NCBI RefSeq assembly: GCF_030815985.1
Contig: NZ_JAUSXM010000001.1
Location: 6,448,001 to 6,512,000, forward strand
DNA: 64,000 nt
Origin: Paenibacillus sp. W2I17
Lineage (GTDB): Bacteria; Bacillota; Bacilli; Paenibacillales; Paenibacillaceae
Direction: 5' to 3'
The position numbers and the translations under genes were made by a program. The stretch's first letter is position 1. Each line of letters opens with the position of its first letter. This document shows positions 1-64,000 of the stretch, in pieces. The notes below the pieces were generated by a model. The model ran no database searches. It was not told where the DNA came from and saw nothing but the letters and a program-made list of their open reading frames with translations.

Positions 1-50
1 ATCACAATGACGAGAATTAATAGCAATGAGATCAGTGTACGTTTTTTCAT
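1..50 (-). CDS. start of a secreted or lipoprotein solute-binding protein (partial)
   Basis: Only the first 16 codons are in the window. They encode Met-Lys-Lys-Arg-Thr followed by an unbroken hydrophobic stretch (LISLLLILVIV), which is a classical signal peptide start. A GGAGGG ribosome site lies 7 bases before the ATG at 48-50. It follows two oligopeptide-type permeases on the same strand with only 74 bases between, so the extracellular binding protein of that ABC transporter is the natural inference. The family itself cannot be seen from so few residues. The gene continues beyond the left edge. Confidence 0.6.
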   Translation of the reverse strand, partial: MKKRTLISLLLILVIV

Positions 51-124
51 GGGATTACCCTCCATATCTTTAATGTGTGATGTGTGATTTCTTTTTTTCT
101 ATATCATTTATTTCAACAAATCAT

Positions 125-1636
125 TTAGGCCTTCTCCAGCTTGGGATCAAGCGCATCACGCAGACCGTCACCGAGAAAGTTAAACGAAAGAACCAGCAAA
201 ATAATAGCCAAGCCTGGATAAATCGCCAGATAAGAGTGGGTCTCCAGGTATGTACTGCCGAGCTTCAGAATATTACCCCATTCCGGAATATGCGGCTCCA
301 CGCCGAGCCCCAGATAACTCAAACTGCTGGTAGCGATAACCGCTCCACCAATCGTGAGTGTGGACTTGATAATCATGGGCGCAAGGGAGTTGGGAATAAT
401 GTGTTTGAAAATAATCGTACGATTGTTGTACCCCAGTGCACGTGCAGCTTCCACAAATTCAAAAGTAGATACATAGAGCACGCTGGCTCTCATGGTACGA
501 GCGTAAGTTGGAATCGAACCCAGACTCAGCGCCAGAATGAGATTGACTGTATTGGCTCCAAACGCCGCAATAATCGCAATGGCGAGTAGAATTCCCGGAA
601 TCGCATAGAGAATATCGAGCAGCCGCATGATGATGTTATCCGTATGCCTTCCGTAGAAGCCGGAGAAGGCTCCGAGGATTCCGCCGATCAACACAGGAAT
701 GATGGTCGACATGCAACCTACGATCAAGGAGATCCGGGCACCAAATACAATCCGGGAAAATAAACATCGTCCGAAGTCGTCCGTTCCCAATGGATACGCA
801 AGGGAAGGGGGTTGAAGCAGAGCCGAGTAGTTATTTTCCACAGCCATGCTGTAATCAAAAGTAAAGAAGCTGCAGATCGATATCGAGAACAGAAAAATGA
901 TAAAAAACAAACCGGACATGGCGGTCATATTCGGAGCAAGACGCTCCCATAGATCGTTCCAAAAGTTTGATTTTTGTTTCCCCTGTCTGCGAATGCGTCC
1001 AATGATGGAAATGCCGAGCAACAGTGCAAATACATTACCTGTGATTGAGGTCAGAATCAGTACTACACTGACACCGATCATCCAGCGAGGGAGGATAGAG
1101 GTCGCGTTATATCGGGATACGATAATCAGTACGACTAGGTCAATGACGAGAATAAATATCAGCACCGCCATGGCTGGTAGAAAGTTGTCAGCCACATAGG
1201 GTTTGAAAACATTTAACGCGGATACACCGATAACGAACAGCTGGGTTAACAGCATATACACCGCAAAGGTATACTCCACATTCCTGACTTTTCGAATCAG
1301 ATGAAAGGCTGCCGTTACGATAAATATATTGCCAGAAATAATAGCAAACAGTTGAACCCAGGCGATCCTGCGAGTCAGAGCAGTGACCGTACCAGTTCGG
1401 ATCAAGTCTTTTCGAATCCGAAGGGTGATGATACTTTGGACCAGTGTGAAGAATACATAGATCCCAAGTATCGTTAGCAGAAATGGTTTGAACGTCTGCC
1501 CGCTCCAGTCATAACTGTTGAACAGCAACAAGGCAGTCAAGAGAAGGGACGTGATCCAGGCGAAGCTCGCCTGACTGTATTCTCGAGAAGACTTAAGTCG
1601 GAAACGCATTTCTTGTGTTAAGGACGAGTTTGTCAT
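125..1636 (-). CDS. oligopeptide/dipeptide-type ABC transporter permease (OppC/DppC-like) with long N-terminal membrane extension
   Basis: The C-terminal ~270 residues are a typical DppC/OppC permease. They include the LGTDDFGRCLFSRIVFGARIS entry segment, the six-helix core and the ATPase-contact loop EAARALGYNNRTIIFKHIIPN, ending DGLRDALDPKLEK. Family members are usually about 280-320 residues. This one is 503 because about 230 extra N-terminal residues carry some six hydrophobic helices. It lies 36 bases after the partner permease and before the putative binding protein, so the three form one operon. Start ATG at 1636 has AGGTG just upstream. The substrate (peptide, nickel or sugar) cannot be read from sequence. 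The family call is secure; the role of the extension is unknown. Confidence 0.9.
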   Translation of the reverse strand: MTNSSLTQEMRFRLKSSREYSQASFAWITSLLLTALLLFNSYDWSGQTFKPFLLTILGIYVFFTLVQSIITLRIRKDLIRTGTVTALTRRIAWVQLFAIISGNIFIVTAAFHLIRKVRNVEYTFAVYMLLTQLFVIGVSALNVFKPYVADNFLPAMAVLIFILVIDLVVLIIVSRYNATSILPRWMIGVSVVLILTSITGNVFALLLGISIIGRIRRQGKQKSNFWNDLWERLAPNMTAMSGLFFIIFLFSISICSFFTFDYSMAVENNYSALLQPPSLAYPLGTDDFGRCLFSRIVFGARISLIVGCMSTIIPVLIGGILGAFSGFYGRHTDNIIMRLLDILYAIPGILLAIAIIAAFGANTVNLILALSLGSIPTYARTMRASVLYVSTFEFVEAARALGYNNRTIIFKHIIPNSLAPMIIKSTLTIGGAVIATSSLSYLGLGVEPHIPEWGNILKLGSTYLETHSYLAIYPGLAIILLVLSFNFLGDGLRDALDPKLEKA

Positions 1637-1672
1637 AATACACCTGCTTTAAGAGGTAGTTCAACACACACT

Positions 1673-3115
1673 TTAATATTGTTTCATCTTGGAGCGCACT
1701 CTTGGATCAATAAAAGCGTACAGCAGATCAACCGCTACATTGATAATGGAGATCGTAATTGCTGTGTAGATTACTCCGCCCATGATACTCGGAATATCGG
1801 GGATAAATTGTTTATCCACAATATAGCTACCGAGACCGCTGATATTAAACACTTTCTCCGTCACTGCTGCCCCGCCAAGCATGGCACCGAATTGGAGTCC
1901 AACCACAGTCACGATTGGAATCAATGCATTACGTACAGCATGTTTCAGCATGACCTGACGTTCGCTTAACCCCTTGGCGCGAGCGGTCATCACATAATCC
2001 TCATGAATGACTTCCAGTGTAGAAGACCGGGTCATCCGTGCCACCGCAGCTGTAAGTCCCGTGCCCAGAACAATGGTTGGCATAATGATCGACAGCCAGT
2101 TCTGCGGGTTGAAGGTGGCGGGAAGCCACTGCAATTTGATCGAAAAGTTCAGAATGAAAATAAGTCCTTGCCAGAAATTTGGGATCGATAATCCAATCAG
2201 AGCGATGAACATAAACGTATAATCGAACCATGAATTAGGCTTAATCGCTGAGATGATACCGATGGGTAACGCAATGACAAGTGCTAATAGCAGGGAGATG
2301 ACCGCTAGCGTCAATGTAATTGGAAACTTTCTTGCAATCGTTGCTGTTACGTCTTCATTTCCTGCAAAAGACTTGCCAAGATCGAAGAGAGCAACTCCCT
2401 TAATATTGTTCCAGAGCTGTGTAAGATAAGGCTGATCCAAGCCATACACCTGATTGAATGCTGCAATCTGTTCCTGCGTTGCTGTCTCTCCGAGAATGTT
2501 AGCTGCCGGGTTGAACGGAGACAGATACAAAATCGTAAATACGAGTGTGGCTACGCCCAGAATGACAAATACTGTCATCAGTATTCTTTCAAATATGTAC
2601 TTTAGATAAGGATTTCCATACAAAAACAGGATGCCATACATCAGACAGCCGGGAATAATCGATATCGCGAAAAACCATGGTTTGTCGATAAGGGTGTGGA
2701 ATGTATCGGCCATCGTAAGACGTTGACTTCCCTGTTCCTGAAGTATGAGAGAAGTCCGCTCTTTCAACTCTTTCTGAACCGTTTCTTCCAACCATTCCTC
2801 GGTCTGACGTCTGAATTCTTCCTCACTGACCTGCTGCTGGAAAAAACGATGTTTGCGCCGCAGCTGTTCTTCGACTTCCAACTTCAGCTTGTTCCGATAG
2901 GAAGAAGCGAGCAGTTCTTGCTCAGCCGTCTGCCTGGCAGCTACCCAGCCGTCATTTTTTCGATTCGAACGCCATATTAGAAACACGACCAGATTGATCG
3001 GTAATCCAAGAATGAACAGAACATATCGGTAGGAAGGATGAAGCAGCATTTTGCCATAAATAAAACTTAAATTGTGCACCAACCGCGAGAGTCTGCTGCC
3101 TTCTGCAAGATTCAA
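1673..3115 (-). CDS. oligopeptide/dipeptide-type ABC transporter permease (OppB/DppB-like) with coiled-coil N-terminal extension
   Basis: The last ~300 residues form a standard OppB/DppB permease: ERILMTVFVILGVATLVF, the conserved YGLDQPYLTQLW segment, and the EAA loop MTARAKGLSERQVMLKHAVRNA. About 180 residues precede this core. They hold two extra hydrophobic segments flanking a highly charged, probably helical stretch rich in Glu, Gln and Arg. An upstream ATG at 3136 reads through the Shine-Dalgarno itself (AAAGGAGG), so TTG at 3115, 10 bases after AGGAGG, is the better start. It is the first gene of the leftward operon and diverges from the ATPase gene. With the companion permease it should form the membrane pore. 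Confidence 0.88.
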   Translation of the reverse strand: MNLAEGSRLSRLVHNLSFIYGKMLLHPSYRYVLFILGLPINLVVFLIWRSNRKNDGWVAARQTAEQELLASSYRNKLKLEVEEQLRRKHRFFQQQVSEEEFRRQTEEWLEETVQKELKERTSLILQEQGSQRLTMADTFHTLIDKPWFFAISIIPGCLMYGILFLYGNPYLKYIFERILMTVFVILGVATLVFTILYLSPFNPAANILGETATQEQIAAFNQVYGLDQPYLTQLWNNIKGVALFDLGKSFAGNEDVTATIARKFPITLTLAVISLLLALVIALPIGIISAIKPNSWFDYTFMFIALIGLSIPNFWQGLIFILNFSIKLQWLPATFNPQNWLSIIMPTIVLGTGLTAAVARMTRSSTLEVIHEDYVMTARAKGLSERQVMLKHAVRNALIPIVTVVGLQFGAMLGGAAVTEKVFNISGLGSYIVDKQFIPDIPSIMGGVIYTAITISIINVAVDLLYAFIDPRVRSKMKQY

Positions 3116-3266
3116 ACCAAGCGTGCCTCCTTTCATTCAGGTTTAAATTGCATTATTCCGATTGATATAGTATATATTATTTAGGGTCTAAACAATTGTC
3201 AAGGAATTAAATGGTATACATATGAGATGAGTGAATGTGAAAAAACGGATGAGAGCTGGTGATGAC

Positions 3267-5018
3267 ATGGAACCTTTACTGAAAGTTAATGATCTATCGG
3301 TCTCTTTTCATTCTGGAGAGAGTGAGTTTCAGGCAGTGCGAGAAGTGAGTTTTGAAGTGCGCAAAGGCGAGACGCTGGGGATTGTAGGCGAATCGGGCAG
3401 TGGAAAAAGTGTAACCGCACGTTCCATTATGAGGCTGCTTGCATCGCCGCCTTCACAGATGAAAAATGGAGAGATTCTGTTCAAAGGGGTCGATCTGGCG
3501 AATAAAACGCAGAAAGAGATGGAGAGCATCCGTGGGCGTGATATTGGTATGATCTTTCAGGACCCGATGAGTTCTCTTAATCCGACTATTAAAGTGGGTA
3601 AACAGATCTCCGAAAGTCTGATCAAACACCAGAAGGTGTCCAAAAGGGAAGCCAAGAAACAGGCGATTGCCATGATGGAGCGGGTGGGGATAACTCGCAG
3701 CGAAATACGCTATAACCAGTATCCGCACGAATTCTCCGGAGGCATGCGCCAGCGGGTCATGATTGGTATTGCACTTGCTTGTCGTCCTGAATTGCTCATT
3801 GCCGATGAGCCAACAACCGCACTGGACGTTACAATTCAGGCACAGATTCTGAGTTTGATGAAAGATATGCAGGATCAACTGGGTACATCGATTATTCTGA
3901 TCACGCATGATCTGGGCGTAGTGGCAGGCATGTGTGATCGGGTTGTTGTTATGAAAGAAGGGCAGATCGTGGAAACCGGGACTACAACAGAGATTTTTGC
4001 TAATCCCAAACACCCGTATACGATCAGACTTCTGAATGCATTACCACGTCTGGATCAGAAGAAAAAGCCAAAACCGGTATCGTTGGTCCCGAGAGATCTC
4101 GAGGATGATCAGCCGTTGCTTGAGGTGAAATCGCTCAGACAACATTTTAATCTGGGGAAAGGCAACACCTTAAAGGCTGTGAATGATATCAGTTTCCATA
4201 TTCGTCAAGGAGAGACACTCGGCGTTGTAGGGGAATCCGGCAGCGGAAAATCAACCACGGGGCGTGCGATTTTGCGATTGCATGAGCCAACAGGTGGAGA
4301 TGTACTCTTTAAAGGAGTCCCGCTCAATCGCTTGTCAGCTTCGGAGATGAAAACGATGCGCAGACATATGCAGATCATCTTCCAAGACCCATATGCATCT
4401 CTGAATCCCAAAATGAGGATTATGGATATCATTGGAGAAGCCCTTGATATTCATCAACTTGCAGGTACAGCATCTCAGCGGGAGAAGCGGGTGGAGGAAC
4501 TACTGGAGATGGTGGGTCTTGATCCTACCCATGCGCAGCGTTATCCACATGAATTCTCGGGTGGACAGAGACAGCGGATCGGTATTGCACGAGCTCTGGC
4601 TGTGGAACCTGAATTCATCGTATGTGATGAGCCGTTGTCTGCACTGGATGTGTCGATACAGGCTCAGATCGTACAATTGCTTGAAGAGTTACAGCAGCGA
4701 CTCGGATTGACGTATCTCTTCATCGCGCATGACTTGTCCATGGTTAAACATATCAGTGACCGAGTAGCTGTCATGTATAACGGGAAAATTGTGGAGCTGG
4801 CCGAGAGTGAAGAACTCTATTCCAATCCGCAACATGCCTATACCAAGGCATTGCTGTCCGCTATTCCTGTGCCTGACCCAGCGGTAGAAGCGAAGAAAAA
4901 GAGACATGTTGTCAAAGAAACAACAAGAGAAAATGTTGAAGTAGAGGACCGTTATAATCTGGAACATTCCAAGTGGGTAGAAGTCACGGAAGGGCACTGG
5001 GTAGCTATATCTAGCTAG
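3267..5018 (+). CDS. fused oligopeptide/dipeptide ABC transporter ATP-binding protein (two ATPase domains)
   Basis: This protein powers peptide-type import and carries two complete nucleotide-binding domains, as in DppD-DppF or GsiA fusions. Domain 1 (about 1-270) has Walker A GESGSGKS at residues 41-48, signature FSGGMRQR and Walker B LLIADEP. Domain 2 (about 285-555) repeats this with [16 protein letters not shown] and FIVCDEP. Each domain ends with the Opp-type tail in which Asn-Pro is followed by HPYT or HAYT. A GTG at 3231 is possible, but ATG at 3267 sits behind GGTGA and starts directly at the domain. It is transcribed away from the two permeases across a short AT-rich divergent promoter region and probably serves them. 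Confidence 0.92.
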
Positions 5019-5048
5019 TGCAATATATAGTCTTTTTAACTACAAAAG

Positions 5049-5086
5049 AACCCCGACGATGATCTCCACAGATCGTTATCGGGGTT
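5049..5086. terminator. stem-loop between convergent genes
   Basis: The arms AACCCCGA and TCGGGGTT plus an inner GATCT/AGATC pair enclose a short loop. On the minus strand a TTCTTTT tract follows, so it fits best as the terminator of the leftward lipoprotein. It may also stop the rightward ATPase transcript. Confidence 0.6.
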
Positions 5087-5127
5087 GAGTTATATGTTCT
5101 TTGTATAATGGCAGTAATCAAAAGCGA

Positions 5128-5907
5128 TTATTTGAATTGAACCGATTTCTTGATGGTATCAATCTCGGCTTTGGTCTTATCATCCACGTAAGTGAATATG
5201 AAGTTGAAAGCATATCCTTCAATAATTGTACTATAGTAATCTTGAGTAACGGTTGAACCGTCACCTGGATCCATCGTGATTTGCATCAGATCCATCTCTT
5301 TACCACCGATGGTTTCCGTTGTCATTTCCTTATAATCGTAAGGGAACTGGCTATCCACCATGAATTTTTTGGTTGCTTCCAGGTAGTCTTTACCTGTACG
5401 AATGCCTTGCAACAAGCTTACTTTCTCAGCAATGGCCATAGCGGAAGGGCCAACTTGACCTCCGTCCAATGGGTACTTTGAAGCCATAAGCAGATTCAAT
5501 GTTTTGGTCTGAGACAGTTCAATTTGTTTTTTCTTCGTTTCATCATCACCAGCAATCGCTTCGGATGAAGCACTTGTCAGCTCATTCATGCCTGCAGCAT
5601 CCTGGAACTCCCATGCTTCCGGGAATTTCAGAGATACGCCAAAATAGTCATTGGTGTAAGAACCTTTTTCCGTAGTCCCCAGCTCAACGTCTTGGGAATT
5701 ATCAGTTTCCTTGGACTCTTCGCTTGCTGGTTCTGTGTTTTCTGTTTCTTCTGTATTCGCTGTATCAGAATCAGTACCAGTCGTTGTTTCTGTCGGGGTA
5801 GGCTCTTCTGTTGCAGCTGTGTTATCTGCTTTGTCACCGCAAGCGGCTGCAACCAGCATAATCATAATGAGCATGGCGAATAAAGAAGCTTTTTTTGGAA
5901 TTGTCAT
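5128..5907 (-). CDS. secreted lipoprotein of unknown function
   Basis: It encodes 259 residues. The N terminus MTIPKK plus a hydrophobic run ends in LVAAAC, giving a lipid-attachment Cys at residue 23. About 45 residues rich in Thr, Glu, Ser and Asp follow, a typical disordered tether. The folded part, from about residue 80, resembles proteins with PsbP- or DUF-type sandwich folds (YFGVSLKFPEAWEF), but I do not recognise a specific family. ATG at 5907 is preceded by AGGAGGGTAAT. A longer in-frame reading to 5991 has no ribosome site. It appears monocistronic. Confidence 0.8.
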   Translation of the reverse strand: MTIPKKASLFAMLIMIMLVAAACGDKADNTAATEEPTPTETTTGTDSDTANTEETENTEPASEESKETDNSQDVELGTTEKGSYTNDYFGVSLKFPEAWEFQDAAGMNELTSASSEAIAGDDETKKKQIELSQTKTLNLLMASKYPLDGGQVGPSAMAIAEKVSLLQGIRTGKDYLEATKKFMVDSQFPYDYKEMTTETIGGKEMDLMQITMDPGDGSTVTQDYYSTIIEGYAFNFIFTYVDDKTKAEIDTIKKSVQFK

Positions 5908-6021
5908 ATTACCCTCCTGAAATGTGTGTGTGTTTGTTTCTCTCTCTCTACATGTTGCCTGCTTCCTAAATTGTAGCACAAACGTTCTCATATACTACCT
6001 ATAGGAATCTATAGGGGTCTT

Positions 6022-6783
6022 CTATACATAAGACATTCGGCTGGCAATTGAAACAGCTTCTGTGCTGGATTGCACACCTAATTTGTTAAAAATCACTTTT
6101 TTGTGATGATTCACGGTGCATTCCTTGATCTTTAATTTCAAAGCAATGGCTTTTACCGTGAGGCCTCCGGCTATCATCTCCAGAATGGTTAACTGACGCT
6201 CGGTGAACTCCACTGCCGGTTTGTCGCACAGTTCAGCAGTCTGTTGACTCTGGTAACAGTTCTGCATGTACGCTGGAATTAGCTTGGCAATGGCGATCAG
6301 TTCACCCTGCATATCCGCATTAATGGTGGACACATCCAGATAACCGACATGTTGCGAACCCATGGACAGAGGTGCGGCGTAACAATGCCAGCTTTGAAAA
6401 TAAGGACTTTCATGCTGCTCGGGGAGCAGCAGTACAGGCTTATTGTTATCCATCGTTTCTGATATGGCGTTAACTCCACAGCTCTTTGCAGTGAAGAACA
6501 TGCCCGGACGAATGGGGGAATGTTCTACTACAGCTTTTAGATCTGAACTGTAATTCATGGAGAGGAGCACACCGTTGGTATCGGCGAGTAGAAAAAGATA
6601 AGTGCCCGTTAAATTCTCTTTGATAACCGAGATACTGTTCTGGAATGCATGAATCAGGAAATGATTGATTTTACGAAGCCTATCCAGACTGGATTTTGGT
6701 AAATAGTCGAACGGGGCCGTTCCTGCTGCATGAGAGCAAGTTGGGGACTCTTCGTGTTGTGAGGCAAATGTAATGGCAGGCAT
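6022..6783 (-). CDS. LuxR-type transcriptional regulator with GAF-like sensor domain
   Basis: The C terminus (about 190-253) is a LuxR helix-turn-helix: FTERQLTILEMIAGGLTVKAIALK followed by a recognition helix in TVNHHKKVIFNKLGV. The N-terminal ~170 residues resemble the GAF-type input domain of AcoR-like activators, with SCGVNAISETMDNNKPV and HYAAPL-like (CYAAPLSM) segments. A cytoplasmic ligand or redox sensor controlling transcription is likely. ATG at 6783 is preceded by AAGGAGGTAACAAC. A longer form from 6813 would overlap the upstream stop by 4 bases but lacks a ribosome site. It follows the SUFU gene directly, so the two are co-transcribed. Confidence 0.82.
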   Translation of the reverse strand: MPAITFASQHEESPTCSHAAGTAPFDYLPKSSLDRLRKINHFLIHAFQNSISVIKENLTGTYLFLLADTNGVLLSMNYSSDLKAVVEHSPIRPGMFFTAKSCGVNAISETMDNNKPVLLLPEQHESPYFQSWHCYAAPLSMGSQHVGYLDVSTINADMQGELIAIAKLIPAYMQNCYQSQQTAELCDKPAVEFTERQLTILEMIAGGLTVKAIALKLKIKECTVNHHKKVIFNKLGVQSSTEAVSIASRMSYV

Positions 6784-6809
6784 GTTGTTACCTCCTTGCT
6801 GTACAGTTC

Positions 6810-7874
6810 TCATCCAATCGTTTGAATGACATGTCCTTCTTGGTCCTTGATTTCTGTTCTAACAATCTGAACGAGAATATGATCCAATGAAGTTATCTCA
6901 AATGTTCCTTCAACCGGGCGAAGGTTCTCTGCCAGCTCCTCAACAATTTGTTTGTTCACCGTCAGGGTAACTTGTCTGTCCGATTCCAATACGGCTGGCT
7001 GTTCTCCTGCTTCGAATAGAATATTCGTATCAGGTCCGATCAAGGATAGAGAGGCACCTTTCGAAATTCGGCTACGAAGGATGGTGCCAACTAATGCGGC
7101 TTGTTTGGCTCCAAGCTGGAGTTTGGCCGGAACCGATTTTTGCAGCAATTTTTTGCGAGGAGACTCCCAAGTCAGTTGTTGTATGAATAAAAACGCTGTG
7201 CTGGACCCGTCCTGCTCCATTCCATCCTCAACCGCTTGTATAACCGAAGGAATATCTGCGTACGAATTTCTCATCAGATCCGTCACATATTTGGGCATGA
7301 ACATGGAGGAGGCAGACAGGAATCCACGAGCATTCCAGCTTTGAATCATTTCCAGTTCCCGACCTGTAATGCCAACCATCTGAATAAATTGCACTGAACC
7401 ATTAGGCGTAGAGATCGCGGGTAGATCCGGATCTTCAATAAACGAGAGAGCAGTCAGCAAAGTATCAGACTCCAAACAGATGGGGCCATTGGCATCCATG
7501 TAATCTCCTGGCTGAAAGATGTTTCCGCTGTTGAACACGTAACGTCCTACATTCTGTAGCAGATTCAGCGCCCAGGCTGGCGGATCAGTCTCTGCTTCAC
7601 TGCGTGTAAGACGAAAGGTGAGTTCGAATCCATACCCGTTCTTGGATGCATCCTGCATCTCTTTTTCATATAATTCAGAGAAACCGTAGGTAACAAAATG
7701 CCAGTGAGGCATGGGTGTGTTCACCTCATAAACGCTAATACCATCGAGTGGATCGGGACCTCCGAGCATGTACGGAAGGGCAGTGCCGTAGTGTTTTGGC
7801 TCTTGTTCCCCATACAATTCACGCATGGATTGATCAATCGCATCCCAACCGGATGTGTTTTCTTCCTGAGTCAT
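6810..7874 (-). CDS. suppressor of fused (SUFU) domain protein
   Basis: It is a 354-residue cytoplasmic protein. The first ~190 residues match the bacterial SUFU fold: GWDAIDQSM, HYGTALPYMLGGPDPLDGISVYE, PHWHFVTYGFSELYEKE, GYGFELTFRL and PPAWALNLLQNVGRYVF. Such proteins are widespread in bacteria, often among polymorphic toxin and immunity genes, but their role is rarely known. The C-terminal ~150 residues are less conserved. ATG at 7874 follows AGGAGGATTCAATA; an extended frame to 8003 has no ribosome site. The stop nearly abuts the LuxR-type gene, indicating one transcription unit. Confidence 0.85.
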   Translation of the reverse strand: MTQEENTSGWDAIDQSMRELYGEQEPKHYGTALPYMLGGPDPLDGISVYEVNTPMPHWHFVTYGFSELYEKEMQDASKNGYGFELTFRLTRSEAETDPPAWALNLLQNVGRYVFNSGNIFQPGDYMDANGPICLESDTLLTALSFIEDPDLPAISTPNGSVQFIQMVGITGRELEMIQSWNARGFLSASSMFMPKYVTDLMRNSYADIPSVIQAVEDGMEQDGSSTAFLFIQQLTWESPRKKLLQKSVPAKLQLGAKQAALVGTILRSRISKGASLSLIGPDTNILFEAGEQPAVLESDRQVTLTVNKQIVEELAENLRPVEGTFEITSLDHILVQIVRTEIKDQEGHVIQTIG

Positions 7875-8021
7875 TATTGAATCCTCCTTGACTGTTCTTT
7901 CCCCCGAAAAACATTTAAAATTAAGTCTACCTGTTACAGAAACGGATTCAAGCGGCTTAAGGATGAATTGTGTCAGATAGGACTTCGGTGTTATTAATTG
8001 CAATCCAGGGAGTGAAATTAC

Positions 8022-8315
8022 ATGAGTATGAAAGGTATCTATTTAAAGGAGTTTAATCAGGCAAGCTGGGACTCATTTTCCGAAGGGTTTGAAGAACTTG
8101 AACAAAAGTTGGACCACGCGTGGGTAGAACGTGCGAGATTACAAGGGATTCCGGCAGATATAAGTCGGGTGCTTTTGTGTGAAATGGGGGAGTACGCTTT
8201 TGATTGGATAGCGAAAGATATCCCGGCTTTAGGGGACCAAAGTCCCGCTGTTTACCTGGAAACGGAGGAAGGAGCGCAGGCATTAAGGGCAGCGATTATG
8301 CGTATGCCGCGTTAA
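8022..8315 (+). CDS. small conserved-looking protein of unknown function
   Basis: It encodes 97 residues, soluble and mildly acidic, with Trp-rich helical segments (SWDSFSEGFEELEQKLDHAW) and no signal peptide or membrane helix. A GGGAGTG ribosome site lies 7 bases before the ATG. It diverges from the SUFU gene across about 150 bases and precedes the first glucoside switch by about 125 bases. I do not recognise the family. Coding is supported by the ribosome site and normal amino acid composition. Confidence 0.6.
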   Translation: MSMKGIYLKEFNQASWDSFSEGFEELEQKLDHAWVERARLQGIPADISRVLLCEMGEYAFDWIAKDIPALGDQSPAVYLETEEGAQALRAAIMRMPR

Positions 8316-8387
8316 TTTTTTCGATGGTGAGAGTGTGCGAACGATCATATGATCCAGTGAAGTTGATTTTGCAAAATAGATATGTTA

Positions 8388-8419
8388 CGCTTACATTACA
8401 AGAGCAAACACAACAGAAT
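8388..8419 (+). promoter_or_regulatory. probable promoter of the first glucosidase with catabolite-response-like half site
   Basis: A -35-like CTTACA (8390-8395) and a -10-like CAGAAT (8414-8419) are 18 bases apart and place the transcript start just before the RAT hairpin at 8439. The -35 is embedded in CGCTTACA, which matches the right half of the CcpA cre consensus; the left half matches poorly. The same arrangement recurs upstream of the other RAT-controlled genes at 37724 and 47599. Confidence 0.45.
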
Positions 8420-8438
8420 ATGCAATAACATCTTTTGA

Positions 8439-10063
<1,625 letters not shown>

Positions 10064-10076
10064 TTCTCTCGTTTCC

Positions 10077-10183
10077 AGGATTGTTACCGCATAAAAAGCG
10101 GGCAAAACCTAACACGAAAGTTGGCATGGAAGGAATCTGATGTTCCTGACAGCCCTTTTAGTTGGAGATTGTCCGCTTTTTCC
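10077..10183 (+). promoter_or_regulatory. LicT-type RAT antiterminator and terminator, before second glucosidase
   Basis: The RAT begins AGGATTGTTACCG and closes with GCGGGCAAAACCT (10077-10110). The competing terminator pairs AAAAGCGG with the CCGCTTTTT around 10172-10181 and also uses AACCTAAC with GTTGGAG. It sits 14 bases after the stop of the upstream gene, so it can act as an intercistronic switch on read-through transcripts. Confidence 0.88.
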
Positions 10184-10240
10184 TGTTGGCAAAGGATAGA
10201 GTAATGTATTTAGACAAAGAATGAAAATACCGTTAATTAG

Positions 10241-11680
<1,440 letters not shown>

Positions 11681-11809
11681 ATACTAGTTCTGCAAGCATA
11701 GTTGTACAAGCACCTTCTGATGTCACATTAACGCACATTAACCGCTTTCACAAAAACATTGTCATATGGATAATTATATGGTAAGATGGGCCTAAGGCTA
11801 ATGAATACT

Positions 11810-11884
11810 GGATTGTTACTGTTCAATCAGGCAAAACCAGAAGCGGGGCATATTTCGTGACCTGCTTTGGTTTTGCCTTTTACT
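11810..11884 (+). promoter_or_regulatory. LicT-type RAT antiterminator and terminator, before licT
   Basis: The RAT reads GGATTGTTACTG, loop, CAGGCAAAACC (11810-11838). The terminator is unusually tight: AGGCAAAACCAGAAGC pairs with the GCTTTGGTTTTGCCT near 11864-11878, so it takes almost all of the RAT 3' arm, and T-rich sequence follows. The antiterminator gene is thus behind its own type of switch. Confidence 0.88.
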
Positions 11885-11913
11885 ACTTTGACGGTGCAAG
11901 GTGATGTGAAGAA

Positions 11914-12765
11914 ATGAAAATTGAGAAGGTGCTGAACAACAACGTAGTTACCGTAATTGATCCGGGAGGAAACGAACTGGTCGTTATGGGACGTGGAATT
12001 GCCTTCAAAAAGCATACTGGTGAATCGATTGACGAAAGTCTCGTCGAAAAAATATTCTCGCTTGAAAGTAAGGAAGTATCACAGAAACTTAAAACACTTC
12101 TGTCTGATATCCCGGTTGAATATGTCGAGTGCTCGGATGAGATTATCCGTTATGCCGAGACGGTGTTAGGTGAGAAGCTGCATGAAAGCATCTACATTTC
12201 ACTGACGGATCATATTCATTTTGCCATTGATCGACATCGTCAAGGATTGCAGATCCGTAACGCATTGTTCTGGGAGATCAAGCGCATGTACCGGAAGGAA
12301 TATGCCATTGGACTCAAGGCGCTACAGATTATTGAGGAAACTTTAGGTGTCCTGTTACCCGAAGACGAATGCGCATTCATTGCAATGCATCTGGTTAATG
12401 CCCAGATGAACGGTGAGATGAGGGAAACGATCAGTATTACAAACATTGTTAAGGACATACTTAACATCGTAAGACGTAGCTTTGTGATTGAACTTGATGA
12501 AGATTCATTGAGTTATTATCGATTTTTAACTCATCTGAAGTTCTTTGCCCAACGTGTGCTGCAAGGAACGGCGATTGAAGATAAAGAAGAAGATAACCCG
12601 CTTCATGACTTGGTGAGCAAGCAGTATCCGGAAGCACATGCATGTGCAGTAAGGATCAGCGACTATACGCGTAAGATCTATAATCGGTTGTTGTCCAAGG
12701 AAGAAATACTGTATCTAACCATTCATATTGAACGAGTTGTCAGAAATGAACAAACAATTGAATAA
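11914..12765 (+). CDS. licT: transcription antiterminator LicT (BglG family)
   Basis: This RNA-binding regulator of 283 residues has three parts: the co-antiterminator domain (1-60; MKIEKVLNNNVV, GRGIAFKK) and two PRD domains. The four phosphorylatable histidines are present at 100 (LTDHIHFAI), 159 (AMHLVNA), 207 (LTHLKFFAQR) and 271 (TIHIERVV), almost the same numbers as Bacillus subtilis LicT. By family knowledge, HPr phosphorylation of PRD2 activates it and BglP-dependent phosphorylation of PRD1 inhibits it. It sits between the glucosidases and bglP. Its likely targets are the RAT elements at 8439, 10077, 11810, 12771, 37867 and 47640. Confidence 0.95.
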   Translation: MKIEKVLNNNVVTVIDPGGNELVVMGRGIAFKKHTGESIDESLVEKIFSLESKEVSQKLKTLLSDIPVEYVECSDEIIRYAETVLGEKLHESIYISLTDHIHFAIDRHRQGLQIRNALFWEIKRMYRKEYAIGLKALQIIEETLGVLLPEDECAFIAMHLVNAQMNGEMRETISITNIVKDILNIVRRSFVIELDEDSLSYYRFLTHLKFFAQRVLQGTAIEDKEEDNPLHDLVSKQYPEAHACAVRISDYTRKIYNRLLSKEEILYLTIHIERVVRNEQTIE

Positions 12766-12770
12766 AGTTG

Positions 12771-12860
12771 GGATTGTTACTGCTAAAAAGGCAAAACCTA
12801 AACGTTGAATAATGATAAGCTTTTCTGCTTTGTCATTATTCAGTGTTTAGGTTTTTTTTT
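12771..12860 (+). promoter_or_regulatory. LicT-type RAT antiterminator and terminator, before bglP
   Basis: The RAT reads GGATTGTTACTG, then the 3' arm GGCAAAACCT (12771-12799), starting 5 bases after the licT stop. The terminator arms are AAAACCTAAAC and GTTTAGGTTTT with an inner GAATAATGA/TCATTATTC stem. A run of nine T follows. Confidence 0.92.
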
Positions 12861-12893
12861 AACCTTCATTACACATAAAAGGAGCAAAACACA

Positions 12894-14801
12894 ATGGATA
12901 AACAACAATTGTCCAAGGATATTTTGAAGCTTGTTGGTGGCGAAGAGAATATCGATCAAGTCACACACTGTATGACAAGACTCAGATTTAACCTGAATGA
13001 CAACCAAAAAGCGGACAAAGCGACGCTAAAAAATACACCAGGTGTGATGGGCGTGATGGAGAACGGTGGACAGTTCCAGGTTATCATCGGTAACGATGTA
13101 CCTGTCGTGTATAACGCACTTGTTGGCAACATGTCCAAATCTCCAAACGCAGATAATGCAACATCAAGTGCTTCAACTGGGGAGAAGAAAAAGAGAAATC
13201 CGGTAAGTGCGTTGTTCGACTTCATTTCCGGTATATTTACACCGATTCTGCCAGCGATTACAGGTGCAGGTATGATCAAAGGGATCGTGGCCATCCTTGT
13301 TGCACTTGAATGGTTGTCCGACACCAGCTCGACCTACATCATTTTGTCTGCAATCGGTGACGGTGCATTCTACTTCCTGCCAATCATTCTGGCGATCAGT
13401 GCTGCACGCAAACTGGGTAGCAATATGTATATTGGTGCAGCGCTCGCGGCGGGCATTATGCATCCAACGATTACGGCATTACTAGTCGAAGGGGATTCAA
13501 CTTTTGCAGGGATTAAGGTTATTGCCGCAACTTACGCTTCTAGTGTAATCCCAATTATTCTTGCTATCTGGATTGCTTCTTATGTAGAGAAAGCAGTTAA
13601 TCATGTTACTCATGCTTCTCTGAAGCTCTTGGTTGTTCCAACAGTAACTCTGTTGATTATGGTTCCGCTGACCTTGATTACCGTTGGTCCATTAGGGACG
13701 GTACTCGGTAATGGTTTGTCTGGTGGTATTGCTTGGTTGTTCGACAATATGTCTATCTTTGCAAGTATCCTGATTGGTGGAACGATGTCACTGCTGATCA
13801 TCACGGGTATGCACTATGCCTTGCTGCCAATCGTTGTTGGTTCGATAGCAACGTTGGGCTATGACTATATTATTCCTTTAATGTTTGCAGCGAACTGGGC
13901 GCAGTCAGGTAGTGCCGTTGGTGTTGCGTTGAAATCAAAAAATGCTCAAACCAGATCTCTTGGCTACTCCACGGGTCTCACTGCTTTTATGGGAATTACT
14001 GAACCGGCCATGTATGGTATCAACATGAAATTTAAAAAACCGTTTATTGCAGCCCTGATCGGTGGAGCGGCAGGTGGTGCATTTATGGGTATTTTCCAAG
14101 CAAAAGCATTTGTACCAGTAGGTCTTGCAGGTTTGCCAAGTGTTGCTGCCTATATCAGTTCAGATATAAGTACACTCATTTATGCTGTTGGAGGTGCTTT
14201 AGTTGCATTGTTAGTAGCGGCAGTACTGACGTACATTCTTGGGTTCCAAGAAGAAAATGCATCGGAGCCAGTAGCTGCACCAGCAGCTGAGCCGGCAACA
14301 CCAGCAGCAACAACTTCTGCTGCTGTAACTGAAGAAGCAAAAGCACAAGATGAGCAAGTATTCAGCCCAATCACAGGTGAAGTTAAACCGCTGAGCGAAG
14401 TGCCGGACCCTGCATTCTCTGAAGAGATTATGGGTAAAGGATTCGCGATTCAACCATCTGAGGGCCGCGTTGTATCTCCGATCAACGGAACCGTGTTCTC
14501 GTTATCGAAGAGTGGACATGCCATTGGTCTGGTAAGTGATACAGGCGCAGAAATGTTGATTCATATCGGGATTGATACCGTGAAGTTGAAAGGTCAGTTC
14601 TTCTCTCCTAAAGTTCAAGCAGGTGCGAAGGTAACCGTAGGTGATGTACTGATGGAGTTCGACCGGGAACAGATCGAAAAAGCCGGTTATACAACGATTA
14701 CACCAGTCATTATTACAAACATGCATCAGTATGAGTCCATTGAGTCTGCTGGTCGCACTACGATCAAAGAAAAAGACTTGTTGTTCACAGCTAAAGCTTA
14801 A
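12894..14801 (+). CDS. bglP: beta-glucoside PTS transporter EIIBCA (BglP)
   Basis: It takes up and phosphorylates aryl-beta-glucosides at the membrane. Domain order is EIIB (1-85, phosphorylation Cys26 in VTHCMTRLRF), EIIC (about 105-455, multiple helices, GITEPAMYG motif), an Ala/Pro/Thr-rich linker (455-500) and EIIA (about 505-630, active His557 in MLIHIGIDTVKL). All three modules are complete; 635 residues is normal. AAAGGAGC precedes the ATG. Besides transport, it should inactivate LicT by phosphorylation when substrate is absent. It is the last gene of the cluster. Confidence 0.95.
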   Translation: MDKQQLSKDILKLVGGEENIDQVTHCMTRLRFNLNDNQKADKATLKNTPGVMGVMENGGQFQVIIGNDVPVVYNALVGNMSKSPNADNATSSASTGEKKKRNPVSALFDFISGIFTPILPAITGAGMIKGIVAILVALEWLSDTSSTYIILSAIGDGAFYFLPIILAISAARKLGSNMYIGAALAAGIMHPTITALLVEGDSTFAGIKVIAATYASSVIPIILAIWIASYVEKAVNHVTHASLKLLVVPTVTLLIMVPLTLITVGPLGTVLGNGLSGGIAWLFDNMSIFASILIGGTMSLLIITGMHYALLPIVVGSIATLGYDYIIPLMFAANWAQSGSAVGVALKSKNAQTRSLGYSTGLTAFMGITEPAMYGINMKFKKPFIAALIGGAAGGAFMGIFQAKAFVPVGLAGLPSVAAYISSDISTLIYAVGGALVALLVAAVLTYILGFQEENASEPVAAPAAEPATPAATTSAAVTEEAKAQDEQVFSPITGEVKPLSEVPDPAFSEEIMGKGFAIQPSEGRVVSPINGTVFSLSKSGHAIGLVSDTGAEMLIHIGIDTVKLKGQFFSPKVQAGAKVTVGDVLMEFDREQIEKAGYTTITPVIITNMHQYESIESAGRTTIKEKDLLFTAKA

Positions 14802-14812
14802 CCATAAAATGA

Positions 14813-14858
14813 AACAGCAGCTTCACCGGAATGTAATCCGGTAAAGCTGCTGTTTTTT
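14813..14858 (+). terminator. terminator after bglP
   Basis: AACAGCAGCTT pairs with AAGCTGCTGTT, with a second ACCGGA/TCCGGT stem nested inside, followed by TTTTTT. It marks the end of the glucoside cluster. Confidence 0.9.
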
Positions 14859-14870
14859 GCTTATAGCCTT

Positions 14871-15776
14871 TTACACCACGGGAAGCATTCCCTGAACCAA
14901 TTGCACAAAGTGTTGTGCAGGCTTGGACAGATAACGGTTCTGCAGCCAGACCAGCGCCGAGCCAACCGTGGAATGCTGATCCTGGATGCGATATACGTGG
15001 AATGGGTGCTCGTGATATAGCTGTAGTACCGTGTGAGGCACGATGGAACTGGCGAAGCCGAGTCGGACCAGTTCCAGCAACATATTAATGTCTGAGCACT
15101 CACCCATGATGGAGGGGGTAACCTGATGCTCCCGGAACTTGTCCAAAATTAGCTCGAACATACCGAGTCCTTCTGTGCTTGGAAGCAGTAGAGGGATACC
15201 TGTAAGCTGCTCAAAATAAGTCCCCATCTCCGCTCCTGGTCCCATCTCTGTCGGACTATCAAGCGGTGTTGAAGAAATATAGAAGAGTCGTTCCTGTGGC
15301 AGGTGCAGCACCTCATAGCGTTCTGTCTGGACGGGCATGCGTACACAGGCGAGTTCAACTTTGCCATCTTCCAGCAGGCGGCATAATTGTGCAGACTCAT
15401 TTTGCTGAATTTTATAGGTAACCTGTGGGTGGGTGGTGCGAAACTGTTGCAGTGCTTGCGGGATCAGGCGATCCGATATGGTATTGATGCCGATGGCGAG
15501 TTTGCCCCGTATGCCGTGACGGAAACTTTGCATCTCCATTACAGCTTCCTCCATATATTTGGTCAAGGTAACCGCATAATCATAGAAGCTGCGACCCGCC
15601 TGCGTTAGCTCCATCATGCGCCCTTTGCGTTCAAATAGAATCACACCAAGCTCTTCTTCCATTAACTTAAGCTGCTGGCTTAAGGGTGGCTGAGCCATGT
15701 GAAGTCTTCGGGCTGCTGCTGTAATCTGTTTCTCCTCAGCAATGGCAATAAAATAGCGACATTGTTTGATATCCAA
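14871..15776 (-). CDS. LysR family transcriptional regulator
   Basis: The 301-residue protein has the LysR winged helix at its N terminus (DIKQCRYFIAIAEEKQITAAARRLHMAQPPLSQQLK) and an effector domain from about residue 90. Start TTG at 15776 is preceded by AAGGAGA with 8 bases spacing; the upstream ATG frame at 15836 has no ribosome site. It diverges from the ankyrin and NCS2 permease genes, the usual LysR arrangement, so those are its probable targets. The ligand is unknown, though a purine or pyrimidine would fit the permease. Confidence 0.9.
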   Translation of the reverse strand: MDIKQCRYFIAIAEEKQITAAARRLHMAQPPLSQQLKLMEEELGVILFERKGRMMELTQAGRSFYDYAVTLTKYMEEAVMEMQSFRHGIRGKLAIGINTISDRLIPQALQQFRTTHPQVTYKIQQNESAQLCRLLEDGKVELACVRMPVQTERYEVLHLPQERLFYISSTPLDSPTEMGPGAEMGTYFEQLTGIPLLLPSTEGLGMFELILDKFREHQVTPSIMGECSDINMLLELVRLGFASSIVPHTVLQLYHEHPFHVYRIQDQHSTVGSALVWLQNRYLSKPAQHFVQLVQGMLPVV

Positions 15777-15960
15777 GTGGTTGTTCTCCTTCGCCTGCAA
15801 TGTATATGTAATTCGTATGGAAAGCCAACAAAACATGTATTTTTAATATACTACGATCTTATGTTACCATACATTAGATTTGCATACCTGACTAACAGGG
15901 TTTGGTTTCTATATGAATATTACTGCATGAGAAAGACCTTGAATTGGGGGATAAAACAAC

Positions 15961-16548
15961 GTGGTTAGAACAATACATGATGCTGCTCAAGCGGGCCATA
16001 CCGATGAGGTCATTCGATTTATCACACAACAGGGTAGCCGGTTGAATGAACGGGATGCATTGGGGCGAACACCTCTGCTGGCTGCGGTGCACGGTAACAA
16101 GATAGACACGGCAAGGATGTTAGTGGATGCCGGAGCCGACATTAATCTTCGGGATGCACGATTGGACAACCTGCTGTTATACACGAGTGCTGAGGGTATG
16201 TATGACATGGTCGAATTGGCGATTACAGCAGGTGCAGATACGAGGTTAACGAATCGTTTTGGCGGCACAGCTCTTATCCCAGCAGCGGATCGGGGCCATG
16301 TGGACATTGTGGAGCTTCTGCTGACACGCAGTGATGTGGATGTGAACCATATCAACAACCTGGGGTGGACAGCCTTGCTGGAAGCGGTCATTTTAGGAGA
16401 TGGTGGGCCGCGTCACCAGCAGATTGTTGCCTTGCTTTTGCAATATGGTGCAGATCCAAAGATCGCGGATCGGGATGGGATTACACCGCTTGCACATGCG
16501 AGCCGACATCGGTATGCCGAGATGGAACGACTATTAACCCAAGTCTGA
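15961..16548 (+). CDS. ankyrin repeat protein
   Basis: The 195 residues consist almost entirely of about five ankyrin repeats. Repeat signatures are visible: DALGRTPLLAAVHGNKIDTARMLVDAGAD, GGTALIPAADRGHVDIVELLL, GWTALLEAV and DGITPLAHASRHRYAEMERLL. No signal peptide or membrane segment is present. GTG at 15961 follows GGGGGAT. It shares a transcription direction with the permease starting 16-50 bases downstream. A scaffold or inhibitor role toward the permease is possible but is only inference. Confidence 0.88.
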   Translation: MVRTIHDAAQAGHTDEVIRFITQQGSRLNERDALGRTPLLAAVHGNKIDTARMLVDAGADINLRDARLDNLLLYTSAEGMYDMVELAITAGADTRLTNRFGGTALIPAADRGHVDIVELLLTRSDVDVNHINNLGWTALLEAVILGDGGPRHQQIVALLLQYGADPKIADRDGITPLAHASRHRYAEMERLLTQV

Positions 16549-16564
16549 AGAGACTTATACATTT

Positions 16565-17941
16565 ATGATACAGAACAGTGAAAGGATATTCCAACGAATG
16601 AACAGACATCAAGAGCATTTTTCACAAAAGAATATGAAGGACGTATCTTCACTGATTTTGGCAGGTATACAGTGGTTTTTCTTCCTGTTTACCAATACCG
16701 TTGTTGTTCCGCTATCCATTGGACATAATTTTCATCTGTCTCCGGATGCCATCGCTGCCTCCATGCAGCACGCATTTATCCTTACCGGAGCAGTGTGTAT
16801 TCTTCAAGCCGTATTTGGTCATCGATATGCGATTATGGATGGTCCGTCAGGGTTATGGTGGGGATTGACGCTAAGTTTGACGGTATCTGCTTCATCGGCT
16901 GGTATGAGTCTGGAACGTATTGGCGGTGGACTGGCTGCAGGTTTTCTATTAGCGGGACTAACGATGGTGATTCTGGGTTGGCTGGGAGCAGCGCAAGTGC
17001 TGCAAAAGCTGTTCACACCTATGGTGAAGAGTGCCATGTTGTTCTTAATGACGATTCAATTAACGATGAATTTTTTCAAAGGTATGATTGGATATACGGA
17101 GTTTGGTCGTTTCGATCTGCCTGTTGCCGCATTGTCCGTTGTCATTGCATTTTTGGTGGCATGGATTCAATTAAAGGGTAGGGGGAAACTGGGGAACTAC
17201 GCGATCCTGATTGGGATTGTGGCAGGCTGGATCGCTTATAGTCTATTGTTTCCTGGACAACATGGCGGACAGCCTAATCAGGCCCCGGCAGGTCTTGAAC
17301 TGTTTCCGTGGGGAGCACCCAGATGGGAACCGGGTATTGTCATTACTGCATTTTTCGTGGGGTTGGTGAACATGACGAATTCGATCACCACATTAAGCAC
17401 AGTTGAGAAACTATACCGGACAGAAACAACAAGCCGTCAGTATAGGCATTCCTATGCGCTAACGGGTCTGTTCACGATGTTGTCAGCCTGTGTAGGTGTG
17501 CTGCCCTTTGGTTTATTTGCATCATCGATCGGATTCTTGGAGAGTACTCGCATTCTGCGTCGTGCTGCCTTGATAATTGGAGCGGGGATGTTATGTGTGA
17601 TAGGTCTTACACCTTCAGTGACAGCATTTTTTGCACAAATACCACCAAGCGTCGGCAGTGCGGTTTTGTTTGTGGCTTATCTTCAGATGTTCGGCACGGC
17701 ACTAAGAACGCTTGAAGGTACAACGTTTAATTCTAAAACGATCTATCGTGTAGCGCTGCCGGTCCTCACGGGAGTTGCGGTCATGAATATTCCTGCTGAG
17801 GCCTTTCAAACTTTGCCCATGTACCTCATTCCGATCATAAGCAATGGTCTCGTCATTGGGGTATTGGTCTCAGTGGTTCTTGAAAAAACCGTGAACTGGT
17901 CCAAAATGGAACAACCAGCGACAGTTAGTAAAGCGGCATAA
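16565..17941 (+). CDS. NCS2 family nucleobase (uracil/xanthine type) permease
   Basis: A membrane protein of 458 residues (or 447 from ATG 16598) with about 12-14 helices. It has NCS2 features including QHAFILTGAVCILQAVFGHRYAIMDGPSG and, in the middle, VGLVNMTNSITTLSTVEKL. ATG at 16598 has AAAGGA upstream at a slightly long spacing; the start is therefore uncertain. By family it imports uracil, xanthine or related purines with protons. It follows the ankyrin gene and is likely controlled by the divergent LysR regulator. The exact substrate is not visible. Confidence 0.85.
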   Translation: MIQNSERIFQRMNRHQEHFSQKNMKDVSSLILAGIQWFFFLFTNTVVVPLSIGHNFHLSPDAIAASMQHAFILTGAVCILQAVFGHRYAIMDGPSGLWWGLTLSLTVSASSAGMSLERIGGGLAAGFLLAGLTMVILGWLGAAQVLQKLFTPMVKSAMLFLMTIQLTMNFFKGMIGYTEFGRFDLPVAALSVVIAFLVAWIQLKGRGKLGNYAILIGIVAGWIAYSLLFPGQHGGQPNQAPAGLELFPWGAPRWEPGIVITAFFVGLVNMTNSITTLSTVEKLYRTETTSRQYRHSYALTGLFTMLSACVGVLPFGLFASSIGFLESTRILRRAALIIGAGMLCVIGLTPSVTAFFAQIPPSVGSAVLFVAYLQMFGTALRTLEGTTFNSKTIYRVALPVLTGVAVMNIPAEAFQTLPMYLIPIISNGLVIGVLVSVVLEKTVNWSKMEQPATVSKAA

Positions 17942-17957
17942 AGAGTTTCATCTTGCG

Positions 17958-17987
17958 ACAGTCCAATTTGATTGGGCTGTTTTTTTG
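17958..17987 (+). terminator. terminator after the NCS2 permease
   Basis: ACAGTCCAAT and ATTGGGCTGT form a stem with a 3-base loop, followed by TTTTTTG and a further T run. Confidence 0.88.
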
Positions 17988-18018
17988 TTTTTTTGTTATC
18001 AGGCTATATGGCATCTAA

Positions 18019-18396
18019 CTATTTCACAATAATTTTGCCTTGACCTGCAAGCATTCGCATCTCTCTAGAGAGACGGTCCTGGTTCCCATCCTGCATTTCG
18101 AGTTGAACACCATAATGCCATGAGGTATTTTTTTCTTGACCCCAGCGGAGAGTGCCTTCCATATATAGAGGGTCTTCAAAGAGCAGCATATTCATTCCAA
18201 TCCGAATATCGTTATTCTCTACAGGAAGGGACAGCGGAAATGACAGCTGACAGCCGGATCGACTGATATCGCAGAGTTCGGCCTGAATGGGTTTGGCTGG
18301 TGCGTTAACCCCGTTGATGCTGAGAATATAGATCTCAAAGTGGATTGGTTCCTTCAATGTGTAGCGAAAGGGTTCTTTTCTATTGTTAATTGACAT
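18019..18396 (-). CDS. PilZ domain protein (probable c-di-GMP receptor)
   Basis: The 125 residues form one PilZ domain. The CDISRSGCQL segment matches the D/N-x-S-x-x-G half of the c-di-GMP signature. The arginine-rich half is only partly recognisable in KEPFRYTLKEP, so binding is probable rather than certain. GGAGG lies 10 bases before the ATG. It converges on the NCS2 permease and is single. A diguanylate cyclase is encoded about 34 kb away at 52361. Confidence 0.78.
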   Translation of the reverse strand: MSINNRKEPFRYTLKEPIHFEIYILSINGVNAPAKPIQAELCDISRSGCQLSFPLSLPVENNDIRIGMNMLLFEDPLYMEGTLRWGQEKNTSWHYGVQLEMQDGNQDRLSREMRMLAGQGKIIVK

Positions 18397-18502
18397 GGCT
18401 TGGCTTCCTCCATCAGGTTCAAAAAAAGTCAGTTATGCTTATATCGACCATTTGGAGCGAGAAATGAAGAGTTGCGCAAGCAGAGATGGTCCATGGGTTC
18501 CT

Positions 18503-18530
18503 TTTACACGTGTATCAGGCTTGATATAAT
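18503..18530 (+). promoter_or_regulatory. sigma-A-type promoter of the small-protein cluster
   Basis: TTTACA (18503-18508) and TATAAT (18525-18530) are 16 bases apart, about 55 bases before the first small gene. No other good promoter is seen before the following five genes. Confidence 0.65.
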
Positions 18531-18584
18531 GATGGAATATATTTCTGAGGTCAGACCTGGATCAGACAGAAGGGACGGGTGAAT

Positions 18585-19052
18585 ATGAGAGGAACATTTC
18601 AAATGGTTACAGATACGGCAACATTGTGCCTGTATGATCTGGCAGCGTTAAAACATCGGCTTGAGGATACTTCGGACTGGTGGTCCATTCCAGTGGATGA
18701 GCTGGCTGAGGTGAATGCAGGTCATTGTCTGTTCCTGAATCTGGGTGCGGATGGAGTGTATGAGGTGGAATGGAGCCTGGAGGATGTAGAGAAGGATTCA
18801 AATCCAGATCACGCAGCGGAACGGGAAAAGGTGTATTATCTGCAAGTTCCGTCTGGGCAAGTCTATCTGGGAGCGGCGGATGATGTCACTGGGGGTGAAT
18901 TGGAGCCGGATGAGACGTGTGAAGGGGTTCTGTTTCAGCTAAAGCCCGGAAATTATGCGTGTATCGTCTCCAGAGAAGCCAGTCGGATCACCATTGTCAT
19001 GACACCAAGTATTCAGGGAAATAACACGCTGGATGAATTAATCCGGATATAG
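18585..19052 (+). CDS. DUF6386-like small acidic protein
   Basis: The 155 residues start MRGTFQMVTDTATLCLYDLAALKHRL and include DWWSIPVDELAEVNAGHCLFLNLGADGVYEV, a pattern I associate with the DUF6386 family. No transmembrane segment is present. ATG at 18585 has AAGGGA upstream; a GTG at 18579 is too close to it. It leads a run of five small genes with short spacers and their own ribosome sites. Function is unknown; neighbours suggest an immunity- or stress-type accessory set. Confidence 0.65.
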   Translation: MRGTFQMVTDTATLCLYDLAALKHRLEDTSDWWSIPVDELAEVNAGHCLFLNLGADGVYEVEWSLEDVEKDSNPDHAAEREKVYYLQVPSGQVYLGAADDVTGGELEPDETCEGVLFQLKPGNYACIVSREASRITIVMTPSIQGNNTLDELIRI

Positions 19053-19080
19053 TGCACATATACAAACAGGAGGGATTCAT

Positions 19081-19761
19081 ATGCAGGATTGGAATGAGAT
19101 AACGATGATGAATGCAGATGCCCTGCGTAAACGGATGAGAATACTCGCTGCTTTGGATATCATCTTTTCGGAGGAAGAATGGCTACGCGTTCATCATTAT
19201 GAAGCTAAACTTCAGCCAGGTGTGGCATGGGGAAGCATCAATAACGGCGCAGGTGATCATCTGCATGTATTGTTTACGGATTCAGGCACGTTGATCAAGG
19301 GATTTGATCATGAGTCACCTTTAAGTCCGCATGCTCGTGAGGATGGTGAGATTTATCCGGGCATGTACGATGAAGTGCCGGAGGCGTTGATGGCTGTTCT
19401 GAGAGATCAGGAGGAAACATTGGATCTGGAGGATGTGACCTTTTGCCTATGGCAGGAAGGGAACGACTTGTCATGGATGGTTGGTAACTGGATTCAGATG
19501 GCCATAGCCGAGGAAGATGAAGCGGACGCCAGAGGTGGCGCAGAATTTTTACTGGGATATTTGAATAAGAACTCGGAAGATTACGCTGATTGGGCAAAAG
19601 GGTACTATGACTTGCCGGATCTGCCGTTGGAAGCCGTAGCTGAAGTATATGAAGGAAAACCGGTGACCGCCAGACTGATTAAGCAGTTGTGTCCTGAGAG
19701 AGATGTGGCAGCAGCACTGGATGAGTTACAGCAACGCGGGTACGCCGTGGAACAAACGTAA
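19081..19761 (+). CDS. acidic protein of unknown function in the small-protein cluster
   Basis: The 226 residues are strongly acidic. The middle (PGVAWGSINNGAGDHLHVLFTDSGTLIKGFDHESPLSPHA) resembles conserved uncharacterised soluble proteins found in many bacteria. A C-terminal ~90-residue part reads as a separate helical unit. CAGGAGGGATTCAT precedes the ATG and the gap to the previous gene is 28 bases. No signal peptide is seen. I cannot name a function. Confidence 0.7.
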   Translation: MQDWNEITMMNADALRKRMRILAALDIIFSEEEWLRVHHYEAKLQPGVAWGSINNGAGDHLHVLFTDSGTLIKGFDHESPLSPHAREDGEIYPGMYDEVPEALMAVLRDQEETLDLEDVTFCLWQEGNDLSWMVGNWIQMAIAEEDEADARGGAEFLLGYLNKNSEDYADWAKGYYDLPDLPLEAVAEVYEGKPVTARLIKQLCPERDVAAALDELQQRGYAVEQT

Positions 19762-19789
19762 TGGAGTAGCAAAGGAGGAGAGGTAGATT

Positions 19790-20437
19790 ATGTACACTGT
19801 ACAACTGGAACGTATGCGTGAAAAGTTGATCACTCTCCGAAGTCTGGACCCGGATCTGGAGCTGTTTGGCGCAGAAAACCATGAATATGAAATGGCACCT
19901 GTATGGACACAGAAGGATATTGCGCAATTTGAACAGAAATGGCGAATTGAGTTGCTGGAGGACTATAAGCTATGGCTTCTTCATATGGGAACGGCTGGTG
20001 CAGGACCTTATTATGGTCTGGAAAACCCGGATGATGGCGTATACGCTGTGCTTGGTTATGATGATGAGCTGAATGCGATCTCGGACCCTTTCCAATTCAC
20101 GGAAGCATGGAACTGGAACTATGACTGGTTCGATGACAGCAAGGAAGAAGAGGAATGGGAAGCGCTGGAACGCGAATATTTTGATCCAAAGTGGTCGGCA
20201 GGCATGCTGCGCATCAGTGATTTTGGCTGTGGCGTATCCATGAATCTGATCGTTAAGGGAGCCTCCTACGGAGAAATCTGGGTTGATGACCGGGCTAACC
20301 GCAACGGAATTTATCCTGATCAGTATTGGGGCAATACGAATCGATTGCATTTTCTGGACTGGTATGAGTTGTGGTTGGATCGTTCAATCGATCAAATGCA
20401 TGAACAAAAGCAACAATCTGGAGCGAACGAAGTCTGA
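19790..20437 (+). CDS. SMI1/KNR4 family protein
   Basis: The 215 residues show the SMI1/KNR4 (SUKH) pattern: DIAQFEQKWRIELLEDYKLWLLHMGTAGAGPYYGL near residue 45-80 and GEIWVDDRANRNGIYP toward the C terminus. In bacteria this superfamily includes many toxin-immunity proteins, though orphan copies are common. An AGGAGGAGAGG-like site precedes the ATG. No toxin gene is visible nearby. It is in the same run as its neighbours, with 28 bases before it and 14 after it. Confidence 0.8.
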   Translation: MYTVQLERMREKLITLRSLDPDLELFGAENHEYEMAPVWTQKDIAQFEQKWRIELLEDYKLWLLHMGTAGAGPYYGLENPDDGVYAVLGYDDELNAISDPFQFTEAWNWNYDWFDDSKEEEEWEALEREYFDPKWSAGMLRISDFGCGVSMNLIVKGASYGEIWVDDRANRNGIYPDQYWGNTNRLHFLDWYELWLDRSIDQMHEQKQQSGANEV

Positions 20438-20451
20438 AGGAGGTTGTACAT

Positions 20452-20778
20452 ATGGGCTGGGAATATGGGATTAGAGCAACGGAGCCTGCGATTTTACCTG
20501 AAGTTGTAAAGCGTTTGGCAAGTGCATTAACGTTTACCAACATGTACAGCTTAGAACACCAAGCCAACAGCTTTGTATTGAAACGTGAAGATCCTTCCTG
20601 GCCTAAAGCACTTGAAGTGTGGATAGAAGAGGCTTCCGGGTTTGAAGAGATTGTGGATGGGGATTCGTATATCTACTGTTTGTTTCATATCTGGGGTGAA
20701 GAGGCGCGGAGCTGGATGCATCAGATGGAGCAAGAAACTAGGCAGGTTGATGGTGGTTTAATCTGGTTTGAACTCTGA
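20452..20778 (+). CDS. small protein of unknown function
   Basis: The 108-residue soluble protein has a clear AAGGAGG ribosome site and starts 14 bases after the SMI1/KNR4 gene. It begins MGWEYGIRATEPAILPEVVKRLA and is rich in Trp and Glu. I do not recognise a family. Its size, acidity and position fit an immunity-type accessory gene, which is inference only. Confidence 0.65.
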   Translation: MGWEYGIRATEPAILPEVVKRLASALTFTNMYSLEHQANSFVLKREDPSWPKALEVWIEEASGFEEIVDGDSYIYCLFHIWGEEARSWMHQMEQETRQVDGGLIWFEL

Positions 20779-20814
20779 GCGGTAAGAGATTTGCCTGAAA
20801 CAGGAGGAGCATAT

Positions 20815-21204
20815 ATGGCTAAAAAATCAAAGAGAACAATTCCTGCGCTCATGTATCAGTATCAAGGTCCACAGCGGAATGTGGGTTTTGTTTTATCCCC
20901 TTTATACATAGAAGAATCGGTTGAAGTAGAGATGGAAGACATGCTGTTCATATATAATGAAGACTTTGACTATATTTGTCCTGCATTGGATCGTGTATTT
21001 CCCTTAACTGACCCACGAACTGGAGAAGAGATGAAGGCTCTTGATCCCTGCTGGGAGAATCCAATTACGACGGGATCGAAGTCACCGGCAATTTGTAAGT
21101 TAGTTGATCTTGGATTGTTCATGCTTGTGCGTTATTCAGTATACAGGCGGCCGAAGTGCTATGTAATCAAGCTTCCTCATGATGATGGCGGAGCTTTTTT
21201 TTGA
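20815..21204 (+). CDS. small protein of unknown function
   Basis: The 129 residues start MAKKSKRTIPALMYQYQG, which is basic, and continue with a mixed alpha/beta composition; they end LPHDDGGAFF. ATG at 20815 follows CAGGAGGAGC. It is the last of the five small genes and its end lies 68 bases before the sigma-factor start, so transcription may continue into that pair. No family recognised. Confidence 0.62.
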   Translation: MAKKSKRTIPALMYQYQGPQRNVGFVLSPLYIEESVEVEMEDMLFIYNEDFDYICPALDRVFPLTDPRTGEEMKALDPCWENPITTGSKSPAICKLVDLGLFMLVRYSVYRRPKCYVIKLPHDDGGAFF

Positions 21205-21272
21205 TGAATAAAAACCGTTTGCTTCACTCACCCGTCTTATACCACAGAAAGAGAGAGAAGGAGGGATGCGGG

Positions 21273-21821
21273 GTGGAAACAAAAGCAGAGATGAACCAGA
21301 GGATCTATGTACAGACCGAAGACGAGACGGAATTTGTGCAATCCATTATGGAACATCAAGATACGCTCATTTCTATTGCCTACAGTTATCTGCGTAACCG
21401 GCAAGATGCGCTGGAAGCTGTGCAGGAGATGACGTGCCGGGCTTGGATCAAACGTCGTACGCTGAATAATGAGAAGGCGTTCAAGTCGTGGATCATTCGG
21501 ATTCTGATCTATGTCTGCATCGATGAACAGAGGCGCCGCAAGCGGGCAACACCTCTGGCGAAGGAGGATCTGGAGGACAGCATTCCGGCGTCTTGGATGA
21601 TTAGCGTTGATGATAATCGAATTGCTATGGAATCTCTTTTGCAAAAGGTGAAACCAAAATATCGCCATGTATTATTGCTGAAATATTATAACGACATGAC
21701 ACTGACGGATATTGCCTCGATCCTCGGCAAACCGGAAGGGACGATCAAGACCTGGCAGCACAAGGGGCTCCAGCAGTTGCGCAAGTTGATGAGGAATAGG
21801 AGGGATTGGCATGACCACTAA
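21273..21821 (+). CDS. ECF-type RNA polymerase sigma factor
   Basis: The 182 residues have sigma region 2 (SIAYSYLRNRQDALEAVQEMTCRAW) and region 4 (LLLKYYNDMTLTDIASILGKPEGTIKTWQHKGLQQLRKLM), typical of the SigV/SigX group. GTG at 21273 sits 8 bases after AAGGAGG. A longer frame beginning at 21201 overlaps the previous gene and lacks a ribosome site. It overlaps the anti-sigma gene by 11 bases, so translation is coupled. It should direct polymerase to stress or envelope promoters when released. Confidence 0.9.
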   Translation: METKAEMNQRIYVQTEDETEFVQSIMEHQDTLISIAYSYLRNRQDALEAVQEMTCRAWIKRRTLNNEKAFKSWIIRILIYVCIDEQRRRKRATPLAKEDLEDSIPASWMISVDDNRIAMESLLQKVKPKYRHVLLLKYYNDMTLTDIASILGKPEGTIKTWQHKGLQQLRKLMRNRRDWHDH

Positions 21822-22953
21822 CCCGGAGGAGAAAGCACTTCTTGCAGACGCATATCAGGTGAAAAGAGAGAAGCAGCACTGGAATCCGGCGGACACGACT
21901 GTTGCAATTCAACGCGGTCTCGCAAAGGGCAGAATAAAACGATCAGGTAGGACCTTTCGTATCAAATGGATCACGGCAGTGCTAGTCACGGTTCTGGCTG
22001 CGGGTTGGTTTCTTATAGGCCCGCTTGGAAACTATGGGCAGCAACCGGCAACATATACTGAGCCTGTGACCCATTGGGGAGTACTAGAGCCCTTTCGTGA
22101 CCTGTTAACTTCGGATATGGACCGTGCAACGATTACTTCAACGCTCAATTATGGTTATGTGCAACTCGTGGATCGGACGGTTACATCAGGAATATATCAG
22201 TTTACCGTGAACGCGGTTATGGCGGATGAGAACAGGATAACCGTATTGTATACCGCTAGAACGGATGCTTCGCAAGAGATGTATTCGACGGTTAATATGA
22301 AGATGACGGATGCTTCCACAGGGGACTTACTTGGCAATGGCAGTGCAGGAGGTATACATTTTTCGAAGGATAAGCATACCATTTATGGCCGGAATACAAT
22401 TGAGCGTAATCGAAATAAACCGCTGCCTGAGCAAGTGAATCTTCAGTTCCAGCTGTCTTCAGTTGTACCAGATGTGGTGGATTATACAGGCAACGGGGAG
22501 AAGGAACGAAAATATCAATTCTCCAAAAAAATGAATGTTTCTTTCCCTCTGGATCCCAAGTTTTCTATCCCCAAAACGGAAGTCATTAACGTTAATCGGA
22601 CTTTTACTCTTGGAGGGTATGAGGTCTTTTTGTCGGAGGTGGAGGTGTCTCCGTTGGTAACTCGGGTCAAATTTGTCCATGCACCTGATCAAGAAATTGA
22701 TTACAAAACGAAGTTGTCGCTCAACGAGATTGTTCGGCCTATCGAGATCATTTCGACCTCCCGTAATGGGAAGCAGACCAAGTTATCCATGGTAGGTGGA
22801 AGCGGATCGGAAGATGGAATGATGTATTCTTTCAGTAGCAATCTGTTGGACCATCCGGAGTCCATGGTGTTAAAACTTAGTGGTAAACCAGATAAGGTCT
22901 ATGATGATTTGCAGGAAGCCAAGAATGATGAACTGGAAATCAAAATCAAATAA
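21811..22953 (+). CDS. membrane-bound anti-sigma factor (DUF4179-like)
   Basis: The 380 residues comprise a cytoplasmic N terminus of about 50 residues (HWNPADTTVAIQRGLAKGRIKR), one membrane helix (KWITAVLVTVLAAGWFLIG) and a large outside domain resembling the DUF4179/DUF5643 proteins paired with ECF sigma factors in Paenibacillus and Bacillus. Its AGGAGGG ribosome site lies inside the sigma gene. It probably sequesters that sigma factor until an envelope signal is sensed. No zinc-binding anti-sigma motif is seen. Confidence 0.82.
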   Translation: MTTNPEEKALLADAYQVKREKQHWNPADTTVAIQRGLAKGRIKRSGRTFRIKWITAVLVTVLAAGWFLIGPLGNYGQQPATYTEPVTHWGVLEPFRDLLTSDMDRATITSTLNYGYVQLVDRTVTSGIYQFTVNAVMADENRITVLYTARTDASQEMYSTVNMKMTDASTGDLLGNGSAGGIHFSKDKHTIYGRNTIERNRNKPLPEQVNLQFQLSSVVPDVVDYTGNGEKERKYQFSKKMNVSFPLDPKFSIPKTEVINVNRTFTLGGYEVFLSEVEVSPLVTRVKFVHAPDQEIDYKTKLSLNEIVRPIEIISTSRNGKQTKLSMVGGSGSEDGMMYSFSSNLLDHPESMVLKLSGKPDKVYDDLQEAKNDELEIKIK

Positions 22954-23010
22954 GATGAACTAACTGGCAATACTCTTATTCAGATTAGGTGGATGTTAGT
23001 GAAAGCAGAG

Positions 23011-23056
23011 AAGGGATGTCCCTCAAGGTCGTAAGCCTTGTGAGACATCCCTTTTT
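23011..23056. terminator. terminator between the anti-sigma gene and the convergent GH42 gene
   Basis: AAGGGATGTC and GACATCCCTT arms, extended by CAAGG/CCTTG, are followed by TTTTTA on the plus strand. The stem can work in both directions. Confidence 0.85.
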
Positions 23057-23076
23057 AAATATGAAAACGGCTGATC

Positions 23077-25062
23077 TTATACAGTTAAAATATCTACTCC
23101 CAGAGCTGGAAGAGTCAACTTCTGATCCAACCTCTCGCTGGTCAACAAGCTGCGATAAGGAACGTCCAGCGTAATCTCTCGTTGCTCATTCGTCAAATTG
23201 ATCAGGAATAGAAAGTCTTGCTCCCCCTTCGTTCGAATCGACAGCTCAACACCTTCCGGCAGCCGGATCTTGGGCGCTAATTCCTTTTCCTTCAATATGT
23301 CTTCAAACAGCTGATAGAAATACGATGGTTCCGGCCAAGTGCCGACATAATACACTTCACCTTCACCAAACTTATTGACAGTAACCGCCGGTACACCTTC
23401 GTAAAAGTCGTTGTCATACCAGGCGATCGGCTCTGCGCCTCGCAGTTCCAGTAAATCGCACCATTGCTTCGCAGCGAATGTCTTACCCTCCGCGTTCGTT
23501 ATCCGATGCTCACTGCTGCCGATGGCATCATATTCACTTACGACAACCCCCGCCGCTTCCGCCAGTAGCCCCGGCAGAGGCAGCATTTCACATACATTCC
23601 TCATGTTCTTCACGCCAGTCCGATTGGTGAGGACAACCGTCCCTCCTTTAGCTGCGAATCGCTCCAGTCGCTGTGCTACTTCTTCACTTAACAGGAAGAG
23701 AGAAGGGACAATGACCAGCTTGTACCCGTCGAGCTCCTCGGTCCAATTGATAACGTCTGTACCAACACCCATTTTCAGAAATGCATTATGCATAGAGGAC
23801 AAGTTGTCTATATAGTGCATTCCTCCTTCCGCCTGCGGCTGAAGGGAAAGTGCCGTATGCTGATCATGCGAATGTAGAATCGCAACCTGGGTGACAATGG
23901 TCGAGTCGGCCAGCAGTTCTCCTAACTGGTTCACCTCGCGAGTAAGCTCTGCAAACTCCCTGAACCTGCGTCCAGGAACGTTACTGTGGTCGATCAGCCC
24001 ATGCCAGAACTGTTCCGCTCCCACGGTAGCACTCCGCCAGCGGAAATGGACGACCATATCCGCACCGCGGGCGATTGTCTGCCAAGAGCGAGCTCGGATC
24101 AGTCCAGGATACGGGGTGCGCTGAATCGGCATCCAGGCACCCTGTGCTCCGCTGAGCTGTTCCATTACCCAGAAATTCCGGCGTTTGATACCGCGAACCA
24201 AGTCCAGCGTAAGCGCTCCGTTCCTCGGAAACCTATCGCCATAATCGCGATACAGCTCATTCGGATAATAATCAACAGAGACGAAGTCCAATTCGTTGTG
24301 CATATCATAATAGTCCAGGCTATTCGGATACTGCCACATGTTATGCGTCACAAATTGGCCTGGACAGTTACGGCGTAAAATCTCAAGCTGCCATCCCAGC
24401 AGATAGCCTACGCTGTCAGAACAAAACCGCTTGTACTCCAGAAGATAGGAAGGATTCATCGGTTTGCTGGGACCGAGTGGTGTTGTTACCTCAGCCCAGC
24501 TGCTGTACTCACCACTCCAGACGACCGTACCCCATTCCCGGTTCAACTCCTCCAGATTGGAATAACGCTTTTGTAGCCAAGCGACAAATGCACGATTACA
24601 TGTATCACAATGGCACTCCTGGTAGTGCATCTCGTTATCGATTTGCCAGCCAATAACGGCGGGATGCTTACCATAGCGCTGTGATATCGCTTCCACAAAT
24701 TTGGAGCCCAGCATTCTCAAGGAAGGGCTGTTGTTGCAGCGATGTCCACGCACACCTGGCCGAATGATGTGGCGTTGTTCATCCATAGGCAGTACATCCG
24801 GATAACGGGTCGTCATCCAGTTTGGCGGGGTATTGGTTGGGGTGCATAACACAATTTCCATGCCGCGCGAAGCGAAGACTTCTATAGCCGCATCCAGCCA
24901 TTCAAACTGATAATTACCCTCAGTCGGTTCCATTCGGCTCCAGGCGAACTCTGCCATTCGCACAACAGCAACCCCCGTCTGTTGCATAAGTATGGCATCT
25001 TTCTCCCATAACTCCGGGGTCCATTGCTCTGGATAATAATCAATTCCGATCTTAATTGTCAT
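23077..25062 (-). CDS. beta-galactosidase, GH42 family
   Basis: A cytoplasmic enzyme of 661 residues hydrolysing beta-galactosides, probably pectic or galactan oligosaccharides given the nearby pectate lyase. Acid/base Glu144 is in WQIDNEM and nucleophile Glu301 in FWVMEQLSG. The zinc-binding cysteines of GH42 appear at 109, 150, 152 and 155 (ECHCDTC). The trimerisation (GATase-like) and C-terminal domains are present. ATG at 25062 follows AAGGAGATCACAGG. It diverges from an AraC regulator that is its likely activator. No signal peptide. Confidence 0.94.
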   Translation of the reverse strand: MTIKIGIDYYPEQWTPELWEKDAILMQQTGVAVVRMAEFAWSRMEPTEGNYQFEWLDAAIEVFASRGMEIVLCTPTNTPPNWMTTRYPDVLPMDEQRHIIRPGVRGHRCNNSPSLRMLGSKFVEAISQRYGKHPAVIGWQIDNEMHYQECHCDTCNRAFVAWLQKRYSNLEELNREWGTVVWSGEYSSWAEVTTPLGPSKPMNPSYLLEYKRFCSDSVGYLLGWQLEILRRNCPGQFVTHNMWQYPNSLDYYDMHNELDFVSVDYYPNELYRDYGDRFPRNGALTLDLVRGIKRRNFWVMEQLSGAQGAWMPIQRTPYPGLIRARSWQTIARGADMVVHFRWRSATVGAEQFWHGLIDHSNVPGRRFREFAELTREVNQLGELLADSTIVTQVAILHSHDQHTALSLQPQAEGGMHYIDNLSSMHNAFLKMGVGTDVINWTEELDGYKLVIVPSLFLLSEEVAQRLERFAAKGGTVVLTNRTGVKNMRNVCEMLPLPGLLAEAAGVVVSEYDAIGSSEHRITNAEGKTFAAKQWCDLLELRGAEPIAWYDNDFYEGVPAVTVNKFGEGEVYYVGTWPEPSYFYQLFEDILKEKELAPKIRLPEGVELSIRTKGEQDFLFLINLTNEQREITLDVPYRSLLTSERLDQKLTLPALGVDILTV

Positions 25063-25090
25063 CCTGTGATCTCCTTTATTTATCAATATA

Positions 25091-25152
25091 TTGCGATTAT
25101 ATGTTATATTAATTCGAGTGAATATCTTAAATAATTAATGCGATATAACAAT
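25091..25152. promoter_or_regulatory. AT-rich divergent control region with repeated TGCGAT motif
   Basis: Between the GH42 and AraC genes the motif TTGCGATTATA (25091) recurs in the same orientation as ATGCGATATAA (25139), 48 bases apart. AraC proteins often bind such direct repeats. The assignment is inference. Confidence 0.35.
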
Positions 25153-25176
25153 ATTAAGATCAGGAGAGTTAATCGT

Positions 25177-26019
25177 ATGCCTCATCCCAATCGTAATTTT
25201 CCGGTATTATCTGCCCGAGACAAATTGCTCCCTTTTTATTTGCTTGGCATCGGTCTGCATCATGAACAGGAGCATATCCGCCGAGACCAAGGCATTGAGG
25301 ATTATCAGTGGATACAATGCCGCAGCGGTGTGGGTAAGCTCAAGCTAAGTGAAACGGAACATATCGTCAAGCCAGGTATGGGCATGCTGTTATTCCCTGG
25401 ACAGAAGCACGAATACTATGCGCTATCCGACAGTTGGGAAGTCGACTGGATCATTTTCGATGGCAACGGGTTAGCAAGCTTGTTTGAAACCGTTGGCATT
25501 GTCGACACATGCGTATACACGCTTGCACAGCCTGAATACCTTCTATCCCGAATGCGGGAGCTGCTGCAAGCTGCCTTAACACCACAAGAGCAGACATTAA
25601 GCAATTACGCCTGCTCCGCTGTCCTCTATACCTTATTGACAGAGATTATTCAACGCGTATCTGTCGAGGGCAGCGATACCGTCGGGCAGCAGTATGAGCG
25701 AATAAAGCCGGTTCTGGACTATATTGAACAGCATTATGCTGAAGAGATTACTTTGCCAACGCTGGCTGGATTGATCTGTGTCACACCAGAATATTTCTGT
25801 CATTTGTTTAAGAAGACGACAGGTATTCGTCCCATCAGCTATGTTAATCAGGTAAGAGTCAACAAGAGCAAGGAACTGCTGCTCGATAATGTGCAGCACG
25901 GGATGGAGGATATTGCTCGTCAAGTCGGCTTCGAATCTACCAGCTATTATGGAGCCATCTTCAAGAAGCTGGAACGAATCACACCTGGCGCCTTCCGCCG
26001 TAGTTATCAGAAGTCATAA
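25177..26019 (+). CDS. AraC family transcriptional regulator
   Basis: The 280 residues have an AraC_binding cupin-like N terminus (HHEQEHIRRDQGIEDYQWIQCRSGVGKLKL, followed by MGMLLFPGQKHEY). Two helix-turn-helix motifs lie at the C terminus (ITLPTLAGLICVTPEYFCHLFKKTTGIRPISYVNQVRV and MEDIARQVGFESTSYYGAIFKKLERITPGAFRRS). ATG at 25177 follows AGGAGAG; upstream ATG 25138 has no ribosome site. It is divergent from the GH42 gene and probably senses a galactoside. Confidence 0.9.
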   Translation: MPHPNRNFPVLSARDKLLPFYLLGIGLHHEQEHIRRDQGIEDYQWIQCRSGVGKLKLSETEHIVKPGMGMLLFPGQKHEYYALSDSWEVDWIIFDGNGLASLFETVGIVDTCVYTLAQPEYLLSRMRELLQAALTPQEQTLSNYACSAVLYTLLTEIIQRVSVEGSDTVGQQYERIKPVLDYIEQHYAEEITLPTLAGLICVTPEYFCHLFKKTTGIRPISYVNQVRVNKSKELLLDNVQHGMEDIARQVGFESTSYYGAIFKKLERITPGAFRRSYQKS

Positions 26020-26063
26020 CATATTGTTATCCGCAAGCGAATGGTTTTTCTTCAGAGGCCTTA

Positions 26064-26091
26064 GGAACTGATCCGAGGGCGGATCAGTTCC
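26064..26091. repeat. perfect hairpin downstream of the AraC gene
   Basis: GGAACTGATCCG and CGGATCAGTTCC flank a 4-base centre. There is no T run after it, so termination here would need help; it may be an mRNA-stabilising hairpin or a pair with the next stem. Confidence 0.5.
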
Positions 26092-26115
26092 AAGTTGGAT
26101 CACATAGTACTCGTT

Positions 26116-26146
26116 AATCGAGCCGCTAATTAGCAGCTCGATTTTG
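26116..26146 (+). terminator. probable terminator of the AraC gene
   Basis: ATCGAGC and GCTCGAT arms with an inner GCTAATTAGC palindrome are followed by TTTTG. It is the first T-tailed stem after the gene. The remaining sequence to 26309 is AT-rich and holds the lyase promoter, which I could not place confidently. Confidence 0.55.
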
Positions 26147-26309
26147 TGTGAACGAATGGCCTGGTTTTACGATTTTTCACTATATCTGATCTGCTGTTGC
26201 ATAAAAATGATAATTGTTGTCTTTTTGCAATTTTTGTATTGTCACAGCCAAAGTTACACGATATAATCGAGTTGCCTTAGAGGATAATATTATAAAGGAT
26301 GGTGAAATT

Positions 26310-27353
26310 TTGAAGAAATTTTCGATGCTTTTACTCGCTGTAACTCTATTGTTGTTAACTGTCTCCACAGCCCCGTCTACATATGGTGCGGCCAGTTATC
26401 CAAACACAGGTACGAATGGGTTGACTGGTTTTGCAGGCAGTGCCAAGAATGAAAATGGTGTCTCCAAGTCAGCTACGACAGGTGGCAAGAACGGTCAGGT
26501 GGTTTACGTTAGTAATCTCAATGACTTGAGAACACATATGGCGGGCTCTACAGCCAAGATTGTCGTCGTTGAACAGAATATTTCTTCCTCCACGCTGCAA
26601 AAGGTTGAATTCGGAGCGAACAAGACACTTGTAGGTTCCTTTGGCAAACATACATTAACGAATATTCATTTCAGATCCACAAGCAGTTCAAGCAATGTGA
26701 TTTTTCAGAATCTGACTTTTGAACACGCTTCCAATATTAATGCCAATGATGATATCCAGATGTATATCACTTCAGGCTCCAATTACTGGATTGATCATGT
26801 GACTTTTGCTGGTCACAGCTACAGCTCTGGCGGTAGTGATCTGGACAAACTTCTGTATATTGGTGATCGCGCCGACTATATTACGATTAGCAATTCCAAA
26901 TTTGCGAACCATAAGTATGGCGTCATCCTCGGTCATCCGAATGATGGTAACAGCAGTTACAATGGAGTACCTCATGTGACGATGTCCAATAATTACTTCG
27001 AAAATTTATATGTACGTGGTCCTGGACTTTTAAGATATGGTTACTTCCATCTCAAAAACAACTATGCAAACAACTTTAATCAGGCCATCACAATTGGTGA
27101 AAAAGCACGGATTTATTCTGAAAACAACTACTTTGGTGCTGGCGCCGAAAAGGGTGGCATCTTGGATGACAAAGGAAAAGGTGAGTTTACAGATACGGGA
27201 AGTACACCAGCGCTTAATAGTCCGACTTCTCCTAAAACGAACTGGAGACCAAGCTTCAATTACAGTTATCAGGTAGAGAGTGCCAGCTACGCGCGTGAAT
27301 TCGTCACCAAGTATGCAGGTTCCTCCAATACGACACTTGTATTCGGAAAGTAA
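26310..27353 (+). CDS. secreted pectate lyase, PL1 family
   Basis: The 347-residue protein begins with a signal peptide ([26 protein letters not shown], then AASY as cleavage region). PL1 beta-helix motifs follow: [40 protein letters not shown], and [18 protein letters not shown] where Arg-x-Pro-x-x-x-Arg replaces the usual catalytic Arg cluster. The enzyme would cleave de-esterified pectin by beta-elimination outside the cell. TTG at 26310 lies after AAAGGATGG; the earlier ATG frame at 26214 lacks a site and would spoil the signal peptide. Confidence 0.9.
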
Positions 27354-27383
27354 GAGCTGCTGCACATCCTTTCACGACCCAAA

Positions 27384-27426
27384 AGGCCTGTCTTGTACGC
27401 CATAACGTATAAGACAGACCTTTTTT
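27384..27426 (+). terminator. terminator after pectate lyase
   Basis: AGGCCTGTCTT pairs with AAGACAGACCT, with an inner TACG/CGTA pair, followed by TTTTTTG. Confidence 0.85.
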
Positions 27427-27654
27427 GTTTATAAAATGATATGCTTACATATCATTTTACATTTCATATTCATTTTAAATGTTGAATACCGATATACATA
27501 AAGTAGCGCTGGTTTCATACTTATGAAGTTAATATGTACTATGCTAAGGCGCTGCGTATTTGCGATTTGCACATAAGCAGGACCAAAGACTAATAGATGT
27601 AGTACAGAAAGGCCTACAACTCACATTTAACCTACTTAAAAGGACGGGGTATGC
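27427..27654 (+). promoter_or_regulatory. AT-rich leader before the chemoreceptor gene
   Basis: The stretch contains a perfect hairpin at 27433-27458 (AAAATGATATG, CTTA loop, CATATCATTTT). A sigma-D-like -10, ACCGATAT, occurs near 27487, but with a poor -35, so a motility promoter is only suggested. No known riboswitch fold was recognised in the remaining ~160 bases before the ribosome site AAAAGGACGGGG. Confidence 0.3.
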
Positions 27655-29133
27655 ATGGATCGTATGGACGAAATTATTTGGAAAAGGAACAAATTAATCG
27701 GTATCATTTTGTGGATTATTATTGCCATTGGTATGGGTCTGGCCTTTACGATGCCGAAGTTACTTGTGTCCAATGGAGTAGCTCTGATCTTTGTAGTTTG
27801 GATTACATACGCTAATGCGAAAAAGAAACATATTCATCTCATTCCATGGCTGATTACCGTATTACTAACAATATGTGGAGTCTATGTCGGTTGGGGAACG
27901 GTCAATTTTGCGTTAAGTTTGGTCATAACCGCAGTTCTTCTGTTATTTCCTAACAAGAAATTTTTTGTGGTTGGATTTTCGGTATTATTAGTCAACAGTG
28001 TTCTTCAATTATTTGTTATGAATACCGTTGACTCCGTTGAGCTAATAGGTAATATCGTTAATGTGGGACTATTCGCTCTCACGGGAGCCATTCTGATGCT
28101 AGTCTCTCAGCTGAATCAAAGGCTCTTCCATGAAAGTGAAGTACGCCAGAATGAGGTGGAGCATTCTAAGCAAAGAGTGGAAACCATGCTGGAGCGTGTG
28201 AAGGAATCGGTCGAAGGTTTATCACGTTATACGGATCAATTGAAGCAAAAAGTGAATGCGACTGGCTCCATTACCAATGAGGTGACGCTTGGGTTCAGTG
28301 AGGTTGCAAAAGGTGTTGAGTTCCAGGCGACCAGTGTAGCCGAGATTTCGGAATCCTTGTCTGTATCGGATCAGCATATCAAGGACGTTGCTTCGTATTC
28401 CCAGCAGATGAAAGAGTTGTCCGCAAGTATGGCAACGAGCACGCGAACTGGAAGCACACAGATGGACCAGCTAAACATCCAGATGCAAGATCTATATGGA
28501 ACGATCAATACAACTGCAAATGATATGCGAAAGTTCAATGAGGAAAGTGAATCCATGACGCTTATGCTGAACAGCATAGCGGATATTGCGAGTCAGACCA
28601 ACCTGCTCGCACTTAATGCAGCCATTGAAGCCGCTCGTGCGGGTGAGCATGGACGCGGGTTTGCTGTTGTATCAGAGGAAGTTCGCAAGTTGGCAGAGAA
28701 CTCGGGTCAGTCCGCAAGTGATATTGCAACCATCCTGTCTCGATTAAAAGGACAGACGCAGGCACTGACGGATCGATTCGAACGCATTCGTCTTTCGTTA
28801 CAACAAGGAAGAGATAGCGTGCATACGGCAGAGGAAGTATTCCGTACGATCAACAGCAACTCTCAGCATGTGTTAAATCAAGCGACAGATATAGAGACTA
28901 GTTCGGCGACCATGAAGGAATCTTCCACCAGAGTTGTGAATGAGGTTTCCGAGATTTCGAGTGTGACTGAGCAATCCAGTGCAGCGACAGAAGAGATTCT
29001 GGCGAGCATGGAAGAACAACGTAACCTGACACAGAAGATGGTAGAAAGCTTTGGAGAATTGGAGCAACTGATTGTGAACCTGAATGAATTGGTCTCGGAT
29101 CATCAGGCTTCTTCCGTTGTGAACAAACTTTAA
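27655..29133 (+). CDS. methyl-accepting chemotaxis protein
   Basis: The 492 residues have about six N-terminal membrane helices (15-180) with little outside domain, so it probably senses membrane, internal or energy cues. A coiled-coil signalling domain follows, with the invariant hairpin [49 protein letters not shown] region is not obvious. The ATG follows AAAAGGACGGGG. It is monocistronic, ending in a terminator at 29148. Its ligand cannot be predicted. Confidence 0.92.
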
Positions 29134-29147
29134 TATTAATAGTTGAG

Positions 29148-29189
29148 AGCCTGTCGGTGCGTATTTAGCGTACTGGACGGGCTTTTTTT
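29148..29189 (+). terminator. terminator after the chemoreceptor
   Basis: AGCCTGTC pairs with GACGGGCT around an 18-base loop containing an internal stem, followed by TTTTTTT. Confidence 0.8.
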
Positions 29190-29317
29190 CATGTGCCAAA
29201 CAGCTTGATGCCGACATTTTTTTCCTATACAGTGTGATGTGTAGAGTATGAAGAGAGTAGAACTAACAATGTAAATGGTAGTTAAAGGAAGATGTTACCT
29301 CATGGGGGAGTAAAAGG

Positions 29318-30541
29318 TTGAAGAATAAAGGGATGAAAGACAGCTCGGCCTACGATGACCGTACATATGAGCATAGGAATGATATTCGAGCTGCACGCGT
29401 ACGTTTTTATGATCAGCAATCGTTCAAAGACATGGACTGGCCCGATACGGAGGATGGAAGATATGCCAGAGCCTATCTGAAACCTATGATGCTGGACGAG
29501 ACCCAAAGCTTTATGTCCAACGTGGAAACGACATTGTTGCTCGCCCGAATTGATGATCTCGTTATTCCGCTGACGGTGAATGATACAGAGTATGATAATG
29601 CTTACGTTTGTTCGCCATATACGCATTATGTGAGTTACGCCAAGCAGGAATTGACCATGTTGCAGAAGCCTGTGTTGGAAAAAGGTCTTTCTGTGCTGCT
29701 CAGTCTAATAGGTTGGGGAATGAAGCAATCACAGATCAACAAAGTTGTGCATGTGAACAACTGGCTGTTCTCCACCAATCTGTACCCAGCCATGTCCGGT
29801 GAACAGGCGGAATGTTTGCTTGCAACGGTACAAGAGCGATACCCTGAACATGTCATTGTGTTTCGCTCCTTGTGTCCGGGACTTCATCCCGATCTGACGG
29901 CGAGGCTAACGGAAGTGGGGTGTCGACTAATTCCGAGCCGACAAATCTACCTGTACAGAGCGCATGATCCGAATTTTGGCAACTCGAAATCACGCTGGCT
30001 GTTGAAGCGGGATTACGAATTATTGGGCAAGCATGGATACGAATTCGTCTCCGAAGCAGATATGACGGATGCAGATATTCCGCGAATTGTGGAATTGTAC
30101 AAGCTGTTATACCTTGAAAAGTACTCCTATCACAATCCGCAATTTACCGAGCGGTTCATTGCTGCTGCGATGGCATCAGGAACACTCAGACTCTATGGAC
30201 TGCGAAAGGAAGGGCGCCTGGACGCGGTGATGGGTTATTTCTGCCGAAATGGAATCATGACAACCCCGCTGTTTGGTTACGATACGGCGGTGTCTCAGTC
30301 CGTCGGACTATACCGCATGTTATCGGCATGCCTGATCGGACAGGCTCGCGAGAACGGCCATCTGTTACATGAGAGCGCCGGGGCTGCGCAGTTCAAGCGC
30401 AATCGCGGTGCGGTGGCGGATTTTGAGTATTCCGCCGTGTATGAGCGCCACCTTCCATGGGGCAGACGCTGGTGTTGGATGCTGCTTGATCGGTTGTTGA
30501 ATCGCGTAGGTGTGCCGCTGATGCGCCGCATGAAGCTGTAA
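29318..30541 (+). CDS. GNAT-fold acyltransferase-like protein
   Basis: The 407 residues show a C-terminal half (about 235-390) with GNAT-like features: DADIPRIVELYKLLYLEKYSYHNPQFTERF, then a beta-rich segment (LRLYGLRKEGRLDAVMGYF) and HLLHESAGAAQFKRNRGA. The N-terminal half (about 40-220) is an unrecognised extra domain, so the layout recalls two-domain peptidyl- or acyl-transferases. Start TTG at 29318 has GGGGGAG 7 bases upstream. It is alone on its strand. Substrate unknown. Confidence 0.6.
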   Translation: MKNKGMKDSSAYDDRTYEHRNDIRAARVRFYDQQSFKDMDWPDTEDGRYARAYLKPMMLDETQSFMSNVETTLLLARIDDLVIPLTVNDTEYDNAYVCSPYTHYVSYAKQELTMLQKPVLEKGLSVLLSLIGWGMKQSQINKVVHVNNWLFSTNLYPAMSGEQAECLLATVQERYPEHVIVFRSLCPGLHPDLTARLTEVGCRLIPSRQIYLYRAHDPNFGNSKSRWLLKRDYELLGKHGYEFVSEADMTDADIPRIVELYKLLYLEKYSYHNPQFTERFIAAAMASGTLRLYGLRKEGRLDAVMGYFCRNGIMTTPLFGYDTAVSQSVGLYRMLSACLIGQARENGHLLHESAGAAQFKRNRGAVADFEYSAVYERHLPWGRRWCWMLLDRLLNRVGVPLMRRMKL

Positions 30542-30662
30542 AACAGACACGATAATGTGCTCACGCTGCTCGATGCAGGTGTGAGCTTGCATCTGGTTTG
30601 ACTGCACACATGCACACACAACTGGTTATCGTGATAAGCACACTCATTTTACACTCGCCTAA

Positions 30663-31028
30663 TTAGACATGCTCTGCGAGTTGCACCTCGAAGCCATCTG
30701 GATCTGTAATGTAAATAAACCGCAGATGCGGATTGGGCTGGATGGGGCCGCGTACAATCGGAATATTCAGTTCTGCCAGTCGTTCCATGGCTTCATCCAG
30801 CGAGTTCACCTCATAGCCGATCGACACGCCGGCCTCTGGTTTAAGAATGGATTCACTGCCCTCAATCAGTTCCAGTTTGGTTTCATTCTCCATGCCCAGC
30901 ATGGCAATCTGCCGTCCACGGCTTTCGAATCTGCGCTGAATGGGAAGTCCAAGCATGTCGTGGTAGAACCCGAGTGAAGCTTCCAAATTACTGACCCTCA
31001 GCGTGATCCAATTTAATTTGATCAACAT
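30663..31028 (-). CDS. VOC family (glyoxalase/bleomycin-resistance fold) protein
   Basis: The 121 residues form one glyoxalase-fold unit pair: INWITLRV-like opening (LNWITLRVSNLEASLGFYHDMLGLP), then GVSIGYEVNSLDEAMERL and the end RFIYITDPDGFEVQLAEH. Metal ligands of the fold are plausible (Glu near the C terminus) but the reaction is unknown. AAAAGGAGAG precedes the ATG. It is single, converging on the GNAT-like gene. Confidence 0.85.
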   Translation of the reverse strand: MLIKLNWITLRVSNLEASLGFYHDMLGLPIQRRFESRGRQIAMLGMENETKLELIEGSESILKPEAGVSIGYEVNSLDEAMERLAELNIPIVRGPIQPNPHLRFIYITDPDGFEVQLAEHV

Positions 31029-31122
31029 GGGTGAATCTCTCCTTTTTCTTGCATGATATGTATTTTTGTTATGTTCATTATACGATAGGCGCTAGCAGGA
31101 ACCTACTCCTTAACAATAAACA

Positions 31123-31151
31123 GTAAAATAGCTGCCGAAATATTCGGCAGC
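31123..31151 (-). terminator. terminator after alkaline phosphatase
   Basis: GCTGCCGAA, a 3-base loop and TTCGGCAGC form a perfect 9-base stem. On the minus strand TATTTTACTG follows. Confidence 0.75.
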
Positions 31152-31192
31152 CAGATGGTGTAATTTCCTGTATTTCCAGCAGTTCTAACGAA

Positions 31193-32845
31193 TTATTGAA
31201 TCAGATCAACGGCCGTTTGTGGTACAAATGCATCTACACCGTTATAAACAATGACACCCTCCAAAGTTGTCTTTTTGCCGTTTACCAGTGCAATATTTTT
31301 GTAGATTTGCAGTTCCAGTTTGGTGTTACCTTTTGAAACGAGGATCTTCGGATTTTTGGCGTCCGTCAGATCCAGCTTGTACGTCGCGCCTTTGGCTGTA
31401 AATGCCTGTTTGGCAGGTACAAATAATTGTTTGCTCACGCTGTCGAGATCCAGATCCAATACACGTGCCATATATTTGGCGACATCCGTGTTGTCGATTA
31501 CACCGAATGGACGGTCATTGTTCGGAGCATACGTGTACAGCACAACATCTCCACCTGTATGACCACCAGTTGTCCAGCCGATCCCTGCACGTTTGCTGAT
31601 CATTGGACCGATTGCATAGTTAAGACTGCCTGGCTCGGCCGCTTTAATGGTGGCAATCTCTTCGGAAGTCAGATCGGTAATACCATAGTACTGTTTCATT
31701 ACTGCTTTGATGTTTGTGCGCTTGGCATTCAGCTTCGCTTCAACGCCCTCACCAGTCAGCTTGGCCTTTTTCAAAGGTCCGATAAATGTGGACAATGGCT
31801 CTTTGTCATAAGTGCCGGACGTCGCGTTGTTACCAATGGTGAGTCCACCATTACCGTGGTCCGTAACAGCCACAACGGCCGTCTCTCCATCTGCTTTGGC
31901 AAAATCCATGGCTACCTTTACGGCATCGTCAAAAGCCAGCACGTCGCTGATAATACCAATGGGATCATTGGCGTGAGCTGCCCAGTCTACTTTACTGCCT
32001 TCAACCATCAGGAAGAAGCCGTCTTCATCTTTGGACAGAACTTCGATGGCTTTGGATGTCATCTCGGCAATGCTTGGCTGCTTCGCAGGATCACGGTCCA
32101 TATTATAAGCCATGCCTGAGGGTGCAAACATACCCCACAGTTTGTTCGAATCGGATGCTTTCATTGCAGCTGGTGTAGTGACGTAATCGTAACCCAGTGC
32201 CTTGATGGAGGAAATCAGATTCTCTCCGTCTTTGCGTCCGGCTGGCTCAAGATATTTGCTACCTCCACCCAACACAACATCCATGCCATTGTAGACTTGT
32301 TGTTTGCTGAGTGCATCATAGTTTTTACGGTCCGGATAGTGAGAGGAGAAGTCCGCTGGTGTGGCGTGCATAATCTCGGATGTAGCGATAATGCCAGTTG
32401 CTTTACCCGCCAGTTTGGATGCTTCCAGCACGGAAGCAACAGGTTTTCTTTCGTCTCCAGACGCAATCGCCTTTTGCCCTGGCATCGTAGCTTTGTCCGG
32501 CAGTACACCAACAAATCCGGTATGAGATTTATGACCTGTAGCAAAAGCGGTTCCGGCAGGGGCCGAGTCCGCAATCGGCGCATCGGCGGAGTGTGTCCGA
32601 ACCATGCCGCTTGCCATGGAGTCCAGAGTCAGGGACGAGCCCTTATACCAACGAGCCAGAGCGGTAGCATCGTTAGCCATACCGTCAGGAATCAGAATAA
32701 TCACATTTTTAATCGGTGATGCAGATGTTGTGGAGGTGGTGTCTTCCACAGCCCACGCTGCACTGCTACCTCCGAGTGTAGCCGTAACAATCGTCGTCAC
32801 CGCGAGCATCATTTTGGCTGCACGGACATTAAACCGGTTTAACAT
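31193..32845 (-). CDS. secreted alkaline phosphatase with C-terminal stalk-like domain
   Basis: This exported phosphomonoesterase has 550 residues and a signal peptide ending near AAWA (residue 32). Catalytic Ser94 is in ADSAPAGTAFATGHK, metal ligands include Asp54 (LIPDGM) and the C-terminal TGGHTGGDV histidine. After about residue 460 it continues with a ~90-residue beta-rich part (GATYKLDLTDAKNPKILV, VNGKKTTLEGVIVYNG, AFVPQTAVDL) resembling the copper-amine-oxidase N-terminal or stalk domain common in Paenibacillus surface proteins. TAGGAGGATACATTC precedes the ATG. Phosphate-starvation control is expected. Confidence 0.93.
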   Translation of the reverse strand: MLNRFNVRAAKMMLAVTTIVTATLGGSSAAWAVEDTTSTTSASPIKNVIILIPDGMANDATALARWYKGSSLTLDSMASGMVRTHSADAPIADSAPAGTAFATGHKSHTGFVGVLPDKATMPGQKAIASGDERKPVASVLEASKLAGKATGIIATSEIMHATPADFSSHYPDRKNYDALSKQQVYNGMDVVLGGGSKYLEPAGRKDGENLISSIKALGYDYVTTPAAMKASDSNKLWGMFAPSGMAYNMDRDPAKQPSIAEMTSKAIEVLSKDEDGFFLMVEGSKVDWAAHANDPIGIISDVLAFDDAVKVAMDFAKADGETAVVAVTDHGNGGLTIGNNATSGTYDKEPLSTFIGPLKKAKLTGEGVEAKLNAKRTNIKAVMKQYYGITDLTSEEIATIKAAEPGSLNYAIGPMISKRAGIGWTTGGHTGGDVVLYTYAPNNDRPFGVIDNTDVAKYMARVLDLDLDSVSKQLFVPAKQAFTAKGATYKLDLTDAKNPKILVSKGNTKLELQIYKNIALVNGKKTTLEGVIVYNGVDAFVPQTAVDLIQ

Positions 32846-32928
32846 GAATGTATCCTCCTAGAATATATGTATAGTTTGGTATCTCAAACCAAGTGTATAC
32901 AACAATTGCTAAACTAACGTACGAAATG

Positions 32929-32945
32929 GGTTAACTATATGTAAA
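32929..32945 (-). promoter_or_regulatory. possible PhoP-box-like direct repeat upstream of alkaline phosphatase
   Basis: On the minus strand TTTACA, five bases, TTAACC approximate the tandem PhoP binding repeat (TTHACA-N5-TTHACA), about 85 bases upstream of the ATG. Two repeats only and one degenerate, so the call is weak. Confidence 0.3.
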
Positions 32946-33099
32946 ATTTACGATTAGTGAAGGATGCTGGTATTCAGGCAAACTGGACAACATGAGGATT
33001 TCTCTTGTATGTTAAGGAGAAAATCGGACTAGGGGATGACCGCGCCAGAAGTCACTATTTATTTTGGCATTGTGGAGTGGAAGAAGGAGAGGTCTGTGA

Positions 33100-34404
33100 A
33101 TGTATCGTATCGGAATTGTAGGACCGAAGCCGTCCATTGAGCGAACCATGCGTGCGCTGCTGGGTCACAATCTGGGGGCGAGCTATGAGCTATACGCCTA
33201 TGAACATGCAAGAGAAACAGGAGACATTATTAGACGAAATCGGGAGAATGTACACGGGTGGGTATTTACGGGGCCGATTCCTTATCTGAGTGCCCAAGCT
33301 GTACTTCTTGAAAAAGAACATGCGATATACTGCCCTCCTACAGGGGCAAGCTTGTATAAGGCGATGCTTCAAGCCGTCTACACCTTGGACAGTCCGGTGA
33401 AAGATATCTCCATTGATATGACAGATAACGAGAGCTGGGGGCTGATGGACAGCCTGGAAGAGCTGGATTTCTCGCAGGAACAATTACGTAAATACGTGTT
33501 TTCTATCGATTATGATGTGGGAGCCATGATTGAGTTTCACGTCCAGCATTGGCAGGAGGGGCTTACCAAAGCAGCGATTACATGTCTGTATGCGGTGTAT
33601 GAAGGCCTGTTGGAACGTGGGGTACCTGTCTTCAAAATTGATTCAACCAAGCAGGAAACGGTGCAAGCCGTACGCATGCTGATTGAACAGATTCGCAGTT
33701 CCGCGTTCAAGGACAGTCAGATTGGTGTACTCATGATTGAGATCGATCGATTGCATGAAGCTGGCGAACAATCGACCGAGCGTTACCAGTTGCAGCATAT
33801 GGAGCTGAAGATCAAGGGCGTACTGCTACGACACTGTGAACAAATCGATGGATCTCTTCATCAAGACGGCACCGGGAGATATCTGATGTATGGTTCAAGA
33901 GGTGTAATGGCTCGTAATATGGAATCACTGCATTCGACCATGCATCAGTTGGAGCTGGATACAGACTTGCCCTCCTTTGCCGGAATTGGATTCGGGGAGA
34001 CGGCGTTCGATGCCGAACGTCATGCACGCAAAGCCATCCAGTATGCCAAGGATGATGAAGCCGGACGAATCATTATCTATGAGACGGATGGAACCATTGT
34101 GGAGGCGGCAGGAGAGGACCAAGAATTATCCTACGAAACGTATTCAAGCGACATCGAACTATTGGAACAATTGAACAAGGCAGGCGTCAGTATCCGTACA
34201 TTCCAGAAAATAAAGGCATACATACGTCGAATGGGCAAAGAAGAATTTACAGCCGGTGAGTTGGCTTCCGGACTGTCCATGACCATCAGGCACGTACAAC
34301 GAATTATGGGTAGCCTTACCGCATTTGCACTGGCTGAAATTGCTGGCAATGAGCTGAATACAAGGCGGGGAAGGCCTAGTAACCGTTATCGTCTTCTGCG
34401 TTAG
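33100..34404 (+). CDS. transcriptional regulator with degenerate GGDEF-like domain, next to abgT
   Basis: The 434-residue soluble protein has three parts. The N terminus (1-160) opens as an alpha/beta sensor (MYRIGIVGPKPSIERTMRALL). The middle (about 210-345) looks like a degenerate nucleotidyl-cyclase fold: IGVLMIEIDRLHE and FAGIGFGETAFDAERHARKAIQYAKDDEAGRIIIYE, without a GGDEF or EAL motif. The C terminus (355-434) is a winged-helix-like DNA-binding part (FTAGELASGLSMTIRHVQRIMGSL). It precedes the AbgT transporter by 286 bases and probably controls it. I do not recognise a named family. Confidence 0.7.
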   Translation: MYRIGIVGPKPSIERTMRALLGHNLGASYELYAYEHARETGDIIRRNRENVHGWVFTGPIPYLSAQAVLLEKEHAIYCPPTGASLYKAMLQAVYTLDSPVKDISIDMTDNESWGLMDSLEELDFSQEQLRKYVFSIDYDVGAMIEFHVQHWQEGLTKAAITCLYAVYEGLLERGVPVFKIDSTKQETVQAVRMLIEQIRSSAFKDSQIGVLMIEIDRLHEAGEQSTERYQLQHMELKIKGVLLRHCEQIDGSLHQDGTGRYLMYGSRGVMARNMESLHSTMHQLELDTDLPSFAGIGFGETAFDAERHARKAIQYAKDDEAGRIIIYETDGTIVEAAGEDQELSYETYSSDIELLEQLNKAGVSIRTFQKIKAYIRRMGKEEFTAGELASGLSMTIRHVQRIMGSLTAFALAEIAGNELNTRRGRPSNRYRLLR

Positions 34405-34429
34405 GTTAACGAACATAGAACGAAACAAT

Positions 34430-34508
34430 AAAACCGATGATGCAACCTTATGTCTCATGTCCGTGTGGAAAGGACAAGAACACAAGCGTGGATCAGCGGT
34501 TTTTTTAT
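34430..34508 (+). terminator. terminator after the regulator
   Basis: AAAACCG pairs with CGGTTTT across a long arm that includes ATGTCC/GGACA, followed by TTTTATTT. It separates the regulator from the transporter operon. Confidence 0.65.
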
Positions 34509-34538
34509 TTACAAGTGTTAAAATACATAACACAGGTA

Positions 34539-34568
34539 TTGAACTTTATGTGGAGTTAATTATATAAT
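34539..34568 (+). promoter_or_regulatory. sigma-A promoter of the abgT operon
   Basis: TTGAAC (34539-34544) and TATAAT (34563-34568) with 18-base spacing, about 120 bases before the transporter ATG. Confidence 0.7.
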
Positions 34569-34579
34569 GTCCTAAAATT

Positions 34580-34603
34580 ACGACATTTTCGTTAAATGTA
34601 CGT
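34580..34603. promoter_or_regulatory. candidate operator (inverted repeat) just downstream of the abgT promoter
   Basis: ACATTT and AAATGT at 34583-34599 are a perfect inverted repeat with a 5-base centre. It is flanked by ACG and CGT, extending the symmetry. It lies about 10-30 bases after the expected start of transcription, an ideal repressor position for the neighbouring regulator. Confidence 0.5.
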
Positions 34604-34690
34604 TAATGATCTGCTAACGGGGACAAGACCTCATCAGACTTGTTCAGTCAATCCAGAGGCAGTTCCATCACAGTCAGGGGGGGAGTTTGC

Positions 34691-36205
34691 ATGGTGAATG
34701 CGGACAGACAGGGGAACACAGGACTTTTTGGTTGGGTAGAGAAAGTAGGGAATAAGCTTCCCAATCCGTTTTTATTGTTTATCTATCTCATTATCGCCCT
34801 GATGGTTGCCACATTGGTGTTATCACTCTTTAATGCGACGGCACATAACCCGATTGATGGGGAGCAAGTACACGTCAAGAACTTGCTGAGCAGAGAGGGG
34901 ATTCAGTGGCTGTTGCCGAATGTGGTCAAGAACTTTGCCGATTTCAAACCACTGGCTTCCATCCTGGCTCTGGTGCTGGGCATTGGTCTGGCGGAGAAGG
35001 TGGGGCTTCTCGAAGCGGTTATGCGTAAAATGGCTGTTCGGGTACCTGCGCGTTACGCCAGTTATCTCGTTATTTTCATCGCGTTCTTCAGCCATGTATC
35101 CTCAGACGCAGCGCTTGTGATCATGCCTCCGCTTGGAGCGCTGATCTTTCTTGCGGTAGGCAGACATCCGGTTGCCGGATTGATTGCCGCGATTGCTGGT
35201 GTGGGTGCAGGTTTTACAGCCAATATGCTCATTGTGACCACGGATGTATTGTTGTCAGGCATCAGTACCGAGATTGCGGCCTCTGTAGATCCCAATGTGG
35301 GTGTTACGGTTCTGGATAACTGGTACTTTATGTCCGCTTCGGTTATTGTGCTGACCCTCGTTGCCGGGTTCATGACTGACAAATTCCTGGAACCACGCCT
35401 GGGCCGTTACGAAGGGGAGCGGGTGTACAAGCTCGAAGCGCCGACACCTGAAGAGAACCGGGCACTACGTGCAGCGGGAATCGCAGCATTGCTTTTTATC
35501 GCCGTGATTGCATTCATGGTCGTGCCTTCCAATGGGGTGCTTCGTAACCCTGAAACGGGAAGTGTCATGGGTTCGCCTTTCCTGGCCGGGATTGTTCCTG
35601 TCATTTTACTGTTCTTCTTTACCGTAGCACTGACTTACGGCATTAAAGTGAAAGTGATCCAAAACCAGAACGATCTGCCGAAACTGCTCATTGAACCGAT
35701 CAAAACGATGGCTGGATTTATCGTGATGGTGTTCCCGCTGTCTCAATTCGTGGCGATGTTCAACTGGAGCAACATGGGCAAGTTTCTGGCACTTACGATC
35801 ACGGATTTACTGGAAAAGACGGGCATTAACGGCATTCCCGTGGTGATCGGGCTGATCTTCCTGTCGGCATTGCTGACAATGTTTATTGCAAGCGGATCAG
35901 CGATCTGGTCGATTCTTGCCCCGGTGTTTATTCCAATGATGATGCTGCTTGGATTCCATCCGGCATTCACTCAGGTTATTTTCCGGGTATCGGACTCGGT
36001 CGTTATTCCCTTGGCTCCAGTATCACCGTTTGTACCGCTGTTCGTAGGATTTCTGCAGGGGTATCGTAAAGACGCGAAGCTGGGAACGTATTATTCACTG
36101 ATTTTGCCGTATTCGATTGCTTTCTTCTCGGTGTGGGTGGTTATGGTCATTCTATGGTATGTCTTCAACCTGCCACTTGGTCCGGGAGTAAACGCAAGAC
36201 TGTAG
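34691..36205 (+). CDS. abgT: AbgT family transporter (p-aminobenzoyl-glutamate type)
   Basis: The 504-residue membrane protein has about 11-12 helices and matches the AbgT family: GLFGWVEKVGNKLPNPFLLF at the start, FSHVSSDAALVIMPPLGALIF, ANMLIVTTDVLLSGIS and SGSAIWSILAPVFIPMMMLLG. In Escherichia coli AbgT imports p-aminobenzoyl-glutamate, a folate breakdown product; some homologues export sulfonamides. ATG at 34691 follows GGGGGGGAG. The adjacent M20 hydrolase 101 bases downstream supports the folate-catabolite role. Confidence 0.88.
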   Translation: MVNADRQGNTGLFGWVEKVGNKLPNPFLLFIYLIIALMVATLVLSLFNATAHNPIDGEQVHVKNLLSREGIQWLLPNVVKNFADFKPLASILALVLGIGLAEKVGLLEAVMRKMAVRVPARYASYLVIFIAFFSHVSSDAALVIMPPLGALIFLAVGRHPVAGLIAAIAGVGAGFTANMLIVTTDVLLSGISTEIAASVDPNVGVTVLDNWYFMSASVIVLTLVAGFMTDKFLEPRLGRYEGERVYKLEAPTPEENRALRAAGIAALLFIAVIAFMVVPSNGVLRNPETGSVMGSPFLAGIVPVILLFFFTVALTYGIKVKVIQNQNDLPKLLIEPIKTMAGFIVMVFPLSQFVAMFNWSNMGKFLALTITDLLEKTGINGIPVVIGLIFLSALLTMFIASGSAIWSILAPVFIPMMMLLGFHPAFTQVIFRVSDSVVIPLAPVSPFVPLFVGFLQGYRKDAKLGTYYSLILPYSIAFFSVWVVMVILWYVFNLPLGPGVNARL

Positions 36206-36306
36206 GAGATCCACAGGAGCAGGCTTAGTGACTCCTAACGTTGAATGAGTATGTAGAACTGTATGCACGATGAAATAGATAGAGGTTAGAGAGAGGGGAA
36301 TGACAC

Positions 36307-37563
36307 ATGATGGATATTATCGCGCTTCGTCGGGATCTGCATGAACATCCTGAACTGGGATTCACGGAATTTCGTACTGCGACCAAAGTGGTGCAGATGC
36401 TGACGGAACTTGGGTATAGCGTCACTTATGGAAAAGATGCGATCGACGACACATCACGGCGAGGTCTGCCCAAGCCGGAAGTGTTGGAAGATGCATATCA
36501 GCGTGCCCTCCGGGAAGGTGCAGATCCGGTGATTGTGGAGCAGATGCGAGGTGGATTCACTGCCGTTGTTGCTGAACTTCAAGGGGAGCAGGATGGACCA
36601 ACGACGGCATTCCGCTTCGATATGGATGCACTGCCAATCCGTGAGAGCAAGTTGGAGCAACACGCACCGCAAGCGGGACAATTTCGTTCCAGTCATGAAG
36701 GCATTATGCACGCTTGTGCACACGATGGACATACAACGATTGGATTGGCGCTTGCAGAACGGTTGAGTAACCGGAAGTTCGCTGGCAAGATCCGGCTGTT
36801 GTTCCAACCTGCTGAAGAAGGTGTGCGCGGGGCATATGCCATGGTCGAAAAAGGAATGCTGGAACAGGTGGATCGCCTATTCTGTATGCACTTGGGTACC
36901 GGTGTGCCATCCGGTCATATCAGAGGTGCGTCTGCCGGATTCCTGGCAACGACCAAGCTGGAAGCACACTTCACCGGTGTATCTTCCCATGCAGGGGCTT
37001 CCCCGGAGGAAGGGCGGAATGCGCTGCTTGGCGCAGCGACCGCCATGCTTAACATTCATGCACTTCCCCGGTTCAGTTCGGCAGATACCCGGATTAATGT
37101 AGGCATTCTGGAAGGTGGAACAGGAGCCAATATTATTGCTGAGCATGCCCGTATGGTTATTGAGACGCGTTCGACGAGTGAAGAAACGAATCGGGAGCTG
37201 GAGCGTCGCGTGCGACACATCATTGAGCATAGTGCGGCCATGCACGAACTAACCGCTACCGTTGAGGTGGTTGGAAGTGCCATTCCGATTCAATGTGATA
37301 TGGAACTTGCAGAGCTTGCGGTTCAGCAAGCGGAAGGCATCGCTGGTTTCACCCATGCAGAGGCCATATCGGACAGTGCTGCTCTCGGCAGCGAGGATGC
37401 CAGTTATATGATTCGGCGAGTACAGGAGCAAGGTGGCAGAGCTACGTATATGATTGTTGGCAGCGAGTTGCCTGCTCCGCATCATCATCCTGAATTTGAT
37501 ATTGATGAAGCGGTGTTGGCCCCTGCGGTGGAACTGCTGGAGAAGTTGGCACGCACGCTGTAG
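36307..37563 (+). CDS. M20 family amidohydrolase, AbgA-like
   Basis: The 418-residue cytoplasmic metal-dependent hydrolase is of the aminobenzoyl-glutamate/aminoacylase type. Motifs: LRRDLHEHPELGF, RFDMDALPI, HACAHDGHT (metal His and Asp), LLFQPAEEG (catalytic Glu pair) and HHHPEFDIDE. The GLPKPEVLEDAYQRALREGADP insertion near residue 55-75 recalls AbgA, which acts with AbgB in E. coli; no separate AbgB gene is visible here. AGAGGGG precedes the ATG (a second ATG follows directly). Probable reaction: release of p-aminobenzoate and glutamate. Confidence 0.85.
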   Translation: MMDIIALRRDLHEHPELGFTEFRTATKVVQMLTELGYSVTYGKDAIDDTSRRGLPKPEVLEDAYQRALREGADPVIVEQMRGGFTAVVAELQGEQDGPTTAFRFDMDALPIRESKLEQHAPQAGQFRSSHEGIMHACAHDGHTTIGLALAERLSNRKFAGKIRLLFQPAEEGVRGAYAMVEKGMLEQVDRLFCMHLGTGVPSGHIRGASAGFLATTKLEAHFTGVSSHAGASPEEGRNALLGAATAMLNIHALPRFSSADTRINVGILEGGTGANIIAEHARMVIETRSTSEETNRELERRVRHIIEHSAAMHELTATVEVVGSAIPIQCDMELAELAVQQAEGIAGFTHAEAISDSAALGSEDASYMIRRVQEQGGRATYMIVGSELPAPHHHPEFDIDEAVLAPAVELLEKLARTL

Positions 37564-37641
37564 ACAACCAGAGAAGTAGGCTAGCAGATATTGAGGGATT
37601 AAGAGATAGCGGTGCAAATCATCATGATGTAAGTTAAGTTC

Positions 37642-37668
37642 AAACCCGCATGAGAATGCGGGTTTTTA
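37642..37668 (+). terminator. terminator after the M20 hydrolase
   Basis: AAACCCGCAT and ATGCGGGTTT enclose a 4-base loop, followed by TTATT. Confidence 0.85.
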
Positions 37669-37714
37669 TTGTTGCCCCTATCGGAGATCGTATGATGACG
37701 ATTAAAAAAAGGTA

Positions 37715-37752
37715 TTGCGAACGCTTACATTATGTGCTAACATCACCATAAC
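37715..37752 (+). promoter_or_regulatory. possible promoter with cre-like overlap, upstream of the secreted esterase
   Basis: CTTACA (37724-37729) and CATAAC (37747-37752) are 17 bases apart. The -35 is part of AACGCTTACA, a right-half match to the cre consensus. A second similar element, GCGTTTACA, occurs at 37830-37838 but lacks a good -10, so which one drives the esterase transcript is open. Confidence 0.4.
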
Positions 37753-37755
37753 AAC

Positions 37756-37785
37756 AGGATTGTAACCGTGTTTAGGGCAATACCT
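37756..37785 (+). promoter_or_regulatory. degenerate RAT-like element
   Basis: AGGATTGTAACCG, a loop, then GGGCAATACCT can fold like a RAT (AGG/CCT, TTG/CAA, CC/GG). It differs from the consensus 3' arm (GCAATACC instead of GCAAAACC) and no terminator overlaps it downstream. If the promoter at 37724 is used, the first few bases may be outside the transcript. Confidence 0.3.
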
Positions 37786-37866
37786 GTGTCAGTTCATTCG
37801 TTGTTTCTTTGTTCATCAAACGATTAATTGCGTTTACATTTTCATATGGAATGAACCTCATTCCTC

Positions 37867-37958
37867 AGGGTTGTTACTGATTGCAGGCAAAACCTGAATT
37901 GAGGGCAGTAGACCACGCTAAAGCGATGTCTGTTTGCCTTCGGTTCAGGTTTTTTTTA
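37867..37958 (+). promoter_or_regulatory. LicT-type RAT antiterminator and terminator, before secreted carboxylesterase
   Basis: The RAT reads AGGGTTGTTACTG, a short loop, then CAGGCAAAACCT (37867-37896), one base off the consensus GGATTG. The terminator pairs AAACCTGAA with TTCAGGTTT, with inner GAGGGCA/TGCCTTC and AGAC/GTCT stems, then eight T. This is the same switch as in the licT cluster about 26 kb upstream. Confidence 0.9.
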
Positions 37959-38163
37959 TATAAAAAAATGCCTGATGGCATGACCGTAAGCGCCGTAGCA
38001 GATATTTCAAGCAGAAAGGAGCGCAGCAGATTTAATTTTTCCTAAATAGAGATATAGACTCATCCAGACATTGGAATACTGATTCTTAGATACGCATTTC
38101 AACTGAACATTTCCAATGAAATTATCCCATCACACACTATTGGACAGCGAGGAGATTTATGAC
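37959..38163 (+). other. untranslated leader of the carboxylesterase
   Basis: About 205 bases between the RAT terminator and the esterase start. Apart from an isolated AAAGGAGCG not followed by a usable start codon, I see no gene, hairpin or second promoter in it. Confidence 0.5.
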
Positions 38164-40407
38164 ATGAAAACTATTAAACGTTCGATTGCTGTAGCAACAA
38201 TTCTGGGGTTATGTGTATCCGCTCTACCAGCTTATGCAGCAGGCAATACAGGACCTACTTCTTCTGCAGCGATGGACAAGCTGATCCAATCCGAGCTTAT
38301 TCGCGGCAGCGGTCAAGGTGTTAATGCAGCTTATTTGAACAAAAAGGCAACACGCATTCAGGCCGCAGTACTTTACTTGCGTTTGTCCGGATTGGAGAAA
38401 GAAGCACTCGCTTATCAGGGATCGGAAACGTACGACGATGCGGCTCAGGCAGGCAAAGTATTGCAACCGGTCGTTGGTTACTTGAAGCAGCATCCGTATG
38501 TGTCTGAGATCGTAACAGGAACAGATACGTTTGAACCTAATGCACCACTTACAGCGGAAGGGTATGCCGAAATGCTGCTGAAGGTGCTTGGATATGAAGC
38601 AGGTACGGATTATGAGCAGGGAGCGGCTTCCACCTATGCGGCTGGGAAAGGAATCATGGCGCTTCAAGGGAAGGGAGCGAGTCAACTTACCAACCGCCTG
38701 ATGGCAGAGGCAACCGCACAGGCTTTGCAGATACAGCTCAAGAATGGCAGTGGAACTTTGGAGCAGAGTTGGTTGAAACATAAAGAAGCTGGGTCGTTCA
38801 AACCTCAAACGGTGCAACAGACCAAGTATGGCGCGATTGATGGCAAAACCTATGAGCAATATGGCACGCTCGGCTGGCTTGGTGTTCCTTACGCGGCACC
38901 TCCGGTAGGGGAACTGCGCTGGAAAGCCCCGCAAGAACCAGAAGCATGGACAGGAACCAGATCGGCTAAGGAATTTGCAGCGAACAGCTTGCAGATCTCC
39001 GGCAAGACTACAGCAGGAAGCGAGGATTCGCTGTATCTCAATATCTGGCGTCCCGACACAACCAGTTCGAAACTTCCGGTTATGGTGTTCCTGCACGGCG
39101 GCGGGAATATGACCGGATCAGGCAAAGATTTTCAGGGTGAACAGCTTGCACGGAGCACCAACAGCATCATCATTTCCGTGAATTACCGTTTGGGAGCCCT
39201 TGGATTCTTCGAGAATGCAGCACTGAAAACAGGCAATGCCCTGGATGACTCAGGTAACTATGGTCTGCTTGACGCATTCCGTGCATTGGAGTGGGTGCAG
39301 GATAATATCGAAGGTTTTGGCGGAGATACAGGCAATGTTACATTAGCCGGACAATCTGCTGGTGCACGTGATGTGCTGGCAACTCTGATCTCTCCACTTA
39401 GCAAAGGATTGTATCAAAAAGCAGTTGCTTTCAGCGGAGGATTGACGACAGCATCACCGGAAGAAGGCGAGCAAAAATCCGAGGATGTGCTTGTGAAGCT
39501 ACTCGTGCAAGAGGGGAAAGCGGCTAATGCAGAAGAAGCAAAAGCATGGATTGGCAAGCAATCTCAGGCACAGCTGGAGAGCTATCTGCGTGCACTTCCT
39601 GCGGACAAGTTGGTCACTGCTTTTGGCGCAACGGCAATCCGTATGGACCCATTTCCGCATCTGTTCAGAGATGGTACAGTGATTCCAAAAGAAGGATTTG
39701 ACGCCATCAATAATGGCAATTACACGAAAGTCCCTGTATTGCTCGGCAGCCTGGAAACGGAGTTCTCCGGTTTTGCCTTCGGTGATCCGAACTTCGCTCC
39801 ATCCATCGCAGATGAGACTCTGTTTACTGATAAAACCAAGGCGGAACAATATGCTGCTGCGTTGAAATACGGAAGCGAAGCTTATGCAGGCTTTAATGCA
39901 GAGCGTGTAGCGGAGCATTTGACAAATGAAGCAGGTCAGCCACCGGTATATGCGTATCGTTTTGCATGGGGCACACAACCTGGGGTCATCTCTGAGCGTT
40001 TGCTAACGTTACTGGGTGCACCACATGGTGCGGATATGGACTTCTATACAGGACACGCAGACGGAATTGCTGCCTATTTCCCTGATGGGTACTTTAGCGA
40101 TACAAACAAACCAGGACGTGATCAGTTGTCCGCCGCGATGGCAGCGTATCTGAAGCAGTTCCTGTACACAGGCAATCCAGGTACGGGTGGATCACCTGAT
40201 CTAGCGGCATGGACACCTTGGACGAAAGATGCTCAAGCCCCAATCATGCGTCTGGATGCAAGCAATACAACGGCAGAGATTGGCATGTCGACACAATATA
40301 ACCAAGGCAAAGACGCCGTTAGGGCAAAGATGAAAAAAGAATTGCCTGAAGAAACGTATAAACTGTTGACGGAAAAAGTGTTCGCAGGTCGTTTCTTCTG
40401 GGAATAA
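38164..40407 (+). CDS. secreted carboxylesterase type B with N-terminal SLH-like region
   Basis: The 747-residue exported esterase has a signal peptide (MKTIKRSIAVATILGLCVSALPAYAA). Residues ~30-200 look like two or three degenerate S-layer-homology units (LIRGSGQGVNAAYLNKKATRIQAAVLYLRL; TFEPNAPLTAEGYAEMLLKVLGY). The type-B carboxylesterase domain follows: EDSLYLNIW, FLHGGGN oxyanion motif and catalytic Ser398 in AGQSAGA. ATG at 38164 is preceded by GAGGAG; the ATG at 38116 would hide the signal peptide. The upstream RAT ties it to beta-glucoside induction; a role on plant-polymer esters is inferred. Confidence 0.88.
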   Translation: MKTIKRSIAVATILGLCVSALPAYAAGNTGPTSSAAMDKLIQSELIRGSGQGVNAAYLNKKATRIQAAVLYLRLSGLEKEALAYQGSETYDDAAQAGKVLQPVVGYLKQHPYVSEIVTGTDTFEPNAPLTAEGYAEMLLKVLGYEAGTDYEQGAASTYAAGKGIMALQGKGASQLTNRLMAEATAQALQIQLKNGSGTLEQSWLKHKEAGSFKPQTVQQTKYGAIDGKTYEQYGTLGWLGVPYAAPPVGELRWKAPQEPEAWTGTRSAKEFAANSLQISGKTTAGSEDSLYLNIWRPDTTSSKLPVMVFLHGGGNMTGSGKDFQGEQLARSTNSIIISVNYRLGALGFFENAALKTGNALDDSGNYGLLDAFRALEWVQDNIEGFGGDTGNVTLAGQSAGARDVLATLISPLSKGLYQKAVAFSGGLTTASPEEGEQKSEDVLVKLLVQEGKAANAEEAKAWIGKQSQAQLESYLRALPADKLVTAFGATAIRMDPFPHLFRDGTVIPKEGFDAINNGNYTKVPVLLGSLETEFSGFAFGDPNFAPSIADETLFTDKTKAEQYAAALKYGSEAYAGFNAERVAEHLTNEAGQPPVYAYRFAWGTQPGVISERLLTLLGAPHGADMDFYTGHADGIAAYFPDGYFSDTNKPGRDQLSAAMAAYLKQFLYTGNPGTGGSPDLAAWTPWTKDAQAPIMRLDASNTTAEIGMSTQYNQGKDAVRAKMKKELPEETYKLLTEKVFAGRFFWE

Positions 40408-40446
40408 AATTAGTCAACAAATCAACTTAACGTGAATTTAAATTAA

Positions 40447-40477
40447 AATGGACAGTAGAATAACTCTACTGTCCATT
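40447..40477. terminator. stem-loop between the esterase and a convergent gene
   Basis: AATGGACAGTAGA and TCTACTGTCCATT form a perfect 13-base stem with a 5-base loop. No strong T run follows on either strand, but the AT-rich surroundings make bidirectional termination plausible. Confidence 0.6.
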
Positions 40478-40556
40478 CAAGATATAATAAATATGATAGA
40501 TTAAACAAGTACTGGTGTGGTTACATAAGTGAATGTTTTTTCTTTCTGATATAGTA

Positions 40557-41099
40557 TTAAAGGTCTCTACTGATATTTCCATTCCCTGAAACACTGTAGC
40601 TGCTATGATTGTAAACATATATCCGGTATGTTCCTTGTGGTACCGTTACTTGTGTACTAGTGTTAGTATGAGTATGATTACCAAAAATGTAACCTTCCGC
40701 AATAGTAGAACCGTTATTAGGATTGGCAAAAATGTATGAAACTGTAGGGCTGCGAACCAGTTGTAAACTGTCTGCCCATTGTACCGCTGTGATTTTGTAT
40801 TGTCCTCGTTCAGACACGGTAATAGTTTGACCTGTATTGTAAAGTCCGTTTTTTGCTAAAGATTCAAACTGCCATACTGCACTTGAAGCAGCCAGTGTTG
40901 AATATACATCAGATGAAGAATTATCTTTAATAATAGTCTGGTTTGCATCAAGCTCAGTTAGATTACTTAATAATTCCGCTGCTTCTGTATCTGTTAAGAC
41001 TACCTTACTTGGTGTTTCAGCAGATTCTGCGGCGAAAACATTCGTACTGAAGCTGAAAACTAATACGATAATAAGTAGAGTTTTAAATATTTTTTTCAA
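40557..41099 (-). CDS. secreted low-GC protein of unknown function
   Basis: The 180 residues begin with a signal peptide (LKKIFKTLLIIVLVFSFSTNVFA). The mature part is polar, rich in Ser, Thr and Asn, with a beta-rich C terminus (HTHTNTSTQVTVPQGTYRIYVYNHSSYSVSGNG) suggesting a small beta-sandwich. TTG at 41099 sits after AGGAGGTATTTTT. Codon use and the surrounding DNA are visibly more AT-rich than neighbours, suggesting separate acquisition. No family recognised. Confidence 0.7.
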   Translation of the reverse strand: MKKIFKTLLIIVLVFSFSTNVFAAESAETPSKVVLTDTEAAELLSNLTELDANQTIIKDNSSSDVYSTLAASSAVWQFESLAKNGLYNTGQTITVSERGQYKITAVQWADSLQLVRSPTVSYIFANPNNGSTIAEGYIFGNHTHTNTSTQVTVPQGTYRIYVYNHSSYSVSGNGNISRDL

Positions 41100-41246
41100 A
41101 AAAATACCTCCTAAAATATAATTATGTAAAACTATTCCATAATTATATCTCAAATGGTTTAAATAGTCAAATTAATTGAGTATTATCCATTTCATTATAA
41201 TTAATATTTTTTTATTGAGTAGTAATAATCTAACTCAAGTTTAGAG

Positions 41247-41286
41247 AAATGCCCCTCAAAGCCTTTGAAAAGGTAGAGGGGCATTT
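41247..41286. terminator. terminator after the beta-propeller gene
   Basis: AAATGCCCCTC and GAGGGGCATTT form an 11-base stem with an inner AAGCCTTTGAAAAGG hairpin; T-containing flanks are present on both strands. Confidence 0.75.
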
Positions 41287-41293
41287 TCGAGAT

Positions 41294-42880
41294 CTATTTC
41301 TTGGCAAAAAAACTAAGTGTTCCGGTGCTTTCATCTGCACTCACAAACAGGCTACGTCCGTTAACACGATGAATTCCCTCTGGTGATTCTCCGGCTGTAG
41401 GAATCAGACCCAGGTAGTCCGGATTGACCGGATCAGCAAGATCAAAGAACAAAATGGCATCTGCCCTTTCGGAAGCTACGGCTGCATACGTAGTGCCGTC
41501 TACAGTAGCAACGGTCAGGTTCTCAACTTCGCTGCCCTTGTTGGGACTGCGATCATCGGGATACAAGCCAACCATGGCAGTTGCCTCGTCAATGAGGTTC
41601 TGGCTATCATACATCCGCTTGCCTTGCAGATCCCAGACAGCAATATTACGTCCGCCTGCTTTTACACTATCCTCAAATTCATTCTTGCCCAAGTCCCCTT
41701 CATTGGCTGTCAGCAGGTATTTACCATCTGCCGAGAAAGCAATCCCATCCGGCTCATAACGAGCGGTCAACGTCTCTTTAAACTGAACGATACCATCATC
41801 TTTCAGATCTGCTTGATGTGAAGTGGTACCCAGAGCGAAGAATGAGCTGATTTTTTTTGTCTCCAGATCTACAATGGCAACGACATTGTTTTCCTGTAGC
41901 GTGATGGCTGCTGTTTTACTATCTGGACTAATGGCAACATACTCTGGTTGTGGATCATGCGGATAGATGGCGCCATCTACATTGTCCAGAGAGACCGGTA
42001 AGTTGGTGATCTCGCCCTCCAATACGTTCCCGCCAGCAAAAGATACTACCATAATGCTACCCGGACGTTTGGTGTTGGCATAGTCAATTTCATCGGTAGC
42101 TTTATTCAGCTCCTCATCCTCTATCGCGATCACCGCATGCAGACCGTCAGTTGACAGTGCAATCGAGTCAGGACCAATGCCCAGTTCATACGTTTTGACG
42201 GTTTTGTAGGTTGTCAGATCCACAATGGCAAGCAATCCTTTGTTTGCTTCACTGTCTGTATCCCCTGTACGAATAACAGCAAGACCGTATTTACCATCTT
42301 TGGACACGGTTACGCTTGTGACTTCAGCTTTGGCGGAAAGGTCATGGAAGCTGACTGTCTTTAATACGTTAATGTTTTTCAAGTCAGCAATATCCAGTAT
42401 GGCAATGCTACCATTGTCCGCTTCGGTTACGAGCAGGCGCTGTCCATCTGGCGTGGAGGCTGATATTTCTGCTTTGCCACCGGGCATCTGAAACGATGCG
42501 GTCTGTTCAAAACCGGTTTTATTTTGTTTCAGGATCAGTTGATCCGTAATTAATTTTAGCGTTTGGGAAGATACATACGTTGTACCTTTGGTGATGTAAC
42601 TTTTACTGTCCAAAGGAGTTTTCACACCGTTGATGGTGGCTGAAGACGTTCCTATTGGAAGTTGTACTTTAGTATCTGCGATCTGGATATCAACACTGCG
42701 ACTGCTTCCGTTCCATGTGACCGTACCCTGCATATTTTGGATGGCTGTACGCAGTACGACATGATCATTGGTAGTTTTAGTTGCGTCAGCGGCATGAATC
42801 ATGGATGTGTAGCTGGTTGCTCCTGCGGTAAGAATGGCAGTCATCGACAGAACGGCAAGCCATTGATTTCTCTTTTTCAA
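41294..42880 (-). CDS. secreted beta-propeller protein with stalk domain (choice-of-anchor-I-like)
   Basis: The 528 residues start with a signal peptide (cleavage near SMIHA). A copper-amine-oxidase-N-like stalk domain follows (about 40-115; VTWNGSSRSVDIQIADTKVQLPIG, TYVSSQTLKLI). From ~130 to the end there are repeated propeller blades (GQRLLVTEADNGSIAILDI, DGKYGLAVIRTGD, YVAISPDSKTAAITLQENNVVAIVDL, DGKYLLTANEGD), as in choice-of-anchor-I or LVIVD proteins. Surface binding or phosphate-linked roles have been suggested for relatives. It is monocistronic, near the esterase and with no RAT. Confidence 0.8.
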   Translation of the reverse strand: MKKRNQWLAVLSMTAILTAGATSYTSMIHAADATKTTNDHVVLRTAIQNMQGTVTWNGSSRSVDIQIADTKVQLPIGTSSATINGVKTPLDSKSYITKGTTYVSSQTLKLITDQLILKQNKTGFEQTASFQMPGGKAEISASTPDGQRLLVTEADNGSIAILDIADLKNINVLKTVSFHDLSAKAEVTSVTVSKDGKYGLAVIRTGDTDSEANKGLLAIVDLTTYKTVKTYELGIGPDSIALSTDGLHAVIAIEDEELNKATDEIDYANTKRPGSIMVVSFAGGNVLEGEITNLPVSLDNVDGAIYPHDPQPEYVAISPDSKTAAITLQENNVVAIVDLETKKISSFFALGTTSHQADLKDDGIVQFKETLTARYEPDGIAFSADGKYLLTANEGDLGKNEFEDSVKAGGRNIAVWDLQGKRMYDSQNLIDEATAMVGLYPDDRSPNKGSEVENLTVATVDGTTYAAVASERADAILFFDLADPVNPDYLGLIPTAGESPEGIHRVNGRSLFVSADESTGTLSFFAKK

Positions 42881-43127
42881 TGTTCCAGATCCCCTTTATC
42901 GTTTCGTGTGTAATGAGTTATACAATTGTTTTAGTATAGGGAGCTAATGTTAAGGTGAGGTAAGAGAAGTCTGCGATTTGTGTAAAAGGTTAGATAAGAG
43001 ATATTTTTCCAAATTGGATATGTAAGTTAGCGTATAAAATGATGTTGCCACATGAAGAAAAAAGCAGACGTGAACCTTCATATATATAGGACTGGTCGAA
43101 CAGAAGAAAATACGCTAGAATTATAAT
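42881..43127. other. non-coding divergent region
   Basis: About 250 bases before the Fur-like box. It must hold the promoter of the leftward propeller gene. I saw no open frame with a ribosome site and no distinctive repeat. A TATAAT at 43122-43127 directly abuts the Fur-like box. Confidence 0.4.
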
Positions 43128-43142
43128 TGAGAATCATTATCA
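43128..43142. promoter_or_regulatory. Fur box
   Basis: TGAGAATCATTATCA matches the 7-1-7 Fur consensus TGATAATNATTATCA at all but one specified base. It lies about 60 bases before the PchR-like regulator start and next to a TATAAT hexamer, so iron-dependent repression of that gene is expected. Confidence 0.8.
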
Positions 43143-43201
43143 ATTAATTCAGGCTTTCTTTACTGACAAGTCTGATCAAGATATAGGCGAGGTGAATACC
43201 C

Positions 43202-44161
43202 GTGCGCACGGATGATGCATTAGGCGTAGTATATCAGCATTACCTGACCCAGGAACCTTACAGTCAGCAAGATGAACACACGTATCTGCTCTCTCCCAAG
43301 GCGGGAAGTGGCAATATTAAAAGAGTAACGACATACAGTGGCATTGAGATTTTATATTCCCAGGTTGAATATCATCAGCCGTATCCAACGTATTTTGCAT
43401 CCGAAACGCCCATTGTGGAATTGCAATTTGCCTTGTCAGGAGAGCGAAATGTGGATATATCCGGTCAGGATTATTCATTATCGATAGGGCAAGGGGCCCT
43501 TATTTTTATGCATGATTTCGAAGCGTGGTTTCATCCTCCAGCAAGGGAGCTGTATACGTCCTTTTCGCTGGGGATTCCGGTTTCTCTGTTCAATTATGCT
43601 GCGGCGCAACTAGGCAGTTTCAAGCCGATTGCGTTTAATCAGGTGTTAGGGCGAAAAGTGTTCAAGCCAATTGTATTTCAATTGGATAACCGGATACGAA
43701 CGATGATCGACAGTTTGATTGTAGAATTAAACAACAGTTATCGATCATCCTTAATGATGGAAGCGACAGCGTTGGAAATCTTTAATCGATTTATGATCCA
43801 ATTGTTTGATCTGGCGCCAATCCCCGCGGGATTCTCCAGAGAGGACATCCGGAAGTTACATACGGCACGGGAGATTATGGAGGCTTGTATGGTAGATCCT
43901 CCATCTTTGCTAGCATTGTCCAGACAGGTGGGTCTTAACGATTTTAAATTAAAAAAAGGATTCAAGGCACTTTTCGGAAGCACGGTGTTCGAATATTTGC
44001 GTCAGGTTCGTCTCGACAACGCCATGAAGTTGCTGCGCAATCAGAATAACAACGTCACCGAGGCCGCGATTGCGGTCGGTTACAGCAATGTCAGTGCCTT
44101 TTCGCAGCAATTTTATCGCAAATTCGGCGTGAAGCCTTCCGAGATGAAAAAGATTTATTAA
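43202..44161 (+). CDS. AraC family regulator, PchR-like
   Basis: The 319 residues have an AraC-type C terminus; its DPPSLLALSRQVGLNDFKLKKGFKALFGSTVFEYLRQVRLDNAMKLLRN segment and the second helix-turn-helix (NNVTEAAIAVGYSNVSAFSQQFYRKFGVKPSEMKK) closely resemble PchR-type siderophore regulators. The N-terminal half is a ligand domain without signal peptide. GTG at 43202 follows GAGGTG. A Fur box sits upstream and a siderophore-exporter-like MFS gene follows 111 bases later, so an iron-siderophore sensing role is likely. Confidence 0.85.
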   Translation: MRTDDALGVVYQHYLTQEPYSQQDEHTYLLSPKAGSGNIKRVTTYSGIEILYSQVEYHQPYPTYFASETPIVELQFALSGERNVDISGQDYSLSIGQGALIFMHDFEAWFHPPARELYTSFSLGIPVSLFNYAAAQLGSFKPIAFNQVLGRKVFKPIVFQLDNRIRTMIDSLIVELNNSYRSSLMMEATALEIFNRFMIQLFDLAPIPAGFSREDIRKLHTAREIMEACMVDPPSLLALSRQVGLNDFKLKKGFKALFGSTVFEYLRQVRLDNAMKLLRNQNNNVTEAAIAVGYSNVSAFSQQFYRKFGVKPSEMKKIY

Positions 44162-44272
44162 TAAATCCGGCTTGCCGTGAATTGTTCCGTATAGAGGCAG
44201 TGGGGATTCTCTCAGCCTTGTATACTCCAGGTACAGTGGGTACTGTACTGAAATATAGAGGAGTGTATGAGC

Positions 44273-45475
44273 ATGAACCGAATCAGAGGAAGTATTTTTT
44301 TTAGCGTATTTGCAGCCATGTTGGGTCTGATGCTGATTGCACCCATAATGCCGCCGCTTATTCGCGAGTTGGGCATGAAAGAAAGCCATTCCGGTCTTAT
44401 TATCTCGCTAGGGTCCATTATGATGGCTGTCATGGCTCCGGTATGGGGCAGATGGAGTGATATAAGAGGAAGAAAATCAATCATATTGATTGGATTTATA
44501 GGTATGTCTGTGAGCTGTGCATTATTTGCACTGGCATTGTACGGGGGATTGAATGCATGGATCGGAGGGGGCGTGTTATTAACTCTTCTGATTGTGACGC
44601 GCAGTCTGATCGGTATGTTTATTCCGGCTGTACTTTCTTCTGCCCAGGCCTATATGGGTGATGTGACAGAAGGGAAGGAGCGGGGAAGCGGGATGGCGAT
44701 TATCAGTGCTGCGAATGGACTTGGCCTTGTATTTGGACCTGCGATTGCAGGAGCTTTTACCCTTATCGGTCTGCTCTGGCCGCTTTATTTTGGCATTTTT
44801 ATAGCGATAGCTGCGTTTATTATTGCCTTGTTGTTAATCCCGTCAGCCAAACCGGTCATTCAGGCAAAACCGCCTAAAGTCAACCCGTTCCAACGTGGTT
44901 TACGAATGTACCTTGCTGCCGGCTTGGTCACGATGATGGGTATCATGACACTACAGGTTGTCGGGGGATTTTATTTTCAGGATCAACTGGCTCTATCCTC
45001 AGCGGCGACGGCCCGAATGGTTTCGTTTGGACTCATGTTCTCTGGAGCAGCGATGTTGATCATGCAGGTCATTCAGATGAAATGGTTGAAATGGCAGCCA
45101 CGTCCGATGATTTTGCTCGGTTCCCTTTTCCTCATCGCAAGCATGATCCTGTTTTTGGTTTTCAATGTGTTATCCATGTATTATTTCTCGTTTTTCCTGT
45201 TTGGCATGGGTGCAGGTCTGATGATGCCCGGGTTCATGGCAGGTGCTTCGCTGGCAGTTAGCAAAGAACAGCAGGGAGGTGCAGCGGGATTGGTAGCAGC
45301 GATTCAGGGGATATCCGCCGTCATTACGCCTTTACTTACAACGACACTTTATCAGGTGGACAAACATGTTCCATTTATGCTCGTAGCTGTTCTGGTTGTC
45401 TTGCTGGCAATCATGATGCTGGGAATGCGAAAGAATCAATCCCATAACGTAGTGGACCCCACTCATTCGTTATAG
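44273..45475 (+). CDS. MFS transporter, possible siderophore exporter
   Basis: The 400-residue, 12-helix DHA1-type drug or metabolite exporter has the motif-A-like loop GRWSDIRGRKSIIL and motif-C-like GLGLVFGPAIAGAF. ATG at 44273 is 9 bases after GAGGAG; an earlier ATG at 44267 is too close. Its pairing with a Fur-linked PchR-like regulator recalls siderophore exporters such as YmfD or EntS. Substrate is inferred from context only. Confidence 0.8.
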   Translation: MNRIRGSIFFSVFAAMLGLMLIAPIMPPLIRELGMKESHSGLIISLGSIMMAVMAPVWGRWSDIRGRKSIILIGFIGMSVSCALFALALYGGLNAWIGGGVLLTLLIVTRSLIGMFIPAVLSSAQAYMGDVTEGKERGSGMAIISAANGLGLVFGPAIAGAFTLIGLLWPLYFGIFIAIAAFIIALLLIPSAKPVIQAKPPKVNPFQRGLRMYLAAGLVTMMGIMTLQVVGGFYFQDQLALSSAATARMVSFGLMFSGAAMLIMQVIQMKWLKWQPRPMILLGSLFLIASMILFLVFNVLSMYYFSFFLFGMGAGLMMPGFMAGASLAVSKEQQGGAAGLVAAIQGISAVITPLLTTTLYQVDKHVPFMLVAVLVVLLAIMMLGMRKNQSHNVVDPTHSL

Positions 45476-45584
45476 TCAGACAAAGTCAGAAGATCAAATA
45501 AGGTCAAAATAAAAGAAAAAAGGATCTATTTTAAAATAGTGAACCATGATGAAAGAAAATCGTTTTTTTCGTCTTTTACGGACT

Positions 45585-45613
45585 TTGAGCCTTATTTGTA
45601 CGGGTATTATAAT
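45585..45613 (+). promoter_or_regulatory. sigma-A promoter of the Hsp20 gene
   Basis: TTGAGC (45585-45590) and TATAAT (45608-45613) are 17 bases apart, about 50 bases before the start codon. No CIRCE or CtsR heptad repeat is seen next to it. Confidence 0.6.
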
Positions 45614-45665
45614 AATCAATGTAAGCAACACCAATAAACCAACCACACAAAAGGAGCTGATTTTC

Positions 45666-46109
45666 ATGTTTGATCTGATTCCGTTTCGTAAACGAAATGA
45701 AGACCCGTTCGGACACATGTTGAAATCCTTCAATGACATGGTTGAGAACTCATTCCTCTCCCCTTTTGGAACTGGCTCCCAGCCATTCCGGACCGACATT
45801 CGTGAGGAAGAAGACAAATATTCGGTAGAAGCCGAGCTTCCGGGCATTGCCAAAGAGGATATAGACATTCAGGTTCAAGGTAATGAATTGATTATTCGTG
45901 CCAAACGCAATGATATAGTGGAGCAGAAGGATGACTCCAATCGAATCATACGGCAAGAACGCCGTTCCGGCGAATTTATCCGGCGATTCTATGTTGATCA
46001 TATTGATGAGGAGCACATTAAGGCCAGATTGGAAGAAGGTGTGCTCAAGCTCGAGATTCCGAAACGTCCTGGTGATGAACAATCTCGCAGACGCATTCAA
46101 ATTGACTAA
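45666..46109 (+). CDS. small heat-shock protein, Hsp20 family
   Basis: The 147-residue holdase binds unfolding proteins without ATP. The alpha-crystallin domain spans about 40-140: FRTDIREEEDKYSVEAELPGIAKEDIDIQVQGNELIIRA, then the signature GVLKLEIPKR. ATG at 45666 is preceded by AAAAGGAGC; upstream in-frame ATGs at 45546 lack a site and add a doubtful hydrophobic segment. It ends in a strong hairpin. Confidence 0.93.
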   Translation: MFDLIPFRKRNEDPFGHMLKSFNDMVENSFLSPFGTGSQPFRTDIREEEDKYSVEAELPGIAKEDIDIQVQGNELIIRAKRNDIVEQKDDSNRIIRQERRSGEFIRRFYVDHIDEEHIKARLEEGVLKLEIPKRPGDEQSRRRIQID

Positions 46110-46144
46110 TACACAGTGGAAAAAATAGTTTCCTTACATGGTGA

Positions 46145-46187
46145 AAAGCATGCAGGAGACATCCATAAGGATGTTTCTGCATGCTTT
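46145..46187. terminator. bidirectional terminator between hsp20 and DUF1697 gene
   Basis: AAAGCATGCAG and CTGCATGCTTT form an 11-base stem with a nested ACATCC/GGATGT hairpin and AT-rich flanks. Confidence 0.8.
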
Positions 46188-46243
46188 ATTTGTCATATGA
46201 ATTGGACGATATATAACTGACTATCCATTGTGCTGGTTCCGAG

Positions 46244-46801
46244 TTATTTCTCTGCTGCTGCTTGCATCAGGGCATAGATCTTATGTGTGGTATTCACGTT
46301 TCTAACCGTCATATAGGCATATACTTTGGATCCGACAAGCTTGTTCATGCCACTTCTACCTGCGTCCTCTCTGCTGACTGAATACAAAATGGCTCCGGGA
46401 ACATAAATCAGTGTGCCGATTTCCGGTTTGATGGGCAGCTTGTCCAGTACGGTGGGCTCATTGATCTCATCCCAAAGGAACATCACATCACTTTTGGCCG
46501 TGTCATCATTAACCCATTCTTCTGGCAGCGCCTGAATAACGCTTTGGATTTCATCCATATTCCGCACCATTACCCTGATCTGTAAACCAAAATCGGTGGT
46601 GATGGCCTGTTCTAACACATGGGATATCTCCACATTCGGATTGGCACGTTCCTGATGATCGGCAAAAATAATATTGCCAGAATTGATGTAGGTAACGACA
46701 TCCAGCATGCCTGCTTGTTCAAACGTTTCTTTCAGCTGCTTCATATTAATTTTATTGTTCCCACCTACATTAATGCCTCTTAGCAAAGCCACATAGATCA
46801 T
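46244..46801 (-). CDS. DUF1697 family protein
   Basis: The 185 residues start with the family signature MIYVALLRGINVGGNNKINM followed by YINSGNIIF. DUF1697 proteins are small soluble alpha/beta proteins of unknown activity, common in Firmicutes and actinobacteria. GGAGGGG precedes the ATG. It follows a SMI1/KNR4-type gene with 34 bases between, so the two are probably co-transcribed. Confidence 0.88.
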   Translation of the reverse strand: MIYVALLRGINVGGNNKINMKQLKETFEQAGMLDVVTYINSGNIIFADHQERANPNVEISHVLEQAITTDFGLQIRVMVRNMDEIQSVIQALPEEWVNDDTAKSDVMFLWDEINEPTVLDKLPIKPEIGTLIYVPGAILYSVSREDAGRSGMNKLVGSKVYAYMTVRNVNTTHKIYALMQAAAEK

Positions 46802-46835
46802 ATGGGCGCCCCTCCAATTCCTTTAATTCACCGTT

Positions 46836-47486
46836 TTAACAAAAGGACAGATATTCGAAAAGATGAGCAGTATACTCATCTCCCAACAGATCTTGCAATA
46901 AAGGTTCCACATGCTCCAGATACTCGGGCTTGGTTTCATAAGTTTCTTCATCTTTTACTTCTCCGGCATAGGTGCGCGCCGCTTCAATCAGGATGGCTAG
47001 TGCACTGAAAAAGTCTGACAGCGAGTCAGCGACGCGATTAGGTTCTCCCCCTGTAAAAGCCGCATATACAGGAGAGTTCGGCGATTCAGTATCTACGATT
47101 AACGGATCATCGTTAAAGTTTGCGATGACGACGTGATTTTTTGGCCAAGTGGAGGACTCCTCATAAGGTTCATTCATGCCAATCCAGCGGAACCCCAGTT
47201 GCTGACGAAGCAGATGTTCAGGTGCAACAAAGGAAATCAGTGCGGCATCACCGATTTCGACGGCGGCATTTTTCATTTTGAGTGTACCTTCCGCATCCGC
47301 ATCCATCATTTCATAATGACTGTACAGATACTGAAGTTCTGGAGAAAGAGGTATTCGTGTATCCACTTCCGGCTGGTGATGTTGTTCGCGGGGACGCAGA
47401 TCATGATTTTTGAAAAGTCCATAAGCTTCATTATATAAATCCTGCTGTTCCACAAAACGGCTCAAGGCCGCATCCAGTTGTTGCAT
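46836..47486 (-). CDS. SMI1/KNR4-like protein
   Basis: The 216 residues resemble YrhA-type SMI1/KNR4 proteins: PLSPELQYLYSHYEMMDADAEG, RQQLGFRWIGMNEPYEESSTWPKNHVVIANFNDDPLIVDTES and VADSLSDFFSALAIL. AGGAGGACTC precedes the ATG. The family overlaps with immunity proteins to polymorphic toxins, but no toxin is found here. It leads the two-gene unit with DUF1697. Confidence 0.75.
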   Translation of the reverse strand: MQQLDAALSRFVEQQDLYNEAYGLFKNHDLRPREQHHQPEVDTRIPLSPELQYLYSHYEMMDADAEGTLKMKNAAVEIGDAALISFVAPEHLLRQQLGFRWIGMNEPYEESSTWPKNHVVIANFNDDPLIVDTESPNSPVYAAFTGGEPNRVADSLSDFFSALAILIEAARTYAGEVKDEETYETKPEYLEHVEPLLQDLLGDEYTAHLFEYLSFC

Positions 47487-47590
47487 GATGTCTGAGTCCT
47501 CCTAATAACATTGATATAATAACAGGCCGATTCGTTTGATTCTTGGCTATAAGCATTATACTATATCAAAGATAAATTCAAAAAAACATT

Positions 47591-47627
47591 TGAATACGTT
47601 TACATTCATGAGTGGACATGATATACT
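47591..47627 (+). promoter_or_regulatory. promoter with overlapping cre site, before the Sde182-like gene
   Basis: TTTACA (47599-47604) and TATACT (47622-47627) are 17 bases apart. TGAATACGTTTACA (47591-47604) matches the cre consensus TGWAANCGNTNWCA at all but one position and covers the -35, so CcpA would block it in glucose. The start point falls a few bases before the RAT. Confidence 0.75.
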
Positions 47628-47639
47628 TTCACTCAAATA

Positions 47640-47727
47640 AGGATTGTTACTGCTTCGGGCAGGCAAAACCTGAACATCACTATGCGTGGACTTTGTTCCA
47701 TTCATAATGTTGTTCGGGTTTTTTTGC
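47640..47727 (+). promoter_or_regulatory. LicT-type RAT antiterminator and terminator, before the Sde182-like gene
   Basis: The RAT reads AGGATTGTTACTGC, loop, GGCAGGCAAAACCT (47640-47671), a full match to the core arms. The terminator pairs AACCTGAACA with TGTTGTTCGGGTT, then seven T. Apart from the licT cluster and the esterase leader, no other such element occurs in the window. Confidence 0.92.
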
Positions 47728-47818
47728 ATTCTACGGTCCATATTAAGGATAGAAAAACAGAAGACGTACTTATTTCAACCCAACTAACATCACGCTGTAC
47801 AGAAGAAAGGGGAGCATT

Positions 47819-49453
47819 ATGAACAAGAGAAAATGGTTAAACGGTTTTGCCGCAGGTTGTCTCAGTATCATCCTGGTGATTAGTGGGTGTGCATCCAAAG
47901 CGCCACAAACCGCAAGTGACACACCGAATCAGCCGACAGAACAGACAGAGAATGAAACCCAGGAACCTGCAAACAACCAAGCTGCCAAAGGCAGAACAGT
48001 GATTACAACCGACGGTGAAGTGGATGATATGAACTCCGTGATTCGTTTCCTCTTGTATTCGAATGAGATGGACCTTGCCGGAATTGTACTAACCAGTTCG
48101 GTATATCATTATGCTGGAGATGAGGAAGCAGGGATCCAACCATTCCGCTGGACAGGCACACAGTGGGTATACGACATGATTGATGCCTATGGCGAGATCT
48201 ACCCGAACTTGTCTAAACATGCGGATGGGTACCCGGAGCCGGAACAGCTTCGAGCGATGACCAAGATCGGTAATATTTCCGATAAAGGGGAGATGGAGAA
48301 GGAAACGGAAGGTTCCGAATTCCTTGAAACTCTTTTCCTCGACGATGATTCCCGAGATCTGATTGTTCAGACATGGGGTGGCACCAATACCACAGCCAGA
48401 GCGCTGAAATCGATTGAGGAACAGTACAAAGACACGGCTGAGTGGGAGACGATCCGCAAAAAAGTCAGCGACAAACTGGTCCTGTATATCATTCTGGATC
48501 AGGATGACAGTTACAACGAATACATTGCGAAGAATTGGCCGGATATCCGTATTCTCAACGACCAATCAAACTTCTGGCATTTTGCCTATGCATGGAAGAT
48601 GCATGCCGAAGAAGTGAACAGTAAGCTTCATGGCGACTGGATGGTCAAGAATATCCTGAACGGACATGGCAAGCTGATGGATATGTATGCATCGATGGGT
48701 GACGGCAAAATGATCGAAGGCGAGCTGGCCGAAGAACAACGGGGAAGTGCTGAATATCTCAAGAACAATCCGCAATATGACAAGTACGATTTTATATCTG
48801 AAGGTGACTCTCCTTCCTTCTTTTATCTGATCGATAATGGGCTGCGCAGTATGGAAGACCCTTCCTACGGCGGTTGGGGTGGACGCTTTGGCGTTGTGAA
48901 CGACAAGTTATTTAGAAACAATGTGCTTGATTACGATCCGTACACCAAACGCTATGAAGCCGAATACTCTCTGATGAGATGGTTTGACGATGTGCAGGAT
49001 GATTTTGCAGCACGTGCAGACTGGGCAGTTTCAGACACTTACGAAGGTGCCAACCATAATCCGTCTTTAACGATTAAGGAAGGGCTGGATCTGAGTGTAA
49101 GTCCTGGGGAGGAAGTTACTCTTCACGCGGAGGGTAAAGACCCGGATGGAGATCAACTGACCTATACGTGGTGGAGATATTTCGAAGCGGACACGTATGA
49201 GGATTCCAAAGTAACACCGAACAAAGTTCAGCCTGAAATGGCGGGTGACCTGCAGCTTGGATTACATCGTGAACTTGCCAAGGATGAGCAGGTGGATACG
49301 ATAAAATTGCAGGGCAGTGACACTGAAGCGGTGACATTTACCGTTCCTGACGATGCCAAATCGGGTGATACTCTTCATATCGTTGCCGAAGTACAGGATG
49401 ATGGAGAGCATCAGTTGAAGCATTATCAACGTGTGATCCTAACCGTGAAATAA
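47819..49453 (+). CDS. Sde182-like (DUF1593) lipoprotein, nucleoside-hydrolase-like domain
   Basis: The 544-residue exported lipoprotein has signal peptide and lipobox VISGC (Cys24), followed by a ~35-residue Thr/Glu/Asn-rich tether. Residues ~58-330 match the Sde182 nucleoside-hydrolase-like fold (VITTDGEVDDMNSVIRFLLYSNEMDLAGIVLTSS; SRDLIVQTWGGTNTTARAL). The C-terminal part contains a PKD-like beta domain (SPGEEVTLHAEGKDPDGDQLTYTWWRYFEADTYE). Sde182-type proteins are described as cellulose-binding. GAAAGGGGAG precedes the ATG. RAT and cre control suggest use during beta-glucan growth. Confidence 0.85.
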   Translation: MNKRKWLNGFAAGCLSIILVISGCASKAPQTASDTPNQPTEQTENETQEPANNQAAKGRTVITTDGEVDDMNSVIRFLLYSNEMDLAGIVLTSSVYHYAGDEEAGIQPFRWTGTQWVYDMIDAYGEIYPNLSKHADGYPEPEQLRAMTKIGNISDKGEMEKETEGSEFLETLFLDDDSRDLIVQTWGGTNTTARALKSIEEQYKDTAEWETIRKKVSDKLVLYIILDQDDSYNEYIAKNWPDIRILNDQSNFWHFAYAWKMHAEEVNSKLHGDWMVKNILNGHGKLMDMYASMGDGKMIEGELAEEQRGSAEYLKNNPQYDKYDFISEGDSPSFFYLIDNGLRSMEDPSYGGWGGRFGVVNDKLFRNNVLDYDPYTKRYEAEYSLMRWFDDVQDDFAARADWAVSDTYEGANHNPSLTIKEGLDLSVSPGEEVTLHAEGKDPDGDQLTYTWWRYFEADTYEDSKVTPNKVQPEMAGDLQLGLHRELAKDEQVDTIKLQGSDTEAVTFTVPDDAKSGDTLHIVAEVQDDGEHQLKHYQRVILTVK

Positions 49454-49459
49454 AGAAAT

Positions 49460-49512
49460 AGAGGGGCAGTCCCAAAAGTCATCAACATGGCTGGTGGGAC
49501 GCCCCTCTTATT
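49460..49512. terminator. terminator after the Sde182-like gene
   Basis: AGAGGGGC pairs with GCCCCTCT, with an inner GTCCCA/TGGGAC stem, followed by TATTTG. It also lies at the end of the convergent TetR gene. Confidence 0.8.
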
Positions 49513-49538
49513 TGTGTAGTCTAATCGTAATTGATCCG

Positions 49539-50102
49539 TTAACGCTGGATGCCTGACCAGAAGACATTCCAGGTGTTCGCCAAAGCTTGTTCATAGGATT
49601 GCCGTGTCTCATACACGAGCTGTACATCCAATCCATCCATCACGGTGACAAAAGCTACGGTGGCTTCTTCCGGACTCAGGCGTATATCGGAATGTCTGGT
49701 AAATACGGCTGCCAGCTCTTCTTTCAGTGTCCCGAGGTACGTTCGATACTGGGCCAGTACAAAATCATGTACCTCCAGCGGTGTGATAAAGGACAGGATA
49801 TACATAAAAGCAACGTTTGGGTGAGTTAGAAAGCGATTTTTGTGTTCATGCAAAAAGGCATATAGCTGCTGATCCAGAGTTTGGGTAACAGAGTCGCTGA
49901 AAAATTGGCGTACAAACTGTTGTTCCTCCTGCACAACTTCCTCATATAACTCCAGCAATAACGCTTTTTTAGATGAATAGTGATAAGCCAGGGATTGCTT
50001 GCGAATGCCTGCCTCTTCGGCAATCTGCGCCATCTTGGTCCCCTCGTAACCCAGACGATTAAAATGTTGAATGGCAATTTCCTTGATTCGTTTTTTACTC
50101 AA
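49539..50102 (-). CDS. TetR family transcriptional regulator
   Basis: The 187 residues have a TetR helix-turn-helix (RIKEIAIQHFNRLGYEGTKMAQIAEEAGIRKQSLAYHYSSKKALL) and a helical ligand domain. Start TTG at 50102 is preceded by GGAGGTAGACA and overlaps the end of the MFS gene by 8 bases, so the two are translationally coupled. It probably represses its own operon through the palindrome at 51364. The ligand is likely a compound exported by the MFS protein. Confidence 0.9.
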   Translation of the reverse strand: MSKKRIKEIAIQHFNRLGYEGTKMAQIAEEAGIRKQSLAYHYSSKKALLLELYEEVVQEEQQFVRQFFSDSVTQTLDQQLYAFLHEHKNRFLTHPNVAFMYILSFITPLEVHDFVLAQYRTYLGTLKEELAAVFTRHSDIRLSPEEATVAFVTVMDGLDVQLVYETRQSYEQALANTWNVFWSGIQR

Positions 50103-51309
50103 TGTCTACCTCCAGTTGGCGAGCTGTATACCTCTGCTGTTTTTGGGAGTATACCAAATATAACAAGATATATACCACAAAAATGCCTATAGAGATAGCA
50201 TACACCACCGTATAGGAAAATGCAGAAGCAACCACGCCCAGGATCAACGAACCACCACCAATTCCGAGGTCAAAAAAATTAAAGAAGGAAGCCATCGCAT
50301 TTTCATGCTCATGTTCTTCTACAAGATTCACACACCAGGTCTGAATCGCCGGGAATATGGCACCAAAACCAAAGCCATATAACGCGCCAGCGATCAGGAA
50401 TTGCACATCACTCTGGGCGATAATCAGAACCAGTAGTCCCGCGATTGCAAACAAGGCAGAAGGCAACAACACGGAACCTGGTCCCCATCGATCAAACATT
50501 TTCCCCGAGAACAGTCGAACGGCGAAGCTGGCGATGGCGACGATAAAGAAAAACCAAGCTATATTCTCGAACCCTCTTTCGGCGGCGAATAAAGCCACAA
50601 AGGACATGATTGAACCAGCTGCAATGCCAACGAGCATAATGAGAAGGGAAGGGAAGAGTACCTTCTTTTCAATCAGTTTCACCGAAGGGACATGAGTTTG
50701 CATGGACTCGCTACTACCCCCTGTTTTCGGCTTTCTGGATACAAACACTGTCATCAGGAGAGCTAACAGCAAAATACACATGCCACCCATAAACAGGCTC
50801 TGGTAGTCGTACCTAAACAACAGGCTTGTTCCAATCAGTGGACCGATGGATATGGCGACCGTCTCCCCTACGCCGAAATACCCCATACCTTCTCCCCGGC
50901 GATCTCTTGGTATGTTTTCAGTGGCAATGGTTGCAAAATATGTCGTTGCCAAACCAAATCCGAATCCGTGGATCACTCGAAATACAAGAATCATCCAAAT
51001 ACCTGACGATAGGTAGTATGCGCCAGTCATTAATGCACAGATAGTGATACCGATAATTAACAGAACCTTTTTATCTATTCGAGCTGCTAAGACAGATGTG
51101 AAGGGTCGAATCAAGATGGCGGAAAACATAAATACGCCGGTAACAAGCCCAATCTGGGAGGCTTCCCCACCAAGACTTGAGACAAACAAAGGCAAGGTGG
51201 GAAGCAACATTTCAAATGCCATAAACAATAATGCGTTGGCTAACATGATAAACAGGAATGATCTTCCCCAGAGTTGCTGAGGTGTAGAGCTATGTGTTGA
51301 AGTACTCAT
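50095..51309 (-). CDS. MFS transporter (DHA1-type efflux pump)
   Basis: The 404-residue, 12-helix exporter-like protein shows PLFVSSLGGEASQIGLVTGVFMFSAILIRPFTSVLAARIDKK (motif-A region) and FGVGETVAISIGPLIGTSL (motif-C-like). GGAGG precedes the ATG. It is followed by, and overlaps, a TetR regulator in the same operon, typical of drug-efflux units. Substrate unknown. Confidence 0.87.
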   Translation of the reverse strand: MSTSTHSSTPQQLWGRSFLFIMLANALLFMAFEMLLPTLPLFVSSLGGEASQIGLVTGVFMFSAILIRPFTSVLAARIDKKVLLIIGITICALMTGAYYLSSGIWMILVFRVIHGFGFGLATTYFATIATENIPRDRRGEGMGYFGVGETVAISIGPLIGTSLLFRYDYQSLFMGGMCILLLALLMTVFVSRKPKTGGSSESMQTHVPSVKLIEKKVLFPSLLIMLVGIAAGSIMSFVALFAAERGFENIAWFFFIVAIASFAVRLFSGKMFDRWGPGSVLLPSALFAIAGLLVLIIAQSDVQFLIAGALYGFGFGAIFPAIQTWCVNLVEEHEHENAMASFFNFFDLGIGGGSLILGVVASAFSYTVVYAISIGIFVVYILLYLVYSQKQQRYTARQLEVDIE

Positions 51310-51334
51310 GGTTTTCCTCCGTAATGTTGATCTC

Positions 51335-51346
51335 TGTCGCGCGACA
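51335..51346. repeat. perfect 12-base palindrome near the MFS transcript start
   Basis: TGTCGCGCGACA is fully symmetric and lies about 10-20 bases downstream of the -10 on the minus strand. It could be a second operator site. Confidence 0.45.
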
Positions 51347-51356
51347 TGTTGAACTG

Positions 51357-51385
51357 ATTTTACCTGACGGTGGTCAGATTGTAAA
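51357..51385 (-). promoter_or_regulatory. MFS/TetR promoter with operator in the spacer
   Basis: On the minus strand TTTACA (51385-51380) and TAAAAT (51362-51357) are 17 bases apart. The spacer contains CTGACCACCGTCAG (51377-51364), an inverted repeat with 5-base arms, exactly between the boxes. That is a classic position for TetR-type repression. Confidence 0.7.
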
Positions 51386-51450
51386 GCGCATATTCAGAGC
51401 AGGGGTTCATGATTTTTTGGTGGGTGAGAGAAGTTATTAATAATTTTTAA

Positions 51451-51478
51451 TTCATATCCCAACATTTTCCGGTATAAT
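51451..51478 (+). promoter_or_regulatory. promoter of the rsbQ-like gene
   Basis: TTCATA (51451-51456) and TATAAT (51473-51478) with 16-base spacing, about 50 bases before the ATG. No sigma-B-type motif was noticed. Confidence 0.5.
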
Positions 51479-51528
51479 AACCAGATAAAATGATTCAAGT
51501 GAATACTACCTCGGAGAGGTGATATGCA

Positions 51529-52335
51529 ATGACGGTTGATATACTTGTAAGAAATAATGTTAAGGTACTTGGCTCGGGTAGCCAAACGATTGTATTTGCT
51601 CATGGTTTTGGATGTGATCAGGATATGTGGCGTTACATTATTCCAGGTTTTATGGAGAACTACCGTGTGGTGTTGTTTGATTATGTTGGATCTGGCGAAT
51701 CTCAAATTAACTATTATGATGCTGTCAAATATAGCAACCTTCAAGGATACGCCCAGGATGTGCTGGAAATTATGGAAGCGCTTGAGCTAAAGGACACCAT
51801 ATTTGTAGGGCATTCCGTCAGCAGTATGATTGGTATGCTGGCATCAATTCAGAACCCCAAATATTTCAATAAAATTATAATGTTAGGGCCCTCCCCACGT
51901 TACGTGAATGATCTGCCGAATTATTATGGAGGTTTCGATCGGAATGATATCGATGAATTGCTTGAGATGATGCAGATGAATTTTATTGGGTGGGCGAGTT
52001 ATCTGGCACCCATTGTGATGAACAATCCGGAACGGAAAGAGCTGACGGAAGAGTTGGAGAAAAGCTTCTGCTCCAGAGATCCGCATATTGCGAGACAATT
52101 TGCCGAAGTGACGTTTTTATCGGACTGTCGTATTGATCTGGAGCAGGCAACTGTGCCAACATTGATTCTTCAGTGCTCGGATGACAGCATTGCCCCGGTA
52201 GAAGTAGGGGATTATTTACACGCTCATCTGAAGAATAGCCGATTGCAACAGATGACGGCCAAGGGACATTATCCGCATCTAAGTCAACCGGAAGAAACCA
52301 TCCGAATGATTAAGGATTATTTAACGAGCGCATAA
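51529..52335 (+). CDS. rsbQ: RsbQ-like alpha/beta hydrolase
   Basis: The 268 residues match Bacillus subtilis RsbQ along the whole length. The catalytic triad Ser96 (VGHSVSS), Asp219 (CSDDSIAP) and His247 (KGHYPHLS) falls at exactly the RsbQ numbers. In B. subtilis RsbQ makes or processes an unknown small ligand sensed by the PAS domain of RsbP in the energy-stress pathway. Here the next gene, 25 bases on, has a PAS domain joined to GGDEF rather than a phosphatase. GGAGAGGTGAT precedes the ATG. Confidence 0.9.
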   Translation: MTVDILVRNNVKVLGSGSQTIVFAHGFGCDQDMWRYIIPGFMENYRVVLFDYVGSGESQINYYDAVKYSNLQGYAQDVLEIMEALELKDTIFVGHSVSSMIGMLASIQNPKYFNKIIMLGPSPRYVNDLPNYYGGFDRNDIDELLEMMQMNFIGWASYLAPIVMNNPERKELTEELEKSFCSRDPHIARQFAEVTFLSDCRIDLEQATVPTLILQCSDDSIAPVEVGDYLHAHLKNSRLQQMTAKGHYPHLSQPEETIRMIKDYLTSA

Positions 52336-52360
52336 AACGCGGAAGAAAGGCAGTTATTCC

Positions 52361-53344
52361 ATGGATATACAATTAGATCTGGCTCCCTGTGGATACTTCT
52401 CTATCTCTGATTCGGGCGTCGTACAGTCGATTAATCAAACTATGCTTACGATGCTTGGATATGAACGCGATGAGCTCATAGGGCAACATATTGAATCCAC
52501 CATGTCGGTAAGCAACAAGGTGTTTTTCCATACGTATTTCTATCCCTACATCCAGTTATATGGACATGTGGACGAGATGTACTTCACGTTCCGTACCCGT
52601 GATCAGCAGGCTGTTCCTGTTCTGCTTAACGGTGTTCGCCAGACCCGTAACGGGGAAAGCGTGGTAGATTGTGTCGTTGTAGTCATGCGTAAGCGAATCG
52701 AACATGAGAAGGATATTTTGCATACCAAAACGAAGCTACAGGAGCTGTATCAAGCGACGCAAGAAGCGAACAAGGAGCTTGAACGACTGCATGAGGAATA
52801 TAAAATTAAAGAGCAGGCGTTAATCAAAGTGAATGATCAGTTGGAGACACTGGCCTCCACCGACTTGTTGACAGGATTGAAGAACCGCAGGTTTTTCCAG
52901 GAAAAAATGCTTGAAAGCTTGATGATGTTCCGTGAGAAACAACGTTATTTCTCCCTTCTGGTGGTAGACATTGATCATTTCAAAAGCATTAATGATACGT
53001 ATGGACATCCGATCGGAGATCTGGTGCTGGGCAATCTGGCAGGGCTGCTGCAATCGGTATCGCGAAGTACGGATGTGGTTGCACGTTACGGTGGGGAGGA
53101 ATTTGTTATCATTCTTCCAGATTGTGAAGAGGAGCAGGCGATCGGTATTGCAGAACGATATCGTTCACAGGTTGCTTCAGCCGACTGGGGGGAATATAAC
53201 ATTACTGTGAGTATCGGTGCGGCCACTGTAGTAGAGGAAGATACGGAAAAGTCCTTGTTCCAAAGAGCGGACAACGCCCTGTATGCCTCCAAAACCGGAG
53301 GACGAAACCGGGTGACACATGCAGCTCAGATGGTAAAAAGTTAA
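52361..53344 (+). CDS. PAS-GGDEF diguanylate cyclase, partner of RsbQ
   Basis: The 327 residues comprise a PAS domain (about 1-115; LAPCGYFSISDSGVVQSINQTMLTMLGYERDELIG), a coiled coil (about 115-165) and a GGDEF domain (165-320). The active motif is GGEEF in ARYGGEEFVIILPD, and an inhibitory RxxD site (RSTD) sits five residues upstream, so product inhibition is expected. It should make c-di-GMP when the PAS domain receives the RsbQ-dependent signal. AGAAAGGCAG precedes the ATG. No membrane helix is present. Confidence 0.92.
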   Translation: MDIQLDLAPCGYFSISDSGVVQSINQTMLTMLGYERDELIGQHIESTMSVSNKVFFHTYFYPYIQLYGHVDEMYFTFRTRDQQAVPVLLNGVRQTRNGESVVDCVVVVMRKRIEHEKDILHTKTKLQELYQATQEANKELERLHEEYKIKEQALIKVNDQLETLASTDLLTGLKNRRFFQEKMLESLMMFREKQRYFSLLVVDIDHFKSINDTYGHPIGDLVLGNLAGLLQSVSRSTDVVARYGGEEFVIILPDCEEEQAIGIAERYRSQVASADWGEYNITVSIGAATVVEEDTEKSLFQRADNALYASKTGGRNRVTHAAQMVKS

Positions 53345-53370
53345 GAATTGGATTGCATCAAAAGAAAGCC

Positions 53371-53428
53371 AAAAGGAGCCTATGTATGATGAGGGAGATG
53401 ATCCCACATGCACAGGCTCCTTTTATTT
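53371..53428. terminator. bidirectional terminator between the cyclase and the beta-helix gene
   Basis: AAAAGGAGCCT and AGGCTCCTTTT form an 11-base stem with an inner TGTATG/CACATGCA pairing, with T-rich DNA after it on the plus strand. Confidence 0.8.
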
Positions 53429-53474
53429 GCGTGAAAAAGATTGACTAAGTTGAGATGGCAGACTCAGGGTTAAT

Positions 53475-54962
53475 TTATCGCGGAGCAAGGTAACCATACG
53501 CCTTAGCCGGAGAGTTCGCCTGAGGACGAAAATCTTCGTTGGGTTCATCCATAAATGCTGGGTTCACATATATGGAATGTGCATCATTGCCAGATCCCTT
53601 GATGTAGGCGGCGATGCCGGAGTAGGCTTTATTTTTCCAAACCCACAGGGCGTCTTCCTGTTCACCTGGTGAGTAATAGACATTATGGTCAAACACATTG
53701 CCGGTATTGCTAGTATATTCGTTGTATATTAGTACTTCCGAGCTGCCTGATACGAGAATGTTACGCATGAATGTATTGTTCTTTGTCCGTGACTGCATGA
53801 ATAACTGTCCATTGCCTGCATTCAGGGTATCATTTCCCACAAGTGTATTGTACATAATCTTGCTATCCTCGGTAGCTCCTCGTTCCTCGTCATAACCTCC
53901 CATGGCAATACCCGTCAATCTGTTGGAATAAATCAGGTTATCACGCACGGTAATGTTGCTGGTTGAACGTCCGGCATGCTCTGATGCAATCTCAATTCCG
54001 ATGTCGCTCCGATATACCCGGTTCTGGTCGATGATATGATCTTTCCCGCCATCTACATAGATGCCGCCGGCCGAGTTGGTATAATTGGGCAGGTCTGTAC
54101 CGTAGGAGGGATTATTATTGGACGTAATATCGTATACTTCGTTGCCTCGTACAATGCCGTTCCGAGCCTGATCGTACGTGTCGTCCTCGGACGTACCCTC
54201 GTACCCGATCAGATCAATACCAATATTGTCGGAATCATGGATGATATTGTCCTGGATGGCAAACGTATCGACATTACCGTTGACTGCGAGTGACTCGCTT
54301 GAACCAAGTGTGAGATCATACAATTCATTATCCTTGATGATGATATCGCGTAAAGCTTGAGGGTGCTCTGTACCATAAATGGCAATACCGTGGGCATCTC
54401 TGCCCCGTAAATCGGGGCCTTCAGGAGTTGCGTAACTAGCGATCGCGTGTATGGTGTTGCCTAACAGTTGAATATGCTTACCTGCTCCGTGGACATAGAT
54501 CCCGGTTGGAACTTGGCCCCCAAGTGTGGTTGTAAAATTACGAATTTCGAGATTCTGAATCGTGATATAACTGGCATTTTCAATTTCAATTAACCCTTCA
54601 ATGCCCCGGACAGATAAACCTTTACCATCAATGATAACCTGCTCCTGAGGATAACTTGAAAATAGGGTTGGATTAGCGGAAGAATTACCGCTTTTGGTGA
54701 TTTTGACTTTCTGATGGTAGACCCCTTCACGCAAATAGATCGTGCTTCCCGGCGAAGCATGGTCGGCTGCGTGCTGCAACGTTTTCCAAGGAGATTGAAT
54801 GGTTCCTTTATTCGAGTCGTTTCCTTGGGGTGATATGTAATGGATGACCTGGGGATCAGACTTTTGAACAGAAACGGGTTCCTTCATGGCAGATGTATGA
54901 TTCTGACAACCGGATACAAGCACCATCAGAATCGGAATCATAAGTATAACTACGCGAATCAA
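53475..54962 (-). CDS. lipoprotein with right-handed parallel beta-helix
   Basis: The 495 residues have a lipobox LVSGC (Cys19). The DUF1565-like opening (HYISPQGNDSNKGTIQSPWKTLQHAADHASPGSTIYLREGVY) leads into repeated beta-helix turns typical of PL9-, PL1- or NosD-type proteins (ASYITIQNLEIRNF; GIYVHGAGKHIQLLGNTIH; DIIIKDNELYDL). It is likely a surface polysaccharide lyase or binding protein; no catalytic site is certain. TTG at 54962 follows GGGGGAAACGAT. Monocistronic. Confidence 0.82.
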   Translation of the reverse strand: MIRVVILMIPILMVLVSGCQNHTSAMKEPVSVQKSDPQVIHYISPQGNDSNKGTIQSPWKTLQHAADHASPGSTIYLREGVYHQKVKITKSGNSSANPTLFSSYPQEQVIIDGKGLSVRGIEGLIEIENASYITIQNLEIRNFTTTLGGQVPTGIYVHGAGKHIQLLGNTIHAIASYATPEGPDLRGRDAHGIAIYGTEHPQALRDIIIKDNELYDLTLGSSESLAVNGNVDTFAIQDNIIHDSDNIGIDLIGYEGTSEDDTYDQARNGIVRGNEVYDITSNNNPSYGTDLPNYTNSAGGIYVDGGKDHIIDQNRVYRSDIGIEIASEHAGRSTSNITVRDNLIYSNRLTGIAMGGYDEERGATEDSKIMYNTLVGNDTLNAGNGQLFMQSRTKNNTFMRNILVSGSSEVLIYNEYTSNTGNVFDHNVYYSPGEQEDALWVWKNKAYSGIAAYIKGSGNDAHSIYVNPAFMDEPNEDFRPQANSPAKAYGYLAPR

Positions 54963-55064
54963 ATCGTTTCCCCCTTGAATTTAGCTTTGAAGATAGATTA
55001 TAGCAGATTTGAACGGGTTAATAACCCATGATATGCTCTTATAAAATCAGCGAGGAGACTGCTC

Positions 55065-55721
55065 ATGAATACATTAACGATAGCTGAATTAGTAGATCGG
55101 GAGAATCACGCATGGGAAGAACTCAAGGAACTCCTGGCTAGTGGGCAAAATACATATGTGTATGTTCCAGCAAAACAAGAGGCTGGAGAGGATACCCTCT
55201 ATCGTCTGCAAATAAGCACCAAATCCTATTTGGGGGCTGTTGCTTATGAGACAGAAGGTATTGTACTGGACCATGGCTGGATCACGCTGCTTGGTGCAGG
55301 TGGTGACAGTACATCTGGGAGTCTCACCAGTTGGAATGGTGTAAGTGAGCAACCTTGGGTAGATGTGCTGGAAGGTATGATGGTCGTTGCATATGATGCG
55401 GCAGGTGGTTTCTTCGGACTGGATACAGGCAAGTATGGCCGTACGGGACACATATATTATTTTGCACCGGATACACTCGAATGGGAATCGACAGAACTGG
55501 CATATTCAGGTTTCATCAACTGGCTGGCGAATGGCGATCTGGAGCAGTTCTATCAGACCTTTCGCTGGAAAGGCTGGCAAGAGGATATGTCTCAGCTCCA
55601 GACAGGACAAGTATTTGCGTATTATCCACCACTTTGGACGCAGGAAGGTGGCGGCGAGAGCAGCAGTAAAGCCCCAATTAGCATAATGGAGGCCTGGAAG
55701 TTTGCACTGGACGGTAAATAG
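55065..55721 (+). CDS. DUF2625 family protein
   Basis: The 218 soluble residues match DUF2625, including QISTKSYLGAVAYETEGIVLDHGWITLLGAGG, GFFGLDTGKYGRTGHIYYFAPDTLEWE and a C-terminal GQVFAYYPPLW. The function of the family is unknown. GCGAGGAG precedes the ATG. It stands alone between convergent or divergent neighbours and ends before a strong terminator. Confidence 0.85.
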   Translation: MNTLTIAELVDRENHAWEELKELLASGQNTYVYVPAKQEAGEDTLYRLQISTKSYLGAVAYETEGIVLDHGWITLLGAGGDSTSGSLTSWNGVSEQPWVDVLEGMMVVAYDAAGGFFGLDTGKYGRTGHIYYFAPDTLEWESTELAYSGFINWLANGDLEQFYQTFRWKGWQEDMSQLQTGQVFAYYPPLWTQEGGGESSSKAPISIMEAWKFALDGK

Positions 55722-55822
55722 TTGGAATGCTGCTGTAGGGTGAAATCAGGAAAGTAACCGTTAAGTTCAAGTTCATTGAGTGATCTACTTTTAAAAAAAA
55801 ACGGCATTTCTGTTCCAAACTC

Positions 55823-55853
55823 AAAAAGGCTCGCGCTTGGCGCGGGCCTTTTT
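55823..55853. terminator. terminator between the DUF2625 gene and the DHA2 exporter
   Basis: AAAAAGGC and GCCTTTTT with an inner CGCGC/GCGCG stem; symmetric A and T runs make it bidirectional. Confidence 0.88.
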
Positions 55854-55876
55854 GTTCTGAACTTAAACTTCAATTA

Positions 55877-57217
55877 TCAATTGTCCAATGTAACAGGTTT
55901 AATGCCTGAGCGTGAAGCTCTGCTATGCCAGACGGTCAACCCGAGTGAAACAACGCAGACGAGCAACAGACAAGCATACACCACATGATAAGCTTCCTCG
56001 ACCGAGACTCCCGGAATGCTGTGTAGCAGCAGCCCACACACGGCTACAGACACCGAACCACCGAAGAACTGAATCAATTGTAACATGCCCATACCGGAAC
56101 CTATTTGCGCTTTGGGCAGCACACGTGACGCTTCATTATTCAGTGAAGCCATGGAGGCTGACAGTGCCGGTGAGAAAAAGAGATAACCACTGGTAATGAT
56201 CAGGGCGGATTGATCCAGTCCGAGCATGAATAAAGCAAGTACCGCTGCGAGCAGGGTGTGTCCAATGATCATAAATCGCATATTGCCGTAACGGTCGATC
56301 CAGCGTCCAACGAAACGGGTGCAAAATGCTGCAACAATAGCTCCAGGAGCAATCAGCAAACCAATGGCGAGTGGAGAGCGACCGTATAGATCAGCAAGCA
56401 CAAGCGGCATCAAAAACAGATTGCCCAGATTCACCACCAGCACGCAGAATCCGATAAGGATTAACCGGGTGTATCCTGGCGTTTGGAACACTTGTGGATT
56501 CACAAACGGAAGACTCGCTTTCCGAATATACAGGAGGTGTGCAACAAGCGAGATAACGCCGATGGCAAACCAGAACCAGGATTGCTGGGTGATCGCGACC
56601 AGAAGTGTAGTGGCGTTAATGACGGTTAATATGGCACCAATAACATCGAACGGCTGATCTGTTTTGACGGATTCACGGGGGAGAAAATAGAGCAATACAG
56701 GCAGAGCGAGCAGGACAAGCACCGTTATGGCAAAAAGTCCGTTCCAGCCCCAGTATTCGCTAATGAGTCCGCCGACAATGGGGCCAAGTCCAAAAGCCAT
56801 GGCGCTACCTGATGAGATCAGCGCGATGGCAGCTCCGCGTCGTTCCACCGGGATGTAACGACTTGCAATGACGAGGCCCAGCCCGGCCATAACTCCTGCA
56901 CCCGCAGATTGCAGAATGCGTGTCAGTAACAAGATCGCGAAGTTATGCGCGAACAACCCCAGCAATGAAGATAACCCCAGGATCAGAAGCCCGACCGTTA
57001 AAAGTTTGCGTACCGGGATACGGTCTGACAATCGACTGTAGATCACCGTCGACAGGGCGTAACCAATCGAATAACTTGAGATGACCCAAGACCCCAGGTC
57101 CGAGGTAATCTGCAGATCATGAATAATGACTGGCAAAGAAACATTGAACATGGTGGTATTCATCACAACGATGAACAGGCAACATGTCCAGAGTGGCATG
57201 ACAATTTTATCTTTCAC
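55877..57217 (-). CDS. MFS exporter, DHA2 type (14 helices)
   Basis: The 446-residue proton-driven exporter resembles Tet(K/L)- or QacA-like families. Motifs: TTMFNVSLPVIIHDLQ, YSRLSDRIPVRKLL (motif A) and SGSAMAFGLGPIVGGLISEYWGW (motif C). GTG at 57217 has AGGA upstream. A promoter is visible at 57295-57323. Length near 450 is right for the group. No regulator is adjacent. Substrate unknown. Confidence 0.85.
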   Translation of the reverse strand: MKDKIVMPLWTCCLFIVVMNTTMFNVSLPVIIHDLQITSDLGSWVISSYSIGYALSTVIYSRLSDRIPVRKLLTVGLLILGLSSLLGLFAHNFAILLLTRILQSAGAGVMAGLGLVIASRYIPVERRGAAIALISSGSAMAFGLGPIVGGLISEYWGWNGLFAITVLVLLALPVLLYFLPRESVKTDQPFDVIGAILTVINATTLLVAITQQSWFWFAIGVISLVAHLLYIRKASLPFVNPQVFQTPGYTRLILIGFCVLVVNLGNLFLMPLVLADLYGRSPLAIGLLIAPGAIVAAFCTRFVGRWIDRYGNMRFMIIGHTLLAAVLALFMLGLDQSALIITSGYLFFSPALSASMASLNNEASRVLPKAQIGSGMGMLQLIQFFGGSVSVAVCGLLLHSIPGVSVEEAYHVVYACLLLVCVVSLGLTVWHSRASRSGIKPVTLDN

Positions 57218-57294
57218 GGTACCATTCCTGTCTTGGGTATGAATATGAATTCGGATCGAACCTCAAAGGAAATTTTGTATAAAAGCAATATATC

Positions 57295-57323
57295 ATTTTA
57301 CACTCCATTTCATCATATGGCAA
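57295..57323 (-). promoter_or_regulatory. promoter of the DHA2 exporter
   Basis: On the minus strand TTGCCA (57323-57318) and TAAAAT (57300-57295) are 17 bases apart. The remaining bases to the ATPase terminator at 57401 show nothing recognisable. Confidence 0.6.
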
Positions 57324-57400
57324 TAATGTCATACCATTTCTCACTTGGATTACATGTTGAATTTATGTGCTGTGAGACGATAATTCATAGATTAATAAAC

Positions 57401-57429
57401 AATAGGCGCCCTGATGAAGGGCGCCTATT
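57401..57429 (-). terminator. terminator after the P-type ATPase
   Basis: AATAGGCGCCCT and AGGGCGCCTATT form a stem of about 12 bases with a short loop; TTTATT follows on the minus strand. Confidence 0.8.
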
Positions 57430-57472
57430 TCTGCATGCAACTTTTTAATATGAGAGGTACATCTTTTGACTT

Positions 57473-60124
57473 TTACGCCGCAGTAACTTGTTTGCCGCGA
57501 TTGCGAATCCATTTGATGACATCCATCAGAATGACGGCAGCAAGAGCAAGTCCGCCTGCAATCAGGAACTCATTCCAACCAAATGTATCCGGGATGGCGA
57601 ATACACCACGAACACCTGGAATCAGTGTGATTGCATAGAGACACAGACATACCAGAATGGAGCCAAGCACGAATTTATTGGTCATAAAGCCCACCTGGAA
57701 GATGGTTTGTGTATTGGAACGTGCTGCAAATGTTTGCAGACTGCGTGCGAGAATCAAGGTTGTGAAGGCCATAGCCACACTGATTTCCTCCGAAATACCA
57801 AGTCCGATATATTGGGACACGATAACAGCCGCACCAATCAGGACACCACGCGTAATCACAGCCTGCAGGGTTCCGCCTGCAAAGATACCTTCGTTGATAT
57901 CACGCGGTTTACGCCGCATGACATCTGGCTCAGGTTTCTCTGTACCCAAAGCAATGGCAGGCAGGGAGTCGTTCACCAGATTGATGAACAGCAGCTGAAG
58001 GGCAGTAAACGGATTAACCCAGCCGACGATCAAGGCAAACAAAATGGCGATAATGGCACCGAGATTACCAGCGAACAGGTATGCGATGGCTTTTTTGATA
58101 TTATCAAATACCATACGTCCAACACTGACCGCATTCACGATGGAGACAAAGTTATCATCCGTCAGAATCATGGCAGCCGCATCCTTGGCGACATCCGTGC
58201 CGCTACCCATCGCTACGCCGATGTCGGCTTGTTTCAGCGCAGGTGCGTCATTGACTCCATCTCCGGTCATGGCTGCCACTTTGCCTTTACGCTGCCATGC
58301 ACGCACAATCCGGATTTTGTTCTCAGGTGATACTCTGGCGTATACCGAGATGTGTTCAAGTTGTTGATCCAGCTCTTCATCAGACATTTTGTCCAATTCG
58401 GCTCCGGTAATGGCGAGGTCATCTGGTTCCGCAAGGCCGATATCCACACCGATGGCCTGAGCCGTCGTTTTGTGATCTCCGGTGATCATGATGGTTCGAA
58501 TGCCCGCTTTTTTGGACTCTTCAATAGAACCGTATACCGCTTCACGTGGTGGGTCTATCATCGCTGTCAGACCCACAAGCGTCAGATCATGCTCGTCGTC
58601 AATGGTGACCTGATTTTTATCATCGAATTTTTTGTACGCGTAGGCCAGCACACGGAAGGCACGTTTGGAGAAGGCTTCATTTTTTTCTTCAAACTGTGTG
58701 CGGATCTCTGGTGTGAGGGGCTGAACCTCACCGTTGATAAACACATGACTACAGCGACTGAACAGCACATCCGGTCCACCTTTGGTCAGCAAAGCCGTCT
58801 GTCCCTCGAAGGTATGCACCGTACTCATGAGCTTTCGATCAGAGTCAAAAGGAAGCTCAGCTTCACGCGGGAACTGGTCACGGATTTCATTGTAATCTTT
58901 GTTCACCCGGTTGCTGAAGGCGATGAGGGCCACTTCGGTTGGATCACCCAGTTCCTTGCCTTCCTGGTTAATATTCGAGTCATTGCAGAGCACTGCAATA
59001 TGTAACAGACGTCGTTCCTCTTCCGACCACTGATCGGGATCATCGGGGAATTCGTCCTTGGTGCCATGGGGAATGTAATAATCAACGACAGTCATCTTAT
59101 TCTGAGTTAGCGTTCCTGTTTTATCCGTACAGATGATACTGGCAGAGCCGAGCGCCTCAACGGCAGGCAGTCTGCGAATGATCGCATGTTGTTTGGCCAT
59201 CTTATTTGTTCCGAGTGACAATACGATAGTCACAATGGAGGATAGCGCCTCAGGAATGGCAGCAACCGCAACAGCTACGGCAAACATCAGTGCATTTACG
59301 ATGGATGGTCCGATATTCTCCGTACCTTCGGTCAACCATACACGACCGGCTTCAATGCCAAAGATGAGAATCGACAAGCCCAGGATGAAAAAGCCCAGTT
59401 TTTTGCTGAATGATTCCAACTTGCGCTGTAATGGCGTGTTTTTGGCCTCGGCATTTTTAATCAGTTCGGCAATTTTGCCGATTTCGGTTTTGAGAGCCGT
59501 ACCTGTAATGACAAGCATGCCACGTCCATATACGACGAGTGAGCCACTGAAGGCCATATTGCGACGATCTCCGATTGGAGCCTCATCCGGGATGGTATCG
59601 GCGTGTTTCTCCGCAGCTTCGGATTCTCCGGTCAACATGCCTTCGTTGATTTTCAGACTTCCTGATTCCAGGATACGCCCGTCTGCCGGGACATAATCAC
59701 CTGCATCCAGCATAACAATATCACCGGGAACAAGTTCCCTCGCTGGAATGGTCTTTTTCTGCCCGTCACGAATGACCTTGGCTTCAGGTGCAGACATTTG
59801 TTTCAGCGCGTCGAGCGAGCTTTCGGCTTTTTTGGTCTGAACTACGCTGATCACCGCGTTGAGCAAAATAACCAGGAATATGATCAACGATTCAATCAGG
59901 TGTCCAAGGACAACCTGTACAGCGGCTGCAATCAGCAGCACGATGACCATTGGATCTTTGAAATTTTCGAGGAACAGTTTCCAGACTGGTGTTGCATCTT
60001 TACCTTTTAACTCGTTATATCCTTCCGTTTCAAGTCTCTTGGCAGCTTCGGAGGTCGTGAGTCCCTTGGAGGAACTCTGTACATCCTGAAGGGTTTCCTC
60101 CGCACTGTGTCTGTAATGTTGCAA
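57473..60124 (-). CDS. calcium-type P-type ATPase (P2A)
   Basis: The 883-residue ion pump includes the cation ATPase N domain, TGES at 165-168, PEALSSIVTI at 291-300 in helix 4, phosphorylation Asp334 in CTDKTGTLT, and hinge TGDGVNDAPALKQADIGVAMG. PEAL replaces the usual PEGL of animal calcium pumps, as in several bacterial relatives. The C-terminal six-helix domain is complete. It probably exports Ca2+ (or Mn2+). TTG at 60124 has AAGGAG 8 bases upstream. Confidence 0.92.
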   Translation of the reverse strand: MQHYRHSAEETLQDVQSSSKGLTTSEAAKRLETEGYNELKGKDATPVWKLFLENFKDPMVIVLLIAAAVQVVLGHLIESLIIFLVILLNAVISVVQTKKAESSLDALKQMSAPEAKVIRDGQKKTIPARELVPGDIVMLDAGDYVPADGRILESGSLKINEGMLTGESEAAEKHADTIPDEAPIGDRRNMAFSGSLVVYGRGMLVITGTALKTEIGKIAELIKNAEAKNTPLQRKLESFSKKLGFFILGLSILIFGIEAGRVWLTEGTENIGPSIVNALMFAVAVAVAAIPEALSSIVTIVLSLGTNKMAKQHAIIRRLPAVEALGSASIICTDKTGTLTQNKMTVVDYYIPHGTKDEFPDDPDQWSEEERRLLHIAVLCNDSNINQEGKELGDPTEVALIAFSNRVNKDYNEIRDQFPREAELPFDSDRKLMSTVHTFEGQTALLTKGGPDVLFSRCSHVFINGEVQPLTPEIRTQFEEKNEAFSKRAFRVLAYAYKKFDDKNQVTIDDEHDLTLVGLTAMIDPPREAVYGSIEESKKAGIRTIMITGDHKTTAQAIGVDIGLAEPDDLAITGAELDKMSDEELDQQLEHISVYARVSPENKIRIVRAWQRKGKVAAMTGDGVNDAPALKQADIGVAMGSGTDVAKDAAAMILTDDNFVSIVNAVSVGRMVFDNIKKAIAYLFAGNLGAIIAILFALIVGWVNPFTALQLLFINLVNDSLPAIALGTEKPEPDVMRRKPRDINEGIFAGGTLQAVITRGVLIGAAVIVSQYIGLGISEEISVAMAFTTLILARSLQTFAARSNTQTIFQVGFMTNKFVLGSILVCLCLYAITLIPGVRGVFAIPDTFGWNEFLIAGGLALAAVILMDVIKWIRNRGKQVTAA

Positions 60125-60343
60125 TTGACCAGCTCCTTGAATATTAGATTTCTCTGTGTATTACCCTTACGGGCAAAATCTAGAATCGTTTCATTTTCGA
60201 ATTTTTTAAGATTATGGATTTATACGTTTTTAGCTGTACACAGTATTTTTCATAATGATCCGAGATATGCCTTTTTTTGAATGTTATTATTTCCAGTTTG
60301 GATGATAGTCTGGAGAACCATATATAGATGTTGGATCAGAAAC
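60125..60343. other. AT-rich non-coding region between ATPase and hcp
   Basis: About 220 bases carrying the divergent ATPase promoter. I see no open frame with a ribosome site and no clear repeat before the Fnr-like box. Confidence 0.4.
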
Positions 60344-60386
60344 TGTGTGCACCATCACACTAGCTCATATCAGGGTCTGTTACGCT
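60344..60386 (+). promoter_or_regulatory. Fnr-like box and promoter of hcp
   Basis: TGTGT, six bases, TCACA (60344-60359) matches the Bacillus Fnr consensus TGTGA-N6-TCACA with one mismatch. A -10-like TACGCT lies at 60381-60386, so the predicted start is near 60393. That puts the box centre at -41.5, the classical activating position. Confidence 0.65.
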
Positions 60387-60432
60387 ATTACATAACGAAC
60401 TGCGTTTAATCTAAGTTTGGAGGGGAAACCAT

Positions 60433-61725
60433 ATGTTTTGTTATCAGTGCGAACAGACGCCGAGTGGCGGGTGTACCGTGGTAGGGGTATGCGGCAAAAA
60501 CGAAACAATCGCAAGTTTGCAGGATACGATGATTTTTGCGTTAAAAGGCATCGCTGCTTATGCCACACATGCACGCCAGTTGGGATATTCTGATCCTGAG
60601 GTGGATCGGATTACACATGAGGCATTATATATGACATTAACGAACTCGAATTTTAATGTACAGGAACATCTGGATATGGCGATGAAGGTAGGTAATGCAG
60701 CAATCCGCATTATGGATGTGTTGGATCGTGCGCACACGGACCGCTTTGGTGTACCGCAACCGATTACGGTTAGCCAGAACCAGATTGAAGGACAGTGCAT
60801 CGTGGTGACGGGACATAATCTGTATGCATTGGAGGAGTTGCTTCGTCAAACTGAAGGGAAAGGAATTAACATCTATACGCACTCGGAAATGTTGCCTGCG
60901 CACGGTTATCCGGCGCTGAAGAAATACGCCCATCTCAAGGGTAATATCGGTAAAGCCTGGTACGATCAAAGAAGACTTTTCGAACAATTCCCGGGTGCTA
61001 TTCTTGCAACAACCAACTGTGTCATGCCGATCAAAGGCACATATGCAGACCGCTTTTTCTCCTACGAAGTAGCGGGTCTGGAGGGTGTGGCCAAGATCAT
61101 GGATGATGACTTCTCACCGCTGATTGAACGTGCATTGTCTCTACCTGCGGCTAATGTACAGTCGGAGCAAGTCTTAACGACAGGATATCATCATGAGACC
61201 GTGATTGGGCTTGCGCCAGAGATTATTCAAGCGGTGAAAGACGGCCATATCCGTCGATTCTTCGTTATTGCTGGTTGTGATGCGCCAGGCAAAGGTGGCA
61301 ACTACTATCGTGAACTCGCGACATCTTTACCGAATGATACCGTAATTCTGACGACATCCTGTGGTAAGTTCCGTTTCAACGATGTGGATTATGGTACGGT
61401 TGGAGACACGGGTATACCGCGTTATATCGACCTGGGTCAATGCAATAATTCTGGTTCTACGGTGAAAATTGCAATGGCTTTGGCGGATGCTTTTGGCTGT
61501 ACCGTGAACGAGTTACCTGTCAGTATTGTCCTGTCCTGGTTTGAGCAAAAAGCAGTTGCGATCCTGCTTGGCTTGTTCAGCCTTGGCATTCAGGACATTC
61601 GAATTGGACCAAAACCGCCTGAGTTCATATCGGAAGGAGTCTTGGATGTACTCGTGGATATGTTTGGTCTGAAGTTAATTACAACAGCAGAAGAAGATAT
61701 GAACGCGATGTTGGCACTGTCATAG
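60433..61725 (+). CDS. hcp: hybrid cluster protein (hydroxylamine reductase), short form
   Basis: An iron-sulfur/oxo cluster enzyme of nitrosative stress; relatives reduce hydroxylamine or nitric oxide. The N-terminal cluster cysteines are C3, C6, C14 and C20. Further cluster ligands appear in TTNCVMPIK, AGCDAPGKGGNYYRE, TTSCGKFRFN and LGQCNNSG, and the closing Glu region near IGPKPPEF is present. At 430 residues it is about 110 shorter than the 540-residue class, fitting the short class that lacks the second helical bundle. GGAGGGG precedes the ATG. Confidence 0.92.
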   Translation: MFCYQCEQTPSGGCTVVGVCGKNETIASLQDTMIFALKGIAAYATHARQLGYSDPEVDRITHEALYMTLTNSNFNVQEHLDMAMKVGNAAIRIMDVLDRAHTDRFGVPQPITVSQNQIEGQCIVVTGHNLYALEELLRQTEGKGINIYTHSEMLPAHGYPALKKYAHLKGNIGKAWYDQRRLFEQFPGAILATTNCVMPIKGTYADRFFSYEVAGLEGVAKIMDDDFSPLIERALSLPAANVQSEQVLTTGYHHETVIGLAPEIIQAVKDGHIRRFFVIAGCDAPGKGGNYYRELATSLPNDTVILTTSCGKFRFNDVDYGTVGDTGIPRYIDLGQCNNSGSTVKIAMALADAFGCTVNELPVSIVLSWFEQKAVAILLGLFSLGIQDIRIGPKPPEFISEGVLDVLVDMFGLKLITTAEEDMNAMLALS

Positions 61726-61816
61726 GATGAGGATGTATATTTACGTGCATCGCCCTCTGATGACTGCGAATGTCGGTTGTGAGTACGAAGAGAATGACTC
61801 ATAAGTAAAGATGGAT

Positions 61817-61844
61817 AAAAGCCTACATAAGAGTAGGCTTTTTT
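61817..61844 (+). terminator. terminator after hcp
   Basis: AAAAGCCTAC, loop and GTAGGCTTTT, followed by TTGCTTTTT. Confidence 0.88.
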
Positions 61845-61922
61845 GCTTTTTCGACCTTCATAGGTCAATATACCTTGTACAAATGAACATGCAATGTCAG
61901 GGAAATTAGTTTTTTTATCCTA

Positions 61923-61952
61923 TTGAAGTTTTTTCATGGAAATGTGTATATA
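61923..61952 (+). promoter_or_regulatory. promoter of the EIIBC-like gene
   Basis: TTGAAG (61923-61928) and TATATA (61947-61952), 18 bases apart. No RAT or cre is seen between it and the gene. Confidence 0.5.
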
Positions 61953-62022
61953 GATAGAGGCATATTAGATCATAACACATCACAAAACACGGGTTTACCG
62001 TAACATGAGGAGATTGTACATA

Positions 62023-63432
62023 ATGCATAACACACAGATTGAAGATTGGTTGAAACTCGCAGGTGGCAAGGAGAATATCAAGCTCGTAGAACATGAAAAG
62101 GGCACAACGACGCTGGTACTGAAGGACAGTACACAATTGAACATGTCAGTTCTTGCCTCTACATATGTTGTAGCAGATATTCGGGTAACAGGTGAGCAGT
62201 GTCATTTAGTAATAAGAGATGAATCTTCACTTATCTACAATACATTACTGGGTATGAACAATTGGGATATAACAGGGACAGTGTTGCAGGAAGCGGGACA
62301 AACGAAGAAGAACAGATTCTCGATCTTACATTTTGTATCCGATGTGTTCAGGCCCTTGATGCCTGCGATTCTCGGAGCCGCTGTTATTAAAATTATAGTC
62401 GCCATTATTGCGTTAATGGATACGTACAGTTCTGCGGATTCTTCTGTATTGATGGACAGCCAGACCTTTACGATCTTCAGAATCATTGGAGACGGTGTAT
62501 TTTATGTACTGCCTGTATTGGTAGCAATCAGCACAGCGTATCGGTTGAAGAGCAACATCTATGTTGCTGCATCTATTGGCGGACTCATGTTTTATCCGGA
62601 GATGACCATGCTGATGTCAGGGGAAAAAGAGGTGCATTTCCTGGGTTTTCCACTCGTGTCCCAGCCTGCTTTTTACTCTACGCCCATCTGGGTCATTCTA
62701 ACGATCTGTGCAGCCGCCTTCTTGGAAAGAGTTGTTGAACGATGGAGTCCAAAATTCTCCAAAGGGATGATTGCTCCATTCCTGACGTTACTGATTCTTG
62801 TTCCGCTAGTATTGATGATTCTTGGTCCAGTCGGCACCTGGATTGATGAATATCTGCCGGAGGCATTGGATTCACTAGTAGCTAATGCTCCAGTGGTGTC
62901 GGTGATGTTACTGGGAGCAGTCTTCTCGCTAATGTTAATTATGGGATTACACTACTGGCTGATTGCCATCATCATTAATGAAATGGTTATGAATGGTGGT
63001 TCTATGGTGATTGCTGCCATGTTAGTGGCGATTGTAGGACAATCAGGGGCTGCGCTCGCAAACGCTTTGCGCTCAAAAGAGCCAGCTTCCAGAAGAGTTG
63101 CCTTCTGGGCAACGGGAACATCCCTCCTTGGAGTGGTAGAGCCTGCATTGTATGCAGTCAACATGAGAAAAAGATCCTCTTTCTACGCGGCATTGCTGGG
63201 TGGAGCTGCGGGTGGACTGTATTTTGGATTATTATCTGTCAAGGCATTTGCTATGGTGGGGAATCCGAGCTTGGTCAGCCTCCCGCTCTTCATCGAAGAG
63301 GGTGGCCTGAATCTGTTACACACTTGCATTGGTGTGGTTATTGCGTTTGGTGTCTCAGGTGGACTAACGTATTGGATGGCAGGAAAAGGACAGAAACGGG
63401 GACAGGGGTCACCGAAACCCAGCATTGAGTAA
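62023..63432 (+). CDS. PTS EIIBC-like protein lacking the EIIB phosphorylation cysteine
   Basis: The 469 residues are homologous to BglP but carry no EIIA domain. In the EIIB part, LAGGKENIKLVEHEKG aligns with BglP LVGGEENIDQVTHCMT, placing Glu25 where the phosphorylated cysteine should be. The EIIC region is full length with helices and a VVEPALYAVNM segment in place of GITEPAMYGIN. It therefore cannot phosphorylate sugar by the usual route; it may be a sensor, facilitator or decaying copy. ATG at 62023 follows GAGGAG; 62005 is an alternative. Confidence 0.85.
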   Translation: MHNTQIEDWLKLAGGKENIKLVEHEKGTTTLVLKDSTQLNMSVLASTYVVADIRVTGEQCHLVIRDESSLIYNTLLGMNNWDITGTVLQEAGQTKKNRFSILHFVSDVFRPLMPAILGAAVIKIIVAIIALMDTYSSADSSVLMDSQTFTIFRIIGDGVFYVLPVLVAISTAYRLKSNIYVAASIGGLMFYPEMTMLMSGEKEVHFLGFPLVSQPAFYSTPIWVILTICAAAFLERVVERWSPKFSKGMIAPFLTLLILVPLVLMILGPVGTWIDEYLPEALDSLVANAPVVSVMLLGAVFSLMLIMGLHYWLIAIIINEMVMNGGSMVIAAMLVAIVGQSGAALANALRSKEPASRRVAFWATGTSLLGVVEPALYAVNMRKRSSFYAALLGGAAGGLYFGLLSVKAFAMVGNPSLVSLPLFIEEGGLNLLHTCIGVVIAFGVSGGLTYWMAGKGQKRGQGSPKPSIE

Positions 63433-63462
63433 TACGTAAAACGTAGCATTAAAGTTGTAAGA

Positions 63463-63499
63463 AAGAGCCTGTACCTGATGGTACGGGCTTTTTTTTTTG
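63463..63499 (+). terminator. terminator after the EIIBC-like gene
   Basis: AGCCTGTACC and GGTACGGGCT arms with a short loop, followed by nine or more T. Confidence 0.88.
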
Positions 63500-63648
63500 T
63501 GTTTTTTCTGATTAAATTAATTATGAGATGTATAATAGCTGTCCACCATTTTATTCAAGCCATAGCTTGTTGGTTATGGAGTTGTCATGTATTTTGATAT
63601 AGTGAAACCTATAATTCTGGATTACTAATCCCTTTGAAAGGATAACCT

Positions 63649-64000
63649 ATGTCTGACAACATGGAATGGATTGCTCAATGGAAGTCAACGAATACACTAA
63701 GCAACGCATGGATAACAAAAGGCGAACTGCATCACTTTTTCAGTCACACCTTGATATTTATCATTGATGGAAAAGCGATCTGGAATATAAATGGACATCG
63801 AGTTCACGTTTCCTATGGAGAATTAATTGCGCTTGAAGAGAACTCCGTAATGGAGGTCATTGAAGGTGGCAACCTGGATCTGGCAGGCTGGCATGTTCAG
63901 TTCGATACATATTCGGTGCTGCATGATAGACGGGAAGCTGAGAAGTTCGAATGGCGGTTACCGTCAGGAGAGGCGTATCAGAAAGTGCAACTGTCCGGTG
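63649..64000 (+). CDS. AraC-type regulator N-terminal ligand domain (partial)
   Basis: The open frame runs off the right edge after 117 codons. It starts ATG behind GAAAGGAT. The visible residues (HHFFSHTLIFIIDGKAIWNINGHR, VSYGELIALEENSVMEV, LAGWHVQFDTYS) follow the cupin-like N terminus of AraC regulators of the Btr/YbbB or sugar type. No DNA-binding part is in view, so the class is probable rather than proven. It lies downstream of the cysteine-less PTS gene after a terminator. Confidence 0.6.
   Translation, partial: MSDNMEWIAQWKSTNTLSNAWITKGELHHFFSHTLIFIIDGKAIWNINGHRVHVSYGELIALEENSVMEVIEGGNLDLAGWHVQFDTYSVLHDRREAEKFEWRLPSGEAYQKVQLSG

Follow-up and report, generated by a model that had tools for sequence, protein, structure and literature searches.

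The licT cluster and two remote leaders

The 64-kb stretch of Paenibacillus DNA analysed here (the window) contains a cluster of genes for the antiterminator LicT, a beta-glucoside PTS EIIABC protein and two GH1 proteins, interspersed with RAT elements (Table 1). Some 25 and 35 kb beyond the stop codon of licT (~26 and 36 kb from licT in the preliminary description) lie the leaders of two further genes, which encode a carboxylesterase with a signal-like N-terminus and an Sde182-like lipoprotein. LicT-type RATs with overlapping terminators had been assigned to these leaders, at 37867 and 47640, from inspection of the DNA, and the R1 E-values and terminator z-scores given in Table 1 bear this out.

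Table 1. Features of the licT cluster and of the esterase and Sde182 loci. R1 is a covariance model for RATs; its E-values refer to a search of the 7.0-Mb genome.
Feature	Position	Strand	Evidence
RAT upstream of GH1 6-phospho-beta-glucosidase gene (8597-10063)	8440..8468	+	R1 and pattern
RAT upstream of second GH1 gene (10247-11680)	10078..10109	+	R1 and pattern
RAT in licT leader	11810..11838	+	R1 and pattern
LicT antiterminator, CAT_RBD and two PRD	11914..12765	+	NF046042, 393.8 bits (cut-off 300)
RAT between licT and PTS gene	12771..12798	+	R1 and pattern
Beta-glucoside PTS EIIABC	12894..14801	+	TIGR01995
Cre-like box upstream of esterase leader	37716..37730	-	Exact match to WTGNAANCGNWNNCW
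Esterase RAT1, GGATTGTAACCG...GGGCAATACC	37757..37784	+	R1 25.6 bits, E 7.8e-4
Esterase RAT2, GGGTTGTTACTGATTGCAGGCAAAACC	37868..37894	+	R1 33.9 bits, E 1.3e-6; pattern match
Intrinsic terminator overlapping RAT2 3' arm, then T run	37889..37953	+	-37.1 kcal/mol, z -6.5
Carboxylesterase, 747 aa, signal-like N-terminus	38164..40407	+	PF00135, E 1e-86
Cre-like box overlapping -35 region of Sde182 promoter	47591..47605	-	Match to WTGNAANCGNWNNCW
Promoter-like TTTACA-17-TATACT, TG before second hexamer	47599..47627	+	10/12 match
Sde182 RAT, GGATTGTTACTGCTTCGGGCAGGCAAAACC	47641..47670	+	R1 36.0 bits, E 2.4e-7; pattern match
Intrinsic terminator overlapping Sde182 RAT 3' arm, T tail	47665..47722	+	-31.5 kcal/mol, z -6.2
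Sde182-like lipoprotein, 544 aa	47819..49453	+	PF07632, E 7.7e-72; PF21027, E 4.8e-21

The pattern TTGTTACTG-N2-10-CAGGCAAAACC occurs three times in the window (11813, 37871 and 47644), whereas 100 shuffled sequences contained it 0.00 times on average. A genome-wide covariance search, which the preliminary description had proposed, recovered both remote elements even though R1 had been trained on 21 RATs without them; its E-values are rough, and scoring covered 150 of the 6147 first-look candidates. In the 21-row alignment, from which the two orphan RATs (esterase RAT2 and Sde182 RAT) are likewise excluded, 95.2% of cells are paired and three pairs have changed on both sides, and the R1 and pattern matches indicate the two-helix hairpin with internal loops and conserved core. 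Taken alone, the RAT hairpins fold no better than shuffles (24/200 and 43/200 were as good), so that the case for the RATs rests on sequence, covariation and conservation. For the esterase and the Sde182 terminator, none of 200 shuffles folds as well; the former was not listed by the automatic terminator scan because its stem and loop exceed the limits of that scan. Across the whole window, with the RATs of the licT cluster, Rfam yielded no family at gathering score (RF03530 reaches 24.1 bits at 12791-12860, the gathering score being 80), which is a matter of the Rfam model not covering this clade rather than of the switch being absent. Sub-threshold matches, among them one to mir-194 at 14797-14871, were taken as chance, and RAT position 8 was dropped as a mark of specificity because T and A both occur within the licT cluster. 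Overall, these data support classifying the esterase and Sde182 leaders as putative LicT-class RAT-terminator switches. Elsewhere in the genome, a second tandem RAT pair (392859/392970) is found upstream of a PTS gene, and a chemoreceptor gene away from the licT cluster carries the same RAT switch in its leader. A contingency test for the chemoreceptor was set aside because the underlying scan had scored 15 candidates per genome.

Four matches to WTGNAANCGNWNNCW, presumably the CcpA consensus, occur in the 64 kb (1.39 expected), and two of them lie directly upstream of the esterase and Sde182 leaders; the box of the esterase leader is aligned and kept in most relatives shown. These cre-like boxes and esterase RAT1 (37757-37784) had been overlooked in the preliminary description. 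No consensus promoter was found upstream of the esterase RATs. For the Sde182 gene, 1.6 promoter-like sites of the kind listed are expected by chance in the stretch, so that it is its position that makes 47599..47627 a candidate promoter.

The encoded proteins

The Sde182-like translation contains an ISGC lipobox and clears the curated cut-offs of both of its families by a wide margin (PF07632, 242.5 bits against 26.8; PF21027, 75.6 against 27). Its only PDB relative by sequence is 2yhg (profile match, E 1.5e-60). An acidic motif near the N-terminus, D65-G-E-V-D69-D70, is unchanged throughout an alignment of 23 homologues and aligns with ADPDD of 2yhg; we infer that it may form a binding site for calcium and a furanose. 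The family is large, with 5631 of 8000 scored candidates matching at E <= 1e-20. For the esterase, residues 1-210 gave no confident domain (SLH, at E 2.1, is under the cut-off), and a paralogue at 4.79 Mb shares 40% identity with it.

Conservation of the leaders and the identity of the antiterminator

Among 75 congeneric genomes, the Sde182 RAT is kept at 42/42 intact Sde182 genes, and it is likewise present at all 26 Paenibacillus-titled loci of a named set that partly overlaps these genomes. The RAT1-RAT2 pair is found at 37 of 44 esterase loci, RAT1 being weak at one of the 37 (L067, E 0.13); at the seven remaining loci the esterase match begins no earlier than residue 131, and six of these carry a stop. 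The stems of the Sde182 terminator are very divergent in sequence among relatives, with complementarity still visible. These relatives show that the RAT switch on both exported-protein genes is old. One might argue that the leaders are inherited relics which have lost their regulatory role, considering that one genome (G028) keeps the RAT, with the terminator gone, upstream of an Sde182 remnant, and that three others (G007, G015 and G021) keep it at a broken or split Sde182 gene. Retention at every intact Sde182 gene, and terminator stems that vary in sequence among distinct leaders while staying complementary, speak against this reading, which we consider most improbable.

An antiterminator of the BglG/LicT family very likely controls both leaders. 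The genome encodes 12 CAT_RBD proteins, and nine of the 11 scanned exceed the NCBI LicT cut-off; BglG2, at 1.63 Mb, reaches 385.3 bits on the LicT model, and its RATs (GGATTGTTAC...GGCAAAACC) have the same core as those of the window. The best explanation is that the partner is the LicT of the window, or BglG2, or both. That BglG2 (1.63 Mb) rather than the window's LicT is the main partner is a serious contender, to which we would give somewhat less than an even chance: two genomes devoid of a LicT orthologue (G018 and G026) possess BglG2 systems and retain both an intact Sde182 gene and the RAT before it. Against BglG2 as the main partner stand the location of esterase, Sde182 and licT within ~35 kb in this genome, and the LicT orthologue found in 37/37 genomes with the esterase leader, compared with 27/38 others (p 4e-4, kinship ignored; the count covers LicT only). 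Of the LicT control originally proposed, the class of the leaders and their beta-glucoside context are supported, the particular LicT encoded in the window being a candidate partner.

The paired RATs of the esterase leader raise the question of specificity. In aligned relatives, RAT1 ends in CAATACC or CAAGACC and RAT2 in CAAAACC, and the genome contains other systems with RATs ending in CAAGACC (0.98 Mb) and CGATACC (3.62 Mb). Together with the retention of the pair at most esterase loci and the tandem pair at 392859/392970, this would be consistent with RAT1 and RAT2 each obeying an antiterminator of its own specificity, the leader thereby combining two PTS signals. We regard this as possible but doubtful, since RAT1 has no clear terminator of its own downstream, has the lower score of the two and is weak in L067; alternatively, it may be a relic or give a single protein a second place to bind.

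Gene neighbourhoods

Distant homologues offer a view of the Sde182-like genes in other genomic settings. Outside Paenibacillus, 54 PF07632 loci were compared, over stretches some of which are short: a RAT lies within 320 bp upstream in only eight, a LicT, BglP or GH1 relative is present in 16, and an esterase relative in six. Several form operons, namely (i) licT-bglP-Sde182-COesterase-GH1-GH1 (L231, and alike in L254, where Sde182 is 5'-incomplete), (ii) bglP-COesterase-Sde182 (L244), (iii) bglP-EstA-like esterase-Sde182 (L236), (iv) licT-bglP-GH1-Sde182-EstA-like esterase (L273), and (v) licT-bglP-Sde182-GH1 (L226); the L231 esterase is only 38% identical to that of the window, which makes it no closer than the paralogue at 4.79 Mb. 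This identity, like the low RAT count outside Paenibacillus, weighs against the regulon proposed below. Because distant Sde182 homologues keep these LicT, PTS, GH1 and esterase neighbours, a tie of both gene families to beta-glucoside antitermination is supported at the level of gene order.

The preliminary description had instead envisaged a role in extracellular polymer use. The exported location, the Pfam label and the naming of PDB 2yhg as a cellulose-binding protein favour such an extension of beta-glucoside control, to cellulose or other extracellular polymers. No polysaccharidase recurs as a neighbour; those that do recur are PTS EII proteins, GH1 phosphoglucosidases, esterases and apiose-type genes, and Sde_0182 is, according to a review, inactive on nucleosides and probably furanose-binding (PMC8910321). 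We consider a polymer-directed regulon unlikely, and a cellulose role for the Sde182-like protein was set aside because its recurrent neighbours are not polysaccharidases: it derives from a family label, and the neighbourhoods point to decorated glucosides.

Several distant Sde182-like genes are flanked by homologues of D-apiose genes (AplK, AptA and AptB type), and the BglG2 cluster adjoins D-apiose genes at four of nine AptA loci inspected, which also counts in favour of BglG2 as the partner. Gene neighbourhood is thus what suggests that the PF07632 protein is perhaps an apiosidase. Across the 75 genomes, AptA shows a weak association with intact Sde182 (16/42 vs 5/33, p 0.04, kinship ignored) and GH140 none (22/42 vs 14/33, p 0.49). 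The known apiosidase family PF13204, of which this genome has one copy, differs from PF07632. An open-access search retrieved no literature that describes RATs upstream of a PF07632 or carboxylesterase gene, antitermination by LicT in a Paenibacillus, or a PF07632 protein acting as an apiosidase.

Proposed mechanism and implications

We propose that the esterase and Sde182 genes probably belong to a dispersed beta-glucoside regulon of BglG/LicT type, the exported products of which trim decorated plant glucosides. This is the best explanation of the leaders, conservation and neighbourhoods described above, from which we infer the protein-RNA binding, the inducer and the enzyme activities. Transcription would begin just upstream of the RAT and, by default, end in the terminator that overlaps it. 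During transport by the beta-glucoside PTS, a LicT-type dimer in its dephosphorylated form would bind the RAT and block the terminator, and the exported esterase and Sde182-like lipoprotein would be made; the cre-like boxes may provide additional shut-off by preferred sugars. The relatives suggest that the exported proteins take part in trimming decorated plant sugars ahead of their uptake: most likely they strip acyl groups or pentofuranosyl residues, such as apiose, from plant beta-glucosides, which would then become usable by the PTS and the 6-phospho-beta-glucosidases. A bolder version, offered tentatively and less likely than not, is that PF07632 proteins of Bacillota are furanosidases, most likely apiofuranosidases, with a nucleoside-hydrolase fold, which together with the esterase would constitute an exported front end through which the beta-glucoside PTS pathway receives plant glucosides that are acylated or apiosylated, and that LicT-type antiterminators switch on this front end and the chemoreceptor together with uptake.

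These findings provide a lead to the function of the large PF07632 family that can be checked by one enzyme assay, and they indicate that a PTS-sensing antiterminator family may extend to exported proteins and, possibly, to chemotaxis. With its natural tandem-RAT leaders and its nine paralogues of LicT type, this one genome also offers material for studies of specificity and cross-talk.

Comparison with known systems

The LicT/RAT-controlled bglPH of Bacillus subtilis and bglP of Streptococcus mutans (BglG/SacY family) share with the present system the RAT core and its overlap with the terminator, the CAT_RBD-PRD-PRD protein, and a cluster of EII and phospho-beta-glucosidase genes. The RAT of S. 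mutans bglP lies 4 bases from the transcription start (PMC1489936), and here the RAT is likewise near the predicted start. Unlike in bglPH and bglP, the putative targets include, outside the cluster, a carboxylesterase, a PF07632 lipoprotein and a chemoreceptor, and the esterase leader holds two RATs. Two RATs, GGATTGTTACTG-N6or7-CAGGCGAGACC, are also known from bglGTH of Clostridium acetobutylicum, where deletions were tested with a reporter; these flank bglG inside the operon, and the available account describes no dispersed targets (PMC12628678).

Sde_0182 of Saccharophagus degradans (PDB 2yhg) has the same NH-like fold family and beta-sandwich as are predicted for the window's Sde182-like protein, although the two are distant in sequence. 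We know of no regulation of Sde_0182. Homologues of the D-apiose cluster (AplK, AptA, AptB) of E. coli SE15 and Pectobacterium flank several Sde182-like genes; the products listed for the E. coli cluster include no PF07632 protein and, unlike those clusters, the window's genome lacks AptA at E <= 1e-45.

In B. subtilis, the secreted lichenase gene bglS is under LicT control. The preliminary description had considered the extension of antitermination to enzymes of extracellular polymer use to be new, for which sacB, encoding the exoenzyme levansucrase and induced by antitermination, is a precedent (PMC6148471). Unlike sacB and bglS, neither target described here is a polysaccharidase; like SacY-sacB and LicT-bglS, the present system would place an exported carbohydrate-active enzyme under antitermination away from a PTS operon.

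LicT-class elements outside the licT cluster

In the source genome, a single contig of 7.0 Mb of which the window spans bases 6448001-6512000, LicT-class RAT elements are found at both places where the preliminary description had put them, that is, in the leaders of the esterase gene and of the Sde182-like lipoprotein gene. A strict RAT pattern has three copies in the window (mean of 0.00 in shuffled sequence), and a looser pattern matches eight times genome-wide (its reversed control 0 times): four times in the licT cluster, at the two studied elements, and next to two further genes for antiterminators, at 377 kb and at 1.63 Mb. The whole-genome covariance-model search proposed in the same description likewise recovered both elements with a model trained on 21 RATs, from which the elements to be tested were excluded. 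The helices of this model exhibit 95.2% pairing with both-sided changes at three pairs, and its covariation score was reached in 0/500 shuffles. Scoring of 150 of the 6147 first-look candidates yielded 24 matches at E < 1e-3, most of which were to be expected, the training set containing several of them; 18 are located at genes for antiterminators, PTS components or GH1 enzymes, four in three other leaders (two for the esterase, one each for Sde182 and a chemoreceptor), and the remaining two at 1053005 and 4312911.

Features of the switched leaders (window coordinates unless a contig is named); scores are from the covariance-model scan of the genome, with all scored elements outside the training set
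Feature	Position	Sequence	Model score	Overlapping terminator
cre-like match, esterase	37716-37730
Esterase RAT1	37757-37784		25.6 bits, E 7.8e-4
Esterase RAT2	37868-37894	GGGTTGTTACTGATTGCAGGCAAAACC	33.9 bits, E 1.3e-6	-37.1 kcal/mol, z -6.5
cre-like match, Sde182	47591-47605
Sde182 RAT	47641-47670	GGATTGTTACTGCTTCGGGCAGGCAAAACC	36.0 bits, E 2.4e-7	-31.5 kcal/mol, z -6.2
Chemoreceptor RAT (L315)	G000:C1:1382609-1382639 (-)		30.1 bits, E 2.4e-5

No convincing terminator of its own was found for esterase RAT1. The hairpins of esterase RAT2 and the Sde182 RAT alone fold no better than their shuffles, as expected for protein-dependent structure, yet this is no proof. Only four cre-like matches occur in the whole window (1.39 expected), and two of them are directly 5' of the leaders. 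A promoter-like sequence (TTTACA-17-TATACT) ends 13 bases 5' of the Sde182 RAT; the promoter scan of the esterase leader gave none.

Elsewhere in the genome, a RAT with a T-tailed terminator directly precedes the chemoreceptor gene (domains MCPsignal, HAMP and, weakly, dCache), and this gene has a RAT at 28/28 genus-set loci. A PTS EII gene is likewise preceded by two RATs in tandem (L314, G000:C1:392859 and 392970), spaced by 111 bp, the second of which reaches only E 0.02.

Conservation and partner antiterminator

The Sde182 gene is present in 47 of the 75 genus genomes and intact in 42, all of which carry a RAT 5' of it (30/30 and 12/12 in two scans). Where the copy is broken, split or partial (five genomes), the RAT is kept in four (G007, G015, G021, G028) and absent in G071. 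The G028 remnant (L160) retains its RAT, the terminator being gone. For the esterase, 44 genomes with a close match were examined, a 45th (G042) with a 76-residue fragment being left out. The RAT1-RAT2 pair occurs at 37/44 loci, including one (L067) with a weak RAT1 (E 0.13); at the other seven the match starts at residue 131 or later, six of them having a stop. P. massiliensis (L154/L214, L155/L216) has the pair though its esterase is without the N-terminal 200 residues. Two loci (L078, L083) contain ∼190 bp of extra DNA, similar to each other, between RAT1 and RAT2.

The genome encodes 12 CAT_RBD proteins; among the 11 scanned against NCBIfam (all but the 4.31-Mb one), nine pass the LicT cut-off, one passes that for GlcT and one passes neither. 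The RAT core is identical in the Sde182 RAT, the licT RATs and those of the paralogue BglG2 (1.63 Mb); esterase RAT2 differs from the licT core at position 3 (G), and RAT1 ends in CAATACC. A LicT orthologue (at least 70% identity) occurs in 64/75 genomes: in 37/37 with the esterase leader versus 27/38 others (p 4e-4), and in 40/42 with intact Sde182 versus 24/33 others (p 0.008), by a test that ignores kinship. The two intact-Sde182 genomes devoid of it (G018, G026) both have BglG2 systems. From this co-occurrence, and from the BglG2 systems of the two exceptions, we infer that the LicT of the window is the likely partner of the esterase and Sde182 RATs, with BglG2 a possible one. The central proposal of the preliminary description, LicT-class control distant from the licT cluster, is supported.

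Sde182-like relatives and the nature of the substrate

An alignment of 23 Sde182-like proteins served as query against 84,980 named genomes, and the best 80 of 149 matching places were kept: 26 Paenibacillus records, which among these 80 include the closest matches of the window protein, and 54 others. A RAT lies within 320 bp upstream in 26/26 Paenibacillus records (several being genomes also in the genus set) and in 8/54 other loci (two from Saccharibacillus, one each from Bacillus, Neobacillus, Niallia, Salipaludibacillus, Clostridium zeae and Ignavigranum). Model scores for C. zeae, Ignavigranum, the Bacillus/Neobacillus/Niallia type, L231 and L226 hold by construction, these RATs being in the training set; those of L217, L218, L222, L228, L236, L244 and L267 lie outside it. 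Nearby, on stretches that are partly short, 16/54 loci have a LicT, BglP or GH1 relative, 6/54 an esterase relative and 8/54 a D-apiose-type gene; the remaining loci (Coriobacteria, Selenomonads, others) exhibit neither association on such stretches.

Gene orders at loci joining Sde182 with beta-glucoside or esterase genes
Locus	Order	Remark
L231	licT - RAT - bglP - Sde182 - carboxylesterase lipoprotein - GH1 - GH1	all one strand
L254	licT - RAT - bglP - Sde182 - carboxylesterase lipoprotein - GH1 - GH1	Sde182 5'-incomplete
L244	RAT - bglP - carboxylesterase - Sde182
L236	RAT - bglP - EstA-like esterase - Sde182
L273	licT - bglP - GH1 - Sde182 - EstA-like esterase
L226	licT - bglP - Sde182 - two RATs - GH1

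Because the Sde182 gene is accompanied by two unrelated esterase types, we suggest that the substrate of these operons carries ester groups. The proposed extension of antitermination to extracellular polymer use found no support.

The apiose of plant glycosides is a furanose. Signal-less Sde182-like genes adjoin homologues of AptA (48-52%) and AptB (36-41%) at five loci (L219, L227, L264, L269, L272), and an AplK kinase homologue (34-38%) at these and at L221. AptA, AptB and AplK are named in the literature as genes of the E. coli D-apiose cluster (PMC13001218), and apiose is described as a branched-chain sugar of plant glycosides. For Sde_0182, a review reports no activity on nucleosides and possible furanose binding (PMC8910321). 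The Sde182-like gene of Kluyvera (L249) lies next to an apiosidase-like gene of family PF13204 (E 8.5e-82) and to ABC genes that share 50-56% identity with their counterparts in the E. coli cluster. AptA occurs in 21 genomes of the Paenibacillus set, and in four of nine inspected AptA loci, a non-random pick, the D-apiose operon adjoins the BglG2 cluster, once with broken apiose genes. At L283-L286 this operon is divergent from a GH1-antiterminator-PTS cluster, the broken genes being those of L286. The source genome has one PF13204 gene, at G000:C1:6425292-6426281, ∼23 kb before the window. Two results count against a link to apiose: AptA is absent from the source genome at E <= 1e-45, and GH140 and Sde182 are not associated across the genus set (p 0.49).

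The RAT-terminator switch on the esterase and Sde182 genes is of a known kind; as far as searches of the open-access literature show, both targets and the tandem-RAT leader are new.
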